Shown here: positions 1 to 63,602 of the stretch, in pieces
How positions within the stretch are numbered: the stretch's first letter is position 1
Layout of the letters: each line of letters opens with the position of its first letter
NCBI RefSeq assembly: GCF_944327115.1
Contig: NZ_CALVGS010000113.1
Coordinates: 1-63,602 of the forward strand
From: an uncultured Traorella sp.
Lineage (GTDB): Bacteria > Bacillota_I > Bacilli_A > Erysipelotrichales > Erysipelotrichaceae
Length of the DNA: 63,602 nt
Direction of reading: 5' to 3'
Program-made: the position numbers and the translations under genes
The notes under the pieces: generated by a model
Seen by the model: only the letters and a program-made list of their open reading frames with translations
The model's database searches: none
Told to the model about the DNA's origin: nothing

Positions 1-116
1 AGTACAAATTACTATTCACTTTTCAAAGAACAGCTCCAGCTAACATACAAAATTAGAAATTTTATATTTTCAAACTTTTTCATCTAAATCTCTTGATTTT
101 TATATAGTTAGCTCCT

Positions 117-860
117 TTGATTTTTACTGTTATTATGACTGTTTTTCTTTTAGGACCTTTTTTTACTAATATGAGTATTATTGATTATATTACTGACTTA
201 GCTACTTATAAGTATTTGCTTAATGCAATCTTAATTCCAATTCATAGCTTACCTGGTGTCTTTGAGAATAATATATATGGAAATGTTATCAACGGTGCTT
301 TGTGGACATTGCCAATAGAATTTATATGCTATATTGCATTAATGATTTGTTATAAATTGAAGTTATTAAATAAAAACATACTATATACATTTCCAATTTC
401 ATTAATTTTTTTCTATCTTTTTTATTATTCAAATATACAATTATTTTCTTCTTTATCTATATATACCTTGCCTATTTTTATATATTATATGGGTATGTTA
501 TACTATGTCTTTAAAGATAAAATTATTTTAAATAATGGATTAGCTGCCTTTTTGGTTGTTATATGGTTTGGATTAGTTTATTTTGGATTTGCTGAAATAG
601 CTATGTTTATAATATTTCCATATATTATTTCTGTTATTGTATTTAATAAAAAACAATGTAATAGAAAATTATCAGAATTAGGTAATTTTTCATATGGAAT
701 TTACTTATGTGGTTTTCCAATTCAGCAGATAATGGTATATTTATTCGGTGGTAAGATGAATGTGTATATTAATATGATTGTATCAATAGTACTTGCAATT
801 ATCGTAGGATATTTTATTTATTTCATAAGTGAACAAAAATTAAAAAAATATAGTGTTTAA
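117..860 (+). pseudogene. Acyltransferase-3 family membrane protein, 5'-truncated
   Basis: The readable part is a hydrophobic 247-residue protein with about seven membrane segments. Residues around 60-70 (NGALWTLPIEF) match the conserved middle of acyltransferase-3 (OafA/YrhL-like) enzymes, which move O-acyl groups onto surface sugars or peptidoglycan. Family members are usually 330-380 residues and begin with a catalytic His/Arg region that is absent here. The open frame begins with TTG at 117, and an in-frame TAG lies at 105-107, with homologous-looking sequence directly before the TTG. No ribosome-binding site precedes the TTG. I read this as a decayed or frameshifted remnant. Its AT content is clearly higher than that of the following genes, which suggests the edge of an acquired polysaccharide locus lying outside the window. 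Confidence 0.6.
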
Positions 861-874
861 TTTATTTGATAGGA

Positions 875-880
875 TATAAT
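875..880 (+). promoter_or_regulatory. -10 element for the rubredoxin gene
   Basis: TATAAT lies 18 nt upstream of the ATG at 898, between the stop of the acyltransferase remnant and the strong ribosome-binding site AAGGAGG. It gives the rubredoxin gene its own short-leader promoter. No convincing -35 is visible. Confidence 0.45.
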
Positions 881-897
881 AAGTAAGGAGGTTTATT

Positions 898-1536
898 ATG
901 AACTTTGAAATTTATACAAAATTAAACTATGGTGTATATGTGATCACATCATCACTCAATGGTAAACAGTATGGCTGTGTAGCAAATTGTGCCATGCAGA
1001 TTACCGATCAGCCTTCAACGATTGCGATCAGTATGAATCATAACAACGAAACACACAAGGCAATCAGTGAAAGCGGATATTTCGGTATCAATATATTACA
1101 GGAAAATATCGATCCTTCTTATATTGGTGTATTTGGTTTTTCGAGCAGTAAGGACAAGGACAAATTTAAAGATTTTGATTATGAGATCAAAGACAATGTA
1201 CCTGTATTAAAAGAAGCTTTAGGCTATTTGACATTAAAGGTAATTAATACGATGGAAACACCGACCCATACAGTCTTTTTAGGAGAAGTTATTGATGGTG
1301 ATGTCTTGCATTCCGCAACACCGATGACTTATAAATATTATCATGAAGTCATTAAAGGAAAATCACCTAAAAACGCCCCGACTCATATCGTAGATGAAAA
1401 TGTTACGACAAAAGAACAATGGGTATGCAGTATCTGCGGTTATGTTTATGATGGTGATATTCCGTTTGAACAGCTTCCAGATGACTATGTATGTCCGATC
1501 TGCCTCCAGCCAAAAGAAGTATTTGAAAAAAGATAA
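898..1536 (+). CDS. High-molecular-weight rubredoxin: flavin reductase-like domain fused to rubredoxin
   Basis: Residues 1-160 form an FMN-binding split-barrel (flavin reductase-like) domain. Residues 175-212 are a complete rubredoxin domain with the two iron-binding pairs C177/C180 and C199/C202 and the usual CGYVYDG segment. This two-domain layout matches the clostridial protein called high-molecular-weight rubredoxin (Hrb), which passes electrons from NAD(P)H to flavodiiron proteins that reduce O2 or NO. The role here is inferred from architecture; no flavodiiron protein gene lies nearby. The start is set by AAGGAGG seven bases upstream. The gene is monocistronic, followed at once by a small hairpin terminator overlapping its stop codon. 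It probably protects an anaerobe against oxygen or nitric oxide. Confidence 0.85.
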
Positions 1537-1556
1537 TCCATTCGTGGATTATTTTT
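1535..1556 (+). terminator. Rho-independent terminator after the rubredoxin gene
   Basis: Stem AATCCA/TGGATT with a TTCG tetraloop followed by ATTTTT. The 5' arm starts within the stop codon. Confidence 0.7.
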
Positions 1557-1564
1557 GTTATAAT
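1556..1564 (+). promoter_or_regulatory. Extended -10 promoter of tag
   Basis: TGTTATAAT is an extended -10 ending only 8 nt before the tag ATG, so the predicted transcript start falls at or within about 2 nt of the start codon. The leader would be nearly absent. No -35 is visible because that position lies within the preceding terminator stem. Confidence 0.4.
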
Positions 1565-1572
1565 GGGGACAT

Positions 1573-2124
1573 ATGAAACGATGCAGATGGGTGGATGAAA
1601 CAAGCGAATTATATATTAGATATCATGATACAGAATGGGGCGTTCCTTCTTATGATGATCATTATCTTTTTGAAATGCTGCTTCTTGAATCCTTTCAGGC
1701 AGGATTGTCCTGGATCACGATTTTAAAGAAGCGTGAGGCCTTTAGAGAAGCCTTTGATGATTTTGATGTAGTAAAAGTGAGCCAATATGATGAAACAAAG
1801 ATATCAGCGTTGATGAAAAATAAAGATATTATACGCAATCAATTAAAAATTCGCGCTGCTGTGAACAACGCGAAGATATTTATTCAGATTCAACAGGAAT
1901 TTGATCGTTTTTCAAATTATATCTGGTCCTTTACAAATGGCAAGATCATATATAATGAGAATGATGAACTTCCTGCAACCTCTCCCTTATCTGATACGAT
2001 CTCGGTGGATCTGAAACAAAGAGGGATGAAATTTGTCGGTTCAACGATCATATATTCATATCTTCAGGCCATAGGAATCATTAATGATCATGAAACGACC
2101 TGTGATTTTTATAAGAAAAATTAA
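1573..2124 (+). CDS. tag: DNA-3-methyladenine glycosylase I
   Basis: This 183-residue protein removes 3-methyladenine from alkylated DNA as the first step of base-excision repair. The family zinc site is complete: C4 and H18 at the N-terminus with H173 and C177 at the C-terminus. The segment from residue 20 (EWGVP) and the conserved helices around FQAGLSW also fit Tag, and the length is normal. The ATG lies 5 nt after a short GGGG stretch. The 3' end overlaps the convergent acetyltransferase gene by 4 bp, so the two transcripts share their ends and no terminator separates them. Confidence 0.93.
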   Translation: MKRCRWVDETSELYIRYHDTEWGVPSYDDHYLFEMLLLESFQAGLSWITILKKREAFREAFDDFDVVKVSQYDETKISALMKNKDIIRNQLKIRAAVNNAKIFIQIQQEFDRFSNYIWSFTNGKIIYNENDELPATSPLSDTISVDLKQRGMKFVGSTIIYSYLQAIGIINDHETTCDFYKKN

Positions 2125-2576
2125 AGTGTTTTAAGAAGCTTTATATAAGGACCCTGGTCATCACGATCGATCCGGATGATCCTATCAAAACCAGCTTCGA
2201 TATATAATTTTAATGCAGGATAATTATCTAAATCTACCCCAATGGCTATTTCTTCATAGTCCATTTCTTTTATCTTTTCAATGGCAAAATGCAATAATTG
2301 TCTTCCAATTCCCTGATGGCGGTATTCGCGTTTTACGATCAGTCTTGATATATAGATACGCTGGTCAGTAATCGTATAATCACTATCTTTCATATCAAAG
2401 ACCAAAGAAATTTCACCAATGAATTCACCATCAATCGTATAAATAAAAGTGATTCGGTTATTCGAAAGCAATTCATGATAAAACTGTTCTGCAAGTGCAG
2501 ACTGTTTTTCCATGTTCCAAATATTGCCACATTTATTAAAATCAGCTATGTCTAATGCAATAATTTCATGTTTCAT
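2121..2576 (-). CDS. GNAT-family N-acetyltransferase
   Basis: A 151-residue GCN5-related acetyltransferase. The acetyl-CoA pyrophosphate-binding loop is seen as RHQGIGRQLL near residue 95, followed by the ALKLYIEAGF segment typical of the fold. The substrate cannot be read from sequence. The start at 2576 gives a 5-nt spacing from AGGAGG; the ATG one codon upstream is too close. The gene lies 14 bp downstream of the CLC-type transporter stop on the same strand, so the two are probably co-transcribed. The 3' end overlaps tag, which is convergent. Confidence 0.8.
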   Translation of the reverse strand: MKHEIIALDIADFNKCGNIWNMEKQSALAEQFYHELLSNNRITFIYTIDGEFIGEISLVFDMKDSDYTITDQRIYISRLIVKREYRHQGIGRQLLHFAIEKIKEMDYEEIAIGVDLDNYPALKLYIEAGFDRIIRIDRDDQGPYIKLLKTL

Positions 2577-2590
2577 CATATCCTCCTATG

Positions 2591-3853
2591 TTAATCAGCC
2601 TCATGATTTGTATGGGTATCAATAAAACCAAAATTAAATTTTGAATACATGATTTTCTGTTCGCTGTATAATCCCTGATAGCCGGAAAGCATGTATCCGA
2701 TCGCAGCTGCAATCAAAAACAGTGGAACAGCCGTGAAACCAAATAATTCAAAAGCAAGGAAAAGGGAAGTCACAGGACAATTGGTAACGGCATCAAAGAC
2801 GACCATTAGTCCGATGGCGGCACCAAAAGAAGTATCGATACCTAGAATAGGAGCAATCCATCCGCCAAAGCAGGCACCTACAAAGAAACTGGGGACGATT
2901 TCACCACCCTTATATCCACAGCCTAAAGTAATTCCCGTAAAAACAGCTTTCAGAAGAAAGGCTTCAGGATGTACGCTGCCTTCCTCAATGGCTTTTTTGA
3001 TCACAGACATTCCGGCACCATTATAATCCGTACCAACAAGATATGTTAGAATGACGATGATCGTTCCGCCTATAAAAATACGCAGATATTCATTCTTGAA
3101 AAGCTTGGAGAAAAGCTTGGAACATTTATGTAAGAAAATACATAAGAGTGAACCGATATAAGCACAAAGCAGGGATAGAAAAGCAATGTGCAGCATATTC
3201 AATGTATTGATGTTTGGCAACGATGCAATGATAAAAGCTTCTTTGGTAATACCAAACTGTTGGGCAACCATTGATGCTGCAACACTTGCGATCGCACAGG
3301 GAACAAGTGCTCCATAATGCATGATGCCAACGCTGATGACTTCCATTGAAAATATGGCAGCTGTCAAAGGTGTTCCAAATAAAGCTGAAAAAGCGGCACT
3401 CATTGAACACATGGTCATGATCTTACAGTCTTTGCTGTCCATCTTAAAAGCTCTGGCTAAATTCTGGCCTAAGCTTCCTCCTAACTGCAAAGCAGCTCCT
3501 TCACGACCCGCAGAACCACCAAAAAGATGTGTCAAAACAGTTGATATGAAGATCAAAGGAGCCATCACGATCGGAATTTTATCATCGGAACGAATAGAAA
3601 CGATGATCAAATTTGTACCTTTATTATTTTCTCTTCCACAGAAATGATATAAAAAAACAATGACAAGACCCGCAATAGGCAGTCCAAGTATGAGCCATGG
3701 ATCAGCTGTTCGAACAGAGGTTACTAAATTCAAGCTATAAGCAAATATAGCGGCAATGCTGCCTACCAATAATCCGCAAATACTGCCCAGCAGTATCCAT
3801 TTCAATAAAATAAATAGATGATGAAGATGTATGCTGAATTGATTTATTTTCAT
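2591..3853 (-). CDS. CLC-family transporter, probably the fluoride-exporting CLC-F subtype
   Basis: A 420-residue membrane protein with the CLC fold and roughly 10-12 hydrophobic helices. The proton-glutamate motif GREG is at 116-119. The first selectivity-filter motif reads GTNLI at 79-83 in place of the GSGIP of chloride transporters, and the C-terminal filter segment reads KGGEIVPSFFVGA. These substitutions are those described for CLC-F fluoride/proton antiporters, so I infer fluoride export rather than chloride transport. There is no cytoplasmic CBS domain. The promoter 28-56 nt upstream leaves a leader of only about 25 nt, too short for a fluoride riboswitch. A GNAT gene follows in the same transcript. 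Ordinary ClcA is the alternative but fits the motifs less well. Confidence 0.82.
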   Translation of the reverse strand: MKINQFSIHLHHLFILLKWILLGSICGLLVGSIAAIFAYSLNLVTSVRTADPWLILGLPIAGLVIVFLYHFCGRENNKGTNLIIVSIRSDDKIPIVMAPLIFISTVLTHLFGGSAGREGAALQLGGSLGQNLARAFKMDSKDCKIMTMCSMSAAFSALFGTPLTAAIFSMEVISVGIMHYGALVPCAIASVAASMVAQQFGITKEAFIIASLPNINTLNMLHIAFLSLLCAYIGSLLCIFLHKCSKLFSKLFKNEYLRIFIGGTIIVILTYLVGTDYNGAGMSVIKKAIEEGSVHPEAFLLKAVFTGITLGCGYKGGEIVPSFFVGACFGGWIAPILGIDTSFGAAIGLMVVFDAVTNCPVTSLFLAFELFGFTAVPLFLIAAAIGYMLSGYQGLYSEQKIMYSKFNFGFIDTHTNHEAD

Positions 3854-3880
3854 TGGATCCCCCTAATTAATTACCTTTTT

Positions 3881-3909
3881 ATTATAATGAGTGTTATAAA
3901 TAAATACAA
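3881..3909 (-). promoter_or_regulatory. Promoter of the CLC-F type gene
   Basis: On the minus strand a TTGTAT -35 (3904-3909) and a TATAAT -10 (3881-3886) are separated by 17 nt. The leader to the ATG at 3853 would be about 20-25 nt. Confidence 0.55.
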
Positions 3910-4026
3910 GCTGTTAAAAATGAAGTATCCTATATCATGTATGATCAAATTTGTGCTATTTTGAAGTGAATTTGCTTGATCATTTTATCTTCATAAAAAA
4001 ATGGCATAAAAAAATTAAATTTTTTC

Positions 4027-4055
4027 TTGCAGTTTATAGAAATTTGATATACAAT
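4027..4055 (+). promoter_or_regulatory. Promoter of tRNA-Gln
   Basis: TTGCAG (4027-4032), a 17-nt spacer and TACAAT (4050-4055). The predicted start is about 4062, six bases before the mature tRNA. Confidence 0.6.
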
Positions 4056-4067
4056 AGAAAAGCACAT

Positions 4068-4142
4068 TGGGGTGTAGCCAAGCGGTAAGGCAACGGACTC
4101 TGACTCCGTCATTCATAGGTTCGAATCCTATTACCCCAGCCA
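4068..4142 (+). tRNA. tRNA-Gln, anticodon CTG, CCA encoded
   Basis: The sequence folds as a complete cloverleaf. The acceptor pair is TGGGGTG/TACCCCA with discriminator G and an encoded CCA at 4140-4142. The anticodon stem ACGGA/TCCGT encloses the loop CTCTGAC, whose anticodon is CTG, reading Gln codon CAG. The T loop TTCGAAT is standard. It is a single tRNA gene with its own promoter and a following terminator, not part of a tRNA array. Confidence 0.95.
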
Positions 4143-4153
4143 TATAGAAAAAG

Positions 4154-4177
4154 AAGTTGGCAATTGCCAACTTTTAT
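4154..4177 (+). terminator. Terminator after tRNA-Gln
   Basis: Perfect 8-bp stem AAGTTGGC/GCCAACTT with an AATT loop and a short T tract. Confidence 0.75.
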
Positions 4178-4191
4178 GTTATGTTAAGTGT

Positions 4192-4704
4192 ATGATTAAA
4201 ATTAAAGATTATTGTGTATTAGATATTGAAACAACAGGATTATCACGTTTCAAGGATGACATTTTGGAAATTGGCTGCATAAAAATCAGAGATCATAAGA
4301 TCATTGATCAAATGAGCGTCCTGATCAATCCTCATAAGCCGATCTCTCCTTATATCACATCGATCAATCATATTACGGATGAGATGGTTCAAAAAGAGGG
4401 AATTGAGCTGGATGAAGCTCTGATACGCTTGTATGACTTTATTGAGGATGATTGTCTGGTAGGTCATAATCTCTCATTTGATATGGGATTTATACGACAA
4501 AAGTCTTCTGAGAGTCTAGGACTGTCCTTTGATCATGTTCAATATGATACCTTGATGCTTTCAAGAAAAAGGATCAGATGTGAAAATTATAAGCTTTCAA
4601 CAGTATGCCGATATTATAACATTCAAAATAAGACAGCTCATCGTGCCTTATCTGATGTGATCGCAACCTATCAGGTATTTGAATGCCTGATGAAAGAAAT
4701 TTAA
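4192..4704 (+). CDS. DnaQ-like 3'-5' exonuclease (DEDDh family)
   Basis: A 170-residue single-domain exonuclease. The ExoI motif DIETTGL gives D11 and E13, the middle motif HNLSFDMGFI carries the second aspartate, and the ExoIII motif has H150 and D155 (HRALSDV). These are the metal-binding residues of the DEDDh proofreading and RNase-T-like family. It is a stand-alone domain, not fused to DinG helicase or to PolC. The role could be DNA repair or RNA trimming. No strong ribosome-binding site precedes the ATG; the upstream tRNA terminator hairpin ends about 15 nt before it. A bidirectional terminator follows. Confidence 0.85.
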   Translation: MIKIKDYCVLDIETTGLSRFKDDILEIGCIKIRDHKIIDQMSVLINPHKPISPYITSINHITDEMVQKEGIELDEALIRLYDFIEDDCLVGHNLSFDMGFIRQKSSESLGLSFDHVQYDTLMLSRKRIRCENYKLSTVCRYYNIQNKTAHRALSDVIATYQVFECLMKEI

Positions 4705-4708
4705 ATAC

Positions 4709-4739
4709 AAAAAAACTCATCACAGGGATGAGCTTTTTT
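4709..4739. terminator. Bidirectional terminator between the exonuclease and a convergent gene
   Basis: Stem CTCATC/GATGAG flanked by an A-run on the left and a T-run on the right, so it can stop both convergent transcripts. Confidence 0.7.
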
Positions 4740-4741
4740 AA

Positions 4742-5041
4742 TTAGAATTCAGGTTCACCAGTATATTTGGCTCTTTCAGGACTTAGGTTATCCGTATAAT
4801 AACGAACAGTCAATGCACCGCCACATTTATTTTTTGTTTTTGGAGCAACCAGTATTCGATCTCCTTCCAACAGGGCATCCAGCATGGCCTTACAGCAAAC
4901 CGTCTGATTTCTTACCCCTGGTTCACATTCCTCCATCAGCTCTTTCGCATTCATTTCAATGAACAGCCACTGCATTTCATGAGCGTCCTTTTTTTTGCCA
5001 TTGATAATGGAAGCATACTGTTCCTGTGTTAATTTTTCCAT
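4742..5041 (-). CDS. Conserved-looking hypothetical protein, 99 residues
   Basis: I do not recognise this family. The protein is acidic at its N-terminal half, without signal peptide or membrane segment, and ends in a basic stretch containing KNKCGG followed by VRYYTDNLSPERAKY. It has three cysteines, two of them adjacent near residue 49. The start at 5041 is preferred because AAGGA is 8 nt upstream; an ATG two codons earlier sits too close. Codon use resembles its neighbours, and the good ribosome-binding site together with the downstream terminator supports a real gene. It is divergent from ldh. Confidence 0.6.
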   Translation of the reverse strand: MEKLTQEQYASIINGKKKDAHEMQWLFIEMNAKELMEECEPGVRNQTVCCKAMLDALLEGDRILVAPKTKNKCGGALTVRYYTDNLSPERAKYTGEPEF

Positions 5042-5137
5042 ATTCATTTCCTTTCTTATTTATTTATGTTTATATTTTAACATATTTTATAAATGTTACA
5101 AGAAGCAATGTCCATGAAAAGAATGGGAGTGAAATGC

Positions 5138-5167
5138 TTGCATGAAAAACAAAGAAGAATGTATAAT
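5138..5167 (+). promoter_or_regulatory. Promoter of ldh
   Basis: TTGCAT (5138-5143), an 18-nt spacer and TATAAT (5162-5167). It lies inside the longest possible reading frame, which supports the shorter start at 5189. Confidence 0.55.
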
Positions 5168-5188
5168 AAAATCAAAGGAGAAATAGAA

Positions 5189-6145
5189 ATGAAAACATTA
5201 GATAATCGTAAAATTGTGTTAGTAGGGACAGGATTCGTGGGAATGAGCTTTGCTTACTCACTTCTTTCACAACCGGGCATTGATGAACTGGTATTGATCG
5301 ATGTCGCGAAAGAAAAAGCAGAAGGGGAAGCAATGGACCTTTCTCACGGGCTTCCTTATGCTGCCAGCAAAATGCGCATCTATGCCGGTGATTATGCTGA
5401 CTGCAAGGATGCCAGCATTGTTGTCGTAACTGCCGGTGCCGCTCAAAAACCGGGACAGACACGTCTTGAGCTTACTGCTATCAATACTAAGATCATGAAA
5501 GGAATTTGTGAGCAAATCAAAGAAAGCGGTTTTGGAGGTATCTTGGTAGTGGCCAGCAATCCGGTAGACCTGATGACTTATGTCGCTCAAAAGGTGACAG
5601 GCTATCCAAAAAACAGGGTGATAGGCAGCGGTACGCTTCTGGATACGGCAAGGCTAAGATATATGGTCGCTAAATATCTGGATGTTAATTCTACAAATGT
5701 TCATGCTTATATCATGGGAGAACACGGCGACTCTTCCTTTGTACCATGGATGCACGCGTATATCGGATGTAAATCACTTTTAGAGCTCTTAGATGAGCAG
5801 GGCAGAGATATGGCGGATCTATTACAGATCTATCAGGATGTCCGCAATGCCGCTTATGAGATCATCGAAAAGAAAAAAGCAACCTATTATGGCATCGGAC
5901 TTTCTTTGAATCGTTTGGTTGGTGCTATTTTGAATAATGAAAATGCAATTATGACAGTTTCTGTTTACCAGAATAATGAATATGGAAAAACCGGACTTTA
6001 TATCGGTGTTCCGGCTATCGTAAATCGTGAGGGAATCAGAGAGATCATTCATTTACCATTAAATGAGGTCGATCAGGGTAAATTTGATACTTCATGTGAT
6101 AATCTCATGGAAATCATTCGTGAAACCATCGATCCGCTTTTATAA
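5189..6145 (+). CDS. ldh: L-lactate dehydrogenase
   Basis: A 318-residue NAD-dependent L-lactate dehydrogenase that reduces pyruvate to lactate and recycles NADH in fermentation. The Rossmann glycine motif GTGFVG lies at residues 13-18, the substrate-side arginine is in PGQTRLEL, the SNPVD segment follows, and the catalytic histidine is in GEHGDS. The substrate-pocket context fits lactate rather than malate dehydrogenase, though the families are close. The start at 5189 is chosen because AAAGGAG lies 9 nt upstream and a promoter -10 sits at 5162; the open frame extends 32 codons further up without these signals. The gene is monocistronic with a strong terminator. Confidence 0.93.
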   Translation: MKTLDNRKIVLVGTGFVGMSFAYSLLSQPGIDELVLIDVAKEKAEGEAMDLSHGLPYAASKMRIYAGDYADCKDASIVVVTAGAAQKPGQTRLELTAINTKIMKGICEQIKESGFGGILVVASNPVDLMTYVAQKVTGYPKNRVIGSGTLLDTARLRYMVAKYLDVNSTNVHAYIMGEHGDSSFVPWMHAYIGCKSLLELLDEQGRDMADLLQIYQDVRNAAYEIIEKKKATYYGIGLSLNRLVGAILNNENAIMTVSVYQNNEYGKTGLYIGVPAIVNREGIREIIHLPLNEVDQGKFDTSCDNLMEIIRETIDPLL

Positions 6146-6155
6146 ATTTAATAAA

Positions 6156-6187
6156 GGGCATTCGTTAGCGAATGCTCATTTTTTTAT
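6156..6187 (+). terminator. Terminator of ldh
   Basis: Stem GCATTCG/CGAATGC with a TTAG loop, followed by TCATTTTTTT. Confidence 0.8.
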
Positions 6188-6358
6188 TTGATAAGTAAAA
6201 AGAAGATATTTTAGGTTTTTTTTGATCTGAATGTCACAGAGCTGTCATTTTTGAAATGATAAATGTGAGATTTTATTTAAATGTATATGAAAATATATCT
6301 CAATAAACGAATAAAAAAGATAATATTATTGTTTCAAATGTGTGAAAATTTGTGAAAT

Positions 6359-6388
6359 GTGACAAAAATGTAAGTTGTGTGTTATAAT
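6359..6388 (+). promoter_or_regulatory. Promoter of the NlpC/P60 gene
   Basis: GTGACA (6359-6364), an 18-nt spacer and an extended -10 TGTTATAAT ending at 6388. The start codon is 26 nt beyond. The 200 bases before it, back to the ldh terminator, are AT-rich and show no other feature. Confidence 0.6.
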
Positions 6389-6414
6389 AGTTCTCGTGTA
6401 ATGAGGTGATAAAC

Positions 6415-7545
6415 ATGGACCATAAGAACTATCTTAGTAATAACATGACTCTAAATCAGCTGATGAAAATTACAGGAAGTGTTTCTTTGGTAACGATGCT
6501 GGCTCTGACACAGCGTGGTATTTTACAGGCTGAGGAGGTAACAGCTCCTACAACAAATCGAGTCAATCTGGAACCGATCAGTGTGAATTACAACGATACG
6601 GCCGCAATCGCAAAAGTAGCAAAAACAATTTTAAAAGATCATGTGAATTTACTTTCAGAATTCAAGATGGTAGAAAGCAGTCAGTATAGAACTGTTTATT
6701 CATTGGAAGATTATATCGTTAGCGTTTATTATGAAGCTAACAGCGGGTTAGGTGTAAAAGACGTAAAATTAACGATCGAAACTAAATTTACGCATGAACG
6801 CCCTGATGATCAGAAAATCATTGCTTTAAACGATCAAAGCGAATGTGAGGTTGTTGAAGGAACAGTAAATGTGTACAATGTGAAGATCAATGTCATTGAT
6901 ACGGTTGCACCTGTAATTTCATTAAGTGAGAGCTCTGTTACGATCGACGATACAGATAGCTTTGATATCAATAATTATATCAGTGTTTCTGATAATGTGG
7001 ATGGTGCGATCGGTTATACCGTTGATGGTGCACTTGAAACATCGGATGATAAATATAAAGCAGGAACTTATACGTTTACGATCAGCGCCGTGGATTCAAG
7101 CGGCAATGCTTCTTCAAGCCAAATGAGCGTAACGGTCAATAAAACGGAACCGGAACCTGTAGTTGTAAGTACATCTTCGCTTTATTACGGATCAAATCCT
7201 GATCGCAGCAATTATGCTGGGGCTGATGTGCTGGTGAGTGCTGCTTATGCACAGCTGGGAAGAAGTCAGGATTGTACGATGCTGGTAACAAATGCTCTGG
7301 CTGCTGCAGGAATTAATTTCCACGGATGGCCGGCAGGTTATTTCAGTCTTGGTTATACAGTCAGTGGTTCAGAAGCCCGTCCGGGTGATTTGATCTATTA
7401 TGATAATGCTGGTGCAGGGGTTCCACACATCGCTCTGTATATCGGTAACGGTATGGCAATTCATGGAGCATGGCAGGGATCTACGAAGATTGCTCCGGCA
7501 TATGTCGGAAGCGGACCGGTGTTTATCCGAGTGACAAGAGGTTAA
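6415..7545 (+). CDS. Secreted NlpC/P60-type cell-wall hydrolase with an Ig-like domain
   Basis: A 376-residue exported protein. The N-terminus carries a hydrophobic segment ending near LQAEE, a probable signal peptide. The middle (about 165-245) is a bacterial Ig-like repeat beginning DTVAPVIS with the DNVDG and DSSGNAS signatures of the DUF5011/HYR type. The last 115 residues are a papain-like NlpC/P60 domain: the cysteine is in QDCTML, and histidines are in VPHIALYIGNG and AIHGA. It most likely cuts peptide bonds in peptidoglycan stems. The ATG at 6415 has GAGGTG 6 nt upstream; a GTG three codons earlier overlaps that site. There is no LPXTG anchor, so it may be released or held by wall contacts. 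Confidence 0.85.
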   Translation: MDHKNYLSNNMTLNQLMKITGSVSLVTMLALTQRGILQAEEVTAPTTNRVNLEPISVNYNDTAAIAKVAKTILKDHVNLLSEFKMVESSQYRTVYSLEDYIVSVYYEANSGLGVKDVKLTIETKFTHERPDDQKIIALNDQSECEVVEGTVNVYNVKINVIDTVAPVISLSESSVTIDDTDSFDINNYISVSDNVDGAIGYTVDGALETSDDKYKAGTYTFTISAVDSSGNASSSQMSVTVNKTEPEPVVVSTSSLYYGSNPDRSNYAGADVLVSAAYAQLGRSQDCTMLVTNALAAAGINFHGWPAGYFSLGYTVSGSEARPGDLIYYDNAGAGVPHIALYIGNGMAIHGAWQGSTKIAPAYVGSGPVFIRVTRG

Positions 7546-7567
7546 AGATGGCAATGCCATCTTTTTT
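7546..7567 (+). terminator. Terminator after the NlpC/P60 gene
   Basis: Perfect 7-bp stem AGATGGC/GCCATCT with an AAT loop and TTTTTT. Confidence 0.8.
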
Positions 7568-7576
7568 CTTTTATGA

Positions 7577-7582
7577 TATAAT
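7577..7582 (+). promoter_or_regulatory. -10 element for the acetyltransferase gene
   Basis: TATAAT in the 54-bp gap between the terminator of the NlpC/P60 gene and the GNAT start, 17 nt before its ATG. Confidence 0.4.
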
Positions 7583-7599
7583 ACATCAGGGGTAAAAGT

Positions 7600-8043
7600 A
7601 TGATCCAAAAAATGAGTCAAACGAATGCAGAAGAAATTGCGAAGTGGCATTATGAGGCACCTTATGATTTTTATGATATGATCAATGACGAAGAGGATTT
7701 ACATGAACTTCTTTATGAGCGTGGCGATCATTATTTTGAAGTGCTTGAAAATCATGACTGTATCGGTTTTTATTCAATCATTGAAGATGACGGGCAAATT
7801 GAAATAGGACTTGGGCTTCGTCCTGATCTTACCGGTAAGGGTTATGGAAAAGAATTCCTTGAAATGCTTCTTGAGTATATTTCTTTGAATTATGAAAAAA
7901 AGAAGATTGTTTTAAGTGTTGCGGCATTTAACTCAAGAGCGATTCGTTTATATGAAAAATGTGGATTTAAAAGAATCAAAAGCTTTTCTCAAACGACTAA
8001 TGGTTCTATTTATGAGTTTATCAAAATGGAATTATGCAGATAA
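7600..8043 (+). CDS. GNAT-family N-acetyltransferase
   Basis: A 147-residue acetyltransferase. The acetyl-CoA loop is GKGYGKEFLEMLLEY, and the following NSRAIRLYEKCGFKRI segment is the classic beta-bulge and last helix region of the family. The fold resembles ribosomal-protein or small-molecule acetyltransferases, but the substrate cannot be inferred. It has its own -10 and a GGGG-type ribosome-binding site. It lies 78 bp before apt, with another -10-like TATAAT at 8093-8098 in the gap, so apt may be transcribed separately. Confidence 0.8.
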   Translation: MIQKMSQTNAEEIAKWHYEAPYDFYDMINDEEDLHELLYERGDHYFEVLENHDCIGFYSIIEDDGQIEIGLGLRPDLTGKGYGKEFLEMLLEYISLNYEKKKIVLSVAAFNSRAIRLYEKCGFKRIKSFSQTTNGSIYEFIKMELCR

Positions 8044-8121
8044 ATTAATTTTGGAGATAGCAGGCCGTATTGAACTTTTACGTCAAAAAGATTATAATGA
8101 ACATATTAATGGAGGCAAATT

Positions 8122-8634
8122 ATGAATTTAAAGGATTATATCGCATCTGTACAGGATTTTCCGATCGAAGGAATTCTGTTTCGTGACATTACGCCATTGA
8201 TGGCCAATGGAGAAGCTTTTCAGGAGGCTTGCAATCGTATCCGTGATTTTGCACAGAGCAAAGGAGCAACTGTAATCGTAGGGCCTGAATCCAGAGGATT
8301 TATCTTCGGATGTCCGGTAGCCAAAGATCTCGGAATCGGTTTTATACCGGTAAGAAAACCAAATAAGCTGCCAAGAGAAACCGTATCGATCAAATACGAT
8401 TTGGAATATGGAAGCAATGAACTGCATATGCATGCCGATTCTATCAAAAAAGGTGATAAGGTCGTGATCATTGATGATCTTTTAGCAACCGGAGGTACGG
8501 TAGAAGCAACGATCAAGCTTGTTGAAAAAATGGGCGGTGAAGTTGTTGGCTGTTCGTTCTTGATTGAATTGTCTGATCTGAACGGACGTGAACTGTTAAA
8601 GAATTATGATGTTTATTCAGTCATGACATATTAA
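8122..8634 (+). CDS. apt: Adenine phosphoribosyltransferase
   Basis: A 170-residue purine salvage enzyme that makes AMP from adenine and PRPP. The PRPP-binding loop [13 protein letters not shown] is complete. The N-terminal [15 protein letters not shown] segment and the ESRGFIFG adenine pocket are those of Apt. Length is typical. TGGAGG precedes the ATG. The order apt then relA matches Bacillus, where both belong to purine and stringent-response control. A short GAAA-loop terminator follows directly. Confidence 0.96.
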
Positions 8635-8653
8635 AAGGCGAAAGCCTTTTTTA
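8633..8653 (+). terminator. Terminator of apt
   Basis: Stem AAAAGGC/GCCTTTT with a GAAA tetraloop and T tract, starting at the stop codon. Confidence 0.7.
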
Positions 8654-8674
8654 TAAAAGAGAGGTGAGAAGAAT

Positions 8675-10885
8675 ATGAAACAAAAATATGTTAATAAAAA
8701 TTTTGATGACATTATGAATGAAGTCAAAAAATATATGGTGAAGCCTGAAAATCTTGAATTGATCCAGAGGGCATATGAATATGCAAACGAAAAACATTCC
8801 GGACAATTCAGAAGGAGCGGTGAGCCTTATGTCACACATGTTTTAAATGTTGGTTATATTCTTGCAACCTTAAGAAGCAGTCCGCAGACGATTGCGGCAG
8901 GACTTTTGCACGATACGATCGAAGACTGTGATGTAGATGAAGAAGAATTTAAAAAGCTTTTCGGTGATGAGATCTTTTTGCTCGTACAGGGAGTAACGAA
9001 GATCGGTAATCTGAAGTTTAAGGATGAAAAAGAATATCAGGCAGAAAATCATCGTAAGATCTTTATTGCGATGGCAAAGGATGTCCGTGTCATTTTGATT
9101 AAGCTGGTAGACCGTCTGCATAATATGCTGACCCTTCAATACATGCCGGAAGAAAAGCAGATGAAGATTGCTGCCGAAACATTAGAGGTCTATGCTCCGA
9201 TCGCTCATCGCCTTGGTATCAGCGAGATCAAAAATGAATTGGAAGATCTCAGCTTTATGTATCTGAACCGAGAAAAATATTTTGAGATTGCTCATCTTGT
9301 TGAAAAAAAGAAGGCAGAACGTGATGGTCAGGTTTCAAAGATGATCGAAGAAATTTCTCAGCTTTTAAATGAACATCATATTAAATTCCGCATTTTTGGA
9401 AGAAGCAAGCATCTTTACAGCATTTATAAAAAGATGATCAATAAGCATAAGCGCTTTGATGAAATTTTAGATCTTTTAGCGATCCGTATCATTTGTGACG
9501 ATGTGGGACAATGTTATGAGATCTTGGGGTATATCCATGCAACCTATCGACCGATCCCGGGACGTTTTAAGGATTATATTGCCATGCCGAAGGTCAATAT
9601 GTACCAGTCGCTGCATACGACGATCGTAGCGGAGGAAAATATCTTTGAGGTACAGATCAGAACGGAAGAGATGGATCAGATTGCCGAACAAGGTATCGCG
9701 GCTCATTGGGCATATAAGGAAAATATTTCGCTGAGTCATGAAAAAGAACAGAAGGAAATTGAAGAAAAGCTGACATGGCTGAAAGAATTTGCATTGATGA
9801 GCGGTGAGGATGGTGTCAGTGATGATGCCAAGGAATATATGAATCTGCTTCAGAAAGATATCTTTGAAGCAAATGTCTATGTCATGTCCCCGAAGGGAAG
9901 GGTCATCGTTTTACCAAATGGTTCTACACCGATTGATTTTGCTTATCGTATTCATACGGAAGTCGGTCATAAGATGGTAGGAGCTACGGTCAATGGAGCC
10001 ATTGTGCCTTTAAATACCGTCTTAAAGACAGGAGATGTTGTCAGCATCCGTACGAGCAATCAGTCAACAGGTCCAAGTGAAGACTGGCTGAAGATCGTCA
10101 AGAGCACGCATGCCCGAAATAAGATTCGTGCTTTTTATCAGAAAAAAGAAAATGAAAAGAAATCGGCGGCTATTGAAAAGGGTAAGGATATGCTGGCTGA
10201 TGAGCTGAAACGACGCAGCCTGAATGCGGATGACTACATGGAAAGAAAAAAGATGGAGTCTGTTGTCGGTGCGCTGACCTATCCGTCATTAAATGATCTT
10301 TATTATGCCATTGGAACGAAAGCGATATCGGCTGCTGTGGTCGTTGACCGTCTTGTCAATCATACCTCCAGCAAGAGCATGGATAATGAAGAGCTTGTCA
10401 AGATGTTCAACCGCAATGAAACAAAACGTAAGCGCCCATCTAAATGTGGTGTCTATGTAAAGGGCATCGATACGATGACGGTCAACCTTGCCGCTTGCTG
10501 TAAGCCGATACCGGGAGATGAGATTGTCGGTTATGTGACCAAATCACAGGGAGTAAAGGTACACCGCTGTGACTGTCCGAACATCATCAATGAAAAATCA
10601 CGAATCATTGATGTTTACTGGGATGATAATCTTGAGGAGAAGGATTATGAGGTCGAGGTCTTGATCGCTTCTACAGACAGATCTTTCTTATTAAGCGATA
10701 TCGTTACAGTCGTTTCTCAGAATAAAGCAGGTTTGATCCATGTTGACAGTAAGGTCATGGATGACAAGATATCGGTAACGACGATGCTGACGGTGCTTGT
10801 GAAAAATGCTGAGCATCTGAGAACACTGATGGCCAATTTGAAGAAGGTCAATAGTGTCATTTCGGTAGAAAGAATGATTCACTAG
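8675..10885 (+). CDS. relA: Bifunctional (p)ppGpp synthetase/hydrolase
   Basis: A 736-residue long RSH protein that makes and degrades the stringent-response alarmone on starved ribosomes. The N-terminal HD hydrolase is intact (H41, H55, H79-D80 in LLHDTIED). The synthetase domain follows, with the RIICDDVGQCYEILG and PRRFKDYIA-like (here PGRFKDYIA) segments. Then come TGS (around 395-455), a zinc-finger/helical region with ACCKPIPGDEIVGY and HRCDCPN, and a C-terminal ACT domain. Both activities therefore look present. The Bacillus neighbour dtd is missing; the next gene is hisS. AGAGGTG precedes the ATG. Confidence 0.97.
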   Translation: MKQKYVNKNFDDIMNEVKKYMVKPENLELIQRAYEYANEKHSGQFRRSGEPYVTHVLNVGYILATLRSSPQTIAAGLLHDTIEDCDVDEEEFKKLFGDEIFLLVQGVTKIGNLKFKDEKEYQAENHRKIFIAMAKDVRVILIKLVDRLHNMLTLQYMPEEKQMKIAAETLEVYAPIAHRLGISEIKNELEDLSFMYLNREKYFEIAHLVEKKKAERDGQVSKMIEEISQLLNEHHIKFRIFGRSKHLYSIYKKMINKHKRFDEILDLLAIRIICDDVGQCYEILGYIHATYRPIPGRFKDYIAMPKVNMYQSLHTTIVAEENIFEVQIRTEEMDQIAEQGIAAHWAYKENISLSHEKEQKEIEEKLTWLKEFALMSGEDGVSDDAKEYMNLLQKDIFEANVYVMSPKGRVIVLPNGSTPIDFAYRIHTEVGHKMVGATVNGAIVPLNTVLKTGDVVSIRTSNQSTGPSEDWLKIVKSTHARNKIRAFYQKKENEKKSAAIEKGKDMLADELKRRSLNADDYMERKKMESVVGALTYPSLNDLYYAIGTKAISAAVVVDRLVNHTSSKSMDNEELVKMFNRNETKRKRPSKCGVYVKGIDTMTVNLAACCKPIPGDEIVGYVTKSQGVKVHRCDCPNIINEKSRIIDVYWDDNLEEKDYEVEVLIASTDRSFLLSDIVTVVSQNKAGLIHVDSKVMDDKISVTTMLTVLVKNAEHLRTLMANLKKVNSVISVERMIH

Positions 10886-10914
10886 TTGAATTTCAGCGTA
10901 AATTGTGCTATATT
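10886..10914 (+). promoter_or_regulatory. Promoter of the hisS-aspS operon
   Basis: TTGAAT (10886-10891), a 17-nt spacer and TATATT (10909-10914), directly after the relA stop. The predicted start is near 10921, at the beginning of the T-box RNA. Confidence 0.55.
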
Positions 10915-10920
10915 AAAAAA

Positions 10921-11117
10921 AACTGATGAAGTAGAGAATATTTATGGAATGTCAAAGAGAGTGGACGTTGGGTGTGAGTCCATACAGGAAGTAAATAGGG
11001 ACACTATGGAGGTGCTGTTTGAAAAGAGCAGCCGGGACTCGCCGTTATGAGTTGAGTGCGCAGTCATGCGAACTAAGGTGGTATCACGTTAAGCGTCCTT
11101 AGATGGGCGCTTTTTTT
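10921..11117 (+). promoter_or_regulatory. T-box leader controlling hisS-aspS, with overlapping Asp/His specifier
   Basis: The leader has the order expected of a T-box. AGAGAG starts the stem I region, and a distal TGGAC/GTCCA stem carries the GGGTGTGA loop. The specifier area is GGACAC at 10999-11004. The conserved antiterminator T-box AAGGTGGTATCACG lies at 11077-11090, followed by an intrinsic terminator. Uncharged tRNA binds the specifier by its anticodon and the bulge at 11080-11083 (TGGT) by its acceptor end, allowing read-through. The specifier can be read as GAC (Asp, 11000-11002) or CAC (His, 11002-11004). TGGT would pair best with an A73 or, by wobble, G73 discriminator, which favours tRNA-Asp. 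Confidence 0.9.
11093..11117 (+). terminator. T-box attenuator terminator
   Basis: Stem AGCGTCC/GGGCGCT, with one G-T wobble, followed by seven T. It competes with the antiterminator that contains the T-box sequence. Confidence 0.85.
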
Positions 11118-11136
11118 GTTTTAAAGGAGAGAGAAC

Positions 11137-12417
11137 ATGACAAATTATCAGATGCCAAGAGGTACGCAGGATATTCTGCCAAATGAAATTGAAAAGTGGC
11201 ATGCATTAGAAGAATATCTGCAGAAATTTACAACCCTGTATCATTATAAGGAAATCCGTACACCGATCTTTGAACATACGGAAGTCTTTAAGCGCGGGAA
11301 TGATTCCAGTGATATGGTCAACAAAGAAATGTACACATTTATGGATAACGGTGCCCGCTCTTTGACACTGCGTCCGGAAGGAACGGCCGGTGTATGCCGC
11401 AGCTTTGTGGAAAATAAGCTATATGGCAGTCCTGATCTGCCGGTCAAACTATATTATATGGGCCCTATGATGCGCTATGAACGTCCGCAGAAGGGCAGAC
11501 AGCGTATTTTTAATCAGTTTGGGGTCGAGGTACTGGGGGTCAAGAATCCTTATCTGGATGTGGAAACGATTGCTTTAGGATATTCGATTCTTAGCGGTTT
11601 AGGACTTAAGGATCTTGTTGTCCAGCTGAATACGCTGGGTGATGATGAATCGCGAAATAATTATCGTGAAGCCTTGAAAAAACATTTTCATGGTTATTTA
11701 GATGAATTGTGTGTCGACTGTCATCGCCGTTATGAGCAGAATCCTTTGCGGATCTTGGACTGTAAGGTAGATCATGATCATCCGGCGATGAAAAGCGCAC
11801 CTAAGATCAGCGATTATCTGAATGAGGAAAGCCGTGATTATTTTGAAAAGGTCAAAGCAGGCTTAGATGCCTTGGAAATTCCTTATACCGTAGAAGATCG
11901 TCTTGTCAGAGGGCTTGATTATTATACTCATACCGTCTTTGAAATCGTGTCTGTCAATGAAGACATGGGCGCTCAGGCAACGCTTTTGGCCGGTGGACGA
12001 TATGATGGCTTAATCGAGTATTTCGGTGGTCCTGAAATGTCCGGAATCGGCTGGGCTCTTGGAATGGAACGCATCTTATTGGCGCTTGAAGCAGAAAATA
12101 TCGAGATAGCAAAGGATGAAGGCATTGATGCATATGTTCTTTGCCTTTGTAAAGAAGCACAGTTAGAAGCCTTCAAGCTTACTACGATGCTGAGAAGCCA
12201 TGGCTTTATTTGTGACACCGATTATCAGCAGCGTTCTTTCAAAGCACAGTTTAAGAGCGTTGAACGTATGAAGGCTAAAATAGCGATCCTTGTCGGTGAA
12301 GATGAGCTGGCATCCCATACCCTTTCTTTAAAGAAGATCGATACGCAGGAACAGTTCAAAATTCCGGCAGATGAGATCATAACGAAGATGGATGAATTAT
12401 TAGAGGAGAGATTTTAA
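11137..12417 (+). CDS. hisS: Histidyl-tRNA synthetase
   Basis: A 426-residue class II synthetase that charges tRNA-His. Motif 2 is in YYMGPMMRYERPQKGRQRIFNQFG. The histidine A motif LVRGLDYYTHTVFEI and the motif 3 segment GIGWALGMERILLAL are complete. The C-terminal anticodon-binding domain follows. Length is typical. AAAGGAG precedes the ATG. It is the first gene of a two-gene operon with aspS, the stop and next start being directly adjacent, under T-box control. Confidence 0.97.
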   Translation: MTNYQMPRGTQDILPNEIEKWHALEEYLQKFTTLYHYKEIRTPIFEHTEVFKRGNDSSDMVNKEMYTFMDNGARSLTLRPEGTAGVCRSFVENKLYGSPDLPVKLYYMGPMMRYERPQKGRQRIFNQFGVEVLGVKNPYLDVETIALGYSILSGLGLKDLVVQLNTLGDDESRNNYREALKKHFHGYLDELCVDCHRRYEQNPLRILDCKVDHDHPAMKSAPKISDYLNEESRDYFEKVKAGLDALEIPYTVEDRLVRGLDYYTHTVFEIVSVNEDMGAQATLLAGGRYDGLIEYFGGPEMSGIGWALGMERILLALEAENIEIAKDEGIDAYVLCLCKEAQLEAFKLTTMLRSHGFICDTDYQQRSFKAQFKSVERMKAKIAILVGEDELASHTLSLKKIDTQEQFKIPADEIITKMDELLEERF

Positions 12418-14169
12418 ATGGAAAGAACACATACCTGCGGTGAATTAACACTGCGTCATGTTGGTGAAACCGTTACTTTATGCGGCTGGGTCAATAAAAG
12501 AAGAAATTTTGGAGCTTTGGTCTTCATTGATCTGCGAGATCGTGAGGGTCTGACACAGTGTGTCTTTGATGAAAAAATATCAGAACAAATTGTCAGCGTT
12601 CGAAATGAATATGTTCTTCAGGTAACAGGAACAGTAGTTGAACGACAGGATAAGAACCCAAAGATGAAAACAGGCGATATCGAAATCAGCGTCAGTGAGG
12701 TAAAAATCATCAACAGTGCTGAAACAACACCTCTGATCATCGCCAATCAGACAGATGCCCTGGAAGATACACGTTTGAAATATCGTTATCTGGATCTTCG
12801 TCGTGAATGTCTGCAGAACAATTTAAAATTAAGACACCAGGTAACGATGTGTGCCCGTAATTATTTATCCGATCTGGGCTTTTTGGAAATCGAAACACCG
12901 ATCCTTTGCAAATCGACACCTGAGGGAGCCCGTGATTATTTAGTACCAAGCAGGATTTCAAAAGGAAGCTTTTATGCTTTACCGCAGTCACCGCAGATTT
13001 ATAAACAGCTGTTGATGATTGCCGGCATGGATAAATATTTTCAGATTGCCCGCTGCTTCAGAGATGAGGATCTGCGCTCAGACAGACAGCCTGAATTTGA
13101 TCAGATCGATATTGAAATGTCATTTGCCGATGAAAATGATATCTTTTCTGTCGTTGAAGGTCTGATGAGAAAGATATTTAAGGATACCAAGGGAATTGAA
13201 GTAGATGAATTTAAGAGAATTCCTTATGATGAGTGCATGTCAAGATTTGGTTCAGATAAACCGGATCTGCGCTTTGGTATGGAAATTGTTGATCTTTCCG
13301 AAATATTTAAAGATACTGACTTTACGATTTTTAAGAATATCTTGCATGATAAGGGCATGATCAATGGTATCGTGGCAAGAAATGCCGCTGATAAGTTTTC
13401 ACGTAAGGACTGTGACCACTTAGGTGAATTTGTGAAGGTATATGGAGCCAAAGCTTTATCTTTCTTAAAGTTTACGGATCATAGCTGGAGCGGTTCGATC
13501 CATAAGGTATTAAGTGAGGATGAAAAAGCACGATTGCAAGAAAAATTACAGATTGAAGACAATGATATCATCTTTATTGTTGCGGATAAGCCAAAGATCT
13601 CATTGACCGCTTTAGGCGCTTTGCGCGTTAAATTAGGCAAAGAGCTGCAGCTGATCGATGAGAAGAAATATTGTTTCTTGTGGGTCACGGATTTCCCGAT
13701 GTTTGAATATGATGAAGCTGAGGCCCGTTATGTAGCGGCCCACCATCCGTTTACAGCACCTAAGGCTGAGGATGTCGATAAGCTGATCAGTGATCCTGCA
13801 CATTGTTATTCAAGAGCCTATGACCTTGTTTTAAACGGTTATGAGCTTCTCAGCGGTTCGATCCGTATCCATGATCAGCAGCTTCAGGAAAAGGTGTTTG
13901 AAGCTATCGGGCTGACACCAAAGCAGGCTGAAGAAAAATTTGGTTTCTTCCTTGAAGCCTTTAAATACGGCGCACCTCCTCATGGCGGTGTGGGGATCGG
14001 ATTAGAACGTTTGATCATGATCCTGGCCGGTACGGACAATATTCGTGATGTCATTGCTTTCCCGAAAACTGCCAGTGCCAGCGATCTGATGAGCGAAGCA
14101 CCTTCTGAGGTTGATGAAAGTCAGCTTGAAGAGCTTGGCCTGATGATCAGAAAAAAGGATGGGAAATAA
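12418..14169 (+). CDS. aspS: Aspartyl-tRNA synthetase
   Basis: A 583-residue bacterial-type class II enzyme. The N-terminal OB-fold anticodon-binding domain (about 1-105) is followed by the catalytic core with the FRDEDLRSDRQPEFDQIDIEMSF-type motif 2 region, the bacterial insertion (GAD) domain near 280-410, and motif 3 GVGIGLERLIMIL. The start codon follows the hisS stop without a gap, so translation is coupled. The ribosome-binding site GAGGAGAG lies within the last codons of hisS. No information was found that separates discriminating from non-discriminating type. Confidence 0.97.
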   Translation: MERTHTCGELTLRHVGETVTLCGWVNKRRNFGALVFIDLRDREGLTQCVFDEKISEQIVSVRNEYVLQVTGTVVERQDKNPKMKTGDIEISVSEVKIINSAETTPLIIANQTDALEDTRLKYRYLDLRRECLQNNLKLRHQVTMCARNYLSDLGFLEIETPILCKSTPEGARDYLVPSRISKGSFYALPQSPQIYKQLLMIAGMDKYFQIARCFRDEDLRSDRQPEFDQIDIEMSFADENDIFSVVEGLMRKIFKDTKGIEVDEFKRIPYDECMSRFGSDKPDLRFGMEIVDLSEIFKDTDFTIFKNILHDKGMINGIVARNAADKFSRKDCDHLGEFVKVYGAKALSFLKFTDHSWSGSIHKVLSEDEKARLQEKLQIEDNDIIFIVADKPKISLTALGALRVKLGKELQLIDEKKYCFLWVTDFPMFEYDEAEARYVAAHHPFTAPKAEDVDKLISDPAHCYSRAYDLVLNGYELLSGSIRIHDQQLQEKVFEAIGLTPKQAEEKFGFFLEAFKYGAPPHGGVGIGLERLIMILAGTDNIRDVIAFPKTASASDLMSEAPSEVDESQLEELGLMIRKKDGK

Positions 14170-14198
14170 TTCCTTTGCTCCCATACCAAATAATTTAT

Positions 14199-14229
14199 AA
14201 AAAATCAAGAGTATACTTTTGATTTTTTT
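14199..14229 (+). terminator. Terminator of the hisS-aspS operon
   Basis: AAAATCAA/TTGATTTT arms with a 10-nt loop, then a T tract. It is AT-only but well placed. Its T tract merges with the -10 of the 6S RNA promoter. Confidence 0.5.
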
Positions 14230-14239
14230 ATAATATAAT
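14229..14239 (+). promoter_or_regulatory. -10 region of the 6S RNA gene
   Basis: Two overlapping TATAAT hexamers (14229-14234 and 14234-14239) lie 7-15 nt before the start of the RNA's closing stem. No convincing -35 is visible because the region is shared with the aspS terminator. Confidence 0.5.
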
Positions 14240-14245
14240 GGAATT

Positions 14246-14395
14246 GTCCAAAAGGTTCAAATTTTTCCTCAAAGTTGAGATAAGGGAGTCCGGACGTTGA
14301 AATTTGGTGTTGAATGCCTGTGTTTCATAGGAATCCTAAAGATTTTCACAGGACACCCACCTGTATATACAGGGAAAGATCTCACCTTTTGGGTA
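14246..14395 (+). ncRNA. ssrS: 6S RNA (regulator of RNA polymerase), candidate
   Basis: A non-coding stretch of about 150 nt between aspS and dedA has a long closing stem: CCAAAAGGT (14248-14256) pairs with ACCTTTTGG (14384-14392), and GAGAT (14277-14281) pairs with ATCTC (14379-14383). The centre is a large unpaired region, and the 3' side contains CACCCACCTGTA, a motif I know from Firmicutes 6S RNAs. A promoter precedes it and a strong terminator follows. 6S RNA mimics an open promoter and holds the sigma-A RNA polymerase in stationary phase. Position next to aspS also matches what I recall of the Bacillus bsrA locus. A covariance-model search would be decisive. Confidence 0.8.
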
Positions 14396-14421
14396 AGCGG
14401 GTTTAATCCCGCTTTTCTTTT
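14396..14421 (+). terminator. Terminator of 6S RNA
   Basis: Stem AGCGGG/CCCGCT with loop TTTAAT followed by TTTCTTTT. Confidence 0.8.
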
Positions 14422-14457
14422 GTGTAAAAAGTTGTTATAATAGGCGAGAGGTGTTAT

Positions 14458-15057
14458 ATGGAAACATGGATTGTTGAATTTATCGAACAGTTTGGATACT
14501 TAGCGGTATTTTTACTGATTGCGGTGGAAAATATATTTCCGCCGATCCCAAGTGAAATCATCTTGACCTTTGCAGGTTTTATGATCACCAAAAGCGGATT
14601 GGGATTTTTTGGAATGGCCTTTTCTTCAACGCTGGGGTCATATATCGGAGCCCTTGTCTTATATGGGCTGGGTTATTTTTTGCGGCCGGAGAAATTTGAA
14701 CGATTTTTAAATCTTTTTAAATTTAATCTTGAGGATGTTGAAAAGGCACAAAAATGGTTTAATGATAAGGGATCGCTGACCGTCTTCTTTTGCCGGTTCG
14801 TACCGATCATTCGTTCACTGATCAGCATTCCCGCAGGTATGAGTCGTATGAAAATGCTTCCTTTTTCGTTATATACGGTTGTAGGAAGCCTGATATGGAA
14901 TTGTGTGCTGATCTATATCGGAACAATACTTGGAGATCATTATGGCTTGATTTCCGGCTATATGGAGCAGTATGGAATCGTTGTGGGCATCGTTATCGTA
15001 ATTATTGGTGCTGCATGGCTGACCATGAAGCTGATGAAAAAGAAGAAAGGTGCTTAA
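14458..15057 (+). CDS. DedA family membrane protein (VTT domain)
   Basis: A 199-residue membrane protein with about five hydrophobic helices and two re-entrant segments. The VTT/DedA signatures ENIFPPIPSEIIL near residue 25 and FFCRFVPIIRSLISIPAGMSRM near residue 105 carry the conserved acidic and arginine residues. Members of this family are described as lipid scramblases or flippases, including recycling of undecaprenyl phosphate (UptA). Which lipid is moved here is not visible. AGAGGTG precedes the ATG. It is followed by truB after 22 bp and may be co-transcribed with truB and ribF. Confidence 0.88.
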   Translation: METWIVEFIEQFGYLAVFLLIAVENIFPPIPSEIILTFAGFMITKSGLGFFGMAFSSTLGSYIGALVLYGLGYFLRPEKFERFLNLFKFNLEDVEKAQKWFNDKGSLTVFFCRFVPIIRSLISIPAGMSRMKMLPFSLYTVVGSLIWNCVLIYIGTILGDHYGLISGYMEQYGIVVGIVIVIIGAAWLTMKLMKKKKGA

Positions 15058-15079
15058 AAGCAGCCTTTAAGGTAGAGAA

Positions 15080-15913
15080 ATGGAAAATCTAAACGGACTT
15101 TTACTTGTTAATAAACCGCAAAATATGACTTCCTTCGATGTTGTTGCCATCATGCGAAAAAAGCTTCACGTGAAAAAGATCGGTCACAGCGGTACATTAG
15201 ATCCGATGGCCGAAGGGGCTTTGTTATTGCTGATCGGCAAGGCTACCAAGATCCTTCCTTATCTGGAAAATACCGATAAAGAATATATCGCAACCTTTGA
15301 GCTTGGAAAACAAACCGATACGGAGGATATATGGGGGAATGTCATTGAAGAAAAAGAAGTGAGGGAAATTGATGATCTTTCTTCGCTCTGTCACTCTTTC
15401 ATCGGCAAGCAGAAGCAATTACCGCCAATGGTCAGTTCCATTAAAGTGAATGGTAAAAAGCTTTATGAATACGCCCGTGACAAGATCGAAGTTGAACGCC
15501 CTTTAAGAGATATCGAAATCTATGATATTGAAGTTCTGGATAAAAATAAGATAAGGGTCAGCTGTTCAAGCGGTACATATATCCGTTCTCTGATTCGTGA
15601 TATGGCGCTTCAAAGCGGTAATATCGGTTGTATGAGCTCACTGATCAGAACACGAATAGGAAATTTTACGCTCGATGACTGTTATCAGCTGGATGAGGTG
15701 GACGTTGATACGGTTCAGCTTCATTCCATCTATGAGGCATTAAACTATCTGCCTATGATCGAAATTGAGAATGAACGGGATGTCATGAACGGCAAAAAGC
15801 TGCGTTTGGATACAAAGGAAGACCGGGTGTTGATGGTAAAGGATAAAGAAGCTTTGGCAATTTATCAACGTCATCATCAGAATATTTTTAGCTGTGAAAG
15901 AGGTTTATGGTAA
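15080..15913 (+). CDS. truB: tRNA pseudouridine-55 synthase
   Basis: A 277-residue enzyme converting U55 of the tRNA T-loop to pseudouridine. The catalytic aspartate lies in the conserved GHSGTLDPMAEGAL motif near residue 40. The KxxxYEYAR and CSSGTYIRSLIRD segments are also typical. The last part is a short C-terminal extension slightly shorter than in Bacillus. In many bacteria truB follows infB and rbfA; here it is paired with ribF only, and the two overlap by a few bases, a common arrangement in Firmicutes. Confidence 0.95.
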   Translation: MENLNGLLLVNKPQNMTSFDVVAIMRKKLHVKKIGHSGTLDPMAEGALLLLIGKATKILPYLENTDKEYIATFELGKQTDTEDIWGNVIEEKEVREIDDLSSLCHSFIGKQKQLPPMVSSIKVNGKKLYEYARDKIEVERPLRDIEIYDIEVLDKNKIRVSCSSGTYIRSLIRDMALQSGNIGCMSSLIRTRIGNFTLDDCYQLDEVDVDTVQLHSIYEALNYLPMIEIENERDVMNGKKLRLDTKEDRVLMVKDKEALAIYQRHHQNIFSCERGLW

Positions 15914-16818
15914 TGAAAGTAATACGTATGGATTTAAATGAGATAGAGCAATTAGAAGATTTAGCGGCCTGTATCGGCTATTTTGATGGAATGCATGTGG
16001 GACATATGCGTTTGATCGAGAAAACGCTTGAACAGGCTGATAAAAAAGGCTTAAAGAGTGCCTGTATTACTTTTGATCCGGATCCCTGGTGCGTTATCAA
16101 GCAGATGAAGGATATTGCTCATATCACTTCTATGGAAGAGCGTATCGAAATCGGACGTCAGTGCGGATTGGATTATTGGATCATCCTTTCCTTTACAAAG
16201 CAACTGGCATCTTTATCGTATCGTGATTTTGAAAAAATGCTGGATCAGATGAATGTCAAAGTATTGATTTGCGGTTTTGACTATTCATATGGCTATAAGG
16301 GTGAAGGAAATGTTGAAACATTGAGAAAACAGTCTTATTTTGATGTGATAGAAGTTGAAGAAGTCACATATGAGGATGAAAAAATATCTTCGAGCCGTAT
16401 TGAGGAAACGATACAGAAAGGGGATATGCGTACGACGACACATTTGCTGGGAAGACCTTATTCTATTAAGGGAACGGTTGCTGAAGGACGTTCTTTGGGA
16501 CATACGATCGGTTTCCCTACGGCGAATCTGAAGATGAAGCATCATTCCATCCTGCCTCTTGTAGGAGTATATATCGGTTATGCCTATGTGGAGGGAAGGC
16601 ATTATAAATGTATGATCAATGTAGGTCATAATCCGACCTTTAATTATAAAGAGGATATTGCGGTAGAAGCCTATTTGGTTGATTTTGATCAAAAGATCTA
16701 TGGCGATGAGATGGAGCTGATCTTTATTGAAAGAATACGGGATGAGAAGCGCTTTGCCAGTAAGGAAGAACTGGTGGAACAGCTTAAATGTGATGTGCTG
16801 AAGGCAAAAGCACTTTAG
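15913..16818 (+). CDS. ribF: Bifunctional riboflavin kinase/FAD synthetase
   Basis: A 301-residue enzyme producing FMN and then FAD. The N-terminal nucleotidyltransferase domain shows GYFDGMHVGHMRL near residue 20 and the IEETIQKGD... ISSSRI segment. The C-terminal flavokinase domain has GHTIGFPTANL and GVYIGYAYV. Two starts are possible: ATG at 15907 overlaps truB by 7 bp but is only 3 nt from AGAGG, while the ATG at 15913, which still shares one base with the truB stop codon, has a better spacing. It ends just before the hairpin described at spoIIIAH. Confidence 0.95.
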   Translation: MKVIRMDLNEIEQLEDLAACIGYFDGMHVGHMRLIEKTLEQADKKGLKSACITFDPDPWCVIKQMKDIAHITSMEERIEIGRQCGLDYWIILSFTKQLASLSYRDFEKMLDQMNVKVLICGFDYSYGYKGEGNVETLRKQSYFDVIEVEEVTYEDEKISSSRIEETIQKGDMRTTTHLLGRPYSIKGTVAEGRSLGHTIGFPTANLKMKHHSILPLVGVYIGYAYVEGRHYKCMINVGHNPTFNYKEDIAVEAYLVDFDQKIYGDEMELIFIERIRDEKRFASKEELVEQLKCDVLKAKAL

Positions 16819-16846
16819 GTATAAACCTCCTTTTGTTTCATATAAT
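16819..16846 (+). promoter_or_regulatory. Sigma-E-like promoter of spoIIIAH
   Basis: GTATAAA (16819-16825), a 13-nt spacer and CATATAAT (16839-16846), matching the CATANNNT -10 of sigma-E with an ATA-centred -35. The predicted start is about 16853, just at the Shine-Dalgarno sequence. The same -10 also contains TATAAT, so a sigma-A reading is possible. Confidence 0.5.
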
Positions 16847-16867
16847 GAAATGCAAGGAGGTTTTTTT
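16823..16867 (+). terminator. Terminator-like hairpin whose 3' arm is the spoIIIAH ribosome-binding site
   Basis: AAACCTCCTT (16823-16832) pairs perfectly with AAGGAGGTTT (16854-16863), and TTTCAT (16836-16841) pairs with ATGAAA (16845-16850). Seven T follow the arm, then the ATG at 16869. A ribF transcript would end here or hide AAGGAGG; a transcript started inside the loop would not. Confidence 0.75.
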
Positions 16868-16868
16868 G

Positions 16869-17324
16869 ATGAATAAACAAGCCCTCGCTTTTATCAGCAT
16901 GTTTACATTAGTGCTGATGCTTTCGATTTATTATGTATCGCTGGAAACGATCACTCCTCAAGACAATACGCCTGTCAGTGATGTTACGAGCGTGATGGCT
17001 GTTTTAAATGAGCAGAATCTGGAAAAAAAGAATGCTTTGGTATTGCAGCTGAAGGAACAGCTGGGAAGCAGTGAAACAAGTGAAGAAAAGAAGAAAGAGG
17101 TTCTTTCGAAGATCGAAGCGATCGAGAGTAATAAACAGATAGAAGAAAGGATCGTCGATGCACTGGAACAAAAAGGTATAAAAGGTGTTGTGAATATTGA
17201 AGATGACATCGTAAAGACCCATGTTTTTGAAACAGAGAAAAGCAATGAAAAAGCTGATGAGATCATGCGTTTGATTTATCCGCTGATTACCTCGGATCAG
17301 ACGATCGAATTAGTTTTTAGTTGA
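16869..17324 (+). CDS. spoIIIAH: Stage III sporulation protein AH (SpoIIIAH-like)
   Basis: A 151-residue single-pass membrane protein: one membrane helix at about residues 7-25, a charged coiled coil at about 45-95, and a C-terminal ring-building domain. In spore formers it sits in the mother-cell membrane and locks with forespore SpoIIQ to form the feeding-tube channel during engulfment. The start at 16869 is set by AAGGAGG 8 nt upstream; a longer frame begins upstream without such a signal. The other spoIIIA genes, which normally precede it, are absent; ribF is the neighbour instead. The following gene is asp23 (yqhY), the order found in Bacillus after removal of accB and accC. Confidence 0.85.
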   Translation: MNKQALAFISMFTLVLMLSIYYVSLETITPQDNTPVSDVTSVMAVLNEQNLEKKNALVLQLKEQLGSSETSEEKKKEVLSKIEAIESNKQIEERIVDALEQKGIKGVVNIEDDIVKTHVFETEKSNEKADEIMRLIYPLITSDQTIELVFS

Positions 17325-17342
17325 AAGATGTTCCACTTTCAA
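17321..17342 (+). terminator. Hairpin after spoIIIAH
   Basis: TTGAAAG/CTTTCAA inverted repeat without a T-run, running into a TATAAT (17344-17349) that may drive the Asp23-like gene. Weak as a terminator. Confidence 0.35.
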
Positions 17343-17369
17343 GTATAATAGCAATAGAAGGTGATAAAA

Positions 17370-17696
17370 GTGGCACAAGAATATATTTGTATCAAAAAAT
17401 CAAATGATTACGGACAGATAGCAATCAATAAAAAAGTATTTGAATCAATTGCATTGATCGAAATCGGAGAAGAAGAAAAAAAGGTCGTACCGGATTCTTC
17501 AAGATTTAAGAATGCTGTAAGCTGCAGGGTTTCTAAGAATTCGCTGGTACTGAATGTTGATGTGAAGGTAAACTATCAGCTGAATGTGAATGAGATCTGT
17601 TCACGTCTTCAGGATAAGATTTATAATTCGATCCTGCATATGACAGGTGTGAAGATGGATATGATAGATATCAAGGTGACCGGATTCATTTTCTAG
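17370..17696 (+). CDS. Asp23/Gls24 family envelope-stress-type protein (YqhY-like)
   Basis: A 108-residue protein made almost entirely of one Asp23 domain, the small alpha/beta fold named after the alkaline-shock protein of staphylococci. The position directly before nusB matches YqhY of Bacillus, which is linked to control of acetyl-CoA carboxylase; here accB and accC are missing from the neighbourhood, so that link is only an inference. GTG at 17370 is chosen because AGAAGGTG lies 6 nt upstream; an upstream GTG at 17361 overlaps that site. A TATAAT at 17344-17349 suggests its own promoter, and a terminator follows. Confidence 0.82.
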   Translation: MAQEYICIKKSNDYGQIAINKKVFESIALIEIGEEEKKVVPDSSRFKNAVSCRVSKNSLVLNVDVKVNYQLNVNEICSRLQDKIYNSILHMTGVKMDMIDIKVTGFIF

Positions 17697-17703
17697 CTTA
17701 ATT

Positions 17704-17724
17704 ACACCCTAACGGGTGTTTTTG
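17704..17724 (+). terminator. Terminator after the Asp23-like gene
   Basis: Stem ACACCC/GGGTGT with TAAC loop and TTTTT. Confidence 0.7.
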
Positions 17725-17762
17725 AATGGCATATGTGTTAAAATGAATAAACGGAGGATATT

Positions 17763-18134
17763 ATGAGCAGACATACATTACGAGAAACAGCGATGACCTG
17801 TCTTTATCAGTATTTTCTTTTACATGGTGATATCAAGTCGATCGTTTATGAAAATGCCGGAAATGAAATCGATCCGTTTCTTTATACGGTAACGATCGAT
17901 GCATTGAAGCATAAGGATTATTATATACAGAAAATCAATGATGTATTGAGTGATGATTGGGAATTTGACCGTCTGGGCTGTGTTGAAAAGGCAATTCTTT
18001 TAATGGCCGCTGCAGAGCTTGATTTTGAAACGGCAAATAAGGCCATCGTCATTGATGAAGCTGTGACCCTTTCTAAAAAGTATTGTGACAGTGATACTTA
18101 TAAGCTGATCAATGGAGTGCTGGATAAGCTATGA
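17763..18134 (+). CDS. nusB: Transcription antitermination factor NusB
   Basis: A 123-residue all-helical RNA-binding protein that, with NusE (S10), binds boxA and keeps RNA polymerase moving through rRNA genes. The N-terminal R-ETAMTCLYQY and the C-terminal AILLMAAAEL and AVTLSKKYCDSDTYKLINGVLDKL-type region are characteristic. GGAGG precedes the ATG. The stop overlaps the xseA start by 4 bp. folD, which lies between these genes in Bacillus, is missing. Confidence 0.93.
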   Translation: MSRHTLRETAMTCLYQYFLLHGDIKSIVYENAGNEIDPFLYTVTIDALKHKDYYIQKINDVLSDDWEFDRLGCVEKAILLMAAAELDFETANKAIVIDEAVTLSKKYCDSDTYKLINGVLDKL

Positions 18135-19465
18135 TGAATCGGATGTGGTCAGTTTCCGCATTGGTTTCTTATATCAAACGAGGAATCGATCATGATGAGA
18201 ATTTAATGCAGCTTCTGGTACGTGGTGAAATCAGCAATCTTGTGAAGCATCGTTCAGGACATTATTATTTCACATTAAAAGATGATAAAGCTCGGATGAG
18301 CTGTGTCATGTTTTCAAATTATGCAAGACTCGTTCGTTTTGATCTTGAAAATGGCAGCAGGGTGATCGCACAGTGCAAGGTCAGTGTCTATGAGGCTGGC
18401 GGCAGCGTGCAGCTTTATGTCAATGGTCTGCAGCCGGATGGCATCGGTGAGATGTATCTGCAGCTGGAGGCCTTGAAGAAAAAAATGATGAGTGAGGGTT
18501 ATTTTGATCCCGCACATAAAAAGAAGCTGCCGATGTATCCGATGGATATTGCTTTGATCAGTGCGAAAGAAGCTGCTGCGGCAAGTGATGTCCGAACAAC
18601 GATCGCCCGTCGCTGGCCATTAGCCAAAATTACGTTCTACCCATCATTGGTCCAGGGAAGTGAGGCTGCAGCGATGCTGATCGAAACGATAAAAAAAGCA
18701 GATCAAAAGCACCATGATGTTATTTTGCTGGTGCGGGGCGGCGGCAGCATCGAAGATCTTTGGGCCTTTAATCAGGAGGCATTGGCAAAATGTATTTATG
18801 ATGCGGCAACTCCTATCGTTACCGGAGTTGGTCATGAAACGGATACAACGCTTGTCGATTATGTCAGTGATGCCAGAGCAGCGACACCTACTGCAGCAGC
18901 AGAATTGGTGACGCCGGATATTCAGGAAGTGAGCGATCAGCTTCAGCGGTATAAAAAGATGATGGCGGATCGGTTAAAGATGCTTCTGGATCGTTCAACG
19001 CATCGTCTTGATAAGGTGAAAAGCCATCCTTATATAAAAAATCCGATGGCATATATCGAAAACAGCATGATGAGCCTTGATCTCAAAAGAAATGCTTTTG
19101 AAACATATATCCATGGTATGATGAATTTACATAGTGATGTTGAACAAAAACGTATCCGTTTTGCACATGCAGGCAGTCTGATGGTACAGAAGATGGAAAA
19201 TCAGCTTTGGCAGCAAAATGATAAGCTGCTTATGCATACAAAGCGATATGGTTTGGACAGTGAAAGAGAATTAAGAGGGAGGATCCAGCTTTTAGATGCT
19301 TATTCGCCCTTGAAAATACTGCTTCGCGGTTATTCGCTGACAAAGATAAACGGACATTGTATCAAAAGCATTGATGACGTACAGGTAAATGACAGGATCG
19401 TAACGACTTTAAGTGACGGTGAAATATATTCAAATGTTTTGAAAAAGGAGAAGAAACATGAGTGA
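18131..19465 (+). CDS. xseA: Exodeoxyribonuclease VII large subunit
   Basis: A 444-residue nuclease subunit. An N-terminal OB fold (about 5-100, with LVRGEISNLVKHRSGHYYFTLKD-type sequence) precedes the catalytic domain with RGGGSIEDLWAFN and the GVGHETDTTLVD...ARAATPTAAAEL region, followed by a long coiled coil. With XseB it degrades single-stranded DNA from both ends. Two adjacent ATG codons start the gene, the first overlapping the nusB stop. Confidence 0.96.
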   Translation: MMNRMWSVSALVSYIKRGIDHDENLMQLLVRGEISNLVKHRSGHYYFTLKDDKARMSCVMFSNYARLVRFDLENGSRVIAQCKVSVYEAGGSVQLYVNGLQPDGIGEMYLQLEALKKKMMSEGYFDPAHKKKLPMYPMDIALISAKEAAAASDVRTTIARRWPLAKITFYPSLVQGSEAAAMLIETIKKADQKHHDVILLVRGGGSIEDLWAFNQEALAKCIYDAATPIVTGVGHETDTTLVDYVSDARAATPTAAAELVTPDIQEVSDQLQRYKKMMADRLKMLLDRSTHRLDKVKSHPYIKNPMAYIENSMMSLDLKRNAFETYIHGMMNLHSDVEQKRIRFAHAGSLMVQKMENQLWQQNDKLLMHTKRYGLDSERELRGRIQLLDAYSPLKILLRGYSLTKINGHCIKSIDDVQVNDRIVTTLSDGEIYSNVLKKEKKHE

Positions 19466-19667
19466 TAAATTATCTTTTAAACAGTCTATGAATAGAATAG
19501 ATGAGATTTTGGATCTTTTGGAAAAGAACGAAATCGATCTGGAGGAAGCAATCTCTCTTTTTGAAGAAGGATTGAAGCTTGTTCATGACTGTGATCAGCA
19601 ATTAATTGCTTTTAAGGACAAGATGAATGAGCTGATCCAAAGCTATGAAGGTGAAGACCATGCATGA
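19458..19667 (+). CDS. xseB: Exodeoxyribonuclease VII small subunit
   Basis: A 69-residue helical protein that wraps around the XseA coiled coil. The conserved LEEAISLFEEGLKLV segment is present near residue 33. AAAAGGAG is 9 nt upstream. The gene overlaps xseA by 8 bp and ispA by 8 bp, so the three are translated as a coupled unit. Confidence 0.95.
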   Translation: MSDKLSFKQSMNRIDEILDLLEKNEIDLEEAISLFEEGLKLVHDCDQQLIAFKDKMNELIQSYEGEDHA

Positions 19668-20496
19668 TTTTGAAGAAAAATTGGCACATTCACTCGATCA
19701 TCTTGAAGCATCAAGAGTAAAAGAGGCCATGCTTTATTCATTATGTGCACCGGCCAAGCGCCTGCGTCCACAACTGCTTTACGGCGTTTTGAAAGCATAT
19801 GGGGTCAATGAATCACAGGGTGATAACTGTGCCATTGCGATTGAGATGATTCATTCTTATTCTTTGATCCATGATGATCTTCCTTGTATGGATAATGATG
19901 ATCTTAGAAGAGGACAGAAAACCTGTCATAAACAGTTTGATGAAGCCACTGCTCTTTTAGCCGGTGATGCTTTGTTGAGCGAGGCTTTTGGATATGTGGC
20001 CAATGCCACTTATCAAAACAGCATCAATAATGATCTGGTAGGAGAATTTGTAAAGGCGATCGGTGCTAACGGGATGATCTTAGGACAGATGATCGACCTG
20101 TTAAGCGAAAACATAAAAACGGATCTGGATACGATCAGCAAGATCGATCTTCTGAAGACCGGCTGTCTTTTTTCCTTAGCGCTTGTCAGCGGCTGCTTGA
20201 TTGCCAACAAGAAGGGGGATATCGAGGTTTGGCGAAATATCGGTTATAAGGCAGGTTTGGCTTTTCAGATTCAGGATGACTGCCTGGATATCACGAGCAA
20301 TGAAGAAAAGCTTGGAAAGAGCATCAGTGATGAGAAAAATCAAAAAAGTACCTTTGTTTCCGAGCTGGGTTTTGAAAAAGCCCAAAAGCTTTATCTTCAG
20401 TATTTTGATGAAATTGAAAATGATCTTAAAAAATGTAATATTCACAGCGAATCAATTTTAAATATCTTTCAGATGATAAAAAATCGCGATCATTAA
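19660..20496 (+). CDS. ispA: Farnesyl diphosphate synthase (short-chain polyprenyl synthetase)
   Basis: A 278-residue trans-isoprenyl synthase. The first aspartate-rich motif DDLPCMDNDD near residue 72 and the second FQIQDDCLD near residue 203 bind the Mg-diphosphate. It condenses IPP with allylic diphosphates to make FPP for undecaprenyl synthesis. The start at 19660 is preferred over 19645 because AAGGTGAAG precedes it. It is translationally coupled to xseB and followed 9 bp later by dxs, so early and mid steps of the isoprenoid pathway are joined. Confidence 0.92.
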   Translation: MHDFEEKLAHSLDHLEASRVKEAMLYSLCAPAKRLRPQLLYGVLKAYGVNESQGDNCAIAIEMIHSYSLIHDDLPCMDNDDLRRGQKTCHKQFDEATALLAGDALLSEAFGYVANATYQNSINNDLVGEFVKAIGANGMILGQMIDLLSENIKTDLDTISKIDLLKTGCLFSLALVSGCLIANKKGDIEVWRNIGYKAGLAFQIQDDCLDITSNEEKLGKSISDEKNQKSTFVSELGFEKAQKLYLQYFDEIENDLKKCNIHSESILNIFQMIKNRDH

Positions 20497-20504
20497 GGAG
20501 TCTT

Positions 20505-22370
20505 ATGAAAATCAATGAATTAAAAAGTCCTCGTCAGCTAAAAAGTCTGAATATAAAAGAACTGAACGAATTGTGTGATGAAATTCGTACTTTTCTCATA
20601 GAAAATATCTCTCATACAGGCGGACATCTTGCCAGTAATCTGGGAGTCGTTGAGCTGAGCGTGGCCATTCATAAGGTTTTTGATTCACCGAATGATAAGA
20701 TCATTTTTGATGTAGGTCATCAAAGCTACGTGCATAAGATATTGACCGGAAGAGCCAATCGTTTCTATACGCTGCGTCAATATAAGGGACTCTCCGGCTT
20801 TCAGAAGCGTGCTGAAAGCGAACATGACTGCTATGAAGCAGGTCACTCCTCGACAGCTTTAAGCAGTGCTTTGGGCTTTGCGATGGCTAGAGATTATAAT
20901 CATGAACAGCATCAGGTCATTGCAGTGGTCGGTGATGCCTCACTGATGAGCGGCATATCCTTGGAAGCTTTGAATACGATCGGTGAACGGCAAAGCAAGA
21001 TGATCATTATCTTAAATGACAATGGGATGTCGATATCAAAAAATGTCGGGGCGCTAAGTGATACTTTGACAAAGATGCGTACTTCTGAAGTATATAATAA
21101 AACAAAAAAAGTGGTCAGCAGCTCACTCAACAAGAATAAGGCCGGCCAAAATCTTTATCATACCATTTCAAATATAAAAAATTCAGTAAAGCGTAATGTC
21201 GTGGAATCCAGCTTTTTCGGTGATTTTGGTCTTGATTATCTTGGACCAATCGACGGCCATAATCTTCATCAGCTGATCCAGACGCTGGAAACGGCAAAGA
21301 ATCATCAAGGACCGATCGTTGTCCATGTATGTACGAAAAAAGGCAAGGGATATAAATACGCTGAAAATGATACAACCGGCAAATGGCATGGTGTTTCTGC
21401 TTTTAATGTCCGTACCGGAGAGCTTTTACATCAGATTCCGAAAAATGCGCTGTCATGGAGTCAGCTGATCAGTGATACGCTTTTGCAGTTGGCGGCTGAC
21501 AATCCGGATATCATTGCGATTACACCGGCCATGATCACCGGCAGCAAGCTTGAAAATTTTCAAAAAAAATATCCGGATAGATTGATTGACTGTGGAATTG
21601 CGGAAGATCATGCGGCTATTTTGGCGGCAGGACTGGCCTGTGCCAAAAAGCGTCCTTTCCTGGCAATCTATTCTAGTTTTTTACAGCGTGCTTATGATCC
21701 GATCAATCATGATATCTGTCGAATGGATCTGCCGGTCGTCATCGGTATCGATCGTGCCGGTCTTGTCGGTGAAGATGGAGCTACGCATCATGGCTGCTTT
21801 GATATACAGCTGTTAAGAAGCCTGCCGAATATGATCCTCTCACAGCCCAAGGATGCACATGAGGCCCGCAATCTGCTTTATACGGCTTTTTCTCAAGATC
21901 ATCCTTTTGCGATACGTTATCCGCGAGGAAATGTAATAAAAGATGAAGAAAAAATGGAAAAAATTGAAATTGGCAGCTGGTGTGAATATCCGATCACAGG
22001 CAGATGTGAACTTTATGTCGTTTCATATGGAAGTGATGTCGATGCCGTTATTTCAAAGGCTCAGGCAAATCATTTAAATTTAAATGTGGTCAATGCTCGT
22101 TTTTTCAAGCCATTGGATACGATCATGCTGGATCATATGGCAGCGAGTCATCTGCCGATCATTGTTTATGAAACCGATATTCTTGCCGGCGGTTTATCAA
22201 GTGCCATGCTTGAATATTATAATGATACACGGCAGACGGTACCTTTGATCCGTATCGGCATTGATGATCATTATGTTGCCCAGGGAAGCATCAGTGAATT
22301 AAGAAAGTCTGAAAAAATTGATTTAAATTCACTTTTTGAAAAGATCGGAGAGCTTCTTCATGAGGCTTGA
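20505..22370 (+). CDS. dxs: 1-deoxy-D-xylulose-5-phosphate synthase
   Basis: A 621-residue thiamine diphosphate enzyme catalysing the first step of the MEP isoprenoid pathway from pyruvate and glyceraldehyde 3-phosphate. The N-terminal HTGGHLASNLGVVEL and the ThDP-binding GDASLMSGISLEALN...LNDNGMSIS segments, the central EDHAAILAAGLA and the transketolase C-terminal domain are all complete. AAGGAG precedes the ATG. ispG and ispH of the same pathway are found elsewhere in this window. Confidence 0.96.
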   Translation: MKINELKSPRQLKSLNIKELNELCDEIRTFLIENISHTGGHLASNLGVVELSVAIHKVFDSPNDKIIFDVGHQSYVHKILTGRANRFYTLRQYKGLSGFQKRAESEHDCYEAGHSSTALSSALGFAMARDYNHEQHQVIAVVGDASLMSGISLEALNTIGERQSKMIIILNDNGMSISKNVGALSDTLTKMRTSEVYNKTKKVVSSSLNKNKAGQNLYHTISNIKNSVKRNVVESSFFGDFGLDYLGPIDGHNLHQLIQTLETAKNHQGPIVVHVCTKKGKGYKYAENDTTGKWHGVSAFNVRTGELLHQIPKNALSWSQLISDTLLQLAADNPDIIAITPAMITGSKLENFQKKYPDRLIDCGIAEDHAAILAAGLACAKKRPFLAIYSSFLQRAYDPINHDICRMDLPVVIGIDRAGLVGEDGATHHGCFDIQLLRSLPNMILSQPKDAHEARNLLYTAFSQDHPFAIRYPRGNVIKDEEKMEKIEIGSWCEYPITGRCELYVVSYGSDVDAVISKAQANHLNLNVVNARFFKPLDTIMLDHMAASHLPIIVYETDILAGGLSSAMLEYYNDTRQTVPLIRIGIDDHYVAQGSISELRKSEKIDLNSLFEKIGELLHEA

Positions 22371-23127
22371 TGTTTACTTATGTGAAAACAAGCTGGTCAA
22401 GTCACGCACCTATGCACAGGATGCCATTCGTGAGGGAAGGGTCAGCGTTAATGGAAAGCTTATTTTTAAGCCTTCGTATGAAGTAAATGATGGTGAGGTT
22501 CAGCTGCTGTCCAAAGAAATCGAATTCGTTTCCAGGGGCGGTTATAAGCTGTATGATGCCTTAAAAGATTTCAATATTGATTTAAAAGATAAGAATGTTG
22601 CCGATATCGGTGCCAGTACCGGTGGCTTTAGCGATGTTGCCCTTCAAAGCGGTGCTAATCATGTATATGCCATTGATGTGGGTACTTTGCAGCTGGATGA
22701 TTCATTAAGACATCATCCGCGTCTGACGAGCATGGAAAATACCAATGCTCTTGATTTAAGCGCTGATGATTTTATGCATGAAATCAATTTTGTGGTCATG
22801 GATGTTTCCTTTGTTTCTGTAAAGGCGCTGTTGCCTCATTTGATTGCTTTATTTCCTAAGGCTCAATTTCTTGTTCTTATCAAACCTCAATTTGAGGCGG
22901 GAAAAAAATATATCGGAAAAAACGGTATCGTGAAAGATAAAAAGGTTCATGAGAGGGTTTTAGAAGATATCTATTATTTTCTTTTATCAAATCAATGTTC
23001 ACTATTGCATATAGGTAAATCTAAAACAAAAGGAAAAGATGGAAATCAGGAATATTTCATCGACTTTATCGTTCAGCCTTCCTCTTCTTCTTTTCCGATA
23101 TCAGAGATAAAAAAGCTAGTCAGATAG
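22360..23127 (+). CDS. tlyA: TlyA family rRNA 2'-O-methyltransferase / S4-domain protein
   Basis: A 255-residue protein. Residues 1-65 are an S4 RNA-binding domain (MRLDVYLCENKLVKSR start), followed by an FtsJ-like SAM methyltransferase domain with SRGGYKL, DIGASTGGFSDVALQ and a FVLIKPQFE-like segment (LVLIKPQFEAG). Family members methylate ribose of 16S and 23S rRNA cytidines. The start at 22360 overlaps the dxs stop by 11 bp; an earlier ATG at 22336 lies within dxs and lacks S4 homology. In Bacillus argR follows, but here recN is next. Confidence 0.9.
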   Translation: MRLDVYLCENKLVKSRTYAQDAIREGRVSVNGKLIFKPSYEVNDGEVQLLSKEIEFVSRGGYKLYDALKDFNIDLKDKNVADIGASTGGFSDVALQSGANHVYAIDVGTLQLDDSLRHHPRLTSMENTNALDLSADDFMHEINFVVMDVSFVSVKALLPHLIALFPKAQFLVLIKPQFEAGKKYIGKNGIVKDKKVHERVLEDIYYFLLSNQCSLLHIGKSKTKGKDGNQEYFIDFIVQPSSSSFPISEIKKLVR

Positions 23128-23135
23128 CTTTTTTT
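23111..23135 (+). terminator. Terminator of the xseAB-ispA-dxs-tlyA run
   Basis: Stem AAAAAGCTA/TAGCTTTTT overlapping the last codons of tlyA, then a T-rich tract. Confidence 0.65.
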
Positions 23136-23206
23136 CTTTTTATCTTTTGGTTTTCATTATCTTTAAAAGATGATAAAATAAGTAAGGATAAGTAGAAAGG
23201 AATCTC

Positions 23207-24856
23207 ATGTTTAAAGAAATATACGTTAAAAATTTTGTTCTGATCGATGATCTTCATCTGGAATTTTCTGAAGGACTCTCTGCTTTTACCGGTGAAACTG
23301 GTGCCGGTAAAAGTCTTTTGATCGATGCAATCTCTTTATTGTGCGGAGCAAGAGCCAGCAGTGAATATGTTGCGATAGATAAGGATTATGCACTGATCGA
23401 AGGAGTCTTTACATTGGATGAGAAGCATCCGGCAGCAGTGCTATGTGAGGAGATGGGGATCGAATTGGAAGATGAAATGATCGTCACCAGAAAAATAAAC
23501 AGTGACGGCAAAAGCAGCATCAAGATCAATCAGCGAAGCATTCCTTTATCATCGCTGCGTATGATCATGTCCCAGCTGATCGACATTCATTCCCAGCATG
23601 ATACACAGTATTTATTGAATAAACAATATCATATCACTTTGCTTGATGAATACTGTCACATGGAAAAGAAGCTGGATGAGTGCAAAAAGAAGTATCAGAG
23701 CTATCAGAAGGCATTACATGCTTATGAAGAATTTCAGAATAATGAATTAAGTGATGATCTTGATTTTCTAAGGTATCAGGTCAATGAGATCGATCAGGCA
23801 GAATTGAGTGAAGAGAAGCTTTCTGACATGAATGAAGAGTTGAATCAGTTAAATAACTTTGAAAAGCTGAATGAACATCTTTCAAATGCCTATGAACATC
23901 TGACTAATACCGATAAAACTCTTGAAAATCTTTATGAAGCCATTCATTCGCTTGAATCATTAAAAGAATTTGAATGGGTCGATGAGCTGACTGAGAAGCT
24001 GAATGATTGTTACTATGAAATTGAAGAAGCTTCATCACAGATCAATGATCACCTGCAGCATTTGGATTATGATGAAAATCGTGTCAATGAGATCAATGAA
24101 TATCTTTTTCTCTACAATAACCTTAAACGCAAGCATGGAAATAGCGTAAAAGAAATTCTGGAAAAACGGGATCAGCTCATGCAGCGGATCGAAATGATCG
24201 AAAATCGTGCAGAGATGCTTGAAAAGCTGAAATATCAGGTGGATGAAGCCTATGGCAGCTTTGAAAAGACGGCACTTGAAATTTCTGCGATTCGTAAGGA
24301 AAAGGCGAGATTGCTGGAAAATGAGATCATGAAGGAATGTTGTGATCTCTATCTGGAAAAGGCACGTTTTGAGGTTCGCTTTGAAGCGTGTGATGCGAAT
24401 GTGCGAGGACTTGACAGGGTAGAGTTTTATGTTTCAATGAATCCCGGGGAACCTTTAAAACCTCTTTGTAATGTCGCAAGCGGAGGGGAATTGTCACGCT
24501 TGATGCTTGGACTAAAAACGATCTTTACGGATCTTACCTCGATTGAAACGATCATCTTTGATGAAATCGATACCGGTGTTTCGGGAAAGGTTGCTTTAGC
24601 TATCGGCAGAAAAATGCGTCAGATTGCCCAACGTCATCAGTTATTTGCAATCACCCATCTTTCCAGTGTCGCAGCCTGTGCCCACCATCATTATGTGGTA
24701 GAAAAGACGCAGTCTGCCGATTCGACAAAGACGCATATTCGTGAGCTGGACAAGGAAGAAATCATCGCTTCACTTGCCCTTATGTCTACAAATTCGATGA
24801 GCGAGAGTGCACTTATGGCCGCCAGAGAGCTTTATGAAAGTGCTCAGGTAAAATAA
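23207..24856 (+). CDS. recN: DNA repair protein RecN
   Basis: A 549-residue SMC-like ATPase that gathers DNA ends at double-strand breaks. The Walker A motif GETGAGKS is at 29-36. Two coiled-coil arms cover about 150-370, and the C-terminal signature SGGELSRLMLGLKT and Walker B IIFDEIDTGVSG follow. The protein is intact and of normal length. It precedes spoIVB and spo0A as in Bacillus. Its transcript would run into the spoIVB hairpin 15 bp downstream. Confidence 0.96.
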   Translation: MFKEIYVKNFVLIDDLHLEFSEGLSAFTGETGAGKSLLIDAISLLCGARASSEYVAIDKDYALIEGVFTLDEKHPAAVLCEEMGIELEDEMIVTRKINSDGKSSIKINQRSIPLSSLRMIMSQLIDIHSQHDTQYLLNKQYHITLLDEYCHMEKKLDECKKKYQSYQKALHAYEEFQNNELSDDLDFLRYQVNEIDQAELSEEKLSDMNEELNQLNNFEKLNEHLSNAYEHLTNTDKTLENLYEAIHSLESLKEFEWVDELTEKLNDCYYEIEEASSQINDHLQHLDYDENRVNEINEYLFLYNNLKRKHGNSVKEILEKRDQLMQRIEMIENRAEMLEKLKYQVDEAYGSFEKTALEISAIRKEKARLLENEIMKECCDLYLEKARFEVRFEACDANVRGLDRVEFYVSMNPGEPLKPLCNVASGGELSRLMLGLKTIFTDLTSIETIIFDEIDTGVSGKVALAIGRKMRQIAQRHQLFAITHLSSVAACAHHHYVVEKTQSADSTKTHIRELDKEEIIASLALMSTNSMSESALMAARELYESAQVK

Positions 24857-24857
24857 A

Positions 24858-24887
24858 GAATAAAGATATGACCTCCCATCCATACTA
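24858..24887 (+). promoter_or_regulatory. Sigma-G (or sigma-F) type promoter of spoIVB
   Basis: GAATA (24858-24862), an 18-nt spacer and CATACTA (24881-24887) match the sigma-G consensus of a gHATR -35 and a CATNHTA -10. The predicted start near 24894 leaves a leader of about 12 nt holding only the ribosome-binding site. In Bacillus spoIVB is a forespore gene, which agrees. Confidence 0.65.
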
Positions 24888-24905
24888 GATGTGGGAGGTT
24901 TTTAT
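24871..24905 (+). terminator. Terminator-like hairpin whose 3' arm is the spoIVB ribosome-binding site
   Basis: ACCTCCCA (24871-24878) pairs with TGGGAGGT (24892-24899), followed by TTTTTA and the ATG at 24906. The sigma-G -10 lies in the loop. It can serve as the recN terminator and hides GGGAGG in read-through RNA. Confidence 0.75.
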
Positions 24906-25880
24906 ATGAAAAGAAAATATGTCATATTTCTACTTCTCCTAGGACTTTTTACGGTTTCCGTTCAGTCCAGAGAAGTTTATCTAGGCGGTGAAAGCATTGG
25001 CATTCAGCTGCAATATGAAGGTGTGCTGATTACTGCCACTTATCAGGTGGATACCAAAGATTTTTCGTATAATCCTTCACAGAGTGATATTCAAAGCGGT
25101 GATACGCTCAAGGAGATTGATGGCAGAAAGATCGACACCTTGGAACAGCTCAATGAAATTCTATTACAAAAAAAGAATCAGACAGTTGTATGTACCTTAA
25201 AAAGAAAAAATGAAATCATTTACCGTAATCTCAAGGTCATCGAAGATCATGGCAAGATCAAAACCGGCTTATTCGTAAAAGATGAGATCATGGGCATAGG
25301 TACCTTGACTTATATCGATCCTGCAAATTCTACCTATGGATCCTTAGGTCATGAAATCATCGATCAGGACACTAAACAAACCATTCGCTTTGATCAGGGA
25401 ATCCTTTATACATCAAGCGTGAAAGATATACAAAAAGCCCAAATATCACGTGTTGGCGAAAAACAGGCCTTGATTCATTTTGATCATTCTATCGGTAATA
25501 TTTTAAAGATCAGTCGCTTTGGTGTATTTGGAAACAGTTATGAACCTTTGTCAGAGCGTTTGATCGAAACAGCTTTACAGGAAGAGATCAATATAGGAAA
25601 AGCAACAATGTATACCGTATTAAATGATGAAAAAGTAGAAGCGATCGAAATTGAGATCATAAAAAAATATAAGCAGAGCGAAGCAGATATCAAAAGCTTT
25701 GAATTTGTGATCATTGATGCGCAAATATTAGAAAAAACAGGCGGTATCATACAGGGAATGAGCGGATCACCAATCGTACAAAATGAAAAGCTGATCGGAG
25801 CGGTCACGCATGTATCTGCCCAAAATCCTGCAACCGGCTTTGGTGTTTATATCGAATGGATGCTGGAAGAAAGCGACTAA
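24906..25880 (+). CDS. spoIVB: SpoIVB-type serine peptidase (S55)
   Basis: A 324-residue exported protease. An N-terminal hydrophobic segment (about 4-20) is followed by a PDZ domain (about 55-115) and an S55 peptidase domain with the histidine in GSLGHE (H149) and the serine in GMSGSPI (S288). In Bacillus it is secreted from the forespore and cuts SpoIVFA to switch on sigma-K in the mother cell. It is shorter than the 425-residue Bacillus protein. Start chosen from GGGAGG and the ATG at 24906. It lies between recN and spo0A in the conserved order. Confidence 0.92.
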   Translation: MKRKYVIFLLLLGLFTVSVQSREVYLGGESIGIQLQYEGVLITATYQVDTKDFSYNPSQSDIQSGDTLKEIDGRKIDTLEQLNEILLQKKNQTVVCTLKRKNEIIYRNLKVIEDHGKIKTGLFVKDEIMGIGTLTYIDPANSTYGSLGHEIIDQDTKQTIRFDQGILYTSSVKDIQKAQISRVGEKQALIHFDHSIGNILKISRFGVFGNSYEPLSERLIETALQEEINIGKATMYTVLNDEKVEAIEIEIIKKYKQSEADIKSFEFVIIDAQILEKTGGIIQGMSGSPIVQNEKLIGAVTHVSAQNPATGFGVYIEWMLEESD

Positions 25881-25882
25881 AA

Positions 25883-25906
25883 CCGACAATATGTCGTTTT
25901 TTTTCC
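25883..25906 (+). terminator. Terminator of spoIVB
   Basis: CGACA/TGTCG stem with an ATA loop followed by eight T. Confidence 0.7.
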
Positions 25907-25930
25907 ATAAATCGTCAGCATTTGCACTTT

Positions 25931-25944
25931 TGAAAGCGTTCACG
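25931..25944 (+). promoter_or_regulatory. Candidate catabolite-response (cre) site upstream of spo0A
   Basis: TGAAAGCGTTCACG matches the TGWNANCGNTNWCA cre consensus at all positions but the last and is centred on an AAGCG/CGCTT palindrome. CcpA control of spo0A is an inference; ccpA is not in the window. Confidence 0.4.
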
Positions 25945-25960
25945 CTTGTTTAGTTGACGT

Positions 25961-25970
25961 ATTTCGACAC
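25961..25970 (-). promoter_or_regulatory. Candidate 0A box upstream of spo0A
   Basis: On the minus strand the sequence reads TGTCGAAA, the core of the Spo0A-P binding site TGNCGAA. It lies about 32 nt before the -10 of spo0A, suitable for autoregulation. Confidence 0.5.
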
Positions 25971-26000
25971 GAAATCCTATCATTACTGTTTTTTATCAGA

Positions 26001-26006
26001 TATAAT
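26001..26006 (+). promoter_or_regulatory. -10 element of spo0A, within an inverted repeat
   Basis: TATAAT. It lies between TCCTATC (25975-25981) and GATAGGA (26010-26016), the second of which is part of the ATAGGAGG ribosome-binding site. Confidence 0.5.
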
Positions 26007-26026
26007 GAAGATAGGAGGACATAACA

Positions 26027-26833
26027 ATGACCAATAAAATGAGTGTTTATGTCGTAGATGATAATAACGAAGGCTGTAATCGCATGAAGGATGAATTAAG
26101 AAAATCAGATCGGTTTGAAGTGGTAGGAAGCGCAAGCAACGGGGAGCAGTGCTTAAAAGAACTTACCAATCGCAGCATCGATTTTCTTATTTTAGATCTG
26201 ATCATGCCTATTAAAGATGGCTTTCAGGTACTTAGTGAATTAAAGCAGCATCGTATCAACATCAAGCATATCATCGCCACAACTCCTCTTATCAATGACG
26301 CTATGATCGTTGATCTTCAGAAATACTCAATTGCCTATCTGCTGATGAAGCCTTTTGAGGTAAAACAGATTCTTAACAAAATGATCGCTATAAGTGGGGT
26401 TGAAACAAATGGTAATGTCATATCATTAAATGTTTCTGAGCGCGATAAGCTTTTGCATCTTGAATTAGAGAAGGATGTAACGGAAATTCTGCATGAAATC
26501 GGTATTCCGGCACACATCAAGGGGTATCTCTATTTACGGACCGCTATTCTTGAAACTTATGAAAATATTGACTTTCTGGGACAGATCACAAAGGTTTTAT
26601 ATCCGGAAATAGCACGTCTTTATGCAACGACATCTTCACGTGTCGAAAGAGCCATCCGTCATGCGATCGAGGTTGCATGGAACAGGGGAAATGTCGATGC
26701 CATTGACGAGATCTTCGGATATACGATTTCCGCAAGCAAGGCCAAGCCGACAAATTCAGAATTTATTGCGATGATATCCGATAAATTACGTTTGGACAAT
26801 AAAGTAAAAAATAGCGACAGATATTATCGTTAA
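26027..26833 (+). CDS. spo0A: Master sporulation response regulator Spo0A
   Basis: A 268-residue response regulator. The receiver domain has D11-D12, the phosphoacceptor D57 in LDLIMP, and the conserved lysine in MKPFE. The C-terminal DNA-binding domain carries the Spo0A recognition-helix region [16 protein letters not shown]. Phosphorylated Spo0A starts sporulation and represses growth-phase genes. ATAGGAGG precedes the ATG. A 0A box and a candidate cre site lie upstream, and a terminator follows. Confidence 0.97.
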
Positions 26834-26855
26834 ACCGTCATTGACGGTTTTTTTA
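26832..26855 (+). terminator. Terminator of spo0A
   Basis: AAACCGTC/GACGGTTT stem with ATT loop and T-run, starting within the stop codon. Confidence 0.8.
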
Positions 26856-26953
26856 TTGGTAATTCATGTGAATCATATTTCATATTATAGATGTTAAATT
26901 AGATGTAAATATAAAAATATAAAATAATCATATCATAAATGATTGTTATATGA

Positions 26954-27006
26954 TATAATTGATACAGCTTCATTCAGTTTGCTGATGATACTTGTGAAGA
27001 ATGAAG
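26954..27006 (+). other. Upstream -10 and a hairpin in the dinB leader
   Basis: TATAAT at 26954-26959 is followed by CTTCATTC (26968-26975) and its exact complement GAATGAAG (26999-27006) across a 23-nt loop. RNA from this promoter would begin almost at the hairpin. It might be a 5' structure or a small RNA; no open frame is present. The rest of the gap (26860-26950) is AT-rich and shows nothing else. Confidence 0.35.
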
Positions 27007-27016
27007 ATATCATTAA

Positions 27017-27044
27017 TTTACAGAAATAAAGATCGTGATATAAT
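27017..27044 (+). promoter_or_regulatory. Promoter of dinB
   Basis: TTTACA (27017-27022), a 16-nt spacer and TATAAT (27039-27044). No LexA-type box is seen. Confidence 0.5.
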
Positions 27045-27074
27045 ACATAGTATGTGTCAGAGCAGGGAGGATGT

Positions 27075-28241
27075 ATGGCAAGAGTCTTATTTCATATTGA
27101 TTTAAATGCATTTTATGCCAATGCGGAAATATTAAGAAACAGTTCTTATGAAGGTGTGCCGCTGGTTGTCAGCGGTCTTTCAAGACGAGGGGTCGTCTGT
27201 ACTGCCAGTTATAGTGCCAGAGAGCTGGGAATCCATTCCGCAATGCCGATCCAGCAGGCTCTTCAGATCTGTCCGCATTTGATAGTGGTACCTGTTGATT
27301 TTGACTGGTATGAAACACTTTCACAGCGTTTTTTTGATTATATCCGCGAATATTCGATGTATGTTGAACCTGTCAGCATTGATGAATGCTTTGTCGATGT
27401 CACAAGGATCATTCAAAACTATAAACGGCCGTTGGACCTTGCGTGGCAGATCCAGCAAGGCTTAAAAGAAAAAATCGGTCTAAGCTGTTCCATAGGGGTC
27501 GCACCGAACCGCTTTTTGGCGAAGATGGCGTCCGATATGCGCAAGCCTATGGGAATCACGGTATTGCGAAAACATGAGGTTCCTAAAAAGCTCTGGCCGT
27601 TACCTATTGAAAGTATGTGGGGAATCGGTAAAAAAACGGCACCAATCTTACGACAACATGGCATTGAAACGATCGGTGACCTGGCAGATGAGAAAAATGA
27701 AGCCATTGCCTTGCGTATCTTAGGAAAAAACGGTTATCATCGTATTGAAAATGCTCGGGGCAATGATTCCAATAAGTTAAGCTTTACGACCAGCGTCCAA
27801 TCTATTTCACAAAGTACGACCATGAATCGTGATGTTGAAGATTATGATGAGATCAAGAATGTTTTAAAAACGCTGGCACATGATCTTTCACTGCGTGCCA
27901 AGGAAGAAAAGGTACAGGGAAAGACAATTTCTGTCAGTATTCGTTATGCTGATTTTTCAACGATCGTGCGTAGTTATACGATGGATCAAACGACTGCTGA
28001 TATGAATACGCTGTTTGAATATGCACTTTTTCTTTTTGATAAGAATCACATCAGCAATCAGCCGATTCGTCATCTGGGAATCTCTCTTGGCTCGCTCATC
28101 GATCAAAATCATTCACTTGAACAGATTTCGATCTTTGAACCTCATGTCGTGACGCATGAGGATATATTAAATGAATTAAATAAGAATTTTGAGGCTCCTC
28201 TTTTAGTATATGCCAGTGATCTCTTGAATAAAAATAAATAA
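27075..28241 (+). CDS. dinB: DNA polymerase IV (Y-family translesion polymerase)
   Basis: A 388-residue error-prone polymerase. The first metal-binding aspartate is in HIDLNAFYA at the N-terminus and the catalytic SIDECFVDV is near residue 105. The little-finger domain occupies the C-terminal third. It copies past damaged bases. The start at 27075 follows AGGGAGG; an ATG 21 bp upstream has no such signal. No beta-clamp motif was assigned. It is followed by spoIIM after a 57-bp gap with no clear terminator. Confidence 0.93.
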   Translation: MARVLFHIDLNAFYANAEILRNSSYEGVPLVVSGLSRRGVVCTASYSARELGIHSAMPIQQALQICPHLIVVPVDFDWYETLSQRFFDYIREYSMYVEPVSIDECFVDVTRIIQNYKRPLDLAWQIQQGLKEKIGLSCSIGVAPNRFLAKMASDMRKPMGITVLRKHEVPKKLWPLPIESMWGIGKKTAPILRQHGIETIGDLADEKNEAIALRILGKNGYHRIENARGNDSNKLSFTTSVQSISQSTTMNRDVEDYDEIKNVLKTLAHDLSLRAKEEKVQGKTISVSIRYADFSTIVRSYTMDQTTADMNTLFEYALFLFDKNHISNQPIRHLGISLGSLIDQNHSLEQISIFEPHVVTHEDILNELNKNFEAPLLVYASDLLNKNK

Positions 28242-28264
28242 CATCTGTGCCTTCTTTTGATCCA

Positions 28265-28293
28265 TCATTTTTTCTATGGTAACGGCATAGACT
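28265..28293 (+). promoter_or_regulatory. Sigma-E type promoter of spoIIM
   Basis: TCATTTT (28265-28271), a 14-nt spacer and CATAGACT (28286-28293). The -10 ends 5 nt before the ATG, so the transcript is predicted to start at or next to the start codon. Confidence 0.55.
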
Positions 28294-28298
28294 GAAAT

Positions 28299-28877
28299 AT
28301 GAAAAAAATACATAAAAATCAGCTTCTTTTTATTCTGATCGTTTTATTTGGCGGTATCCTTATCGGATGTATCGGTTCCACTTTTCTGGAAATGGAAAAT
28401 CTGAATCAGCTGGATGTGATCTTGCTTCCGATGAATGATGCCTTTGATCTGTATCCGACTTTTCTGTTTCAGTTTGCTTTACAGATGCTGTATATTATCG
28501 GTATAGTGATCTTAGGTACATCGATACTGGGAACCTTTCTGATTGCTTTTCTTTTATTTACGAAAGGTTTTCAGATCGGCTTGACTTGTATGATGTTCAT
28601 CTATACCTATGAGCTAAAAGGAATATTGGGAATCTTTTTGACATTGCTGCCGCAAGTAGCTTTAGAAATGATCCCGATTGTGATTATTGCCATCTATTCT
28701 ATAGAATCCAGCAATCACATTCTGTATTCTTGTCTAAATCCTCATAAGCTTAAATTGTCATTGGAGCTCAATAAAGGTTTAAATTACTTATTGCTTTCAA
28801 TTGGCAGTGTTTTGATTGCCAGCTATTTAAAATCTACTTTAATTATCATGCTTATCCGTTTCTTTAATCAATTTTAA
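28299..28877 (+). CDS. spoIIM: Stage II sporulation protein M
   Basis: A 192-residue membrane protein with five or so hydrophobic helices (about 8-27, 55-110, 112-140, 165-190) of the SpoIIM/DUF95 family. In Bacillus it forms the DMP complex with SpoIID and SpoIIP that thins septal peptidoglycan and drives engulfment in the mother cell. No Shine-Dalgarno sequence precedes the ATG; together with the closely placed sigma-E -10 this suggests a leaderless mRNA. spoIIM-xerD-deoB is also the Bacillus order. spoIID and spoIIP are not in the window. Confidence 0.88.
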   Translation: MKKIHKNQLLFILIVLFGGILIGCIGSTFLEMENLNQLDVILLPMNDAFDLYPTFLFQFALQMLYIIGIVILGTSILGTFLIAFLLFTKGFQIGLTCMMFIYTYELKGILGIFLTLLPQVALEMIPIVIIAIYSIESSNHILYSCLNPHKLKLSLELNKGLNYLLLSIGSVLIASYLKSTLIIMLIRFFNQF

Positions 28878-28902
28878 GTGATATAATAGATACGGAGGTT
28901 TT

Positions 28903-29793
28903 ATGGAACTGAAGGAAGCATTGGAAAATTATCTTCATTATATTACTTCTGTTGATCAGAAAAGTCTTGCTACGATTTCGTCTTATCAGCACGATCTTGA
29001 AAGATATATCCATTATATGGAGTCAAATCATGTCCATGACATTGAAGATATTTCTTATGAAATGATTCATGGATACATATTGAATATGAATCATGGCTAT
29101 GCTGCCGCAAGCGTAAATCATGCGATCACTTCGATTCGAATGTTTCATGAATATAGTGCGATTTCTTATAATATTCCGAATCCGACTATTTTTATCAAAA
29201 CTAAAAAAAAGGAACAAAAGCTGCCGCGTTATTTGAGCGTTGAGGATGTCAATAAGCTTTTGGCTTATCAGAATGATAGCGATCAGGAAATCTGTGATGT
29301 AGCAATCTTAGAAACGATCTATGGATGTGGTCTGCGAGTAAGCGAATGTGTTTCTTTGAAGATCAGCCAGCTTTCCTTGGCACAGAAAGTTGTCAAGGTC
29401 ATCGGAAAGGGAAGTAAGGAAAGACTGATTCCTTTAAATAGCAGAAATGTTGATGCTATAAAAAAATATGTGGAAATCGTTCGCAAAAAAAGGGATACGC
29501 ATAAAAGTCCTTATTTATTTTTGAATCAGCATGGAAATCCATATGCAAGGGAACAGATACATACGATGCTGAAGAAAAGATGTCGAAGCGTTCAAGTAGA
29601 TGAACGTATCAGTGCCCATTCTCTTCGCCACTCTTTTGCTACCCATCTTCTGGATGGTGGTGCAGATTTGCGCAGTGTTCAGGAACTTCTTGGTCATAGT
29701 GATATCTCTACGACCCAGATATATACACATGTCCAAAACAAACGTTTAAAAGATGCCTATGCATCGTTTCATCCACGAAACAGAAAGGATTAA
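28903..29793 (+). CDS. xerD: Tyrosine recombinase XerD
   Basis: A 296-residue site-specific recombinase. The N-terminal SAM-like core-binding domain (1-100) precedes the catalytic domain with the arginine in YGCGLRVSE, the lysine in [19 protein letters not shown] for the His/Arg pair, the histidine in LLGHSDIST and the tyrosine in TQIYTHV. It resolves chromosome dimers at dif with its XerC-like partner. CGGAGG precedes the ATG and TATAAT lies in the 25-bp gap. The chromosomal context, with deoB downstream, supports XerD and not a phage integrase. Confidence 0.95.
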
Positions 29794-29794
29794 C

Positions 29795-30976
29795 ATGAAA
29801 TACAAACGTATATTTACTATTATTATTGACTCATTGGGTGTCGGTGAAATGCCCGATTGCAAAAAATTTGGTGATGAGAATGTAGATACGCTTTATCATC
29901 TTTCGAAAGCTGTCGATTCTTTTCATATTCCAAATATGCAGAAGCTGGGCTTTGCGAACCTGCATCCCATCGAACATGTGGAAGCGGTCGATGAACCGCT
30001 TGGCTATTATACGAAAATGATGGAAATCAGCAATGGCAAGGATACCATGACAGGACATTGGGAACTGATGGGATTAAAGATTACAACACCTTTTAAAACA
30101 TTTACAGAAACAGGTTTTCCGAAGAGCCTTTTAGATGAGCTGGAAAAAAGGACCGGTCATAAGATCGTCGGCAATAAGAGTGCCAGCGGAACAGAAATCT
30201 TAGATGAGCTGGGTGAACATCAGATGAAAACAAATGATATGATCGTTTATACATCGGCTGATTCTGTTTTACAGATTTGTGGCCATGAAGAAACTTTCGG
30301 ATTAGAGGAGCTTTATCGCTGTTGTGAGATTGCCCGCGAGCTTACGATGAAGGATGAATATAAGGTTGGTCGTGTCATTGCCCGTCCTTATATCGGTGAC
30401 GGAAAGGGTCATTTCACACGCACGAGCAATCGTCATGATTATGCGTTGAAACCATTTGGCAGAACGGTATTAAATGAATTAAAGGATCATGGCTATGATG
30501 TAATTTCTGTCGGCAAGATCAATGATATTTTTGACGGTGAGGGTATTACGGAGGCGTATAAGTCAAAAAGCTCTGTTCATGGCATGGAACAGACCATTGA
30601 AATCAGCGAGAAGAATTTCAATGGACTTTGCTTTGTCAATCTTGTTGACTTTGATGCTTTATGGGGTCATCGCCGTAATCCTCAAGGATATGCAAGCGAG
30701 CTTGAAAAATTTGATGTTAAGCTTGGTGAACTTTTAAGCAAGCTTAAAGAAGATGATCTTTTGATCATCAGTGCTGATCATGGTAATGATCCTACTGCCA
30801 AAGGAACGGATCACACCCGTGAGATGGTACCGTTTGTGTGCTATTCACCATCGTTTAGCGGACATGGAAAAATGCCGCTTAGTCAAACATTTGCATCTCT
30901 TGGATGTACGATAGCTGATAATTTTGGTGTTAAGCTGCCGGATATCGGTGAATCATATTTGGAATATTTGAAATAA
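29795..30976 (+). CDS. deoB: Phosphopentomutase
   Basis: A 393-residue metalloenzyme of the alkaline phosphatase fold that converts ribose-1-phosphate and deoxyribose-1-phosphate to the 5-phosphates in nucleoside salvage. The N-terminal [12 protein letters not shown], the metal-binding [11 protein letters not shown] and the C-terminal SADHGNDPT and TDHTREMVP segments are complete. The start at 29795 with GAAAGGA upstream is two bases after the xerD stop; a longer frame overlaps xerD. It is followed by mrp. Confidence 0.96.
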
Positions 30977-30997
30977 TATAAATAGGAGGAATCTTTT

Positions 30998-31828
30998 ATG
31001 TCGAATTGTGACGGATGCCCAAGTCAGGGCAATTGCGGTAAAAATCAGGATGAATGCGGTGTAAAGCTTAATCCAAACAATCATATCAAAAAGGTTATTG
31101 CTGTCATGTCAGGAAAAGGCGGAGTCGGCAAGTCAAGTATGACGACGCTTTTAGCTAAAGCGGCAAATGCCAGAGGACTTCATGTAGGTGTCATGGATGC
31201 TGATATTACAGGTCCTTCTATTCCGCGACTTTTTAATCTTCAACATGAAAAAGCATATGGAGATGGTCAGAAGCAGATCTATCCTGTTGTAGATGAAGAT
31301 GGTATTAAGACCATGTCGATCAATTATTTGATCGAAGAAGAAAATACTCCTGTAATATGGAGAGGCCCGATTATCAATAGTGCGATCCAACAGTTTTGGA
31401 ATGATGTGCTTTGGGGCGATCTGGACGTACTTTTTATTGACATGCCGCCAGGTACAGGAGATATCGCATTAACGATCATGCAGACATTGCCGGTGAGCGG
31501 AGTCATCATGGTATCGACACCTCAGCCGATGGTTTCGATGATTGTATCCAAAGCAATCAATATGTTGAATCAGATGAATGTACCGGTATTAGGTGTCATT
31601 GAGAATATGGCTTATGTAGAATGTCCTGACTGCGGAAAGAAGATTGAGCTATATGACAATAATGTAGATGAGTTTATTAAAGAGAATCATGTACCATTAT
31701 TGGCAGAATTACCATTTAATAATGGAATTTCTCGATTAAATCATGAAGATCAGATAAATGAATCAGATACGGAAGCAATTAAGAAATGGATATTTCCGGT
31801 GGTTGATCAGCTGTTTGTCAATCAATAA
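30998..31828 (+). CDS. Mrp/Nbp35-type Fe-S cluster carrier ATPase
   Basis: A 276-residue P-loop protein. The deviant Walker A motif SGKGGVGKSS is near residue 38, with the switch DADITGPSIPRLF and the FIDMPPGTGD motif. A short N-terminal extension has C4, C7, C13 and C20, and a C-terminal pair is in VECPDC. The C-x2-C-x5-C part resembles the N-terminal cluster of Nbp35 more than ordinary bacterial Mrp (ApbC), which usually carries a DUF59 domain instead. It probably assembles or carries Fe-S clusters, useful for IspG and IspH. AGGAGG precedes the ATG. Confidence 0.9.
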   Translation: MSNCDGCPSQGNCGKNQDECGVKLNPNNHIKKVIAVMSGKGGVGKSSMTTLLAKAANARGLHVGVMDADITGPSIPRLFNLQHEKAYGDGQKQIYPVVDEDGIKTMSINYLIEEENTPVIWRGPIINSAIQQFWNDVLWGDLDVLFIDMPPGTGDIALTIMQTLPVSGVIMVSTPQPMVSMIVSKAINMLNQMNVPVLGVIENMAYVECPDCGKKIELYDNNVDEFIKENHVPLLAELPFNNGISRLNHEDQINESDTEAIKKWIFPVVDQLFVNQ

Positions 31829-31837
31829 ATATAAAAT

Positions 31838-31871
31838 AAAGAATGCTGTAAGTCACAGACATTCTTTTTTA
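31838..31871 (+). terminator. Terminator of mrp
   Basis: AAGAATG/CATTCTT outer stem with an inner CTGT/ACAG pair and a T-run. Confidence 0.75.
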
Positions 31872-31925
31872 TTAAATAAAGATAAACAGATTTATAACAT
31901 AATATAGATTATGCGAAGTAACGTA

Positions 31926-31942
31926 AGCCTCAATCTGAGGCT
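31926..31942. repeat. Inverted repeat at the 3' end of the Ig-like gene
   Basis: AGCCTCA/TGAGGCT with an ATC spacer overlaps the stop codon of the leftward gene. There is no T-run on either side, so it is more likely an mRNA 3' stabilising stem than an intrinsic terminator. Confidence 0.45.
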
Positions 31943-33425
31943 ATAGATGTATGCTCTTCCTTATAAATTCTTTAGGGGATTGAAGTTGTTCTATAAGATA
32001 GTGAATCGCTGATATCCAATTAACAGGGATTTCTTCTTTATAGAAGAGTCTTTTTTCATTTGTAGAGATATAACGTATCTTTTCTTTAGGGTTGCGTATC
32101 ACATGGATAGTAATCGTTTTAGAAGCAGAAAGCCCTTGTCGATCATGTGCATGATACGTTACTTCATATTGACCGATAACAGCAGTGTTAACATTCCCGC
32201 TATACGTAAGCGTATCTGATACATCGCCATCTTGTTCATCATATGCAGATACATTGTTGAAGTAATCAAATTCTTCATACTGGTAGATCGTAATATCTTC
32301 TGCCAGGATAAAAGGTGGTGTATTTCCCTGCACTACGGTGACATGTAAAATATTTTCTGCTTTTTTTCCGTCACTGTCTTTGACCTCAAGATGCAAGTCA
32401 TATTCACCGGGGAGAGAAATATCAACAGGATGTTTCATAGTGACTTTATCTGTAATTATTCCATCTTCAGGATCACTTGCCTTTATGTATTCTTTAAAAT
32501 TAAATTCATGTACTTGTAAGGTTGTAATCGTAGGATGGTTTAAAATTTCGATCATTGGCGGCTGATTGGTGTCAATGACATGAATCTTTAAAGCCTCTCC
32601 AGAAAAGTCTACCCAGTTTCCGGCAATCCATGAATCAAATGCATTTCCCTCAGAAACAACATTCCTTCCAAGCTTGCAGACACTGCTATTCCCTGTTTTT
32701 ACCTTATAGTAGATTGTAGATTCATTGACATGACGATCATAGACATGAGTGAAGGTACTGCCTTCATCAAAAAAACGATTATATCCGTACATTGCATTAC
32801 ATAATGATGAAGCTTGTCTTATCTTTGAACTTTTTGCCGGTGAAATACGCTCAAAAACTGCATAATCAGCAACAGTTAATCTTGTATCATAAAGATTCGA
32901 AGATATCTGATACTCGATTTTGCCTTTTTTTAAGACGACCGGTGTAAGTATTGGATAGAACACATCTGTATATTTTGTAAATCCAAGGATATTGGAATGT
33001 ACGGCAAGCTGTGCTTTATACGATTCATCAATTTTTAAATCTTTTAACGGAATATTAAAAGAAAATCCTACCTGATCATAATTATAGTAGCAGCTGCCAC
33101 CCTGCTGATAATACTCATTCTCTTTACATCTTCGTACATTTAAGACCTTCATGGTATTTGTCTGTGAATTGTATGAAGGCTTTGAGTGATAGGTAATCTT
33201 ATCATTGGCAGAAGTTAGGATCAATGCATAATCATGTGTTGATGATGTGTTGTAATGATGTGTATTTACAGCCATTCCCCACCCTTGTATCTGTATAGAG
33301 GAATCGGTGATCCTTACAGAAGTAATTTCAAAAGGAAAATTCTTTTTGTCTGTTGAAGATGCTTTGACAGGCATGGTAAAAAGGACAATAAATACAAATA
33401 AAAATAGTAGAAAAGTTTTTTTCAT
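31941..33425 (-). CDS. Secreted protein with a novel N-terminal domain and two Ig-like repeats; comG-type promoter
   Basis: A 494-residue exported protein. Residues 1-22 form a signal peptide. Residues 25-280 are a beta-rich domain I do not recognise, with four cysteines (100, 112, 209, 250) that could form two disulfides. Residues 285-365 and 370-440 are two DUF5011/cadherin-like Ig domains, each with an ASDPEDG or AYDEQDGDVSD motif. The last 50 residues are basic and amphipathic; there is no LPXTG or membrane anchor. Its upstream region is almost identical to that of comGA, so I infer expression with the DNA-uptake machinery, perhaps as a pilus- or wall-associated factor. It is monocistronic. 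Function otherwise unknown. Confidence 0.75.
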   Translation of the reverse strand: MKKTFLLFLFVFIVLFTMPVKASSTDKKNFPFEITSVRITDSSIQIQGWGMAVNTHHYNTSSTHDYALILTSANDKITYHSKPSYNSQTNTMKVLNVRRCKENEYYQQGGSCYYNYDQVGFSFNIPLKDLKIDESYKAQLAVHSNILGFTKYTDVFYPILTPVVLKKGKIEYQISSNLYDTRLTVADYAVFERISPAKSSKIRQASSLCNAMYGYNRFFDEGSTFTHVYDRHVNESTIYYKVKTGNSSVCKLGRNVVSEGNAFDSWIAGNWVDFSGEALKIHVIDTNQPPMIEILNHPTITTLQVHEFNFKEYIKASDPEDGIITDKVTMKHPVDISLPGEYDLHLEVKDSDGKKAENILHVTVVQGNTPPFILAEDITIYQYEEFDYFNNVSAYDEQDGDVSDTLTYSGNVNTAVIGQYEVTYHAHDRQGLSASKTITIHVIRNPKEKIRYISTNEKRLFYKEEIPVNWISAIHYLIEQLQSPKEFIRKSIHL

Positions 33426-33431
33426 AAAATA

Positions 33432-33475
33432 CCTCCTACTATTTTATATGCATCAAATGTTCAAAATTCCCAAAA
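33432..33475 (-). promoter_or_regulatory. Competence-type promoter module, copy 1
   Basis: On the minus strand this holds TTTTGGGAA, then TGAA, then TTTGATGCATATAAAATAG running into TAGGAGG. It matches 39 of 44 positions with the module upstream of comGA (45700-45743), including 26 identical contiguous bases. Probable -10: the CATATAAAAT region. Confidence 0.7.
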
Positions 33476-34150
33476 TTAATCTCGATTTCTGCTTCCGCGA
33501 ATCAATAAAATACGCAGAATATTTAAAACTGTCGTAATCAATGCTGCAACATAGGTAAATGCTGCTGCTCTGAGCATCTTTTTCGAAGAAGAAATTTCAC
33601 TATCCTCGATGATACCATTTGCTTTCAGCTGAACGATAGCACGACTGGAAGCATTAAATTCAATCGGTAATGTTACCAGCTGAAACAACATGATAAGTAT
33701 TAGGGCGAAGATACCAAACATCAGCAAGAAATCAATATTCGATATGAGTCCGATAAAAATTGAAACCCATCCGAGCTGAGAAGCAATCTGTGTTGCCGGG
33801 AGCATCTTATTACGTAAAGCAATAAAGCCATAACCTTCAGCATGCTGGAGCGCATGTCCCACCTCATGGGCAGCGACAGATACACTGGCAATTGATGAAT
33901 TGTAGTATATATCACTTGACAGATTAACAACCTTTTTCGTTGGATCATAATAATCTGATAATGTTCCTCTATTGCTTGGAACGATTGAAACGTCGTAGAT
34001 ACCGTTTCTTTCAAGGATCAGCTTGGCAGCATCACATCCGCGCATCTGATGAAGCGTTGGCATCTTACGATATTTTTGATAAGAGCTGGAAAGAAAAGAC
34101 TGCGATATCATCATGATGACGATAATAAATATCCAAATGAAATAGTCCAT
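33476..34150 (-). CDS. Neutral zinc metallopeptidase, YugP-like
   Basis: A 224-residue membrane metallopeptidase. One N-terminal helix (about 3-22), the zinc motif HEVGHALQ near residue 95 and further hydrophobic helices (about 120-165 and 195-215) give the family layout (Zn_peptidase_2/YugP). Substrate unknown; the family is linked to membrane protein quality control by analogy only. AAAGGAG precedes the ATG. It ends 50 bp before the start of the Ig-like gene, with that gene's promoter module in the gap. Confidence 0.85.
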   Translation of the reverse strand: MDYFIWIFIIVIMMISQSFLSSSYQKYRKMPTLHQMRGCDAAKLILERNGIYDVSIVPSNRGTLSDYYDPTKKVVNLSSDIYYNSSIASVSVAAHEVGHALQHAEGYGFIALRNKMLPATQIASQLGWVSIFIGLISNIDFLLMFGIFALILIMLFQLVTLPIEFNASSRAIVQLKANGIIEDSEISSSKKMLRAAAFTYVAALITTVLNILRILLIRGSRNRD

Positions 34151-34265
34151 ATCTATTCTCCTTTCTTTTTATTCTATTATACCACAGTTAACAAATATTT
34201 ATATGACAGAATCGTAACCGCAGATTAGAATCGATTTTCTTTTCAAATATGCATTTTCTTATATA

Positions 34266-34289
34266 TAAAAAAGAAGCGCTGTGCTTCTT
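34266..34289 (-). terminator. Terminator of the HU gene
   Basis: On the minus strand AAGAAGC/GCTTCTT with a 5-nt loop followed by TTTTTTA. Confidence 0.8.
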
Positions 34290-34572
34290 ATTTAACTGCT
34301 TCTTTTAAAGCCTTGGCAGCCTTAAAACCAGGAGCCTTTGTTTCAGGAATCTGGATCGTTTCTTTTGTAGCAGGATTGATACCTGTGCGTGCAGCACGTG
34401 TTTTTACTTCGAATTTTCCAAATCCGCTGATATCTACTTTATTTCCTTCTACTAATGAAGCAGTAATCGTATCGAATACTGTTTCAACAGCTACCGTAGC
34501 ATCCTTTTTTGTCATATCCAATTTATTTGCTACTACATCAATCAGACTTTTTTTGTTTAAAACTTCACTCAT
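34288..34572 (-). CDS. hup: HU family DNA-binding protein
   Basis: A 94-residue histone-like protein that bends DNA and compacts the nucleoid. The conserved GFGKFEVKTRAARTGINPATKETI arm region is present near residue 50, followed by the usual C-terminal lysine-rich helix. Length is typical of HU. ACGGAGG precedes the ATG by 8 nt. Monocistronic, downstream of spoIVA, with its own terminator. In Bacillus the gene next to spoIVA is hbs, which agrees. Confidence 0.95.
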   Translation of the reverse strand: MSEVLNKKSLIDVVANKLDMTKKDATVAVETVFDTITASLVEGNKVDISGFGKFEVKTRAARTGINPATKETIQIPETKAPGFKAAKALKEAVK

Positions 34573-34657
34573 TTAAATTACCTCCGTGACAGGGGTATCA
34601 TACCATTATCACAGACATTATTCAATCATTTTTAGGAATTTTCATAAAATTTTCACA

Positions 34658-36133
34658 TTAAAGAACGATTGCGATAACATTGCCTTTTCCTTTATTTACC
34701 AGCTTTGTCAAAATATCCTGCAAACGGACGCGTGCGGTTTCCGGAATCATGGATAATTTTACATTCAGACCATCTTTGATCAGATCAGAAAGCTTACGCC
34801 CAAAAATATCTGATTCCCAGATTGTCTGTGAATTTTCACTGTCCCTTGTCAGATATCGAATCAATTCTTCGCTTTGCTGTTTGGAGCCTATGATCGGTTC
34901 AAAGCTGCTTTCGACATCTACCTTGATCATATGGATGCTTGGTGCAACAGCCTTCAGCTTGACGCCATAGCGGCTTCCCTGCTTGATGATTTCCGGCTGT
35001 GATAGCTCGATCTCATCCAGTGATGCACTTGCAAAGCCATAACCTGTAAGCTTCACCATCTTTAATGCATTGGAGATAGCATCATATTCCTTTTTAGCTT
35101 TTGAAAAATCCTGCATCAAAGAAAGCAATGAAGCTTTATCTACGACATCGACATGGATGATTTCCTTCAGGATTTGGCTGTATAAGCCTTTTTGTACTTG
35201 GATTTCGACATTGACATTACCGGTTCCGGGATCAATGCTGGCAAGATGCGATGACTCGATGTATTCATTTTCATTTAAAGCGAGGGTCAATGTTTCGACT
35301 TCCTTTAATTTTTCAATGATCGACATTCCCTGTTGGATCGAATCATTGATCGTCTTTTTCAGCCAGTGGCTCTTATCCAGTACATCGACCCATGTCGGAA
35401 GCTGAATGCTAATTTGAGCGACCGGAAATTCATACAAGGCTTCCTTAAGCAGCTGTAAGATATCGCTTTCCTCTAAACGGTTGACAGCGAGAGCTAAAAC
35501 AGGAGCATGAACTTTTTCCTTTAAACGGGCAACGACATTTTCACATTGCGCAGAGGCAGGATTTTTTGAATTAACGATGATGATAAATGGTTTTCCGATC
35601 TGATCCAATTCTTCAATAACTTCCATTTCTGCCTGTAAATAGGCTTCTCTTGGAATATCGGTAATCGAACCGTCGCTTGTGATGACGATACCGATCGTTG
35701 AATGATCTTGAATGACCTTCTGGGTCCCTACCTTTGCGGCCTCATCAAATGGAATCGCATCATCAAACCATGGTGTACGAACCATTCTTATACCGTTTTC
35801 ATCTTTATAGCCCTTTGCTTCTTCAATCACGTAACCCACACAGTCAACCAGACGTACATTGACCTTAAAACCATCTTCAAATTCAATTTGTGCTGCACTA
35901 TTTGGCACAAATTTAGGTTCAGCAGTAAGGATCGTTCTTCCTTCGCCCGATTGTGGCAATTCATCCGTCATGCGGGCTTTTTCATATTCATCATGTACGT
36001 ATGGAAGGACTGCCTTTTCCATAAATTTTTTAATAAAAGTACTTTTACCGACACGCACAGGCCCTACGATTCCTAAATATATGTCACCGCCGCACCTTTG
36101 TGCAATATTTTTATAGACTTCCAGTGTATTCAT
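34658..36133 (-). CDS. spoIVA: Stage IV sporulation protein A (coat basement ATPase)
   Basis: A 491-residue ATPase that polymerises around the forespore and anchors the spore coat. The Walker A motif GPVRVGKSTF is near residue 25, with the DCVGY Walker B/switch region and the ITSDGSITDIPR segment conserved in the family. The C-terminal domain (last 90 residues) ends in hydrophobic IAIVL. The start at 36133 has AGGAGG 6 nt upstream; a frame extending six codons further has none. The sigma-E promoter lies between gpsA and spoIVA. The order spoIVA-hup matches Bacillus, as does gpsA-der upstream. Confidence 0.95.
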   Translation of the reverse strand: MNTLEVYKNIAQRCGGDIYLGIVGPVRVGKSTFIKKFMEKAVLPYVHDEYEKARMTDELPQSGEGRTILTAEPKFVPNSAAQIEFEDGFKVNVRLVDCVGYVIEEAKGYKDENGIRMVRTPWFDDAIPFDEAAKVGTQKVIQDHSTIGIVITSDGSITDIPREAYLQAEMEVIEELDQIGKPFIIIVNSKNPASAQCENVVARLKEKVHAPVLALAVNRLEESDILQLLKEALYEFPVAQISIQLPTWVDVLDKSHWLKKTINDSIQQGMSIIEKLKEVETLTLALNENEYIESSHLASIDPGTGNVNVEIQVQKGLYSQILKEIIHVDVVDKASLLSLMQDFSKAKKEYDAISNALKMVKLTGYGFASASLDEIELSQPEIIKQGSRYGVKLKAVAPSIHMIKVDVESSFEPIIGSKQQSEELIRYLTRDSENSQTIWESDIFGRKLSDLIKDGLNVKLSMIPETARVRLQDILTKLVNKGKGNVIAIVL

Positions 36134-36154
36134 TTCAATCCTCCTAGTCATTAA

Positions 36155-36183
36155 ACCTTATGAGAATCGGTAGTCCTTTATTA
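36155..36183 (-). promoter_or_regulatory. Sigma-E type promoter of spoIVA
   Basis: On the minus strand TAATAAA (36177-36183), a 14-nt spacer and CATAAGGT (36155-36162). Both elements match the sigma-E consensus kmATAww and CATANNNT. Confidence 0.65.
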
Positions 36184-36186
36184 CAA

Positions 36187-36211
36187 TAAAAAGCAGATTA
36201 CTCTGCTTTTA
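36187..36211 (-). terminator. Terminator of the cmk-der-gpsA run
   Basis: On the minus strand AAAAGCAGA/TCTGCTTTT with a 4-nt loop and T-run, overlapping the gpsA stop. The spoIVA -35 begins just past it. Confidence 0.75.
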
Positions 36212-37190
36212 GTTCTCGTAGCATCAAATCCTTGGCACTTTGGGAAGGCTTTTTATTTTCATAAAGAACCTGGTAGATTTCTTCAACGATCGGCATTTCG
36301 ACATGAAGATCTTTCTTTAACTGATGAAGCACCTGAGTCGTACGGATTCCTTCTACGGTCTTATGATTATTCTCCCAGTACACCTTTGATGTATCTGCTT
36401 TTCCGATCTGATAACCGGCTTCAAAATTACGGGAATGGGTACTTGTACAAGTAACGATCAGATCACCCATGCCTGTAAGCCCCATAAACGTCTTTTCCTG
36501 ACCGCCGCTGGCAACCCCAAAGCGGATCATCTCTGCCAGTCCTCGGGTAATCAGGGCAGCTCTGGTGTTGTCACCATAGCCCAAACCTGCCAGCATCCCG
36601 CTTGCTAAAGCAATTGAATTTTTAGTGGCAACTCCCAATTCACTTCCAATTTCATCATTTCCGGTATAAACCCTGAAATAATTGTTGGAAAAAACATTCT
36701 GAACAATTTTAGCGTCCTCTTCATTTAACGAAACAGAGCATACGCTTGTCAGCATACGGATCACGACTTCCTCAGCATGTGAAGGACCGATCAAAGATAC
36801 GACACTGCTTAATTTCTCTTTATCGAAAACAGAACGTATGGCTTCTGACATTCGCTTTCCGGTTGTTGGATCAAAACCCTTTGATGTATTTACAAGAATA
36901 ATCTTTTTGTTAAGAAAAGGCTGTATCTGAGCACAAACTTCAGATGTGACCGCACTTGGAACAGACATGACGACAATATCGGCATCAGCCACTTTAGAAA
37001 TGTCCAAGGTTCCCTGCAGTTTTTCATTTAAGACTACATCATCGAAATATTTGGAATTTGTATGAAACGTATTGATTTCATTAATTTCTGCAGCATTATT
37101 TCCATAAATCAAGACCTCATGTCCATTATCCACGCAAATCTGTGCAAGGGCGCTTCCCCAGCTCCCACTTCCAATTACAAATACTTTCAT
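36198..37190 (-). CDS. gpsA: Glycerol-3-phosphate dehydrogenase [NAD(P)+]
   Basis: A 330-residue enzyme reducing dihydroxyacetone phosphate to sn-glycerol 3-phosphate for phospholipid synthesis. The Rossmann motif GSGSWGSALA is at 7-16, the active-site lysine region is ATKNSIALASGM, and the substrate site is GLAEMIRFG...TGMGDLIVTCTS. The start at 37190 follows the der stop by 2 bp on the other side of an overlap: the last der codons carry AGAGAAAGAGAG, a weak ribosome-binding site. The longer upstream frame lies inside der. Confidence 0.95.
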   Translation of the reverse strand: MKVFVIGSGSWGSALAQICVDNGHEVLIYGNNAAEINEINTFHTNSKYFDDVVLNEKLQGTLDISKVADADIVVMSVPSAVTSEVCAQIQPFLNKKIILVNTSKGFDPTTGKRMSEAIRSVFDKEKLSSVVSLIGPSHAEEVVIRMLTSVCSVSLNEEDAKIVQNVFSNNYFRVYTGNDEIGSELGVATKNSIALASGMLAGLGYGDNTRAALITRGLAEMIRFGVASGGQEKTFMGLTGMGDLIVTCTSTHSRNFEAGYQIGKADTSKVYWENNHKTVEGIRTTQVLHQLKKDLHVEMPIVEEIYQVLYENKKPSQSAKDLMLRELKAE

Positions 37191-37191
37191 C

Positions 37192-38502
37192 TTATTTCTC
37201 TCTTTCTCTAGCAATGATACGTAATGTCGTACCGGTAAAATTAAAGGCTTCACGAAGCTTATTTTCTAAAAATCTGCGATAAGAAAAATGCATCAGTTCA
37301 GGATCATTGACAAACAAAACAAATGTCGGCGGTGCAACGCTTACCTGTGAAGCATAATAGATACGCAGACGTTTTCCATTGTGCGTCGGTGGCGGCGTCA
37401 TCAGCTGAGCATCCATGATGACCTCATTTAACACATTGGTCTGTATGCGCATCAGGGAATAATCATGCACCTCATCGATCAATGGCAATATCTGATGGAT
37501 CCGTTGTTTTTTCAAAGCACTTACAAACAAAATCGGCGCATAACCTAAATAAATAAATTCATTTCTGATCTTCTTTTCAATTTCAATCTGGGTATGACTG
37601 TCCTTTTCAACACAATCCCATTTATTATACAGGATGATGATGCCCTTTCCTGCCTCATGCGCATAGCCGGCAACATGCTTATCCTGCTCCCTTATTCCTG
37701 TTTCACCATCCAGCACCACACAAACAACATCGCTTCTCTCAATAGCACTCATAGCACGCAATACCGAATATTTTTCGATATTCTCATAAACCTTGCCTCT
37801 TTTTCTTATCCCTGCAGTATCAATGACGACATATTCCTTGCCATCATGCTTAAAAGGCGTATCAATAGCATCACGCGTAGTCCCTTCGATATTGGAAACG
37901 ATCGTTCGGTCTTCATTTAAAATAGCATTCACTAAGGAGCTTTTACCGACATTAGGCCGTCCGATAAATGCAAAAGAAGTAATCCCTTCATATTCACGGC
38001 GATTTTTTTCAGGAAAAGTTTTTACAAGCGCGTCCAGCATATCACCGATACCGATGCCGTGAATACCGCTGACCGCAATAGGATCACCGACTCCTAAGCT
38101 GTAAAATTCATAAATATTTGAAAGCAGATGATTGTCATCAATCTTATTTACCGCTAAAATCACAGGCTTTTTTGAACGTATCAGCATTTTCGCAATATAT
38201 TCATCATCATGCGTGACACCCTCTGTTCCACTGACGATGAAAATAATAGAATCAGCTTCTTCAATCGCTATTTCAACCTGCATTTCAATTTCTTTTTGAA
38301 AAGGCTGGTCCGCCAGCTGAATACCTCCGGTATCGATTACTCGAAACTCTTTCGTCAGCCATTCTACCTTGCCGTAAATTCGATCACGGGTCACACCCGG
38401 AGTATCTTCGACAATGCTCTTTCTTTCACCGATAATGCGGTTAAAAATCGTACTTTTGCCCACATTCGGTCTTCCTACGATAGCACATACACCATTAATC
38501 AT
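37192..38502 (-). CDS. der: Ribosome-assembly GTPase Der (EngA)
   Basis: A 436-residue protein with two tandem GTPase domains (G1 [11 protein letters not shown] near residue 10 and [11 protein letters not shown] near residue 182) and a C-terminal KH-like domain. Each domain keeps the DTPG/DTAG, NKxD-type (NKID, NKWD) motifs. It matures the 50S subunit. It overlaps cmk by 8 bp and is followed by gpsA, forming a cmk-der-gpsA unit. Confidence 0.97.
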
Positions 38503-39163
38503 ATACGACTCCCAAACGATTCAATTCGTTTTCGATCTTTGAAACGACTTCATCGATCGTTAAATCAGAGCTATCAATTTCAATAGCATCTTCAGCTTTT
38601 TTTAAAGGCGAATGTTCACGATGCATATCCTGATAATCTCTTTTTTCAATATCTTTGATGATCTCATCTCTATCAAAATCAATTCCTTTTTCTATGTATT
38701 CCTTAATACGACGATCTGCCCTCGCACCAGGTGAGGCAACCAGATATATCTTTAATTCGGCATCCTTCAACACAACCGTACCGATATCACGTCCATCAAG
38801 GATGTAACCTTTGTTTTTGGCAATCTGCTGCTGGAGTTCGACCAAACGCTTGCGTACCTTGAAATGTCTGCTGACACAACTGGCACCCATAGAGATATCA
38901 TTCGTACGAATCTTATCCGAAACATCTTCATGATCCAGATATACATGACCTTCTTTATCAAAATCGATCTCCATTCCTTTGATCATTTCTGCCAGCTTTT
39001 CTTCATCATCCCAGTCAATACCTTCTTTTTTTGCTTTATAAGCCACACAACGATACATGGCACCGGTATCCAGATGAGAATAGCCTAACAGCTTGGCACA
39101 CCTTTTGGCGATGGTACTTTTTCCGGCAGCACTTGGCCCATCAATTGCAATATTAATACGCAT
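38495..39163 (-). CDS. cmk: Cytidylate kinase
   Basis: A 222-residue nucleoside monophosphate kinase converting CMP and dCMP to the diphosphates. The P-loop GPSAAGKST is at 8-16, the NMP-binding region has DTGAMYR, and the DGRDIGTVV and lid RRIKE segments follow. GAGGTGG precedes the ATG. First gene of the cmk-der-gpsA unit; the gene before it (39176-39925) ends 12 bp upstream, so it may also belong to this transcript. Confidence 0.96.
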
Positions 39164-39175
39164 GAAACCACCTCA

Positions 39176-39925
39176 TCATATTCTTCCGCTATTACGAAGG
39201 ATCATAAATACCGTAAAACCGATCACCGCAAATAAGGCAATGACCAAAATCAGCAGGATGATGTTCAAAAGGCGATTGGTCTTATCAATATCGCTGCTTA
39301 GCTCATTCATTTCTTCTTCCTGCTTTTCTATTTTAATCTTCATCTGCTGTGTCTGTTCATTCAGCATCTGGATATGCTGGGCAGCCTCAATGTCCTTTGA
39401 TACCGCATTTTCATCTTCATCGGCTTTTAGCTCCTCATCGCTTTTAGATGCTGTTGCTTCTTCAGCAGGTTCAACCTTGGTTACGTTCATTCCGCTCGTA
39501 TTTTCTTCCTTCAGAAGCTCCTGAATCTGCATCGCAATTTCCTTTTTTGACTGGACAAGAGTATTCTCATCGATCTTTGGTTCTTCTTCAATTGTTTTCA
39601 CATAATCCTCTCTTCTTAACCGAGCCGGATTTTTCAATTGATTTAAAATGTCGATTTCTGTAATATCGCTTTGTAAAAGTCCTTTTTCACGATTATACTG
39701 CTTCACATCCCTGATCAGATCATCCATATATTCGTTTACAAAGGTATCTGAATCTTTTTTCGGCAATGAGAATTCCCTCTCTCTGCGTGGCGGGACTTCT
39801 TCAGTCAGCTCCATTTTTTTAAATAATACAGGATCGCTTTTTTCAGTATTGTTTTCTTCAATTGTATTGGTATCGATCTGACGGCGCAGATTCTCATATT
39901 TTTTCACTCTGGATAATTTTTCCAT
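39176..39925 (-). CDS. Tail-anchored coiled-coil protein of unknown function
   Basis: A 249-residue acidic protein I do not recognise. It begins MEKLSRVKKYENLRRQI, carries charged low-complexity stretches, a coiled coil at about 180-220 and one membrane helix at about 222-243, so most of it would face the cytoplasm. A cell-division or DNA-segregation adaptor is possible but there is no proof. The start at 39925 has GAGGAGG 5 nt upstream; a longer frame lacks this. It lies immediately before cmk. Confidence 0.6.
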   Translation of the reverse strand: MEKLSRVKKYENLRRQIDTNTIEENNTEKSDPVLFKKMELTEEVPPRREREFSLPKKDSDTFVNEYMDDLIRDVKQYNREKGLLQSDITEIDILNQLKNPARLRREDYVKTIEEEPKIDENTLVQSKKEIAMQIQELLKEENTSGMNVTKVEPAEEATASKSDEELKADEDENAVSKDIEAAQHIQMLNEQTQQMKIKIEKQEEEMNELSSDIDKTNRLLNIILLILVIALFAVIGFTVFMILRNSGRI

Positions 39926-39994
39926 AATGGCCTCCTCAACTCTCTTTATTATAACAAATTTCACTCTCTATTGATATGAATTTTTATTTTTATT

Positions 39995-41224
39995 TCAATA
40001 TAACTGCCGATAACATTTCTTATCCCACCGCTGATAAAAATAAAAGAAGATCAAAAGAAAGACACCTAAAAGTAAAATAAGGATCCAAACAAAATGAATC
40101 GAATAGATATCGACAAGAGAACCCACAGTAACGTTTCCCAATGACCCGATGATCATAGAAGTGATATTTTGAATGGAAAGGATACGTCCGCGATGGGTCG
40201 AAGGAATTCTTTTGGTAAGATAAGGTGTCGATGAAATCGTACAGATGATCTCTCCAAAAGTAAAAAGAACCATGGAAATGATACATAAGTAAAACTGATC
40301 ACGTATAAAGATATAAAAAGATAATGCCAATATTTCTAAAAAATTCCCCAGATATAAGCGATGAATATCTTTCCAAGCTAAAAAGATTCTTGTAAGCAGC
40401 GGTGTCCCTATGATAACGACAGCAGCATTGATGCTTGTCAGAAAGCCAAAATACAAGGCACCTTTTTCAAAAAAAGCAGCTTCCAGATGAAGCGGGATCA
40501 AAAAATTAAACTGTGCATAAATCAAACCGCTGATGCTGGCTATCAAAAAATAAACAAGCAGCAGCTTTCGTTTGCAAAGCACTTGCCATAATGCATCGCT
40601 TTCCTTTTTTTCATAAAAGCCTTCCTCCGCTTCTGTTTCTTTTTTTATATCTTTGACAAGGAAAAAGATCAGGATCGTTGATGATAAATCAGCGAATCCG
40701 CTAATGATAAACGCCAGGGCGAGATAATTTTCAAAAAGCAAACCACCAAGGGTCGGTGCCAGAACAAGTCCCAGATTCATCGAAAGATAGCTCAGCGAAT
40801 ATGCCCTCTCACGCTCATCGGCACTTGTCAGATCAGCAATCAAAGAATCAAAGCTGGGTCCCTCCATCTGTTGAAAAATGCTTCCTAAGGCATAAATGAG
40901 GATGGTCACGATGGAAAGCTGCATGAATCCGCATATGAGGAAACATGTCACACCTAATAAATCCAGGGTCACGATGATCGTCTTTTTATTATAACGGTCT
41001 GCCAGTTTACCGCCAATCAGATTACAAGGAATCATGATCAGTGAAAGTACCATCATATAAAAACCGATCTGGGTTGCATCAAATCCAAGCTTATTTTTCA
41101 GGATCAAGGTCAGCATGGGCCATATCAGCGAGCCCATCGAGGTCACGATGCGTCCGAAACATAAGATATATATTTCTTTTTTTAAACCGCCATACATGGC
41201 AAACAGATGTCTTGCTATATTCAT
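39995..41224 (-). CDS. Major facilitator superfamily transporter
   Basis: A 409-residue membrane carrier with about 12 helices. The GGKLADRYNKK loop between helices 2 and 3 is the MFS signature, and ADERERAYSLSYLSMNLG near residue 135 is typical of MDR-type (MdtG/YttB-like) members. Substrate cannot be inferred; drug or metabolite efflux is likely. The ribosome-binding site is weak. It lies between efp and the coiled-coil gene on the same strand. Confidence 0.82.
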   Translation of the reverse strand: MNIARHLFAMYGGLKKEIYILCFGRIVTSMGSLIWPMLTLILKNKLGFDATQIGFYMMVLSLIMIPCNLIGGKLADRYNKKTIIVTLDLLGVTCFLICGFMQLSIVTILIYALGSIFQQMEGPSFDSLIADLTSADERERAYSLSYLSMNLGLVLAPTLGGLLFENYLALAFIISGFADLSSTILIFFLVKDIKKETEAEEGFYEKKESDALWQVLCKRKLLLVYFLIASISGLIYAQFNFLIPLHLEAAFFEKGALYFGFLTSINAAVVIIGTPLLTRIFLAWKDIHRLYLGNFLEILALSFYIFIRDQFYLCIISMVLFTFGEIICTISSTPYLTKRIPSTHRGRILSIQNITSMIIGSLGNVTVGSLVDIYSIHFVWILILLLGVFLLIFFYFYQRWDKKCYRQLY

Positions 41225-41275
41225 GAACCTATTTTATCACATCCAAACACAAAGAAAAAGGAATCTTATGATTCC

Positions 41276-41839
41276 CTAGTCTTTTGCTCTTCCTGAATAT
41301 TTTCCATCTATTGTTGTTACTAAAACCGTTTCACCTTCATTGATAAAAAGCGGTACACGAATATTTAAACCGGTTTCCAGAACGGCATTTTTCTGAGCAC
41401 TCGTTGCGGTATCCCCTTTAACTGCCTGTTCTGCTTCCGTAATCTTCAAAGCCACCTTATCAGGTAAGATCACTCCAAGCACTTCTCCCTCATATAAAGA
41501 AATGTTCACATTTGTATTTGGTTTGATGAAATTTAATTCCCATGTCAGTCGTTCCATCGGAATTTCCAGCTGATCATATGTTTCATTATCCATAAAGATA
41601 CAGTTTGTTCCATCATCATATAAAAACTGCATCTCTCTTTTATCGATATGAGCCGGCTCTACCTTATCGCCGCCCGTAAAAGTCAGATCAGAAATCGTAC
41701 CGGTACGAAGATTTTTGCTTTTGACCTTAACGATCATCTGACGCATAGCTGTCTTGTTATGGGAAACATCAAGAACAGTATAAATACCATTTTCATATTC
41801 GATCGTATTGCCCGGTTTCAAATCATTTACAATAATCAT
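41276..41839 (-). CDS. efp: Elongation factor P with a non-canonical tip loop
   Basis: A 187-residue EF-P with all three domains. It frees ribosomes stalled at proline runs. In aligned EF-Ps the tip loop reads KPGKG and the underlined Lys or Arg 32/34 is modified. Here residues 26-35 read SHNKTAMRQM, so Met32 sits at the modified position and the PG pair is lost. The rest of the protein (NLRTGTISDLTF, GGDKVEPAHI, FMDNETYDQLEIP, KGDTATS) is typical. The start at 41839 has GAAAGGAAG upstream. Long upstream in-frame sequence overlaps the next gene and was rejected. No EF-P-modifying gene is nearby. Confidence 0.92.
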   Translation of the reverse strand: MIIVNDLKPGNTIEYENGIYTVLDVSHNKTAMRQMIVKVKSKNLRTGTISDLTFTGGDKVEPAHIDKREMQFLYDDGTNCIFMDNETYDQLEIPMERLTWELNFIKPNTNVNISLYEGEVLGVILPDKVALKITEAEQAVKGDTATSAQKNAVLETGLNIRVPLFINEGETVLVTTIDGKYSGRAKD

Positions 41840-41891
41840 AGTTTTCTTCCTTTCGATATCCTCTTTCATTGTAATGAATTTATGATTTTTG

Positions 41892-42254
41892 TCAATCTTT
41901 TTGGTAAGATTCCATCCTGATCCTTCGGGTACAGCCAACATTAACCATTGCGATAAATACTGCACTCAATAAGATCATGAGCTGATCTGAATCAAGCGTT
42001 TTATGAAACAAACGGTAAAACAGATACAAGAGGAACACAAAGCATAAGGTAAAGATTCCATCCTTAAATTCAAGTATTCGCCCGTTTGCTTCATAATATT
42101 GAACAAGCATGAGCTGATATAAAGAAAATAAGAGGGTGATCAATAGGACAGACGGCTCGAAAAAACCGGTTAATACAAATGGAAACAAAATGAGTAATAA
42201 AAGAATTGAAGCTGCGATATTTTTCCACATGCTGATAGTATGCTCATCTTTCAT
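41892..42254 (-). CDS. Small membrane protein at the end of the comG operon
   Basis: A protein of about 120 residues with three or four hydrophobic segments (about 11-30, 34-52, 66-82 and 90-107) and a basic C-terminus. I do not recognise it. The start is uncertain: ATG at 42254 or 42260, both just before the stop of the previous gene at 42244, so translation is probably coupled. It is the last gene of the comG run and might be a modified ComGG or an unrelated membrane protein. Confidence 0.5.
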   Translation of the reverse strand: MKDEHTISMWKNIAASILLLLILFPFVLTGFFEPSVLLITLLFSLYQLMLVQYYEANGRILEFKDGIFTLCFVFLLYLFYRLFHKTLDSDQLMILLSAVFIAMVNVGCTRRIRMESYQKD

Positions 42255-42630
42255 AAACATATTCCACTGATGCAATGCACAAGTAAACCTCATCATATTG
42301 AATGATCATGCGGAATTCTGCCTTACCGCTAAAATCAAGCGTGCATTGGCTTCCTTCATAAGATGCACTTACGGTAATATCCTTTTCTTCAAAGACAAAG
42401 TCATCGCAATTTTGTTCATAAAAGTCATTTTTGATACGTCGAAGCACTTTTATTTTAACGACTTCAAGATCCGTATCTATATTTTTCAAGGTCGTAAGAT
42501 GAGCAAGCTGTAAGGAAAAGTAAATAGCTCCGGCAGCCAGCAAATGAAAAAGTCCAAGGGCCAGTATCAATACATTCCCTTTATCAGTTGCATCCAAGAA
42601 AGCGTTCTTTTCTCTTTGCGTCTTTTTCAT
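42244..42630 (-). CDS. comGG: ComGG-like competence pseudopilus protein
   Basis: A 128-residue protein with one N-terminal membrane helix (GNVLILALGLFHLLAAGAIYF, about 18-38) and a small extracellular beta-rich tail with two cysteines. Position as last pseudopilin-type gene of the comG operon matches ComGG, although the N-terminal prepilin motif is weak, as is usual for ComGG. It overlaps comGF by 47 bp. Assignment rests mostly on position and size. Confidence 0.6.
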   Translation of the reverse strand: MKKTQREKNAFLDATDKGNVLILALGLFHLLAAGAIYFSLQLAHLTTLKNIDTDLEVVKIKVLRRIKNDFYEQNCDDFVFEEKDITVSASYEGSQCTLDFSGKAEFRMIIQYDEVYLCIASVEYVYER

Positions 42631-43009
42631 AGCTGATATAGAAACAATCTCCTTTCTGAATAAAAGAACCTTCTTTGATATTTTCCATATAGATCACATA
42701 ACCGTCTTTACGGACAAGTCTGTTTTTTTCCAAGATCAAACGAGCCTCTTTTTCAAGATAAAAGAAATTCAATTCATCTTCATGGCAGCGAATCTCACTA
42801 GCGATGAGAAGGAGATGGCGAAGCTGGTAAAGAGCAATCTCATCCTCAACGGCCACATGAAAATTCTGAAGCTTATGCATAAGCGGCAATACCATCGTCA
42901 AAAGAGAGATCGAAAGCGAGAAGACAAAAAGACTTAAAAGCATTTCAAGCATGGTATATCCCTTACTGGCTGGCTTTTTCATAAATGGGATCATGATTGA
43001 TTTCAACAT
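42584..43009 (-). CDS. comGF: ComGF-like prepilin
   Basis: A 141-residue prepilin. The cleavage motif is K-G-Y-T-M-L-E near residue 16 (GYTMLEMLLSLFVF), followed by a 20-residue hydrophobic helix. GAAAGGA precedes the ATG at 43009. It is part of the pseudopilus that draws DNA through the cell wall. Overlaps comGE by 47 bp. No prepilin peptidase gene (comC) is present in the window. Confidence 0.75.
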   Translation of the reverse strand: MLKSIMIPFMKKPASKGYTMLEMLLSLFVFSLSISLLTMVLPLMHKLQNFHVAVEDEIALYQLRHLLLIASEIRCHEDELNFFYLEKEARLILEKNRLVRKDGYVIYMENIKEGSFIQKGDCFYISYEKDAKRKERFLGCN

Positions 43010-43118
43010 TTTCTATCCTTTCGATAACATGAATGGTCATCAGCAGATAATTGATGATGAGAAGCACGCTGCTGAATAGAAGCAGGCTTTCAAGAAGACT
43101 GTGCCCCTTCTCATTCAT
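42963..43118 (-). CDS. comGE: ComGE-like short prepilin
   Basis: A 51-residue protein starting MNEKGHSLLESLLLF, that is a cleavable G|HSLLE prepilin leader and one membrane helix with almost no globular tail. Its start at 43118 lies just before the comGD stop at 43111. The weak ribosome-binding site GGGTGGA is 8 nt upstream. ComGE proteins are normally about 115 residues; here it is very short, which may be a real reduction. Confidence 0.65.
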   Translation of the reverse strand: MNEKGHSLLESLLLFSSVLLIINYLLMTIHVIERIENVEINHDPIYEKASQ

Positions 43119-43485
43119 TGCTGATCCACCCGCTTCCAAGCTGAAAAACAGCTTTATATCCATTGCATCTCATTGTAAATGCTTTTGAGATATTGCCCTG
43201 TTCATTGTAGTGGAACAGCAAGGGATCACAGACAAGGGGTGAAAAGAAATAATCTTTATCATTGATGGTGACCTTATTTTGATTGATGTGGATCTCATGA
43301 CGTTTCTGCTTGCTGATCCCTTCAAGCTGGCTCTGTCGCAAAAGTGCTTGCAAAGCTTTAAAATGAAGATAAGAGGAATCAGGAATATGGCGGATCGTCA
43401 TGCCTGTCATCACAATGAGCATAGTAAGTACAAATATCATTTCTATAAGCGTATATCCGCTATTTTTGTACACTTGCCTGACCAT
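43111..43485 (-). CDS. comGD: ComGD-like prepilin
   Basis: A 124-residue prepilin with the leader SGYTLIEMIFVL near residue 9. The glutamate at mature position 5 and the hydrophobic helix are conserved. Two starts are possible (ATG 43485 or GTG 43470). It overlaps comGC by 26 bp. Part of the DNA-uptake pseudopilus. Confidence 0.8.
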   Translation of the reverse strand: MVRQVYKNSGYTLIEMIFVLTMLIVMTGMTIRHIPDSSYLHFKALQALLRQSQLEGISKQKRHEIHINQNKVTINDKDYFFSPLVCDPLLFHYNEQGNISKAFTMRCNGYKAVFQLGSGWISNE

Positions 43486-43756
43486 TGACGATTTCGATCA
43501 TAGAACCGTTTGGGCAGCGGTTCTGTCCTTCCTTCAAATAGCCTTTTTCAATCAAATCACTGATTGAACCGGGTGTGACAAGATTTTCAACCTCATAAAG
43601 AAGTATCTGAGAATCAACGACGCTTGTAAGTGCCTCACATCCTTTTGTATGGATGACTTTATTTTTCTGCTGGATATTGGGTAATGTAATTAAGAAAATC
43701 AGAGAAATGACAGATAAAACAAGGATCATTTCTAATACCGTAAAACCTTTTTTCAT
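43460..43756 (-). CDS. comGC: ComGC, major pseudopilin
   Basis: A 98-residue prepilin with leader MKKGFTVLEMILVL. A signature pair of cysteines at about 40 and 81 (KGCEAL, NRCPNGS) may form the disulfide known in ComGC. It builds the competence pseudopilus. AGGAGG precedes the ATG. Confidence 0.9.
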   Translation of the reverse strand: MKKGFTVLEMILVLSVISLIFLITLPNIQQKNKVIHTKGCEALTSVVDSQILLYEVENLVTPGSISDLIEKGYLKEGQNRCPNGSMIEIVNGQASVQK

Positions 43757-43765
43757 TTCTACCTC

Positions 43766-44737
43766 CTATAGTTGAGTGATCATATCCAATGGCATCAGCA
43801 AAAGCTGATAGATTGAAATAACAAGGATCGCAATCAGCGCATAAGCGATGCTGCTGACAAGCTTTGATGATGTTTTCAGAATTTTTTTAAATTCTCTTTT
43901 TTGAAATTCACAGTAATCATACAAGCATCCTTCTAAATTCTGTGTGTAAAAGCCTATTTTAAAAAAGCGTTTAAAGGTCAGATCAAGATAAGGCATCTGT
44001 TCGATCACCTGCAGCATTTCTTCACCCTGTTGAAGCTTCATGCTCATTGCTTTGATGTTGATCTGCAAGAAGGTATCTTTTTTCAATTTTGTCAGACATT
44101 CGAATACCTGTTTGGTCGAATACCCTCTTTTCATGAGGATGAGTGAATGAAGGGCAAAATCATAGGAGATGATCTTTTTGATGAGAAAAAATCTTCCAAG
44201 ATAATTTAAATAAAGCTGCTGATATTTTTGGTGCTGTTTCTTTTTTATAAAAAACAGAAAGATGGACAAAAAAATGATACCAGCCATGAATATCAGCAAG
44301 ACGCTTAAAATAAAATAGAAGAGCTGATGCAGATGAAAACCTTTTTGTACATCGATCATCATGCTTAGCTGAGGATAGATCTGAACTTCAAAAAATATAA
44401 AGACCATGAATGCGAAAAATAAGACAAAAAGCGGATAAGCTGTTTCTTTTAACCAATCCTCACGCAGCTGTTTTTTTATCTTATGATAATCATAAGCTGA
44501 AAGGATCGCCTGATCTAATGTCGAGATTTCCATAAAAAACTGAAGGGAGGCATAAAACGGATCCTTTGAATGGAAATCAATGAACTGTTTAAAATCAGCC
44601 CCTTCCTCAAGCTGACGCTGAATACTTTCATAACGCCCGAGAATGGTCAATGATGAAAAGAGTGAATATCCTTTGCTTAGAAGAAGAGAAAGCTGAATAA
44701 GATCTTCTTTAGTAATCGTTAAGGTCGATCTTCGCAT
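43766..44737 (-). CDS. comGB: ComGB, pseudopilus assembly membrane protein
   Basis: A protein of about 323 residues of the PilC/GspF family, with two T2SS-F-type helical domains and three membrane segments (about 125, 165-185 and 300-317). It anchors the ATPase to the membrane. The start is uncertain: the frame runs back to 44857 inside comGA, but MRRSTLTITKEDLIQLS at 44737 is the first ATG with family-like sequence. It overlaps comGA by about 29 bp. Confidence 0.85.
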   Translation of the reverse strand: MRRSTLTITKEDLIQLSLLLSKGYSLFSSLTILGRYESIQRQLEEGADFKQFIDFHSKDPFYASLQFFMEISTLDQAILSAYDYHKIKKQLREDWLKETAYPLFVLFFAFMVFIFFEVQIYPQLSMMIDVQKGFHLHQLFYFILSVLLIFMAGIIFLSIFLFFIKKKQHQKYQQLYLNYLGRFFLIKKIISYDFALHSLILMKRGYSTKQVFECLTKLKKDTFLQINIKAMSMKLQQGEEMLQVIEQMPYLDLTFKRFFKIGFYTQNLEGCLYDYCEFQKREFKKILKTSSKLVSSIAYALIAILVISIYQLLLMPLDMITQL

Positions 44738-45695
44738 CGGTTGAACGAATGATTTTTTTCTTGACTGCTTCTCTGATCTCTTCCTGAATCGTTTTATGAT
44801 TTTCAATTTTTCCGTATTCAAGATATCTTTGAAGCTCCTGCTGGGCAAGAATTTCATAAATACAGACTCGCTCCTTTCTTTTGATATCGGGATATAGACG
44901 CTGATTGACGACAGCAGTGAGCGTTTCTTTCAGATCAAAAGCTGAAAGACCTAACTCTGAGAGCCTTTTTATTGCTTCTGTGGCACTTTTCGCATGAAGC
45001 GTAGAAAATACCAGATGTCCGCTCAAAGCAGCCCTATAAACCATTTCTGCACATCTCGGATCTCTGATCTCTCCGATCATGATGACATCCGGATCATGAC
45101 GCAGTAATTGCTTGATGCCCTCTTCATATGTAAAATTCATTTTTTCATTGACCTGAAGCTGAAGATAATTGGAGCTGACGATCTCAATAGGATCTTCTAA
45201 TGTAATGATCTTTAATTTCTTTTGCCGGGCAATTTCCTCAAGCAAGGCATGTAAGGTCGTTGTTTTCCCGCTTCCTGTCGGTCCGCTAAACAGGATCAAG
45301 CCGCTTCTTAATGAACACCACCGTTTAAATTGAATATTCTGTGTTTTTTTCACAGAACATTGACTGATCGTGATCGGTGAATGATTATTAAGGATACGCA
45401 AGACTCCGGTTTGGCTCTGATAAGAAGAAATACAAGAAAAGCGAAAATAATATTCTTTTTCTTTCAGCTTCATCCGAAAAGTCCCGGACTGAGGAACTGT
45501 TAAATTACCAAGATCAAGATTCGCACAATATTTGAGATATTGAAAAAGAGCGTCAACCTGATCATCTTCAAAGGGCTTGAAGCCGCTGATACCGCGCATC
45601 TCACAGGAATGCCTGGTATCAGAAATTAAAAAATGAATATCCGTAGCTTTTACTTTCTGTGATTCAAAAATCAAACGATACAATATCTTTTTCAT
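44709..45695 (-). CDS. comGA: ComGA, competence ATPase
   Basis: A 328-residue traffic ATPase of the PilB/GspE family. The Walker A motif GPTGSGKTT is at 138-146, the Asp box and Walker B include RHDPDVIMIGEIRD, and the His box has SGHLVFSTLH. It powers pseudopilus assembly for DNA uptake. It is the first gene of the seven-cistron comG operon plus one. The start at 45695 follows TAGGAGGG; the promoter module is repeated at 33432. Confidence 0.93.
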   Translation of the reverse strand: MKKILYRLIFESQKVKATDIHFLISDTRHSCEMRGISGFKPFEDDQVDALFQYLKYCANLDLGNLTVPQSGTFRMKLKEKEYYFRFSCISSYQSQTGVLRILNNHSPITISQCSVKKTQNIQFKRWCSLRSGLILFSGPTGSGKTTTLHALLEEIARQKKLKIITLEDPIEIVSSNYLQLQVNEKMNFTYEEGIKQLLRHDPDVIMIGEIRDPRCAEMVYRAALSGHLVFSTLHAKSATEAIKRLSELGLSAFDLKETLTAVVNQRLYPDIKRKERVCIYEILAQQELQRYLEYGKIENHKTIQEEIREAVKKKIIRSTDAKIDLNDY

Positions 45696-45699
45696 AATC

Positions 45700-45743
45700 C
45701 CTCCTACTATTTTATATGCATCAAAGCTTCATTTTTCCCAAAA
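45700..45743 (-). promoter_or_regulatory. Competence-type promoter module, copy 2 (comGA)
   Basis: On the minus strand: TTTTGGGAA, TGAA and TTTGATGCATATAAAATAG then TAGGAGG. It is nearly identical to the module in front of the Ig-like gene. The preceding MBL terminator lies immediately upstream. Confidence 0.7.
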
Positions 45744-45747
45744 AAAA

Positions 45748-45777
45748 TAAAAAAAAACAGCATTTTTTTAATGCTGT
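45748..45777 (-). terminator. Terminator after the MBL-fold gene
   Basis: ACAGCAT/ATGCTGT on the minus strand with a 7-nt loop and a nine-T run. Confidence 0.8.
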
Positions 45778-45778
45778 C

Positions 45779-46384
45779 CTAAAGCTCTTTCAAATAAGGA
45801 TTATTTTTAAACTCTTCAAAAAGAGTTGTATTCTCACCATGACCGCAATAAATCTTATAATCCTTATCAATTTTCGCAATTTTTTTCAATGTTGCTTTCA
45901 TCTGTGAAAAACTACCGCCATAAAGATCACATCTGCCAATGCCCTCTTTAAATAAAACATCTCCGCAAAACATCAGATCATCAATCAACAGCAATACGCT
46001 TCCCTTGGTATGTCCGCTCGCTTCTATGACTTCAAATTCAAAGGGTCCTATTTTTGTAACAGGCTGATAGTGAGATACCGCAGCCTTGACTGTAAAAGGC
46101 TCAGCCATCACGCTGGCATTCTTTTTGCTGTCGCGCAGCATCTCTTCATCATCCTCAGAAATATAAACGTCACAATGCAATTGTTTGACTAACGGATCCA
46201 CAGCTTGAATATGATCAAAATGACCATGTGTCAAACAAATCGCATCAACGCAAAGTCCTTCAACCTCTTTCAGGATCCGTTTTGGATTCGCTGCGGGATC
46301 AATGATGATGCAATGATCAGCTTCCTTTAAGATATAGGTATTGGTAAATACATTTCCCAATACAAGACGTATGACTTCTTTCAT
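45779..46384 (-). CDS. MBL-fold metallo-hydrolase
   Basis: A 201-residue glyoxalase II-like hydrolase. The metal motif THGHFDH, the distal histidine in EASGHTKGS, and FCGDVLF and CGHGENT segments give the complete binuclear site. Family members hydrolyse thioesters such as S-lactoylglutathione or related compounds; the substrate here is unknown. The start at 46384 is assumed because no ribosome-binding site is visible; upstream is the rpmG terminator, 13 bp away. It may be co-transcribed with comG only by read-through, because a strong terminator separates them. Confidence 0.85.
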   Translation of the reverse strand: MKEVIRLVLGNVFTNTYILKEADHCIIIDPAANPKRILKEVEGLCVDAICLTHGHFDHIQAVDPLVKQLHCDVYISEDDEEMLRDSKKNASVMAEPFTVKAAVSHYQPVTKIGPFEFEVIEASGHTKGSVLLLIDDLMFCGDVLFKEGIGRCDLYGGSFSQMKATLKKIAKIDKDYKIYCGHGENTTLFEEFKNNPYLKEL

Positions 46385-46396
46385 CACGTACAATAT

Positions 46397-46418
46397 AAAA
46401 AAAGCCGATAAAGGCTTT
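46397..46418 (-). terminator. Terminator of rpmG
   Basis: On the minus strand AAAGCC/GGCTTT, loop of six, then TTTTTTTAT. Confidence 0.7.
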
Positions 46419-46420
46419 CT

Positions 46421-46570
46421 TTATTTCTTCTCCTTATGTTCAGTTTTCTTATTGCAGCGTGGGCAGTATTTGTTGACTACCATGCGGTCAGGATTTTTCT
46501 TTTTATTTCTTGTTGAGATGTAGTTTTCTTCTCCACAGACTGAACATTTTAATGTTAGACGATCTCTCAT
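46421..46570 (-). CDS. rpmG: 50S ribosomal protein L33
   Basis: A 49-residue basic protein not long enough for a 60-residue cutoff. It has two zinc-binding CxxC pairs (KCSVCG near residue 10 and YCPRCN near 38), so it is the zinc-containing (C+) type, and the NYISTRNKKK segment typical of L33. GGAGG precedes the ATG by 6 nt. It is not next to secE and nusG as in many genomes. Confidence 0.93.
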   Translation of the reverse strand: MRDRLTLKCSVCGEENYISTRNKKKNPDRMVVNKYCPRCNKKTEHKEKK

Positions 46571-46633
46571 AATTCCTCCTATTCATTAATTTGCCTACAA
46601 ATTATAACACAGTATTTCTTAAAATACCAGCCT

Positions 46634-48727
46634 TTATTCGTAGGTTTTATAGTATTCTACCAATGCATCATACACGATAGACATACATACGTTGGATTCC
46701 AAATTGCCTGTTGATGAGGTCGGAGCAACACAGGCAAAGGCAATGGTCGGATTCTCACTTGGTGCAAAACCGATCATGATCGAGTTTGACGTATCATCGC
46801 TGACCGTTCCTACCTCGGCAGTTCCTGTCTTTGCGGCAATGTCCTTATTCAATGAGGCAAAGCCTGCACCACAGGCACCGGAGCTGATACATTGGCGCAT
46901 ACCTTCCTTGACACGCTCCAGATATGCTTCATTTCCGTTCAAAACATCAATGACCTGCGTACCAAACTGTTCAACGATCGTTTCATCATCATTGATCTCA
47001 TAGATCTGCTTCATGAAATGCGGTCTGACCTTGACTCCCGTACCTACCGTTGACACATATTGCAAAAGCTGAATCGGCGTATAGCTTTCATACTGACCGA
47101 TTGAAAAGTCAAGCAGATGTCCGGAGGTATCATCCGTACCCGGATAGCCGCTTTCTTCATATGGAACATCTAATTGTGTTTCCGTTCCCAATCCGAACAT
47201 ACTGAAATATTTACGGTAAAGCTCATAAGCATTTTCAACGTTTGGCAGATTTAAGGCACCATACGGCGTATAATAGCCCCCGCCAAGACGGATCGCGATA
47301 TGGAACATATAAACGTTACTGGATTGGCGGATCGCTTCGATATCGTTGATCAGGCCTTTATTGTTGTAACTTCCCTTCACAAGACCACCGGCAAAGTACA
47401 TGGTCGTATCGTTGATAACTTCTCCGGGCTGTACTGCACCTTCATTAAGCCCCATATACAAGACCGCCGGTTTTACGGAAGAACCCGGAAGAAAGCTTTG
47501 CAGATAATTACCGCTGGCAAAAGGAATAAAGGACCCATCATCCTGAATTTGCTGGCCGCTCATAGCCAAAATTTCACCATTCTGCGGATTCATCATCACC
47601 AAAAACGCCTGTTTAAAGTCTTTTCGATAAACGTTGCTGCGGGCATTTGTAAGATACTTCTGCAAGATAGCATCAACCCGCTGCTGCAGATCGATATCGA
47701 TGGTCAGCTGGATGTTATATCCTTTTTTACCTTCCTGGATCGTCGTAAAGATAGGACTTCCCGTATCCTCGTCATAGGTGATCTGCTTGATCGTTTTTGT
47801 GCCGCTGAGATAATTTTCATATTCTTTTTCCAAACCGCTTGTTCCGAAACGATCATTCAATGCATAATCATTTGCAAGATAATAATCTTTGCTGCCTTCT
47901 TCAAGACCTGTGGTCGATACACGGCCGAAGACATCGCGCAAAACACTGCCATAAGGATAAACACGCTGTGAATCCGTAGAAATGTCAAAACCGACGAATT
48001 CCTCTTTGTGTTCGATCAGATATGCCGTATTTTCTTCAGAAGCGTTCTCAACCACAACTGCACTGCTGATCAGCGTCGCCTGTTCCATCTTGTACATGAC
48101 CGGCCAGGCGATATATTTCTGCTCATTGGTCAAATATCCCCGATTCGCATCAGCTTCATCCTGCGCAGCATTTCTTAATTCTTCGATCATCTCAGAAGTG
48201 ATCTTTGAAATCTTGATGGAATATTGTTCACTGTCAGAAAGCTTTTTCTGGTCATCGCTCAATAACGAAGCACCTCTGTCTTTCGCAACCATGATATAAT
48301 AATCCTTCCATTCACGTTCCGTGATAGAATCGCTCTGAATATCAAACTGTACCGCAAATTTATAAGCAAGCTGCCATTTGCTTTCGCTGTAAGAGCTCAG
48401 ATCCTTTTGAGGATAATATGTAATGTTGACGATTTCCTCGCTGGAAACTAACACATTGCCATTCCGATCGATCATATCACCTCTTGGAGGCGAGGAAATC
48501 TGATTCTTTTGCGTAAATGCCGCTAATTTCACGATATACTCATCCTGTGAAAAATATTGAATTTGGATCAAACGTACGGCAATCACAAAAAAGCAGGCAA
48601 ACACCGATAAAATCAAGATCCTTGCCCTTTTATTCACGACCTTATTAAAATCCATGTTGGATCGTAACAGATCGGAGCTTCTTTTTCTCATTCTTGCATC
48701 TAATTCTTTAAATGGATTTCTTAACAT
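46634..48727 (-). CDS. Class B penicillin-binding protein (transpeptidase, PBP2-type)
   Basis: A 697-residue peptidoglycan transpeptidase. A cytoplasmic N-terminus and one membrane helix near residue 40-60 precede the dimerisation domain (RGDMIDRNG) and the transpeptidase domain with the SxxK serine in LPGSSVKPAV, the SSN motif and KTGTAEVG. It cross-links the wall during elongation or division; the protein could be PBP2A-like or an MrdA homologue. The start at 48727 was chosen over 48745 by position; neither has a strong ribosome-binding site. The gene lies head-to-head with ispG. Confidence 0.9.
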   Translation of the reverse strand: MLRNPFKELDARMRKRSSDLLRSNMDFNKVVNKRARILILSVFACFFVIAVRLIQIQYFSQDEYIVKLAAFTQKNQISSPPRGDMIDRNGNVLVSSEEIVNITYYPQKDLSSYSESKWQLAYKFAVQFDIQSDSITEREWKDYYIMVAKDRGASLLSDDQKKLSDSEQYSIKISKITSEMIEELRNAAQDEADANRGYLTNEQKYIAWPVMYKMEQATLISSAVVVENASEENTAYLIEHKEEFVGFDISTDSQRVYPYGSVLRDVFGRVSTTGLEEGSKDYYLANDYALNDRFGTSGLEKEYENYLSGTKTIKQITYDEDTGSPIFTTIQEGKKGYNIQLTIDIDLQQRVDAILQKYLTNARSNVYRKDFKQAFLVMMNPQNGEILAMSGQQIQDDGSFIPFASGNYLQSFLPGSSVKPAVLYMGLNEGAVQPGEVINDTTMYFAGGLVKGSYNNKGLINDIEAIRQSSNVYMFHIAIRLGGGYYTPYGALNLPNVENAYELYRKYFSMFGLGTETQLDVPYEESGYPGTDDTSGHLLDFSIGQYESYTPIQLLQYVSTVGTGVKVRPHFMKQIYEINDDETIVEQFGTQVIDVLNGNEAYLERVKEGMRQCISSGACGAGFASLNKDIAAKTGTAEVGTVSDDTSNSIMIGFAPSENPTIAFACVAPTSSTGNLESNVCMSIVYDALVEYYKTYE

Positions 48728-48802
48728 GAAAATATTATACATCATTCTTTTGATTCTTGCATCTAAAAAATTATGTGATATTCTATTAGTGAGGTGAAAA
48801 AA

Positions 48803-49876
48803 ATGACAACACGTTCAGAAACAAGAGCCATCATGGTAAATGACCTGCAGATCGGTCATCAAAATAAAGTTATCATCCAGTCGATGTGCAATACAAAAAC
48901 AAGTGATATCGAAGCAACCGTTAAACAAATACTCGCTTTGGAAAAGGCCGGCTGCCAGCTTGTCCGTTTAGCGGTGGTCAGCATTGATGAAGCCAAAGCT
49001 ATTTCTGAAATCAAAAAAAGGGTTCATATTCCTTTAGTTGCTGATATTCATTATGATTATCGCATCGCAATCGAATGCATCCATCAGGGGATCGACAAGA
49101 TACGGCTGAATCCCGGAAATATCGGTTCAAAGGAAAATGTCCGTAAGGTAGTGAACGAATGTAAGAAATATCATATTCCGATCCGTATCGGTATCAACGC
49201 CGGATCTTTGGAAAAGGATATCCATGATAAATACGGCAGGCCTACTGCTCAGGGAATGATCGAAAGTGCCCAAAGACATGTGAATATCTTAGAAGAGCTG
49301 GATTTTCATGATATTGCACTTTCATTTAAATCAAGCGATGTCAATCTCTGCATCGAAACCTATGAGCTTGCTTCCAAGACCTTCGATTACCCTCTTCATT
49401 TAGGCGTGACCGAAGCAGGTACCGTGTTTACCAGCTCTATCAAATCGAGTGCAGCTTTGTCTGTTTTGCTTCATCAGGGAATCGGTGATACGATCCGTAT
49501 CAGCGTCAATGGTGATCCGGTTCAGGAAATCATGATTGCCAAGCAGCTTTTAAAGTGCCTCCATCTCATCGATCATGTACCAAATCTGATTGCCTGTCCG
49601 ATGTGCGGCAGGACCAGCTATGACATTGAAAGCGTCATAAAAGAAATCGAGCCGTTTTTGATGAACATAAATGCTGATATCAATGTAGCCATCATGGGCT
49701 GTGCTGTAAATGGTCCGGGAGAAGCCAGACATGCGGATATTGCGATCGCAGGAGGAAAGGATGAAGGTCTGCTTATCAAAAAAGGCAAGATCATTGAAAA
49801 GCTCCCAACTGAAAAGATGGCAGATCGTTTAAAAGAAGAAATACTTAAAATGACAGCTTCGAAGGATGAAGCATAA
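48803..49876 (+). CDS. ispG: 4-hydroxy-3-methylbut-2-en-1-yl diphosphate synthase
   Basis: A 357-residue Fe-S enzyme of the MEP pathway (GcpE). The N-terminal TIM-barrel sequence MVNDLQIGHQ...VIIQSMCNTKT and the Fe-S cysteines in CPMCGRTSYD and GCAVNGPGEA are complete. GAGGTG precedes the ATG at 48803; a GTG 9 bp upstream is inside the ribosome-binding site. Follows dxs and precedes ispH in the pathway. Confidence 0.95.
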   Translation: MTTRSETRAIMVNDLQIGHQNKVIIQSMCNTKTSDIEATVKQILALEKAGCQLVRLAVVSIDEAKAISEIKKRVHIPLVADIHYDYRIAIECIHQGIDKIRLNPGNIGSKENVRKVVNECKKYHIPIRIGINAGSLEKDIHDKYGRPTAQGMIESAQRHVNILEELDFHDIALSFKSSDVNLCIETYELASKTFDYPLHLGVTEAGTVFTSSIKSSAALSVLLHQGIGDTIRISVNGDPVQEIMIAKQLLKCLHLIDHVPNLIACPMCGRTSYDIESVIKEIEPFLMNINADINVAIMGCAVNGPGEARHADIAIAGGKDEGLLIKKGKIIEKLPTEKMADRLKEEILKMTASKDEA

Positions 49877-49885
49877 AAGGCTTGT

Positions 49886-49919
49886 AAAAAGATGATTTCT
49901 GTACTGAAATCATCTTTTA
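49886..49919. terminator. Bidirectional terminator between ispG and nfo
   Basis: AAAGATGATTTC/GAAATCATCTTT with a 6-nt loop, A-run on the left and T-run on the right. Confidence 0.8.
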
Positions 49920-50771
49920 TTTGATATTGACAAACTGCTGGTTACGAAGCATTTCAATTTCTTCCTTATAAGGAGGCTTCTTTTCGATATAAGGAGTTTC
50001 CAGGATGATCGGGATATTTTCCAGCAAAGGGTGATGGGCAATCTGACAAAGCTTTTCAAAACCGATTGCACCATGTCCTAAATTTTCATGACGGTCTTTC
50101 CGTGCTCCGCAAATATTTTTAGAATCATTTAAATGAACGACTTTCAAATAGCTCAAACCGATGATCTCATCAAACATCCGTAATATTTGATCAAAATCAC
50201 TGAGATCGTAACCGGCATCATGAATATGACAGGTATCCAGACAGACCCCCAGCTTCTTTATATGTACACCGTCGATCATTTGTCTGATTTCTTCAAACGT
50301 ACGGCCACATTCACTTCCCTTGCCGGCCATCGTTTCTAAACAAAGAATACATTTCTGGGAATCGTCAAGAGCAGCATTTAACCCCTGTATGATGCTTTGA
50401 ATACCGACATCGCTTCCGGCATTCACATGACTTCCCGGATGCAGGATCAAATAAGGAGATCCGATAGCGTCTGTTCGGATAATTTCATTTTTTAATAATT
50501 CGATACTGTTCTCATAGGTCTGCGGGTTCAGCGTATTTGCCAGATTGATCAGATAAGGGGCATGCACAACGACATGTTCCATTGAAAGATGATTTTCTTT
50601 TAGCAGAGCTTTTGCTTCATCAATTTTTAATTTTTCGATAGGAACCCTTCTGCCATTCTGCGGCGGTCCCGTATAAATCATGCAGGCATTGGCATGATAG
50701 CTGAGCATCTCTTTTATGCTTCCTAAAACATAATCAGGAGATGACATGGATACATGTGAACCTATGATCAT
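49917..50771 (-). CDS. nfo: Endonuclease IV (AP endonuclease)
   Basis: A 284-residue metal-dependent AP endonuclease that cuts at abasic sites in base-excision repair. The TIM-barrel zinc ligands are in HPGSHV, ETMAGKGSE, CLDTCHIHDAGYD, HLNDS and GHGAIGF. The start overlaps the cshB stop by 4 bp (ATGA-type), so the two are translationally coupled. The cshB-nfo order matches Bacillus. Companion of tag, which feeds this pathway. Confidence 0.96.
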   Translation of the reverse strand: MIIGSHVSMSSPDYVLGSIKEMLSYHANACMIYTGPPQNGRRVPIEKLKIDEAKALLKENHLSMEHVVVHAPYLINLANTLNPQTYENSIELLKNEIIRTDAIGSPYLILHPGSHVNAGSDVGIQSIIQGLNAALDDSQKCILCLETMAGKGSECGRTFEEIRQMIDGVHIKKLGVCLDTCHIHDAGYDLSDFDQILRMFDEIIGLSYLKVVHLNDSKNICGARKDRHENLGHGAIGFEKLCQIAHHPLLENIPIILETPYIEKKPPYKEEIEMLRNQQFVNIK

Positions 50772-52135
50772 TCTTCATGACCTCTTTTTTGGATCTGTGA
50801 AGCAATGGCTCTTTCTTTTTTCTGTTTTCTTATTTCCTCCTGGATCATGGCTCGTTTTGCTTTTCGTTTCAATTTTTCAACCTCCTGCTTACGCTTCTTT
50901 TTATATCCCGGCTTTACTGTTTTTTTCTTACGGTTGACGATCATGCTGACTTTTTTATCAAGCTCGCTTTGTTTATGTTCTTTTGGCTTATTTTTATCCT
51001 TTAAAGTGATCCATTGTCCGTCTTTAATATTCATATATTGAAAATGGATTCCCTTATTGGTCAGCTGGCGGATGGCATTTTCATCTTCTTTTTTGTAAAG
51101 GGAGTAGCAGATACCGCTCATACCTGCTCTGCCGCATCTGCCGGCACGATGGATATAGAAATCAATCTCACTTGGAAAGCCCAATGAAATAACATGTGAA
51201 ATGCCCTTGATATCAATTCCTCTTGCAGCAATATCACTGGCAACGATATAGGTCTTATCCAGATTCATCAGGTTTTTCATGGCATTCTTACGTGCTCTTG
51301 AAGGCATATCGCCATGAAGCTCGATCAGATCATAACCATGATCACGCATTTCCTGAGCCACCTTTGCGGCTTCGCTGCGTGTATTGGCAAAGATCAGACA
51401 AACATAAGGCTTAAAACCTTTTAATACTTCCAAGAGCTTTTCATGGTATTCCTGATGCTTGCACGGGATACAGATATGTTCGATCTTAGGCGCGCTGATA
51501 TGCGTATCATCTTCGATTTTGACCGTTACCGGATTATGCATATATTTTTTTAGGAAAAGCTGTAATCCCTGGGGCATCGTGGCACTGAAGGAGAGCATCT
51601 GAAGATCCTTTCGCATCTTCGAGGCAAAGGCATCAATATCCTCAAGAAAACCGAATTCCAAAGTCATATCCGCTTCATCAATGACCAGCAGCGATGCTCT
51701 GTCAATACGAAGCGTCTTTTCTTCGAGAAACAGATCCTTGATCCTTCCCGGCGTACCGATGACGACATGCGGCTGTATCCGTAAGGTCGTATTTTGTTTG
51801 TTTTTATCTATACCGCCACTGATCAGGCGAACACGACATCCCTTTAATGCTTCAGAAAGATCGGCAGCCCGCATATACAGCTGTAATGCAAGTTCACGGG
51901 TAGGGGCCGTTATGACCACCTGGACCTCATTTAAGCTTGGATCGATTCTTTCAATGATCGGAATCAGAAAAGCATGAGTTTTTCCAGTACCGGTATCACT
52001 GATGCCAATGACATCCTTTCCTTTACAAACCAGCGGAATTACTTTCTGCTGGATGGGGGTCGGAGCTATGAATCCGTTATGTTCGATAAAATCTTTTGTT
52101 GTTTGTTTGAATGTATAATCTGAAAATTTGCTCAT
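50768..52135 (-). CDS. cshB: DEAD-box RNA helicase (CshB-like)
   Basis: A 455-residue helicase. The Q motif near PTPIQQKVIP, motif I DTGTGKT, motif II DEAD, motif III SAT, and motif VI HRAGRCGR are all present. The C-terminus (about 380-455) is a lysine/arginine-rich tail. It unwinds structured RNA, probably in ribosome assembly and cold adaptation. Its position before nfo, beside ispH and trmK, is that of Bacillus cshB. Confidence 0.9.
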   Translation of the reverse strand: MSKFSDYTFKQTTKDFIEHNGFIAPTPIQQKVIPLVCKGKDVIGISDTGTGKTHAFLIPIIERIDPSLNEVQVVITAPTRELALQLYMRAADLSEALKGCRVRLISGGIDKNKQNTTLRIQPHVVIGTPGRIKDLFLEEKTLRIDRASLLVIDEADMTLEFGFLEDIDAFASKMRKDLQMLSFSATMPQGLQLFLKKYMHNPVTVKIEDDTHISAPKIEHICIPCKHQEYHEKLLEVLKGFKPYVCLIFANTRSEAAKVAQEMRDHGYDLIELHGDMPSRARKNAMKNLMNLDKTYIVASDIAARGIDIKGISHVISLGFPSEIDFYIHRAGRCGRAGMSGICYSLYKKEDENAIRQLTNKGIHFQYMNIKDGQWITLKDKNKPKEHKQSELDKKVSMIVNRKKKTVKPGYKKKRKQEVEKLKRKAKRAMIQEEIRKQKKERAIASQIQKRGHEE

Positions 52136-52211
52136 AACTTTTCTCCTTTTTCTTGTTTATAATTATAACATAATTTTCCCAGATATGATATGATGATGAC
52201 GAGGTGAAACA

Positions 52212-53093
52212 ATGGAAGTAATCACAATTACCCCAAGAGGCTACTGCAAAGGCGTAGTCAATGCGATTGAAATCGCCAAAAGAACCAGAAAACAGCATCC
52301 CCATGATAAAATAACGATCTTAGGCATGCTGGTCCATAATCGCTTTGTCGTAGAGGCTCTTCAAAAATATCAAATATACAGCGTCGACACGGATAAAAAA
52401 ACACGCTATGAGCTTTTAGACGAAATAGATGAAGGCTATGTCATCTTTACCGCCCACGGCGTCAGCGAACGTGTTGTCAACAAGGCAAAAGCCAAAGGAT
52501 TAAAGATCGTTGATGCCACATGTGAATATGTTTCATTTATCCATACGCTGATCAAAGAAAAATTAGATGAAGGTTATACGATTGGCTATATCGGTAAAAA
52601 ACATCATCCCGAAAGCGAAGCAGTGCTTGAAATCAGCGACAAGGTTCATTTGATCGAAACAGAAGATGACCTAACCTTCACAAATGAAAAGCTCTTCTTT
52701 ACAAATCAGACGACACTCTCTTCTTATCAGACTGCTGCTCTTTATGAAAGCATCGCCAGAAAATATCCCCATGCACTTATCAGCAATGAGATCTGCAGCG
52801 CGACACGATGTCGTCAGCAGGCAGTCATGAAGCTTGAAAGAGCAGACGCTTTTATTGTTGTCGGTGATCCTAAAAGCCATAATACACAGAAACTGGCACA
52901 GCTGGCACAAAACAAAGCCGATCATGTTTTCTGCGTTGAAAATCTGGAGGCATTATTAAAAGAAGATCTGCATGCATTTCAAAAAGTAGCCGTAACAAGC
53001 GGCGCATCAACGCCTACTAAAATTACTCAGCAGATCATCCATTATCTCCAGACAGAAGAAATCATTCCCTTAAAAACAGAAGATGTCATTTAA
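52212..53093 (+). CDS. ispH: 4-hydroxy-3-methylbut-2-enyl diphosphate reductase
   Basis: A 293-residue Fe-S enzyme making IPP and DMAPP at the end of the MEP pathway. Its three cluster cysteines are in RGYCKGV, DATCEYV and NEICSATRCRQ; the HG of FTAHGVSE and the HHPE loop are substrate-binding. GAGGTG precedes the ATG. The gene is transcribed opposite to cshB and trmK. yqfO, which lies next to it in Bacillus, is missing. Confidence 0.95.
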   Translation: MEVITITPRGYCKGVVNAIEIAKRTRKQHPHDKITILGMLVHNRFVVEALQKYQIYSVDTDKKTRYELLDEIDEGYVIFTAHGVSERVVNKAKAKGLKIVDATCEYVSFIHTLIKEKLDEGYTIGYIGKKHHPESEAVLEISDKVHLIETEDDLTFTNEKLFFTNQTTLSSYQTAALYESIARKYPHALISNEICSATRCRQQAVMKLERADAFIVVGDPKSHNTQKLAQLAQNKADHVFCVENLEALLKEDLHAFQKVAVTSGASTPTKITQQIIHYLQTEEIIPLKTEDVI

Positions 53094-53118
53094 AAACAGA
53101 TGCTAAGCACCTGTTTTT
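53092..53118. terminator. Bidirectional terminator between ispH and trmK
   Basis: AAAAACAG/CTGTTTTT with an inner TGC/GCA pair, A-run and T-run on both sides. Confidence 0.75.
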
Positions 53119-53747
53119 CTTTGAATCATTTTTAGAAGATGAGTCAGCTCATCCGTCTGCTTTGAATCATGTAACATCTGAAGGATCTCCTGTATTTTTT
53201 GTTTACGAAACTTCCAATAATCCTGAAAGGTATCGCCCTGCAGATATTTTCCAAAAATATAATCTTCTTCGGTATAATGATCATGTCCGTGCTGACAGAC
53301 CAAGATCGTATAATAATGTCCTTCATGAATGATTCTTTCATCAGTGATCTTCATATCATGTGCAATGATCCATTTTCTCAGATCATAGACATCTCCATTA
53401 ATTTGCAGAATGAGCATCTCAAACTGATCAAGATCATGCTTTTCAAGAATCTTTTTGAGCGTATCAAAGCCCATACCGCTGATGACGCATACATTCGCAT
53501 CGGCCGGTACATGTTCAAGGCCATCAGAAAGCACAGGAAAAATACGATCTTCAAGATTCATTTCCCGAATCGTCCTTTTCGCATTTTCTAAGGGTCCTTG
53601 TGCGATATCACAGGCATAGCATTTAACCGCTTTTCCATGAAGAACCGCAAGCGTGCACAAATAGGCATGGTCACAGCCGATATCTGCGACAATGCTGTTT
53701 TGCGGTATCAGCTTTTCGATTTCACGGATCCTTTTTGAAATTCTCAT
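53103..53747 (-). CDS. trmK: tRNA (adenine22-N1)-methyltransferase
   Basis: A 214-residue SAM methyltransferase of the TrmK family. The SAM-binding motif [11 protein letters not shown] is near residue 20 and the [13 protein letters not shown] motif (GMGG-type) is present. It methylates A22 of certain tRNAs in Gram-positives. It is preceded directly by sigA, whose stop overlaps the start by 4 bp. Confidence 0.9.
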
Positions 53748-54946
53748 TGTGCTTTATCAACAAAATCCTTTAACCGTTTTGAGCGTGTAGGATGTTTCAG
53801 CTTACGTAAAGCCTTTGCCTCGATCTGACGGATACGTTCACGGGTCACATTAAATTCACGACCAACCTCTTCCAACGTCCTTGTACGTCCGTCATAAAGA
53901 CCGAAACGAAGACGCAGAACCTTTTCCTCACGATCTGTCAATCCCTGCAGCACAAGGTTGATCTCATCCTTCAAAAGCTGGTTGTTGGCATATTCATCCG
54001 GTGACATCGCATTCTCATCTTCAAGGAAGTCACCCAAATGTGAATCATCCTCTTCACCGATCGGCGTTTCCAGCGATACCGGTTCAAGGGCAATCTTTTG
54101 AATTTCACGTACCTTTTCAGGAGTAATGCCATCCATCTTTTCCGCAATTTCCTCAGCTGTCGGATCTCTGCCAAGATCCTGTACCAGCTGGCGCTGGATA
54201 CGGGTCAATTTGTTGATCGTTTCGACCATATGTACAGGAATACGAATCGTTCTGGCCTGATCGGCAATTGCACGTGTGATTGCTTGACGGATCCACCATG
54301 TCGCATATGTTGAAAACTTAAATCCTTTGGTGTAATCAAATTTTTCAACCGCCTTCACAAGACCCATGTTACCTTCCTGAATCAAATCAAGAAAGAGCAT
54401 GCCGCGCCCAACGTATTTTTTAGCAATGCTGACTACCAAACGAAGGTTGGCAGCGATCAGCGTCTTTTTCGCTTCCTCGTCGCCTTCCTGAATGCGTCGT
54501 GCAATTTCCGGCTCATCTTCCGGATTCAAAAGATCGACACGTCCGATTTCTTTCAAATACATCTTGACCGGATCATTGATCTTAGCCTGAGAAGAATTCG
54601 CAAACGACTGTTCAAGCGATTCGATATCGCTTGCTAAAGCATCATCTTCATCAAATTCATCATCAAGATCCAAATCATCAAAATCACCGATATCATCCGG
54701 CTCATCAAGCACGATCGATGGATCATTCAGATTCAGATCCTCATCATCAGAAACTTCGATATCATTCTTGGTCAGCCAATCAAACAGCTCATCTGTGTCA
54801 TCATCGCTTAAATCCAAGTGTTCTGTCGCACTAGCAATATCCTTCTGATACAAAACATGATCCTTCTGATACTTTTCCAAAAGATCTTCTTTTATTTCAT
54901 CCAATGTCTTCAAACTATTGATTTCCTTTGTTTTTTCTTGCTTCAT
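53744..54946 (-). CDS. sigA: Primary sigma factor SigA
   Basis: A 400-residue vegetative sigma factor. An N-terminal acidic extension (about 60-120, many Asp and Glu) is followed by region 2 ([52 protein letters not shown] core), region 3 and region 4 with the recognition helix [22 protein letters not shown]. It directs transcription from housekeeping -10/-35 promoters such as those listed here. It is co-transcribed with dnaG upstream and trmK downstream. Confidence 0.97.
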
Positions 54947-54964
54947 AATTTCTCCTAACTGATC

Positions 54965-56689
54965 CTACAACTGACTGCTTTTTCTACGCAATTCTATGAT
55001 CTCATTCATCAATCTGGCCTTATCCAGCGGATTCGACATTTTTTTAGCCAGCTCAGACATTTCCTTGATTTTAGCTTCAATGCACTTATCATGAATCTTA
55101 CGGATGGCATCCTTCAAGACCTCCATATTAAAGGCTTTCGGTGCCAATTCCCATTCACACAGATCGATCAGAAGCTTTTTGACTTCCTCCTCTTTGATCT
55201 GATTCAACAGATCCGCTGCCTGTATCGTATCGGAAAGCCGATACTCATTGATCAGATATAAGGCAAGCTGATTACAAACAGGATGAATCAGAAAGCCAAG
55301 ATCATTTTTAAATACATTGACCGCCTGACGTGAAAGAAGCATTTGGCCTAATATTTCATATTCAGCCGCTTCCCCATATCTAAATTGAATATTTTTAGAT
55401 ATATTTCGTAAAACAGTTTTTGGCTTAACAGTCCTTTGACTCATATCAAAGCCTGTAATCTCATAAAGCTTCTTTAAATAGTTTTCTCTTAAAAAAGCTT
55501 CTTTTACACGTTCAATTTCAACGCTCATCTCCTTGGCATATTCAACTTTCTGCGAATAATTCTCCAAATGATATCTGCTTTGAAGATATTCGAAACAGAA
55601 ATCGATCCATGAAATCGTTTTGTAAGACAGGGATCTTAATTCATCGATCCCATATTTTTCAATGATCTCATCGGGATCAAGACCGCTCTTATTATCGACA
55701 ACCTCAAATACAAGAGCGCTCTCACTCGCCATCTTGCCGAATTTATAAATGGCATTGATGCCCGCAGCATCACCATCGTAACAGACATCTACCTTGACAT
55801 GCATCTGTTTCAACAGTTTTAGCTGCTCCTTGGTACAGGCTGTTCCCAAAGTGGCAACCACATCTTCAATGCCTGCCTTATAAAAGGCTATCGTATCCAT
55901 GGCTCCTTCTACCAGAAGTACCCGCTGGGTCTTCTTGCAGACCTCTAAAGCACGATGATAATTGAAAAGAACATTTCCCTTTACATAACATGGCGTTTCT
56001 GACGTATTGATATACTTCGCTTCATCCCCATCGCCGATTCTTCTTGCGGTAAAGGCAATGGGATTGCCATAGCGGTCATGAATCGGAATCGTGATCCTTG
56101 ATGAAAAAACATCATGGATTCCCTGACTGGTCAAACGTACGAGATTGGCTTCTATCATTTCATCGTCTTTAAATTTTTTCGCCTTCAAGTAATGATATAG
56201 CGCATCTTCTTTAGGATTGTAGCCAATTTCAAACTTTTTAATCAAATCATCACGAATTTGCCGCTTATGCAGATAATCCAGAATATCGTTATGACCGCCC
56301 GATAGAAGCATGTAATGCGTATAATCGATAAACGCCTGGTTAAGCTTATAATAAGGTGCCAGATGAGCGTTGACATGATTTGAAGTGATTTCGATATCAC
56401 CAACATCAATGTTACAGATCTTGGCAACCTTCACGACACTCTCAACAAAAGAGATGTTCTCATAGCGTGATACAAAGTTAAAGACATTGCCCCCTGCACC
56501 ACACGCAAAGCATTTAAAGATCTGCTTATCCTGTGAAACGCTCATCGAAGGGTCGTGATCATCATGAAAAGGACACATTCCCACATAGCTTTTTCCTTTA
56601 TGTGAAAGCGGGATATATTTTGAGATGACCTCAACGATATCACTGCGGGAACGTATTTCATTGATTTTGTCTTCACTTAATCTAGCCAT
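54965..56689 (-). CDS. dnaG: DNA primase
   Basis: A 574-residue primase. The CHC2-type zinc finger (CPFHDDH and CFACGAG, about 40-65), the Toprim core with EGAMDTIAF and DGDAAGI and the C-terminal DnaB-interacting domain are all present. AAAGGAA precedes the ATG. dnaG-sigA order as in the classical macromolecular synthesis operon; rpsU is not adjacent. Confidence 0.96.
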   Translation of the reverse strand: MARLSEDKINEIRSRSDIVEVISKYIPLSHKGKSYVGMCPFHDDHDPSMSVSQDKQIFKCFACGAGGNVFNFVSRYENISFVESVVKVAKICNIDVGDIEITSNHVNAHLAPYYKLNQAFIDYTHYMLLSGGHNDILDYLHKRQIRDDLIKKFEIGYNPKEDALYHYLKAKKFKDDEMIEANLVRLTSQGIHDVFSSRITIPIHDRYGNPIAFTARRIGDGDEAKYINTSETPCYVKGNVLFNYHRALEVCKKTQRVLLVEGAMDTIAFYKAGIEDVVATLGTACTKEQLKLLKQMHVKVDVCYDGDAAGINAIYKFGKMASESALVFEVVDNKSGLDPDEIIEKYGIDELRSLSYKTISWIDFCFEYLQSRYHLENYSQKVEYAKEMSVEIERVKEAFLRENYLKKLYEITGFDMSQRTVKPKTVLRNISKNIQFRYGEAAEYEILGQMLLSRQAVNVFKNDLGFLIHPVCNQLALYLINEYRLSDTIQAADLLNQIKEEEVKKLLIDLCEWELAPKAFNMEVLKDAIRKIHDKCIEAKIKEMSELAKKMSNPLDKARLMNEIIELRRKSSQL

Positions 56690-56701
56690 CAGCTTTCCTT
56701 C

Positions 56702-58078
56702 CTAAAATGCGATCTTTGAAGAAATATATTCATTTAAATCTTCGATCTTGATTCTTTCCTGCTCCATGGAATCACGATCACGAACCGTAACACAACCGTC
56801 ATTCTCAGTATCGAAATCAGGTGTGATGCAGAATGGCGTTCCGATCGCATCCGCTCTGCGATAACGCTTGCCGATGCTGCCTGCATCATCAACATCAACA
56901 GCAAAATCAACACACAGCTGTTCAAAAAGCTTCATAGCCAGATCATTCTGTTTTTTACTAAGCGGCGTGATACAAGCCTTGACAGGTGCTAAGGCCGGAT
57001 GCAGATGCATTACGATACGCGTATCCTTATCGTTGATGACCTCTTCATCATAAGCATCCGCAAAAACACTGAGGAAAACTCTTTCCACACCCACTGCCGG
57101 TTCAATGCAGTAAGGGATATACTTCTCATGGGTCATCGGATCCATATATTCCAGATTTTCCTTGGAATGTTCCATATGACGCTTTAGATCGTAATCCGTA
57201 CGATCTGCAATGCCCCACAGTTCGCCCCAGCCGAACGGAAAGTTATATTCGATATCACAGGTCGCTTTGGAATAGAAGGACAGCTCTTCCTTCGCATGAT
57301 CACGGAAACGCAGATTTTCCGGCTTGATTCCATAATGCGTCAAGAAATCCATGCACGTCTTTTTCCAATAATCGTACCACTTCAGATCTTCGCCGGGCTT
57401 ACAGAAAAATTCCATTTCCATCTGTTCAAACTCACGTGTCCTGAATATAAAATTACCGGTCGTAATTTCATTTCTTAAAGATTTTCCTACCTGGCAAATA
57501 CCAAAAGGAAGCTTTTTACGCATGGTTCTTTGAACGTTCTTAAAATTCACAAACATTCCCTGCGCAGTTTCAGGACGGAGATAGATCGTGCTCTTCGCAT
57601 CCTCCAAAGTCCCCTGAAATGTTTTAAACATCAAATTAAACTGACGGATCTCTGTGAAGTCATGGGCACCGCAGTTTGGACAGCCGATATGATTGTCCTT
57701 GATATACTGCATCATTTGTTCGTTGCTCCAGCCTTCCGGATTCACTTTGCCATTTGAAAACTCTTCGATCAGATGATCCGCGCGATGACGGGTCTTGCAT
57801 ACCTTGCAATCCATCAAAGGATCTGAAAAGCCCTGTAAATGTCCCGTTGCTTCCCAAACCTTTGGATTCATCAAAATAGCACTCTGAATGCCTACATTGT
57901 AGGGTGACGTCTGGACAAATTTTCTCCACCAGGCCGTTTTAATATTGTTTTTTAATTCTACTCCTAAAGGTCCGAAATCCCACGTATTGCTCAGACCGCC
58001 GTATATCTCGGAACCCTGATATACAAATCCTGAATTTTTCGCATGATTGACGATTTTTTCAAAACTGAAATCACCCAT
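56702..58078 (-). CDS. glyS: Glycyl-tRNA synthetase, single-chain type
   Basis: A 458-residue class II enzyme of the alpha2 (eukaryote-like) type, not the glyQ/glyS pair. The motif 2 [14 protein letters not shown], the N-terminal [14 protein letters not shown] and motif 3 [10 protein letters not shown] are complete. A zinc motif with [11 protein letters not shown] and CPNCGAHD is present. AGGAGG precedes the ATG. The short upstream gap (77 bp) holds a TATAAAAT -10 but no T-box. Confidence 0.95.
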
Positions 58079-58133
58079 ATGTTATGCCTCCTAAATTTTA
58101 ATTGTGCAAACAAACTCATCCTATTTTATAACA

Positions 58134-58167
58134 CAAAAACCACTTGATTGTCAAATTAAGCAAGTGG
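58134..58167 (-). terminator. Terminator after recO
   Basis: On the minus strand CCACTTG/CAAGTGG with a 14-nt loop and TTTTT; the 5' arm overlaps the recO C-terminal codons. Confidence 0.65.
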
Positions 58168-58875
58168 CTGTAAAACCTCTAAAAACGCATGGCTGCGAAG
58201 CGTGATCTCACCATAGCGATGTAAAAGCTCAACAAGATAGCTGACTGACTGGAAGGAAAGTGTCGAAGCTGCTTCTAAAGCCTGATAATTCTCAAGAGAA
58301 GCGTGCGCTGCATAGCGTAAATTTTTTAATTCATCCACGCTTAGATGATAATGACGCGTCTGATCAAAGCAATGAACGCATACAAAACCGCCATCCGGAA
58401 TCGATAAGGCACATAATCCTTTCTCCGAAGAACAAAGCACGCACGCATCGACCACGATCGAAACGCCGCTTGAGCGCAGCACTTCACATAACAGCAAGGC
58501 ATAGATACAATAAGGATTCGCACAGCTGTCCAGGATTTCTATATATTGAAGAGCATCTTCAAAGCAGATGTCAGTCTTATTCATGATTTCAAGAAAACAC
58601 GAATAAATGCTTTTGCGGATCAGATCATGTTCAATATTCAAAAAACGTTTTACCATTTCCGCATTTTTCAACAGCACGATCTTCGACGTATTCTTATCGA
58701 TCGTATGAAAAAGGCTGTAACATCCTACTTCTGTATAATTACGGTTTTTAGAATGTGTTTTTAATACCCCTTTTGCTTTCATGCTTATCTTTCCAAAAGG
58801 CGTAAGCACATTCATGAGCACATCATGATCATGAATGAGCGTATTTGTCAAGACGATGCCCTTAAAATCACTCAT
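58156..58875 (-). CDS. recO: DNA repair protein RecO
   Basis: A 239-residue recombination mediator. The N-terminal OB fold is followed by a helical domain with zinc cysteines in CVLCSSEKG and GFVCVHC. It helps load RecA on SSB-coated DNA. The ATG at 58875 overlaps the era stop (ATGAGTGA), with GGTGAG upstream; the frame extends seven codons further back inside era. It is part of the dgkA-cdd-era-recO set. Confidence 0.92.
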   Translation of the reverse strand: MSDFKGIVLTNTLIHDHDVLMNVLTPFGKISMKAKGVLKTHSKNRNYTEVGCYSLFHTIDKNTSKIVLLKNAEMVKRFLNIEHDLIRKSIYSCFLEIMNKTDICFEDALQYIEILDSCANPYCIYALLLCEVLRSSGVSIVVDACVLCSSEKGLCALSIPDGGFVCVHCFDQTRHYHLSVDELKNLRYAAHASLENYQALEAASTLSFQSVSYLVELLHRYGEITLRSHAFLEVLQPLA

Positions 58876-59755
58876 CAAGCTCACCGATACCAAACTGATG
58901 GATCTTGCTCTCCTTATTGCGCCAATTTTCTTCTATGCGTACATACAGCTCCAATTCAACCCTTTTGCCCAGAATGAAGCGTAATTCCTTTTGCGCATCT
59001 AAACGAATAGAAGAAATCATCTTACCCTGTTTGCCGATCAATATACCCTTCTGACTGGCTCTTTCAACAATGACCATCGCCTGGATATAGATCTTATTTT
59101 CAGTTTCTTCCCTATTTTCAATGACCACCGCCACCGAATGCGGGATTTCCTCCTGTGTCCGATAAATGATTTTTTCACGGATCAGTTCACTGATCAAAAA
59201 ATTCTGATCGTGATCACAAATCGTATCACTATCAAAATACATAGGTCCCTCTGAAAGATATTTCTTCGTCGTTTTGATCAATTCATCGACATTTCGCCTT
59301 TCAAGAGCGCTTAATGGAAAGATCTCTTTAAAATCATATCGTTTTTGCCATTGCAAGATCAACTGCATGACCTTATCGCGTGACAAAAGCTCCGCCTTAT
59401 TTAAGATAAGAAAAATATTTTCCGATTTTCCTTTGATCTGATTTAATACAAATTCTTCTCCATGTCCAAAAGGAACCGATGCATCCACCATATAATAAAT
59501 GACATCAACATCCTGTAAAGACGCATAAGCACTTTTATTCAGCGTACGGCCCAATTCATGATGCGGTTTATGGATCCCCGGGGTATCAATAAAGATCATC
59601 TGAGAATCCTCATCACTTAAGATCCCCTGGATATTGTTGCGCGTTGTTTGCGGCTTGCTTGAAATGATCGCCAGCTTTTGATTCATAATGCTGTTCAAAA
59701 GCGTGCTCTTGCCGGCATTAGGACGTCCTACGATTGCGATAAAACCGCTTTTCAT
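58868..59755 (-). CDS. era: GTPase Era
   Basis: A 295-residue GTPase with G1 GRPNAGKSTLL near residue 10, G3 DTPGIHKP and G4 LNKAE, and a C-terminal KH RNA-binding domain (GILIGKQGKMISSI). It matures the 30S subunit. GAGGATC is 7 nt upstream. Start follows cdd stop by 1 bp, consistent with coupling. Confidence 0.96.
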   Translation of the reverse strand: MKSGFIAIVGRPNAGKSTLLNSIMNQKLAIISSKPQTTRNNIQGILSDEDSQMIFIDTPGIHKPHHELGRTLNKSAYASLQDVDVIYYMVDASVPFGHGEEFVLNQIKGKSENIFLILNKAELLSRDKVMQLILQWQKRYDFKEIFPLSALERRNVDELIKTTKKYLSEGPMYFDSDTICDHDQNFLISELIREKIIYRTQEEIPHSVAVVIENREETENKIYIQAMVIVERASQKGILIGKQGKMISSIRLDAQKELRFILGKRVELELYVRIEENWRNKESKIHQFGIGELDE

Positions 59756-59756
59756 C

Positions 59757-60152
59757 TTATAGATCCTCTTGCGTAAAGCTCATCGGAAGAAGCTGTTCGA
59801 TCGTTGTTTCAAGCTGTGATGTACGGTTCGCCAGATAAATCGGCGTATCTTTTTTCAACAGCTCGACCAGGACCTGTCGGCAGGCACCGCAAGGTGCGGC
59901 AATCGTATTTCCTTCACAAACGATAGCCAAAGCCTTGATATCCTCTTTGCGGACACCTTTGGAATATGCTGCGAAAACCGCACTTCTTTCCGCACAATTG
60001 GTAAGTCCGAATGAGGCATTTTCAATATTTGCACCATCATAAAAATCACCATTCACCGTTTCAAGACATGCTCCGACACGATATCGTGAATAAGGTGCAT
60101 AGGCATTTTCCAGATTTTTAAAAGCTCTTTCTACTAATTTCTGATCAATCAT
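59757..60152 (-). CDS. cdd: Cytidine deaminase
   Basis: A 131-residue zinc enzyme deaminating cytidine and deoxycytidine in pyrimidine salvage. The zinc ligands are C in TNCAERSAVF and the CGACRQ pair (PCGACRQVL); the catalytic Glu follows the first cysteine. The start at 60152 has AAAGGAG upstream; the longer frame overlaps dgkA and was rejected. dgkA-cdd-era is the Bacillus order. Confidence 0.95.
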   Translation of the reverse strand: MIDQKLVERAFKNLENAYAPYSRYRVGACLETVNGDFYDGANIENASFGLTNCAERSAVFAAYSKGVRKEDIKALAIVCEGNTIAAPCGACRQVLVELLKKDTPIYLANRTSQLETTIEQLLPMSFTQEDL

Positions 60153-60493
60153 CGTAATACTCCTTTCAGGATCATACATCCTATCACAACTGCATATAAA
60201 CTGGCAAGCAGGACACAACCGGCACTCAGATCCTTGATATATTTGATCTTTACGTTAAGATGAGGATCAATAAGATCACAGATGCGCTCAACAGCAGTAT
60301 TTACCATTTCACATAAGACGACGATAAAAACAGCGCTGACGATCCAAAGCCATTCCTCACCACTAAATCCATATATCCAGCCAAAAACAAGCACAGCCGC
60401 AGCAAAGACCAATTGAAGCCGGACGCTTTTGTCTTTGACGGCACAGCCAAGACCACTGAATGCAGCCTTAAATTTCTTAAAAAGAGAAACCAT
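60149..60493 (-). CDS. dgkA: Undecaprenol/diacylglycerol kinase
   Basis: A 114-residue membrane protein with three helices. The conserved EMVNTAVERICDLID segment near residue 60-75 matches Gram-positive DgkA, which phosphorylates undecaprenol. The start overlaps the ybeY stop by 17 bp. It recycles the lipid carrier of wall synthesis. Confidence 0.93.
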   Translation of the reverse strand: MVSLFKKFKAAFSGLGCAVKDKSVRLQLVFAAAVLVFGWIYGFSGEEWLWIVSAVFIVVLCEMVNTAVERICDLIDPHLNVKIKYIKDLSAGCVLLASLYAVVIGCMILKGVLR

Positions 60494-60926
60494 CCAATAT
60501 CACATCCTGCAAAGCGAACATCTCTTTTTCATCCTCTTCATTCATGTGATCATAGCCGAGAAGATGTAAAAGCCCATGGGTACATAAAAAGCTGATCTCA
60601 CGGCATTCGCTGTGCCCATACTCTTTGGCCTGCTTTCTCACCGCATCCACACTGATGAAAATATCTCCCAGCTCTGCTTCGATTTCCTCCAGCATGATCT
60701 CATCCTCACTATCCTTCAATGCAAAGCTGATCACATCTGTAGGACGATCGATATTTCTATACGATTTATTGATTTCATGGATCTCGCGGTCATTCACCAG
60801 AATGATCGATACGTCATAATCCCGATCAACCCTGCATACCTCACGCGTCTTTTCAAAAATACGCTGAAATCTCTCTTCATATTCATTCCATTTTTCATCA
60901 TTTGTCTGATTGATGAGCGTTATCAT
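60477..60926 (-). CDS. ybeY: Endoribonuclease YbeY
   Basis: A 149-residue metalloprotein that matures 16S rRNA. The metal-binding HGLLHLLGYDH motif is near residue 115-125. The start at 60926 has GAGGTGG 3 nt upstream; a longer frame overlaps the C39-like gene. It precedes dgkA and lies downstream of phoH, as in Bacillus, with the C39-like gene inserted between. Confidence 0.95.
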   Translation of the reverse strand: MITLINQTNDEKWNEYEERFQRIFEKTREVCRVDRDYDVSIILVNDREIHEINKSYRNIDRPTDVISFALKDSEDEIMLEEIEAELGDIFISVDAVRKQAKEYGHSECREISFLCTHGLLHLLGYDHMNEEDEKEMFALQDVILDGFSF

Positions 60927-60949
60927 AATCCACCTCGAATTCTTTTCTA

Positions 60950-61300
60950 TTATAACATAAAAACGATTGCTTTCTTGCTCCAAATCATATAAAAATGAAA
61001 TTTTGTCATTTTTAAAAAACCTTTAGCGGGATCATATACCCTTACCTTCTTTTGAACATCCTCGACCAACACATAATGGCCATGATGATCAAAGCCGATA
61101 AAAGCAATATACGGTGTTTTTTTTATGAGATGAAGCGAAGATACCGCCTGACAAGGAAGTACCAGATTCAATTCTTCAAACAGATCTGACATACATAAGC
61201 CCTTTTCACCGAGCTTTTTTTCACAGCGGCAGATTACCTTTGTTAAATCTGTATCAATCAATTCATTCAGTCGTTTTAATACCTCAATACCACAGTTCAT
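60950..61300 (-). CDS. Stand-alone C39 peptidase-like protein
   Basis: A 116-residue protein resembling the peptidase domain of C39 proteases, which cut double-glycine leaders of bacteriocins and competence peptides. Candidate catalytic residues are C3 (MNCGIEVL), H75 (GHYVLVEDV) and D90 (VYDPAKG). There is no ABC or membrane part. The glutamine that normally precedes the cysteine and forms the oxyanion hole is absent because the protein starts two residues before C3; activity is therefore unproven. TAGGAGG precedes the ATG. It is inserted between phoH and ybeY, adjacent in Bacillus, and its promoter resembles that of comGA. Confidence 0.7.
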   Translation of the reverse strand: MNCGIEVLKRLNELIDTDLTKVICRCEKKLGEKGLCMSDLFEELNLVLPCQAVSSLHLIKKTPYIAFIGFDHHGHYVLVEDVQKKVRVYDPAKGFLKMTKFHFYMIWSKKAIVFML

Positions 61301-61307
61301 ATTTATA

Positions 61308-61335
61308 CCTCCTACTCTTATATATCCATTCCAAA
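61308..61335 (-). promoter_or_regulatory. Competence-type promoter module, copy 3 (looser)
   Basis: On the minus strand TTTGGAATGGATATATAAG then AGTAGGAGG. The 21-bp core (61308-61328) matches the comGA module at 18 positions. The phoH terminator lies directly upstream. Confidence 0.5.
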
Positions 61336-61366
61336 TAAAAAAAAGAAACTTCTGATGTTTCTTTTT
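61335..61366 (-). terminator. Terminator of phoH
   Basis: On the minus strand AAAGAAAC/GTTTCTTT with a 7-nt loop, then TTTTTTTTA. Confidence 0.75.
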
Positions 61367-62316
61367 TAAGAATTTTCATATTTTTCGTAACGTTCAAGTA
61401 TTTTTTGTACCATCGGATGACGAACGACATCATGACTTGTCAGTTCAACACAGCTGATACCCTCAACATCATGCAGATACTCGATTGCCTGCGTCAGACC
61501 GCATTCCTTGGGCTTCACAAGATCGATCTGGGTCGTATCACCGGTGATCACGATCTTCGAATTAAAGCCCATGCGTGTCAAAAACATCTTCATCTGTGAA
61601 CGCGTCGTATTCTGTGCCTCATCCAGAATGATGAAAGCATTATCCAGCGTCCTGCCACGCATATAGGCCAAAGGAGCAATTTCTATGACATCTTTTTCCA
61701 TGAGCTTTGCCACCTGCTCATTTCCCAGCATATCATACAAGGCATCATAAAGAGGACGTAAATAAGGATCGACCTTTTCTTTCAGATCACCCGGTAAGAA
61801 GCCTAAAGATTCACCCGCTTCTACGGCCGGACGTGTCAGCACGATTCGAGAGAAAACGCCCTTTTTCAGCTGGCTGACAGCATAAACGACTGCAAGATAA
61901 GTTTTTCCGGTGCCTGCCACTCCGCTTGCAAAGACGATATCACTGTTTTCCATGCTCTCAATAAGCACGCGCTGACCGATCGTTTTAGGAAAGATCAGCT
62001 TACCGTTAAATGTCTTGGCAATCGGCTCATTTGAAAAATGAAGCTTTTTGGAATAAGGATACTTCTTCACCAGATTACATAGATATTGGACATCGCTTAA
62101 AGACAGCTGATGGGTTTGTTCCATCAAAGAATAACAGTTTTTGATCACCTTCAGGCACAACTCATTTTCTCCAAGGCATATCAAAGAATTATCATCAAAA
62201 ACGAGCTGGCAATCAAATTCATTCTCTAAAAGCTTTAAATACTGATCATTTGGACCACAAAGCATTCTTCTTTCATCCATTTCCCAATAAGAAACATCTA
62301 AACTGTATTTATTCAT
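61366..62316 (-). CDS. phoH: PhoH-family ATPase
   Basis: A 316-residue protein with a P-loop ATPase domain: Walker A GVAGTGKTYLA, Walker B AFIILDEAQN and the RGRTLDNAF segment of the family. The N-terminus is a short KH-like region. The role is in RNA metabolism, by association with ybeY; the exact activity is not settled in the family. The ATG at 62316 follows GTAGGAG; a GTG one codon upstream is an alternative. The start overlaps the yqfD stop. Confidence 0.93.
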   Translation of the reverse strand: MNKYSLDVSYWEMDERRMLCGPNDQYLKLLENEFDCQLVFDDNSLICLGENELCLKVIKNCYSLMEQTHQLSLSDVQYLCNLVKKYPYSKKLHFSNEPIAKTFNGKLIFPKTIGQRVLIESMENSDIVFASGVAGTGKTYLAVVYAVSQLKKGVFSRIVLTRPAVEAGESLGFLPGDLKEKVDPYLRPLYDALYDMLGNEQVAKLMEKDVIEIAPLAYMRGRTLDNAFIILDEAQNTTRSQMKMFLTRMGFNSKIVITGDTTQIDLVKPKECGLTQAIEYLHDVEGISCVELTSHDVVRHPMVQKILERYEKYENS

Positions 62317-63214
62317 CACTTTCTCCTACTACCGCAATCATCTCATATAAAACATAATAATTGGACATCCTTATTGTAGCTGAATCTTCTTCAAATTGCA
62401 AAGGAATCTCTTTGACAATATATTCATCTTTATCAAGTGACAGCTGCATCCTGCTTTTCATCAGACATAAATAATAATTGATGGCCTCGGGAAGCTCATT
62501 TTTAGAGATTTCCACGTCAATGCGTTCAAAGGTATAGGCATAGACCTTTCCCAATACATCGCTTGTCTTCTCTTCTTCCTTGCTATCCAAAATGATATGG
62601 CTGACCAAGACTTCTCCTTTTTGTACTTTTTGATTGATCTTGACGACCTTATTCCCTTTCGCTACATCAAAAGCGGCAATGACACCATCTTTAGAAGCGA
62701 TAAGATCATATGGATGAAACTGTGAAAGCTCCATTTTTTCACGGGGAAGAAAATGAATTTCCAGCTTGGAACCTTTTTGATGTACGGCATACCAGTTGAG
62801 ATCCTGATTCAGCTCAGCCAGCTTTTTATAGATACTTGTACTGTCCCAATAGAAAAAAGGTGTTTGAAACTGTTTCAGCTTTGTTTCGATGAGATCGTGA
62901 TGGAAATCACTTTCACCCAGGATCTCTACCTGAAAAATAGTTTTGGATAAACCCAAAAACAAAAGCAGCGAACAAATCAAAGCAGCTATTTTTTCTTTGC
63001 TGGCAAAAAAGCGAAACACCATGCCCATCATGCCGATACTTGACTGATAGTGAATGAGCGGATGTTTTTGAAGCAATGTTCGATATTTACAAGAAGAAGA
63101 AAAATAAACATATTTCTCTTCCCTCAGATGGTAGATGGTAATACGATGCTGCATCACATAAGCCATCACTTCATAAATATCACATTCCGCCTTATAAAGA
63201 TCATGCCCTCTCAT
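62309..63214 (-). CDS. yqfD: Sporulation protein YqfD
   Basis: A 301-residue protein of the YqfD family. A cytoplasmic N-terminal domain (1-75) is followed by one membrane helix near 78-96 and an external part (100-300). In Bacillus, YqfD is a mother-cell sporulation protein of about 400 residues, so this copy is shorter by roughly a quarter; the region after 200 is compressed. It overlaps yqfC by 14 bp and phoH by 8 bp. It forms an operon yqfC-yqfD-phoH as in other spore formers. Confidence 0.82.
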   Translation of the reverse strand: MRGHDLYKAECDIYEVMAYVMQHRITIYHLREEKYVYFSSSCKYRTLLQKHPLIHYQSSIGMMGMVFRFFASKEKIAALICSLLLFLGLSKTIFQVEILGESDFHHDLIETKLKQFQTPFFYWDSTSIYKKLAELNQDLNWYAVHQKGSKLEIHFLPREKMELSQFHPYDLIASKDGVIAAFDVAKGNKVVKINQKVQKGEVLVSHIILDSKEEEKTSDVLGKVYAYTFERIDVEISKNELPEAINYYLCLMKSRMQLSLDKDEYIVKEIPLQFEEDSATIRMSNYYVLYEMIAVVGESDE

Positions 63215-63407
63215 GAGCTAAAAAATCAACCTTCCTGATTTTCCCTTTTAAGATGATCTCATCCGCATTCAGATAGACGATAAAAAGCTCCTCACCGCTA
63301 ATCATGACAGTCGTATGCGCCGTTTCAATATGTATCTCTTGGATCGATACCTTACTGATTTTTTTATAATGAATGATACTGATTTTTTCATCAGATAATG
63401 TGATCAT
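63201..63407 (-). CDS. yqfC: YqfC/YabP family sporulation protein
   Basis: A 68-residue protein that is almost all beta strands and matches the YabP/YqfC fold (ISGEELFIVYLNADEIILKGKI). In spore formers it is a small mother-cell protein. GAGGTG lies 4 nt upstream of the ATG at 63407. It is the first gene of the yqfC-yqfD-phoH group, with a sigma-E type -10 in front. Confidence 0.82.
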   Translation of the reverse strand: MITLSDEKISIIHYKKISKVSIQEIHIETAHTTVMISGEELFIVYLNADEIILKGKIRKVDFLAHERA

Positions 63408-63422
63408 CAGACACCTCATTTC

Positions 63423-63451
63423 AGTATATGAAAGAAGTGTCCGTAAACTGA
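63423..63451 (-). promoter_or_regulatory. Sigma-E-like promoter of yqfCD in a hairpin loop
   Basis: Minus strand TCAGTTT (63445-63451), a 14-nt spacer and CATATACT (63423-63430). The -10 lies between GACACTTC (63434-63441) and GAGGTGTC (63410-63417), the latter holding the ribosome-binding site. Confidence 0.5.
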
Positions 63452-63602
63452 ACTTATTTGCAAAGATAAAAAAAAGGGCACTTTAAATTCGTGTGTGGGT
63501 GTGCCATAGCTCTAAACTTTGGTGTTGCCATTTTAAAACCTATTTAACTTTATGTGTGGGTATCTTTAACATCTCATGTGGGTACCCTCTTTTTAGTATG
63601 AA
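63431..63602. other. Non-coding end region with repeated TGTGGGT motifs
   Basis: No gene is seen. GGGCAC (63477-63482) and GTGTGCC can form a stem. Three imperfect copies of TGTGGGT occur at about 63494, 63554 and 63577, and a related GGTGTTGCC at about 63521. The sequence is unlike the coding regions and might be the edge of a mobile element or of a structured RNA that continues outside the window. Confidence 0.35.

Follow-up and report, generated by a model that had tools for sequence, protein, structure and literature searches.

Our analysis of a window of 63,602 nucleotides (the whole stretch of DNA that was examined), which comes from a Traorella-like gut bacterium of the Erysipelotrichaceae, points to 45 bases in the gap from ribF to spoIIIAH as what would be a single element with three jobs. 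We consider it probable that this element combines a transcription terminator, a lock on the Shine-Dalgarno sequence (SD) and a sporulation promoter, that it keeps spoIIIAH off during growth while leaving it accessible to sigma-E, and that it is reused as a cassette at other genes. The anatomy of the element, the conservation of its promoter, a complementarity specific to each locus and the recurrence of the cassette were all observed. In the mechanism that we infer for start sites, termination and the translation block, polymerase coming from truB-ribF would make an RNA with both arms, which would fold into an 18-bp hairpin followed by seven U and should end the truB-ribF transcript just before the start codon of spoIIIAH; transcripts that escape termination would keep the SD of spoIIIAH buried. 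During sporulation, sigma-E polymerase would start inside the hairpin, near 16851-16854, so that its RNA would lack the 5' arm and, with the 3' arm alone, would form no terminator and leave the SD reachable. Thus spoIIIAH could stay silent in growth yet open to sigma-E at only 50 nt behind a housekeeping gene, and the same cassette, with -10 sequences of sigma-F/G type or others, would serve spoIVB, spoVAC, a pdaA-like gene, a lipoprotein gene and a dprA-like gene.

The gene in question (16869-17324, plus strand, 151 aa) lies downstream of the co-directional ribF (riboflavin kinase/FAD synthetase, by family match; 15907-16818, plus strand), the stop codon of which is 50 nt ahead of the spoIIIAH ATG. 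The name given to it in the preliminary description was borne out, and it rests on the family, since the window protein alone reaches 16.9 bits against PF12685, where Pfam sets its cut-off at 30.6. A profile of 20 homologues matches the SpoIIIAH structures 3UZ0 (E 8e-14) and 3TUF, 17 of these 20 match PF12685 at E 0.01 or better, and by these profile and family matches the gene behind ribF can be assigned as a SpoIIIAH homologue. The nearest named relative is Traorella massiliensis (87% identity). In the family 40 of 272 genomes were found to carry spoIIIAH, and in the order 68 of 315; in one Traorella MAG (G113, loci L032/L003) the reading frame is broken, which may be an assembly error. Neither SpoIIIAC (PF06686) nor SpoIIIAE (PF09546) was matched in the host's own genome, which is 96% complete, and the retention of spoIIIAH without them suggests a role outside the full SpoIIIA channel, for example in the SpoIIQ-SpoIIIAH zipper. 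Two Erysipelotrichia are described in PMC7924749 as having lost most spoIIIA genes. The upstream neighbours of spoIIIAH are co-directional in nearly all readable loci and vary in identity: Traorella and genus g20 have ribF there, most Erysipelotrichaceae loci a RelA/SpoT-domain protein, L027 RsmF, L015 and L057 an IMP-dehydrogenase-like protein (by eye), and the sister family elongation factor P.

The hairpin is built of a perfect 10-bp outer stem, in which the 5' arm AAACCTCCTT (16823-16832, plus strand; from sequence, folding and arm exchange) lies within the promoter spacer and pairs with the 3' arm AAGGAGGTTT (16854-16863, plus strand; from sequence and folding), and of an inner stem (16834-16841 with 16845-16852, plus strand; from folding and a pair that covaries within the genus) closed by the apical loop ATA. 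The SD, AAGGAGG, lies inside the 3' arm at 16854-16860, and the run of seven T at 16861-16867 (plus strand) is both the U-tract of the putative terminator and the gap between SD and ATG; three of the seven T also belong to the outer stem. The preliminary description had the outer stem and the AAGGAGG of its 3' arm exactly right. Its second, 6-bp stem is present with six Watson-Crick pairs and has two G-U pairs in addition, and the seven T that it placed directly before the ATG are exact, but one G stands between them and the ATG at 16869.

The folding calculations are in line with this anatomy. The minimum free energy of 16800-16885 is -22.5 kcal/mol against a mean of -14 for shuffled sequences (sd 3.07, z -2.77), of which 3 in 200 fold as stably. 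Freeing the GGAGG of spoIIIAH in the read-through RNA is predicted to cost 13.1 kcal/mol, which ranks first among the 29 SD-bearing genes of the window (next 7.9, median 1.8) and second among 334 genes of a 431-kb sample of the genome, and which ranges from 10.4 to 15.4 kcal/mol across 18 choices of sequence context. When the 5' part alone was shuffled, the cost was 5.1±1.6 (p 0.005, the floor of 200 shuffles). For an RNA starting at 16849-16855 the predicted cost is 0.1-5.2 kcal/mol, and an RNA starting in the loop gives about 5 with 25 nt of coding sequence and 0.8 without it. According to the model the SD would be paired in read-through RNA and free in RNA from its own promoter, as it is in T4 gene e. 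The earlier proposal that read-through RNA hides the SD while sigma-E transcripts translate freely agrees with these predictions (13.1 versus about 1-5 kcal/mol), but "freely" is too strong, because in the sigma-E RNA the CCCTC of codons 5-6 offers the SD a pairing partner (4-5 kcal/mol). A simple terminator scan missed the site, since its loop limit is shorter than the 21 bases that separate the outer arms, and a search of 13000-20000 gave no Rfam family at the hairpin. Elsewhere in the window, a 6S RNA-like match at 14243-14398, upstream of a DedA/UptA-like gene, scores 45.1 bits against a gathering score of 46.4.

The promoter elements are interleaved with the hairpin. The putative -35, GTATAAA (16819-16825, plus strand), has its xATA 19 nt upstream of the CATA of the putative -10, CATATAAT (16839-16846, plus strand), and the latter lies in the hairpin apex, as the preliminary description had noticed; by the sigma-E consensus, the combination of CATAnnnT with an ATA at fixed spacing would be of sigma-E type. 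After merging of identical sequences there were 66 orthologue upstream regions, one of them too short, and in 53 of the 65 tested a CATA -10 with an xATA -35 at 19-20 nt upstream is kept at this position. The same geometry occurs in 3 of the 334 genes of the host's own genome, including spoIIIAH itself and spoIVA, and on this conservation spoIIIAH carries a candidate sigma-E promoter. The best match to SigE (TIGR02835) in the genome has E 1.5e-85 and 286.3 bits, below the cut-off of 348.6. By geometry alone, the transcript is predicted to start about 7 nt after the -10, at 16851-16854 on the plus strand; a start placed in this way gives leaders of about 13-21 nt in the orthologues (L064 excepted), so that a 5' arm lying in the spacer would never be part of the sigma-E RNA. 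The pattern CATAnnnT-N3..14-GGAGG was also counted over the genome (47 sites, against 25 for reversed-pattern controls) and was set aside as too unspecific when used alone.

The pairing of the arms was followed in 38 loci of the Erysipelotrichaceae and 27 of a sister family, with a test in which only the part upstream of the -10 was shuffled; L057 was counted with the former, and L058, a doubtful homologue with no promoter motif, was left out. Fourteen of the 38 loci beat their shuffles at p<0.05, where about 2 are expected, 11 of them being listed below 0.01, and the fourteen span nine genera (g1, g13, g25, g39, g44, g51, g53, g54 and g55). The other 24 fail to do so, among them L054, which is mis-indexed at a contig end with 53 nt of upstream sequence and is to be ignored. 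The 5' arm is kept in part of the relatives, and the hairpin is weak or absent in more than half of the Erysipelotrichaceae loci. In the sister family 5 of 27 loci score p<0.05 although they do not have the hairpin-promoter architecture, presumably through pairing of the purine-rich SD region with the T-run of an upstream terminator.

The arms were also exchanged between genera, an approach chosen over covariation by columns because the position of the outer arms shifts with respect to the inner stem. With one representative for each of 17 genera the true combinations pair at -15.4 kcal/mol and the exchanged ones at about -10.8 (sd 0.76), and none of 20,000 permutations was as good (p=5e-5). 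Exchange worsens the pairing, hence the 5' and 3' arms change together, and the 5' arm appears to be conserved as complementarity and not as sequence. All five Traorella genomes retain six pairs of the inner stem, and the outermost pair of this stem is U-A, A-U or G-C depending on the genome, a covarying pair of the compensatory kind that the preliminary description had suggested looking for. Two of the five Traorella loci (L003 and L004) fold the hairpin without beating their shuffles, and a column alignment of the five sequences, a small set, lends some support with one pair changed on both sides (23 of 500 shuffles as good).

The terminator character of the hairpin is seen in the stem AACCTCC..GGAGGTT (-17.4 kcal/mol), which directly precedes TTTTT as expected for an intrinsic terminator, and in the gap between SD and ATG, which among the Erysipelotrichaceae orthologues is 68% T where the hairpin is present versus 39% where it is not (p=7e-5). 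In the sister family, where spoIIIAH has the same promoter geometry, a terminator also separates it from the upstream gene: at 25 of 27 loci an ordinary hairpin with a T-run precedes the promoter, in most of them leading directly into the -35. Unlike in Traorella, this hairpin ends before the -35 and does not involve the SD. Six Erysipelotrichaceae loci have an upstream terminator (L009, L015, L021, L023, L050 and L057), none of them among the fourteen significant ones, and about 18 have neither an overlapping hairpin nor an upstream terminator. By the sequences compared, insulation of spoIIIAH appears to be common, variable in form and not universal. A further way to overlap terminator and promoter is found in a Longicatena MAG (L021/L035), where the terminator loop holds the spoIIIAH -35 and the T-run abuts the -10.

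One would argue that the hairpin only ends the truB-ribF transcript, and that the SD sits in its 3' arm as a set of pre-existing purines with no lock intended. The T-run, the T-richness that tracks the hairpin and the plain terminator at the same place in the sister family all agree with this, and if the SD was reused as a 3' arm, this alone would select for CCTCC in the 5' arm. However, the SD is also paired at some loci that lack a T-run (L006 with TTTGCTT, L014 and L017 with ACTGCTT), and read-through RNA that forms such a hairpin will necessarily have its SD hidden, whatever the hairpin's origin, so that this explanation, which we regard as unlikely, differs from ours in purpose more than in effect. 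The opposite simplification, a lock in the style of T4 gene e with ribF transcripts continuing into spoIIIAH and asp23 and left untranslated at spoIIIAH, is in our judgment rather improbable. It draws on the SD pairing, which is the best supported feature, and on the three T consumed by the outer stem, which shorten the free U-run; against it, T-rich gaps accompany the hairpins, and the CCTCC/GGAGG core with seven T makes a good terminator by the usual criteria.

The combined element that we favour, in the order 5' arm, -10 in the loop, SD as 3' arm, T-run and ATG, was found at other genes of the genome as well. A scan of sequence from the genome for an SD within a strong hairpin revealed it also at spoIVB, spoVAC (TIGR02838, below cut-off), a pdaA-like deacetylase gene (TIGR02884, below cut-off) and a lipoprotein gene with no convincing family and a promoter of sigma-F/G type, TGAATA-N17-CATAGTA. 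The sample chosen by pattern is biased, and the fair one is the 334-gene sample, which consists of the window and 20 stretches not chosen by pattern (430,781 bases). Eight of its genes have an SD opening cost of 9 or more, and T-rich gaps between SD and ATG are found in 4 of these 8 versus 35 of the other 326 (p=0.008), the four being spoIIIAH, spoIVB, the lipoprotein gene and a dprA-like gene (named by eye). The five further cassette genes each lie 36-49 nt behind a co-directional neighbour, which with spoIIIAH makes six at 36-50 nt, and the neighbours are ribF (named by family match) and recN, sigF, mscL, rpiB and rnhB (named by eye). The second cassette within the window lies between the co-directional recN-like gene (23207-24856, plus strand, by eye) and spoIVB (24906-25880, plus strand; TIGR02860, E=2.4e-89, 300.1 bits, just below the cut-off of 305.25), and on the same strand it comprises the hairpin CCTCCCATC..GATGTGGGAGG (24872-24898), CATACTA in the loop (24881-24887) and five T (24899-24903). 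At spoIVB, the pdaA-like gene and the lipoprotein gene the predicted start touches the SD or lies within it, which leaves two possibilities, a start nearer to the -10 or an extremely short leader. A counter-example is spoIVA (34658-36151, minus strand), which follows a co-directional gene at 46 nt and has a sigma-E-type promoter with the geometry seen at spoIIIAH, but no SD hairpin (opening cost 4.0).

The hairpin with its T-run is kept, by eye, at all four Traorella loci of both spoVAC (three of four at p<0.05) and spoIVB (two of four at p<0.05), and in genus g25 at both genes (both p<0.05); few of the other 50 of the 60 spoVAC and spoIVB loci read have this hairpin with a T-run (by eye), and the hairpin of the lipoprotein gene is present in two of four readable Traorella loci. 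Exchange of arms among five spoVAC loci gave 2 of 120 permutations as good as the true pairing, and among five spoIVB loci 12 of 120, which is not significant. Many spoIVB loci of the sister family (L225-L242) have a short hairpin, for example TGTAAC-ATTT-GTTACA, between a -10-like sequence and the SD.

The two remaining explanations are both very improbable. An inverted repeat bound by a dimeric regulator would account for the overlap with -35, spacer and -10, but the sequence of the repeat differs across genera while its complementarity persists, and the SD is always one arm and the offset of the stem varies, which fits RNA pairing and not a conserved operator. Chance pairing of a strong SD in an AT-rich gap would suit the 24 of 38 loci without a significant hairpin, but not the exchange between genera (p=5e-5), the 14 of 38 at p<0.05 or the recurrence at other alternative-sigma genes.

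The hiding of a ribosome-binding site (RBS) in a promoter-specific way is a mechanism of a known kind. In Tn10/IS10 and IS200 the read-through RNA folds over the transposase RBS and the RNA from the element's own promoter does not; unlike the Traorella cassette, these belong to mobile elements and not to developmental genes. In T4 gene e and I-TevI it was demonstrated experimentally that longer early transcripts hide the RBS and that late transcripts, which start inside the hairpin without its 5' strand, are translated (available parts of PMC3014915 and PMC2988022). T4 gene e thus resembles spoIIIAH in having a promoter within the hairpin that sequesters the RBS. It differs as a phage device that depends on a late-phage sigma factor, with no U-run or terminator described for the hairpin in those parts of the papers, whereas the Traorella cassette has sigma-E or sigma-F/G-like promoters and an apparent terminator and occurs at several chromosomal genes. 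The same logic was proposed for a sporulation gene, sigG (spoIIIG) of Bacillus subtilis, where RNA that reads through from spoIIG is predicted to be kept from translation by a hairpin of 20+ bp, which cannot form in the PsigG transcript (PMC5942855, in its available part, which credits the hairpin to Masuda 1988 and Sun 1991). That is one gene behind a sporulation operon, with no terminator role described there, while the Traorella cassette recurs and most of its genes lie behind ordinary housekeeping genes. What is new here is that a terminator, a lock on the SD and an alternative-sigma promoter would be joined in a single element that is used repeatedly; in the mostly non-subscription literature searched we found no description of the fusion with a terminator, of a -10 in the loop or of reuse behind unrelated housekeeping genes.

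All parts of the preliminary description that the sequence could test came out in its favour, and its interpretation is supported to that extent; it did not see that the hairpin is weak or absent in many loci, that conventional terminators occur elsewhere or that the cassette recurs. We give about even chances to the broader view that in Traorella and some relatives a standard cassette no longer than 50 bp, with terminator, SD lock and promoter spacer/-10 in one sequence, embeds developmental genes in dense housekeeping clusters, and that it arose or was remade repeatedly at different genes. If this is true, the cassette would be general for sigma-E, sigma-F/G and perhaps competence genes. The element would be a compact and sequence-recognisable answer to the need to keep stage-specific genes silent behind constitutive ones with no intergenic space to spare. 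It would allow start sites and sigma dependence to be predicted in spore-formers with no need for genetics, could serve as an insulated promoter part, and offers at one orthologous site an evolutionary series of upstream terminator, overlapping terminator and none.

Strong SD hairpins outside the cassette were found at an IS-type transposase gene (L156, by eye) and at a 6-phospho-beta-glucosidase-like gene beside a BglG-like gene (L168, by eye). Two more candidates were rejected: an 89-aa gene (L146), the loop of which has no CATA, and a lipoprotein gene (L254:4229, plus strand), which has no T-run and carries TATAAT inside its SD-sequestering hairpin (opening cost 10.8), which might combine this lock with a vegetative promoter. 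Finally, a GATGCATATAAAAtAGTAGGAGG-like sequence lies upstream of a comGA-like gene (T2SSE family; window 45695, minus strand), of a gene for a secreted 494-aa protein (window 33425, minus strand) and of the dprA-like gene (L243:2167, plus strand), which suggests the promoter of a dedicated, perhaps competence, sigma factor; the dprA-like gene carries both this sequence and the SD-terminator hairpin.

Follow-up and report, generated by a model that had tools for sequence, protein, structure and literature searches.

A predicted forespore promoter within a ribosome-binding-site hairpin at Traorella spoIVB, and related spoIVB leaders across Erysipelotrichales

The recN-spoIVB junction

The window, the 63,602-nt stretch of DNA analysed here, is one contig (C113) of a Traorella genome of 2.23 Mb and carries recN, spoIVB and spo0A in the usual gene order (Table 1). 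NCBIfam models recognise all three products, with SpoIVB scoring slightly below its cut-off, and the SpoIVB of T. massiliensis, the closest named relative, is 90% identical to that of the window. The recN and spoIVB genes are co-directional and separated by 49 nt. A simple terminator scan, which misses the hairpin described below because of its loop limit of 8 nt, found no further terminator-like hairpin with loops ≤8 nt in this gap.

Table 1. Positions of the genes and leader features in the window.
Feature	Position	Strand	Basis or comment
spoIIIAH leader layout	16823..16871	+	arms AAACCTCCTT/AAGGAGGTTT; loop with sigma-E type -10 CATATAAT (16839-16846); T7 and ATG 16869 follow; z -3.5, p 0.010
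recN	23207..24856	+	TIGR00634, E 3e-149; gene 5´ of spoIVB
-35 element GAATA, forespore (sigma-G type) promoter	24858..24862	+	sequence
5´ arm (GACCTCCCAT), anti-Shine-Dalgarno	24870..24879	+	fold; 5´ of predicted transcript start; complementarity kept in Traorella relatives
Core complementary arms ACCTCCCA and TGGGAGGT	24871-24878 and 24892-24899	+	sequence
-10 element CATACTA, entirely within hairpin loop	24881..24887	+	sequence
3´ arm (GTGGGAGGTT), holding Shine-Dalgarno GGAGG (24894-24898)	24891..24900	+	fold
Predicted transcript start	about 24894	+	from -10 position, ~7 nt 3´ of the -10, ±1-2
T5 run after the stem, terminator-like U-tract within the SD-ATG spacer	24899..24903	+	sequence
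spoIVB start codon ATG	24906-24908	+	sequence
spoIVB coding sequence	24906..25880	+	TIGR02860, E 2e-89, 300.1 bits (cut-off 305.25)
Terminator-like hairpin and T8, 3´ of spoIVB	25884..25896	+	terminator scan
spo0A	26027-26833		

The sigma-G consensus is GHATR-N17/18-CATNHTA. Between recN and spoIVB, GAATA-N18-CATACTA (24858-24887) fits this consensus 5´ of a sporulation gene and occurs once in the window, where 0.017 occurrences are expected; a sigma-G-like match at 42264(-) was dropped, as it lies inside a reading frame. The whole -10 is contained in the 11-nt loop of a hairpin (24870-24900) in which 24870-24879 forms 10 pairs with 24891-24900, two of them G-U, and whose 3´ arm holds the Shine-Dalgarno (SD) sequence, 7 nt from the ATG. 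The minimum free energy of this hairpin (-14.8 kcal/mol) was equalled by 1 of 200 shuffles, and a pattern search for ACCTCCCA-N5..25-TGGGAGGT returned this single occurrence in the 2.23-Mb genome. An Rfam scan gave no match above the gathering score, only a chance SNORD31 match far below the cut-off. The first-pass annotation had described the promoter, the arms, the T5 run and the ATG, and each lies exactly where it was placed. The hairpin with the -10 in its loop and the ribosome-binding site (RBS) in its 3´ arm likewise stands, though slightly larger than described at 10 pairs, and the promoter is a consensus sigma-G promoter by sequence, which does not separate sigma-G alone from dual sigma-F/sigma-G recognition.

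The predicted start of the internal promoter falls 3´ of the 5´ arm, and the forespore spoIVB leader would thus be ~12 nt long, begin with GGAGG and lack the 5´ arm. To quantify such arrangements we defined coupling as the extra folding energy gained on joining the segments upstream and downstream of the predicted start, compared with 200 dinucleotide shuffles of the upstream segment. For the window leader alone, coupling reached p 0.060 or 0.025 depending on the split position, and an 8-base match turned up in 1.8% of shuffled upstream segments and in 0.9% of segments drawn at random from the window. Taken by itself, the window hairpin is only mildly improbable (p 0.02-0.06), and it is the relatives that carry the case.

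Comparison of spoIVB leaders across Erysipelotrichales

Loss of arm complementarity in close relatives had been named beforehand as a result that would count against the arrangement; instead, complementarity is kept in all four Traorella spoIVB leaders, with arms shifted by 4 nt and loops of different sizes. In the T. massiliensis leader (CCCCCTCCCATACTATATGTGGGAGG) the arm lies 4 nt nearer the -10 and overlaps its first bases, in L004 (GCCTCCTATACTAATATAGGAGGT) a C-G pair of the window is replaced by T-A and the loop is reduced to 4 nt, and in L021 the leader (GCCTCCATACTATCAGTGGGAGG) is followed by T7. The arms co-vary, CCTCCC/GGGAGG becoming CCTCCT/AGGAGG, and move relative to the -10, while the distance from the -10 to the start codon is 24-25 nt in all four.

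We extended the search, as the first-pass annotation had proposed, to 68 spoIVB leaders from two Erysipelotrichales families, in which recN and the start codon were located and promoters predicted (four automatic -10 calls were changed on visual inspection). Coupling at p≤0.05 was found in 51 of the 68 leaders (22/36 in the home family, 29/32 in the second family), in shuffle tests that ignore shared ancestry, which was handled by collapsing to genera only. Throughout the home family the CATACTA-type -10 holds a fixed distance 5´ of the SD; an xATACTA/AAACTA-type -10 is nearly always 4-10 nt 5´ of the SD, giving predicted leaders of ~11-18 nt. Many of these relatives have weak -35 boxes, so that their promoters were called from the -10 and where it lies, and several have a sigma-F-like GG before the -10. 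The helices vary between genera in sequence and position, being ATCAGCCTCC/GGAGGCTGAT in g25 (L023) and ACACCTCC/GGAGGTGT in one g51 species (L032) and including the AUG in some other genera; as in the window, the segment that pairs lies for the most part 5´ of the predicted start.

In the second family, a GAATA/GCATA/GTATA-N17/18-CAAACTA/CAAAATA promoter overlaps the end of recN, and a 14-bp outer helix joins the -35/-10 interval to the SD end and start codon, enclosing an inner 6-bp hairpin. Across 28 distinct sequences of this outer helix, 95% of pair cells are standard, and there are 41 both-side changes compared with 15.4 in shuffles (0/500) and ≤8 with partners slid. A covarying TGTAAC/GTTACA-type hairpin, which may represent a stem in the RNA or an operator in the DNA, is also present in this family (L054-L085), directly 5´ of the SD and overlapping the predicted transcript start.

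Consistent with these helices, the read-through RNA is predicted to fold with the SD and/or AUG paired. Among leaders without a separate terminator, the median predicted cost to open the region from SD to start was 14.5 kcal/mol in read-through RNA versus 4.6 kcal/mol in RNA from the predicted start; the values for the window leader were 13.4 and 1.8 kcal/mol. In the predicted short RNA the SD may pair weakly with codons (fold -3.9 kcal/mol), and it is mostly paired once more coding sequence is included in the fold.

Coupling was absent wherever a separate intrinsic terminator lies between recN and the promoter (0/9 leaders), compared with 51/59 leaders lacking one, and leaders with such a terminator make up most of the uncoupled set. 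When the terminator hairpin had to finish 30 nt ahead of the start, 7 such leaders were counted, and relaxing this to upstream of the -10 gave the 9; one more terminator (AGGCACGGTCAAACTGACCGTGC-TTTTT, L051) was added by eye, and the conclusion was the same at every filter step. All 10 of these leaders are without pairing, and by genus, with L051 included, 0/6 with a separate terminator were coupled versus 21/25 without (Fisher p 2.9e-4).

Control leaders were near chance or unpaired: 2/23 spo0A leaders of the same loci were coupled (mean z -0.53), as were 2/22 spoIVB leaders of other Bacilli orders (mean z -0.17), where recN gaps are longer or unknown, and Clostridium spoIVB leaders showed no SD pairing. 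Coupling was likewise seen at 6 of 47 usable gene starts in the window, three of the six being spoIVB, spoIIIAH and spoIVA. Because these controls are near chance, the pairing is lineage-specific and not general to spoIVB. The remaining strongly coupled window starts (aspS 12418, -5041 and -33425) look like coding-region or chance structure. The spoIVB leader of a far relative, a Clostridiales MAG (L019), contains the SD within an 18-bp hairpin, perhaps of independent origin.

A proposed role for the spoIVB leader

Given the layout, its conservation, the covariation and the modelled difference in accessibility, we consider it probable that the spoIVB leader serves as an RNA insulator that carries its own developmental override. 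Transcripts reading through from recN, the presumed source, would carry both arms, fold and bury the spoIVB SD, together with the start codon in other lineages, and the U-tract after the stem may also terminate part of this read-through. Forespore RNA polymerase with sigma-G (or sigma-F/G) would initiate from the promoter in the loop, roughly at the SD itself; the resulting RNA would lack the 5´ arm, and therefore could not fold and would be translated. The sigma factor's identity, the start site, read-through from recN and the translational effect are all inferred here. The element common to all lineages is that the SD and/or AUG is predicted to pair with RNA present only if transcription began upstream, and the most economical reading is a translational insulator selected by the promoter, silent in recN read-through and active from the forespore start. 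Exchange between hairpin and terminator fits this model, since the RBS hairpin becomes superfluous once a plain terminator is in place. Counting against it, the predicted 12-nt leader puts the SD at the extreme 5´ end.

The arrangement also resembles an intrinsic terminator overlapping the SD of the next gene, in having a stem and then a T-run where the recN transcript would end, and the hairpin might be mainly such a terminator, the overlap of 3´ arm and SD being thrift in a 49-nt gap and the occlusion incidental. A G+C-rich stem is indeed followed by T5 in the window, as by the T7 in L021 and by T-runs in several spoIIIAH leaders, and the lack of the hairpin in leaders with a separate terminator suggests that the two are interchangeable. 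We nevertheless judge this account rather unlikely: most other genera and the entire second family have no U-tract right after the helix, and in these the SD or AUG is enclosed in a helix that often has large internal loops, so that occlusion and not the U-tract is common to all. The window stem itself has a loop of 11-13 nt and the tail TTTTTATAT, and unlike an ordinary overlapping terminator it holds a promoter -10 in its loop. Given the T-run, partial termination besides occlusion is likely in Traorella and a few others, though the sequence of the window leader cannot tell which of the two dominates.

If the true start instead lay upstream of the 5´ arm, the helix could also, or only, dampen translation of the forespore transcript itself, much as the B. 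subtilis sigG leader has a small RBS hairpin of that kind. This seems improbable, given that the sole consensus promoter sets the start 3´ of the arm and that the relatives mostly repeat this placement. A chance match between a C-rich promoter spacer and the SD is the least credible explanation, and we give it almost no weight; for the window alone an 8-base match does arise in 1-2% of controls, but order-wide coupling with different sequences, covariation and the negative controls contradict it. The persistence of the layout with changed sequence within the genus, the covariation and coupling across the order, and the absence of the layout where a separate terminator is present support the earlier argument for selection over chance.

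The principle of a promoter-selected insulator is already known. Masuda 1988 and Sun 1991 are said to be the original references for the B. subtilis sigG (spoIIIG) leader hairpin. In read-through RNA from spoIIG that large hairpin prevents translation, and transcripts begun at the sigG promoter are unable to form it (PMC5942855); there, as proposed here, a sporulation gene behind another operon has its RBS hidden in read-through RNA only. However, sigG is a different gene with a 20+ bp hairpin, and its transcript has a longer leader containing a separate RBS hairpin, whereas at spoIVB the -10 is in the loop, transcription would start at the SD, and the arrangement recurs at several genes and across an order. 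For phage T4 gene e (lysozyme) and soc, long early transcripts hide the RBS and late promoters are situated within the stretch encoding the 5´ strand, giving late RNA that lacks this strand and is translated, with a ~100-fold effect for e (PMC3014915). These are phage late promoters, not sporulation sigma factors, and the cited description mentions no exchange with terminators. For spoIVB of B. subtilis, a cited title speaks of dual control. Our literature search, with most subscription journals outside its coverage, found no paper on promoter-in-hairpin insulation for spoIVB, spoIIIAH, spoVAC or Erysipelotrichales; what is new is the order-wide use on spoIVB and other spore genes, the -10 in the loop and the exchange with ordinary terminators.

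In B. subtilis, the sigma-K checkpoint is triggered by SpoIVB as the signal from the forespore, and stray SpoIVB production is therefore likely to matter. The leaders suggest a compact, promoter-dependent and protein-free means of silencing developmental genes individually inside vegetative operons. They provide dozens of natural replicates, among them cases in which the hairpin was lost and a terminator took its place, within an order of gut spore-forming bacteria that has received little study. RNA-seq coverage over such genes need not imply translation.

Related layouts at other sporulation genes

The parallel drawn by the first-pass annotation with spoIIIAH, under a different sigma factor, was upheld in the window and in most other genera examined: the window gene, assigned from synteny and a weak Pfam match (E 0.006), has a sigma-E -10 in the corresponding loop (Table 1), and across 17 genera of the family 10 spoIIIAH leaders were coupled at p≤0.05. 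Among the clearly uncoupled leaders, L126 and L132 have their own terminators. In three Traorella species, spoVAC, directly 3´ of the sigF gene, is preceded by a hairpin that hides the SD and has a sigma-G-like CATACTA in its loop, with arms that differ between species (L097/L137 (G000:C40), L138, L140). In the window's own genome, CCTCC-N3..30-GGAGG-N4..10-ATG gave 11 matches versus 1 for the reversed pattern, a pattern-search count that denotes enrichment and not a census, with about half of the matches preceding short or unidentified frames.

Whether Erysipelotrichales insulate many sporulation genes within vegetative or earlier-stage clusters by a common architecture, namely a compartment-specific promoter within the loop of a terminator or of a hairpin that hides the RBS, evolutionarily interchangeable with a plain terminator, we regard as evenly balanced; it would take in spoIVB, spoIIIAH and spoVAC, and possibly spoIVA, a PdaA-like deacetylase and a lipoprotein.

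The spoIVA gene (PF09547; window 36133-36190, minus strand) has its own upstream terminator, and a sigma-E-like -10 (CATAAGGT) lies at the loop start of an 8-pair helix (CGATTCTC/GAGGATTG) covering the SD. Upstream of a gene for a PdaA-like polysaccharide deacetylase with Ig-like domains (L113, G000:C110), which sits downstream of an apparent mscL gene, CATAAGAT is found in a CCTCCCC/GGGGAGG loop. Finally, at a gene for a 145-146 aa lipoprotein a perfect hairpin (CCTCCCATAG/CTATGGGAGG) contains both GAATA-N17-CATAGTA and the SD, a leader conserved in both species in which it was seen (L107, G000:C54; L086, T. massiliensis).
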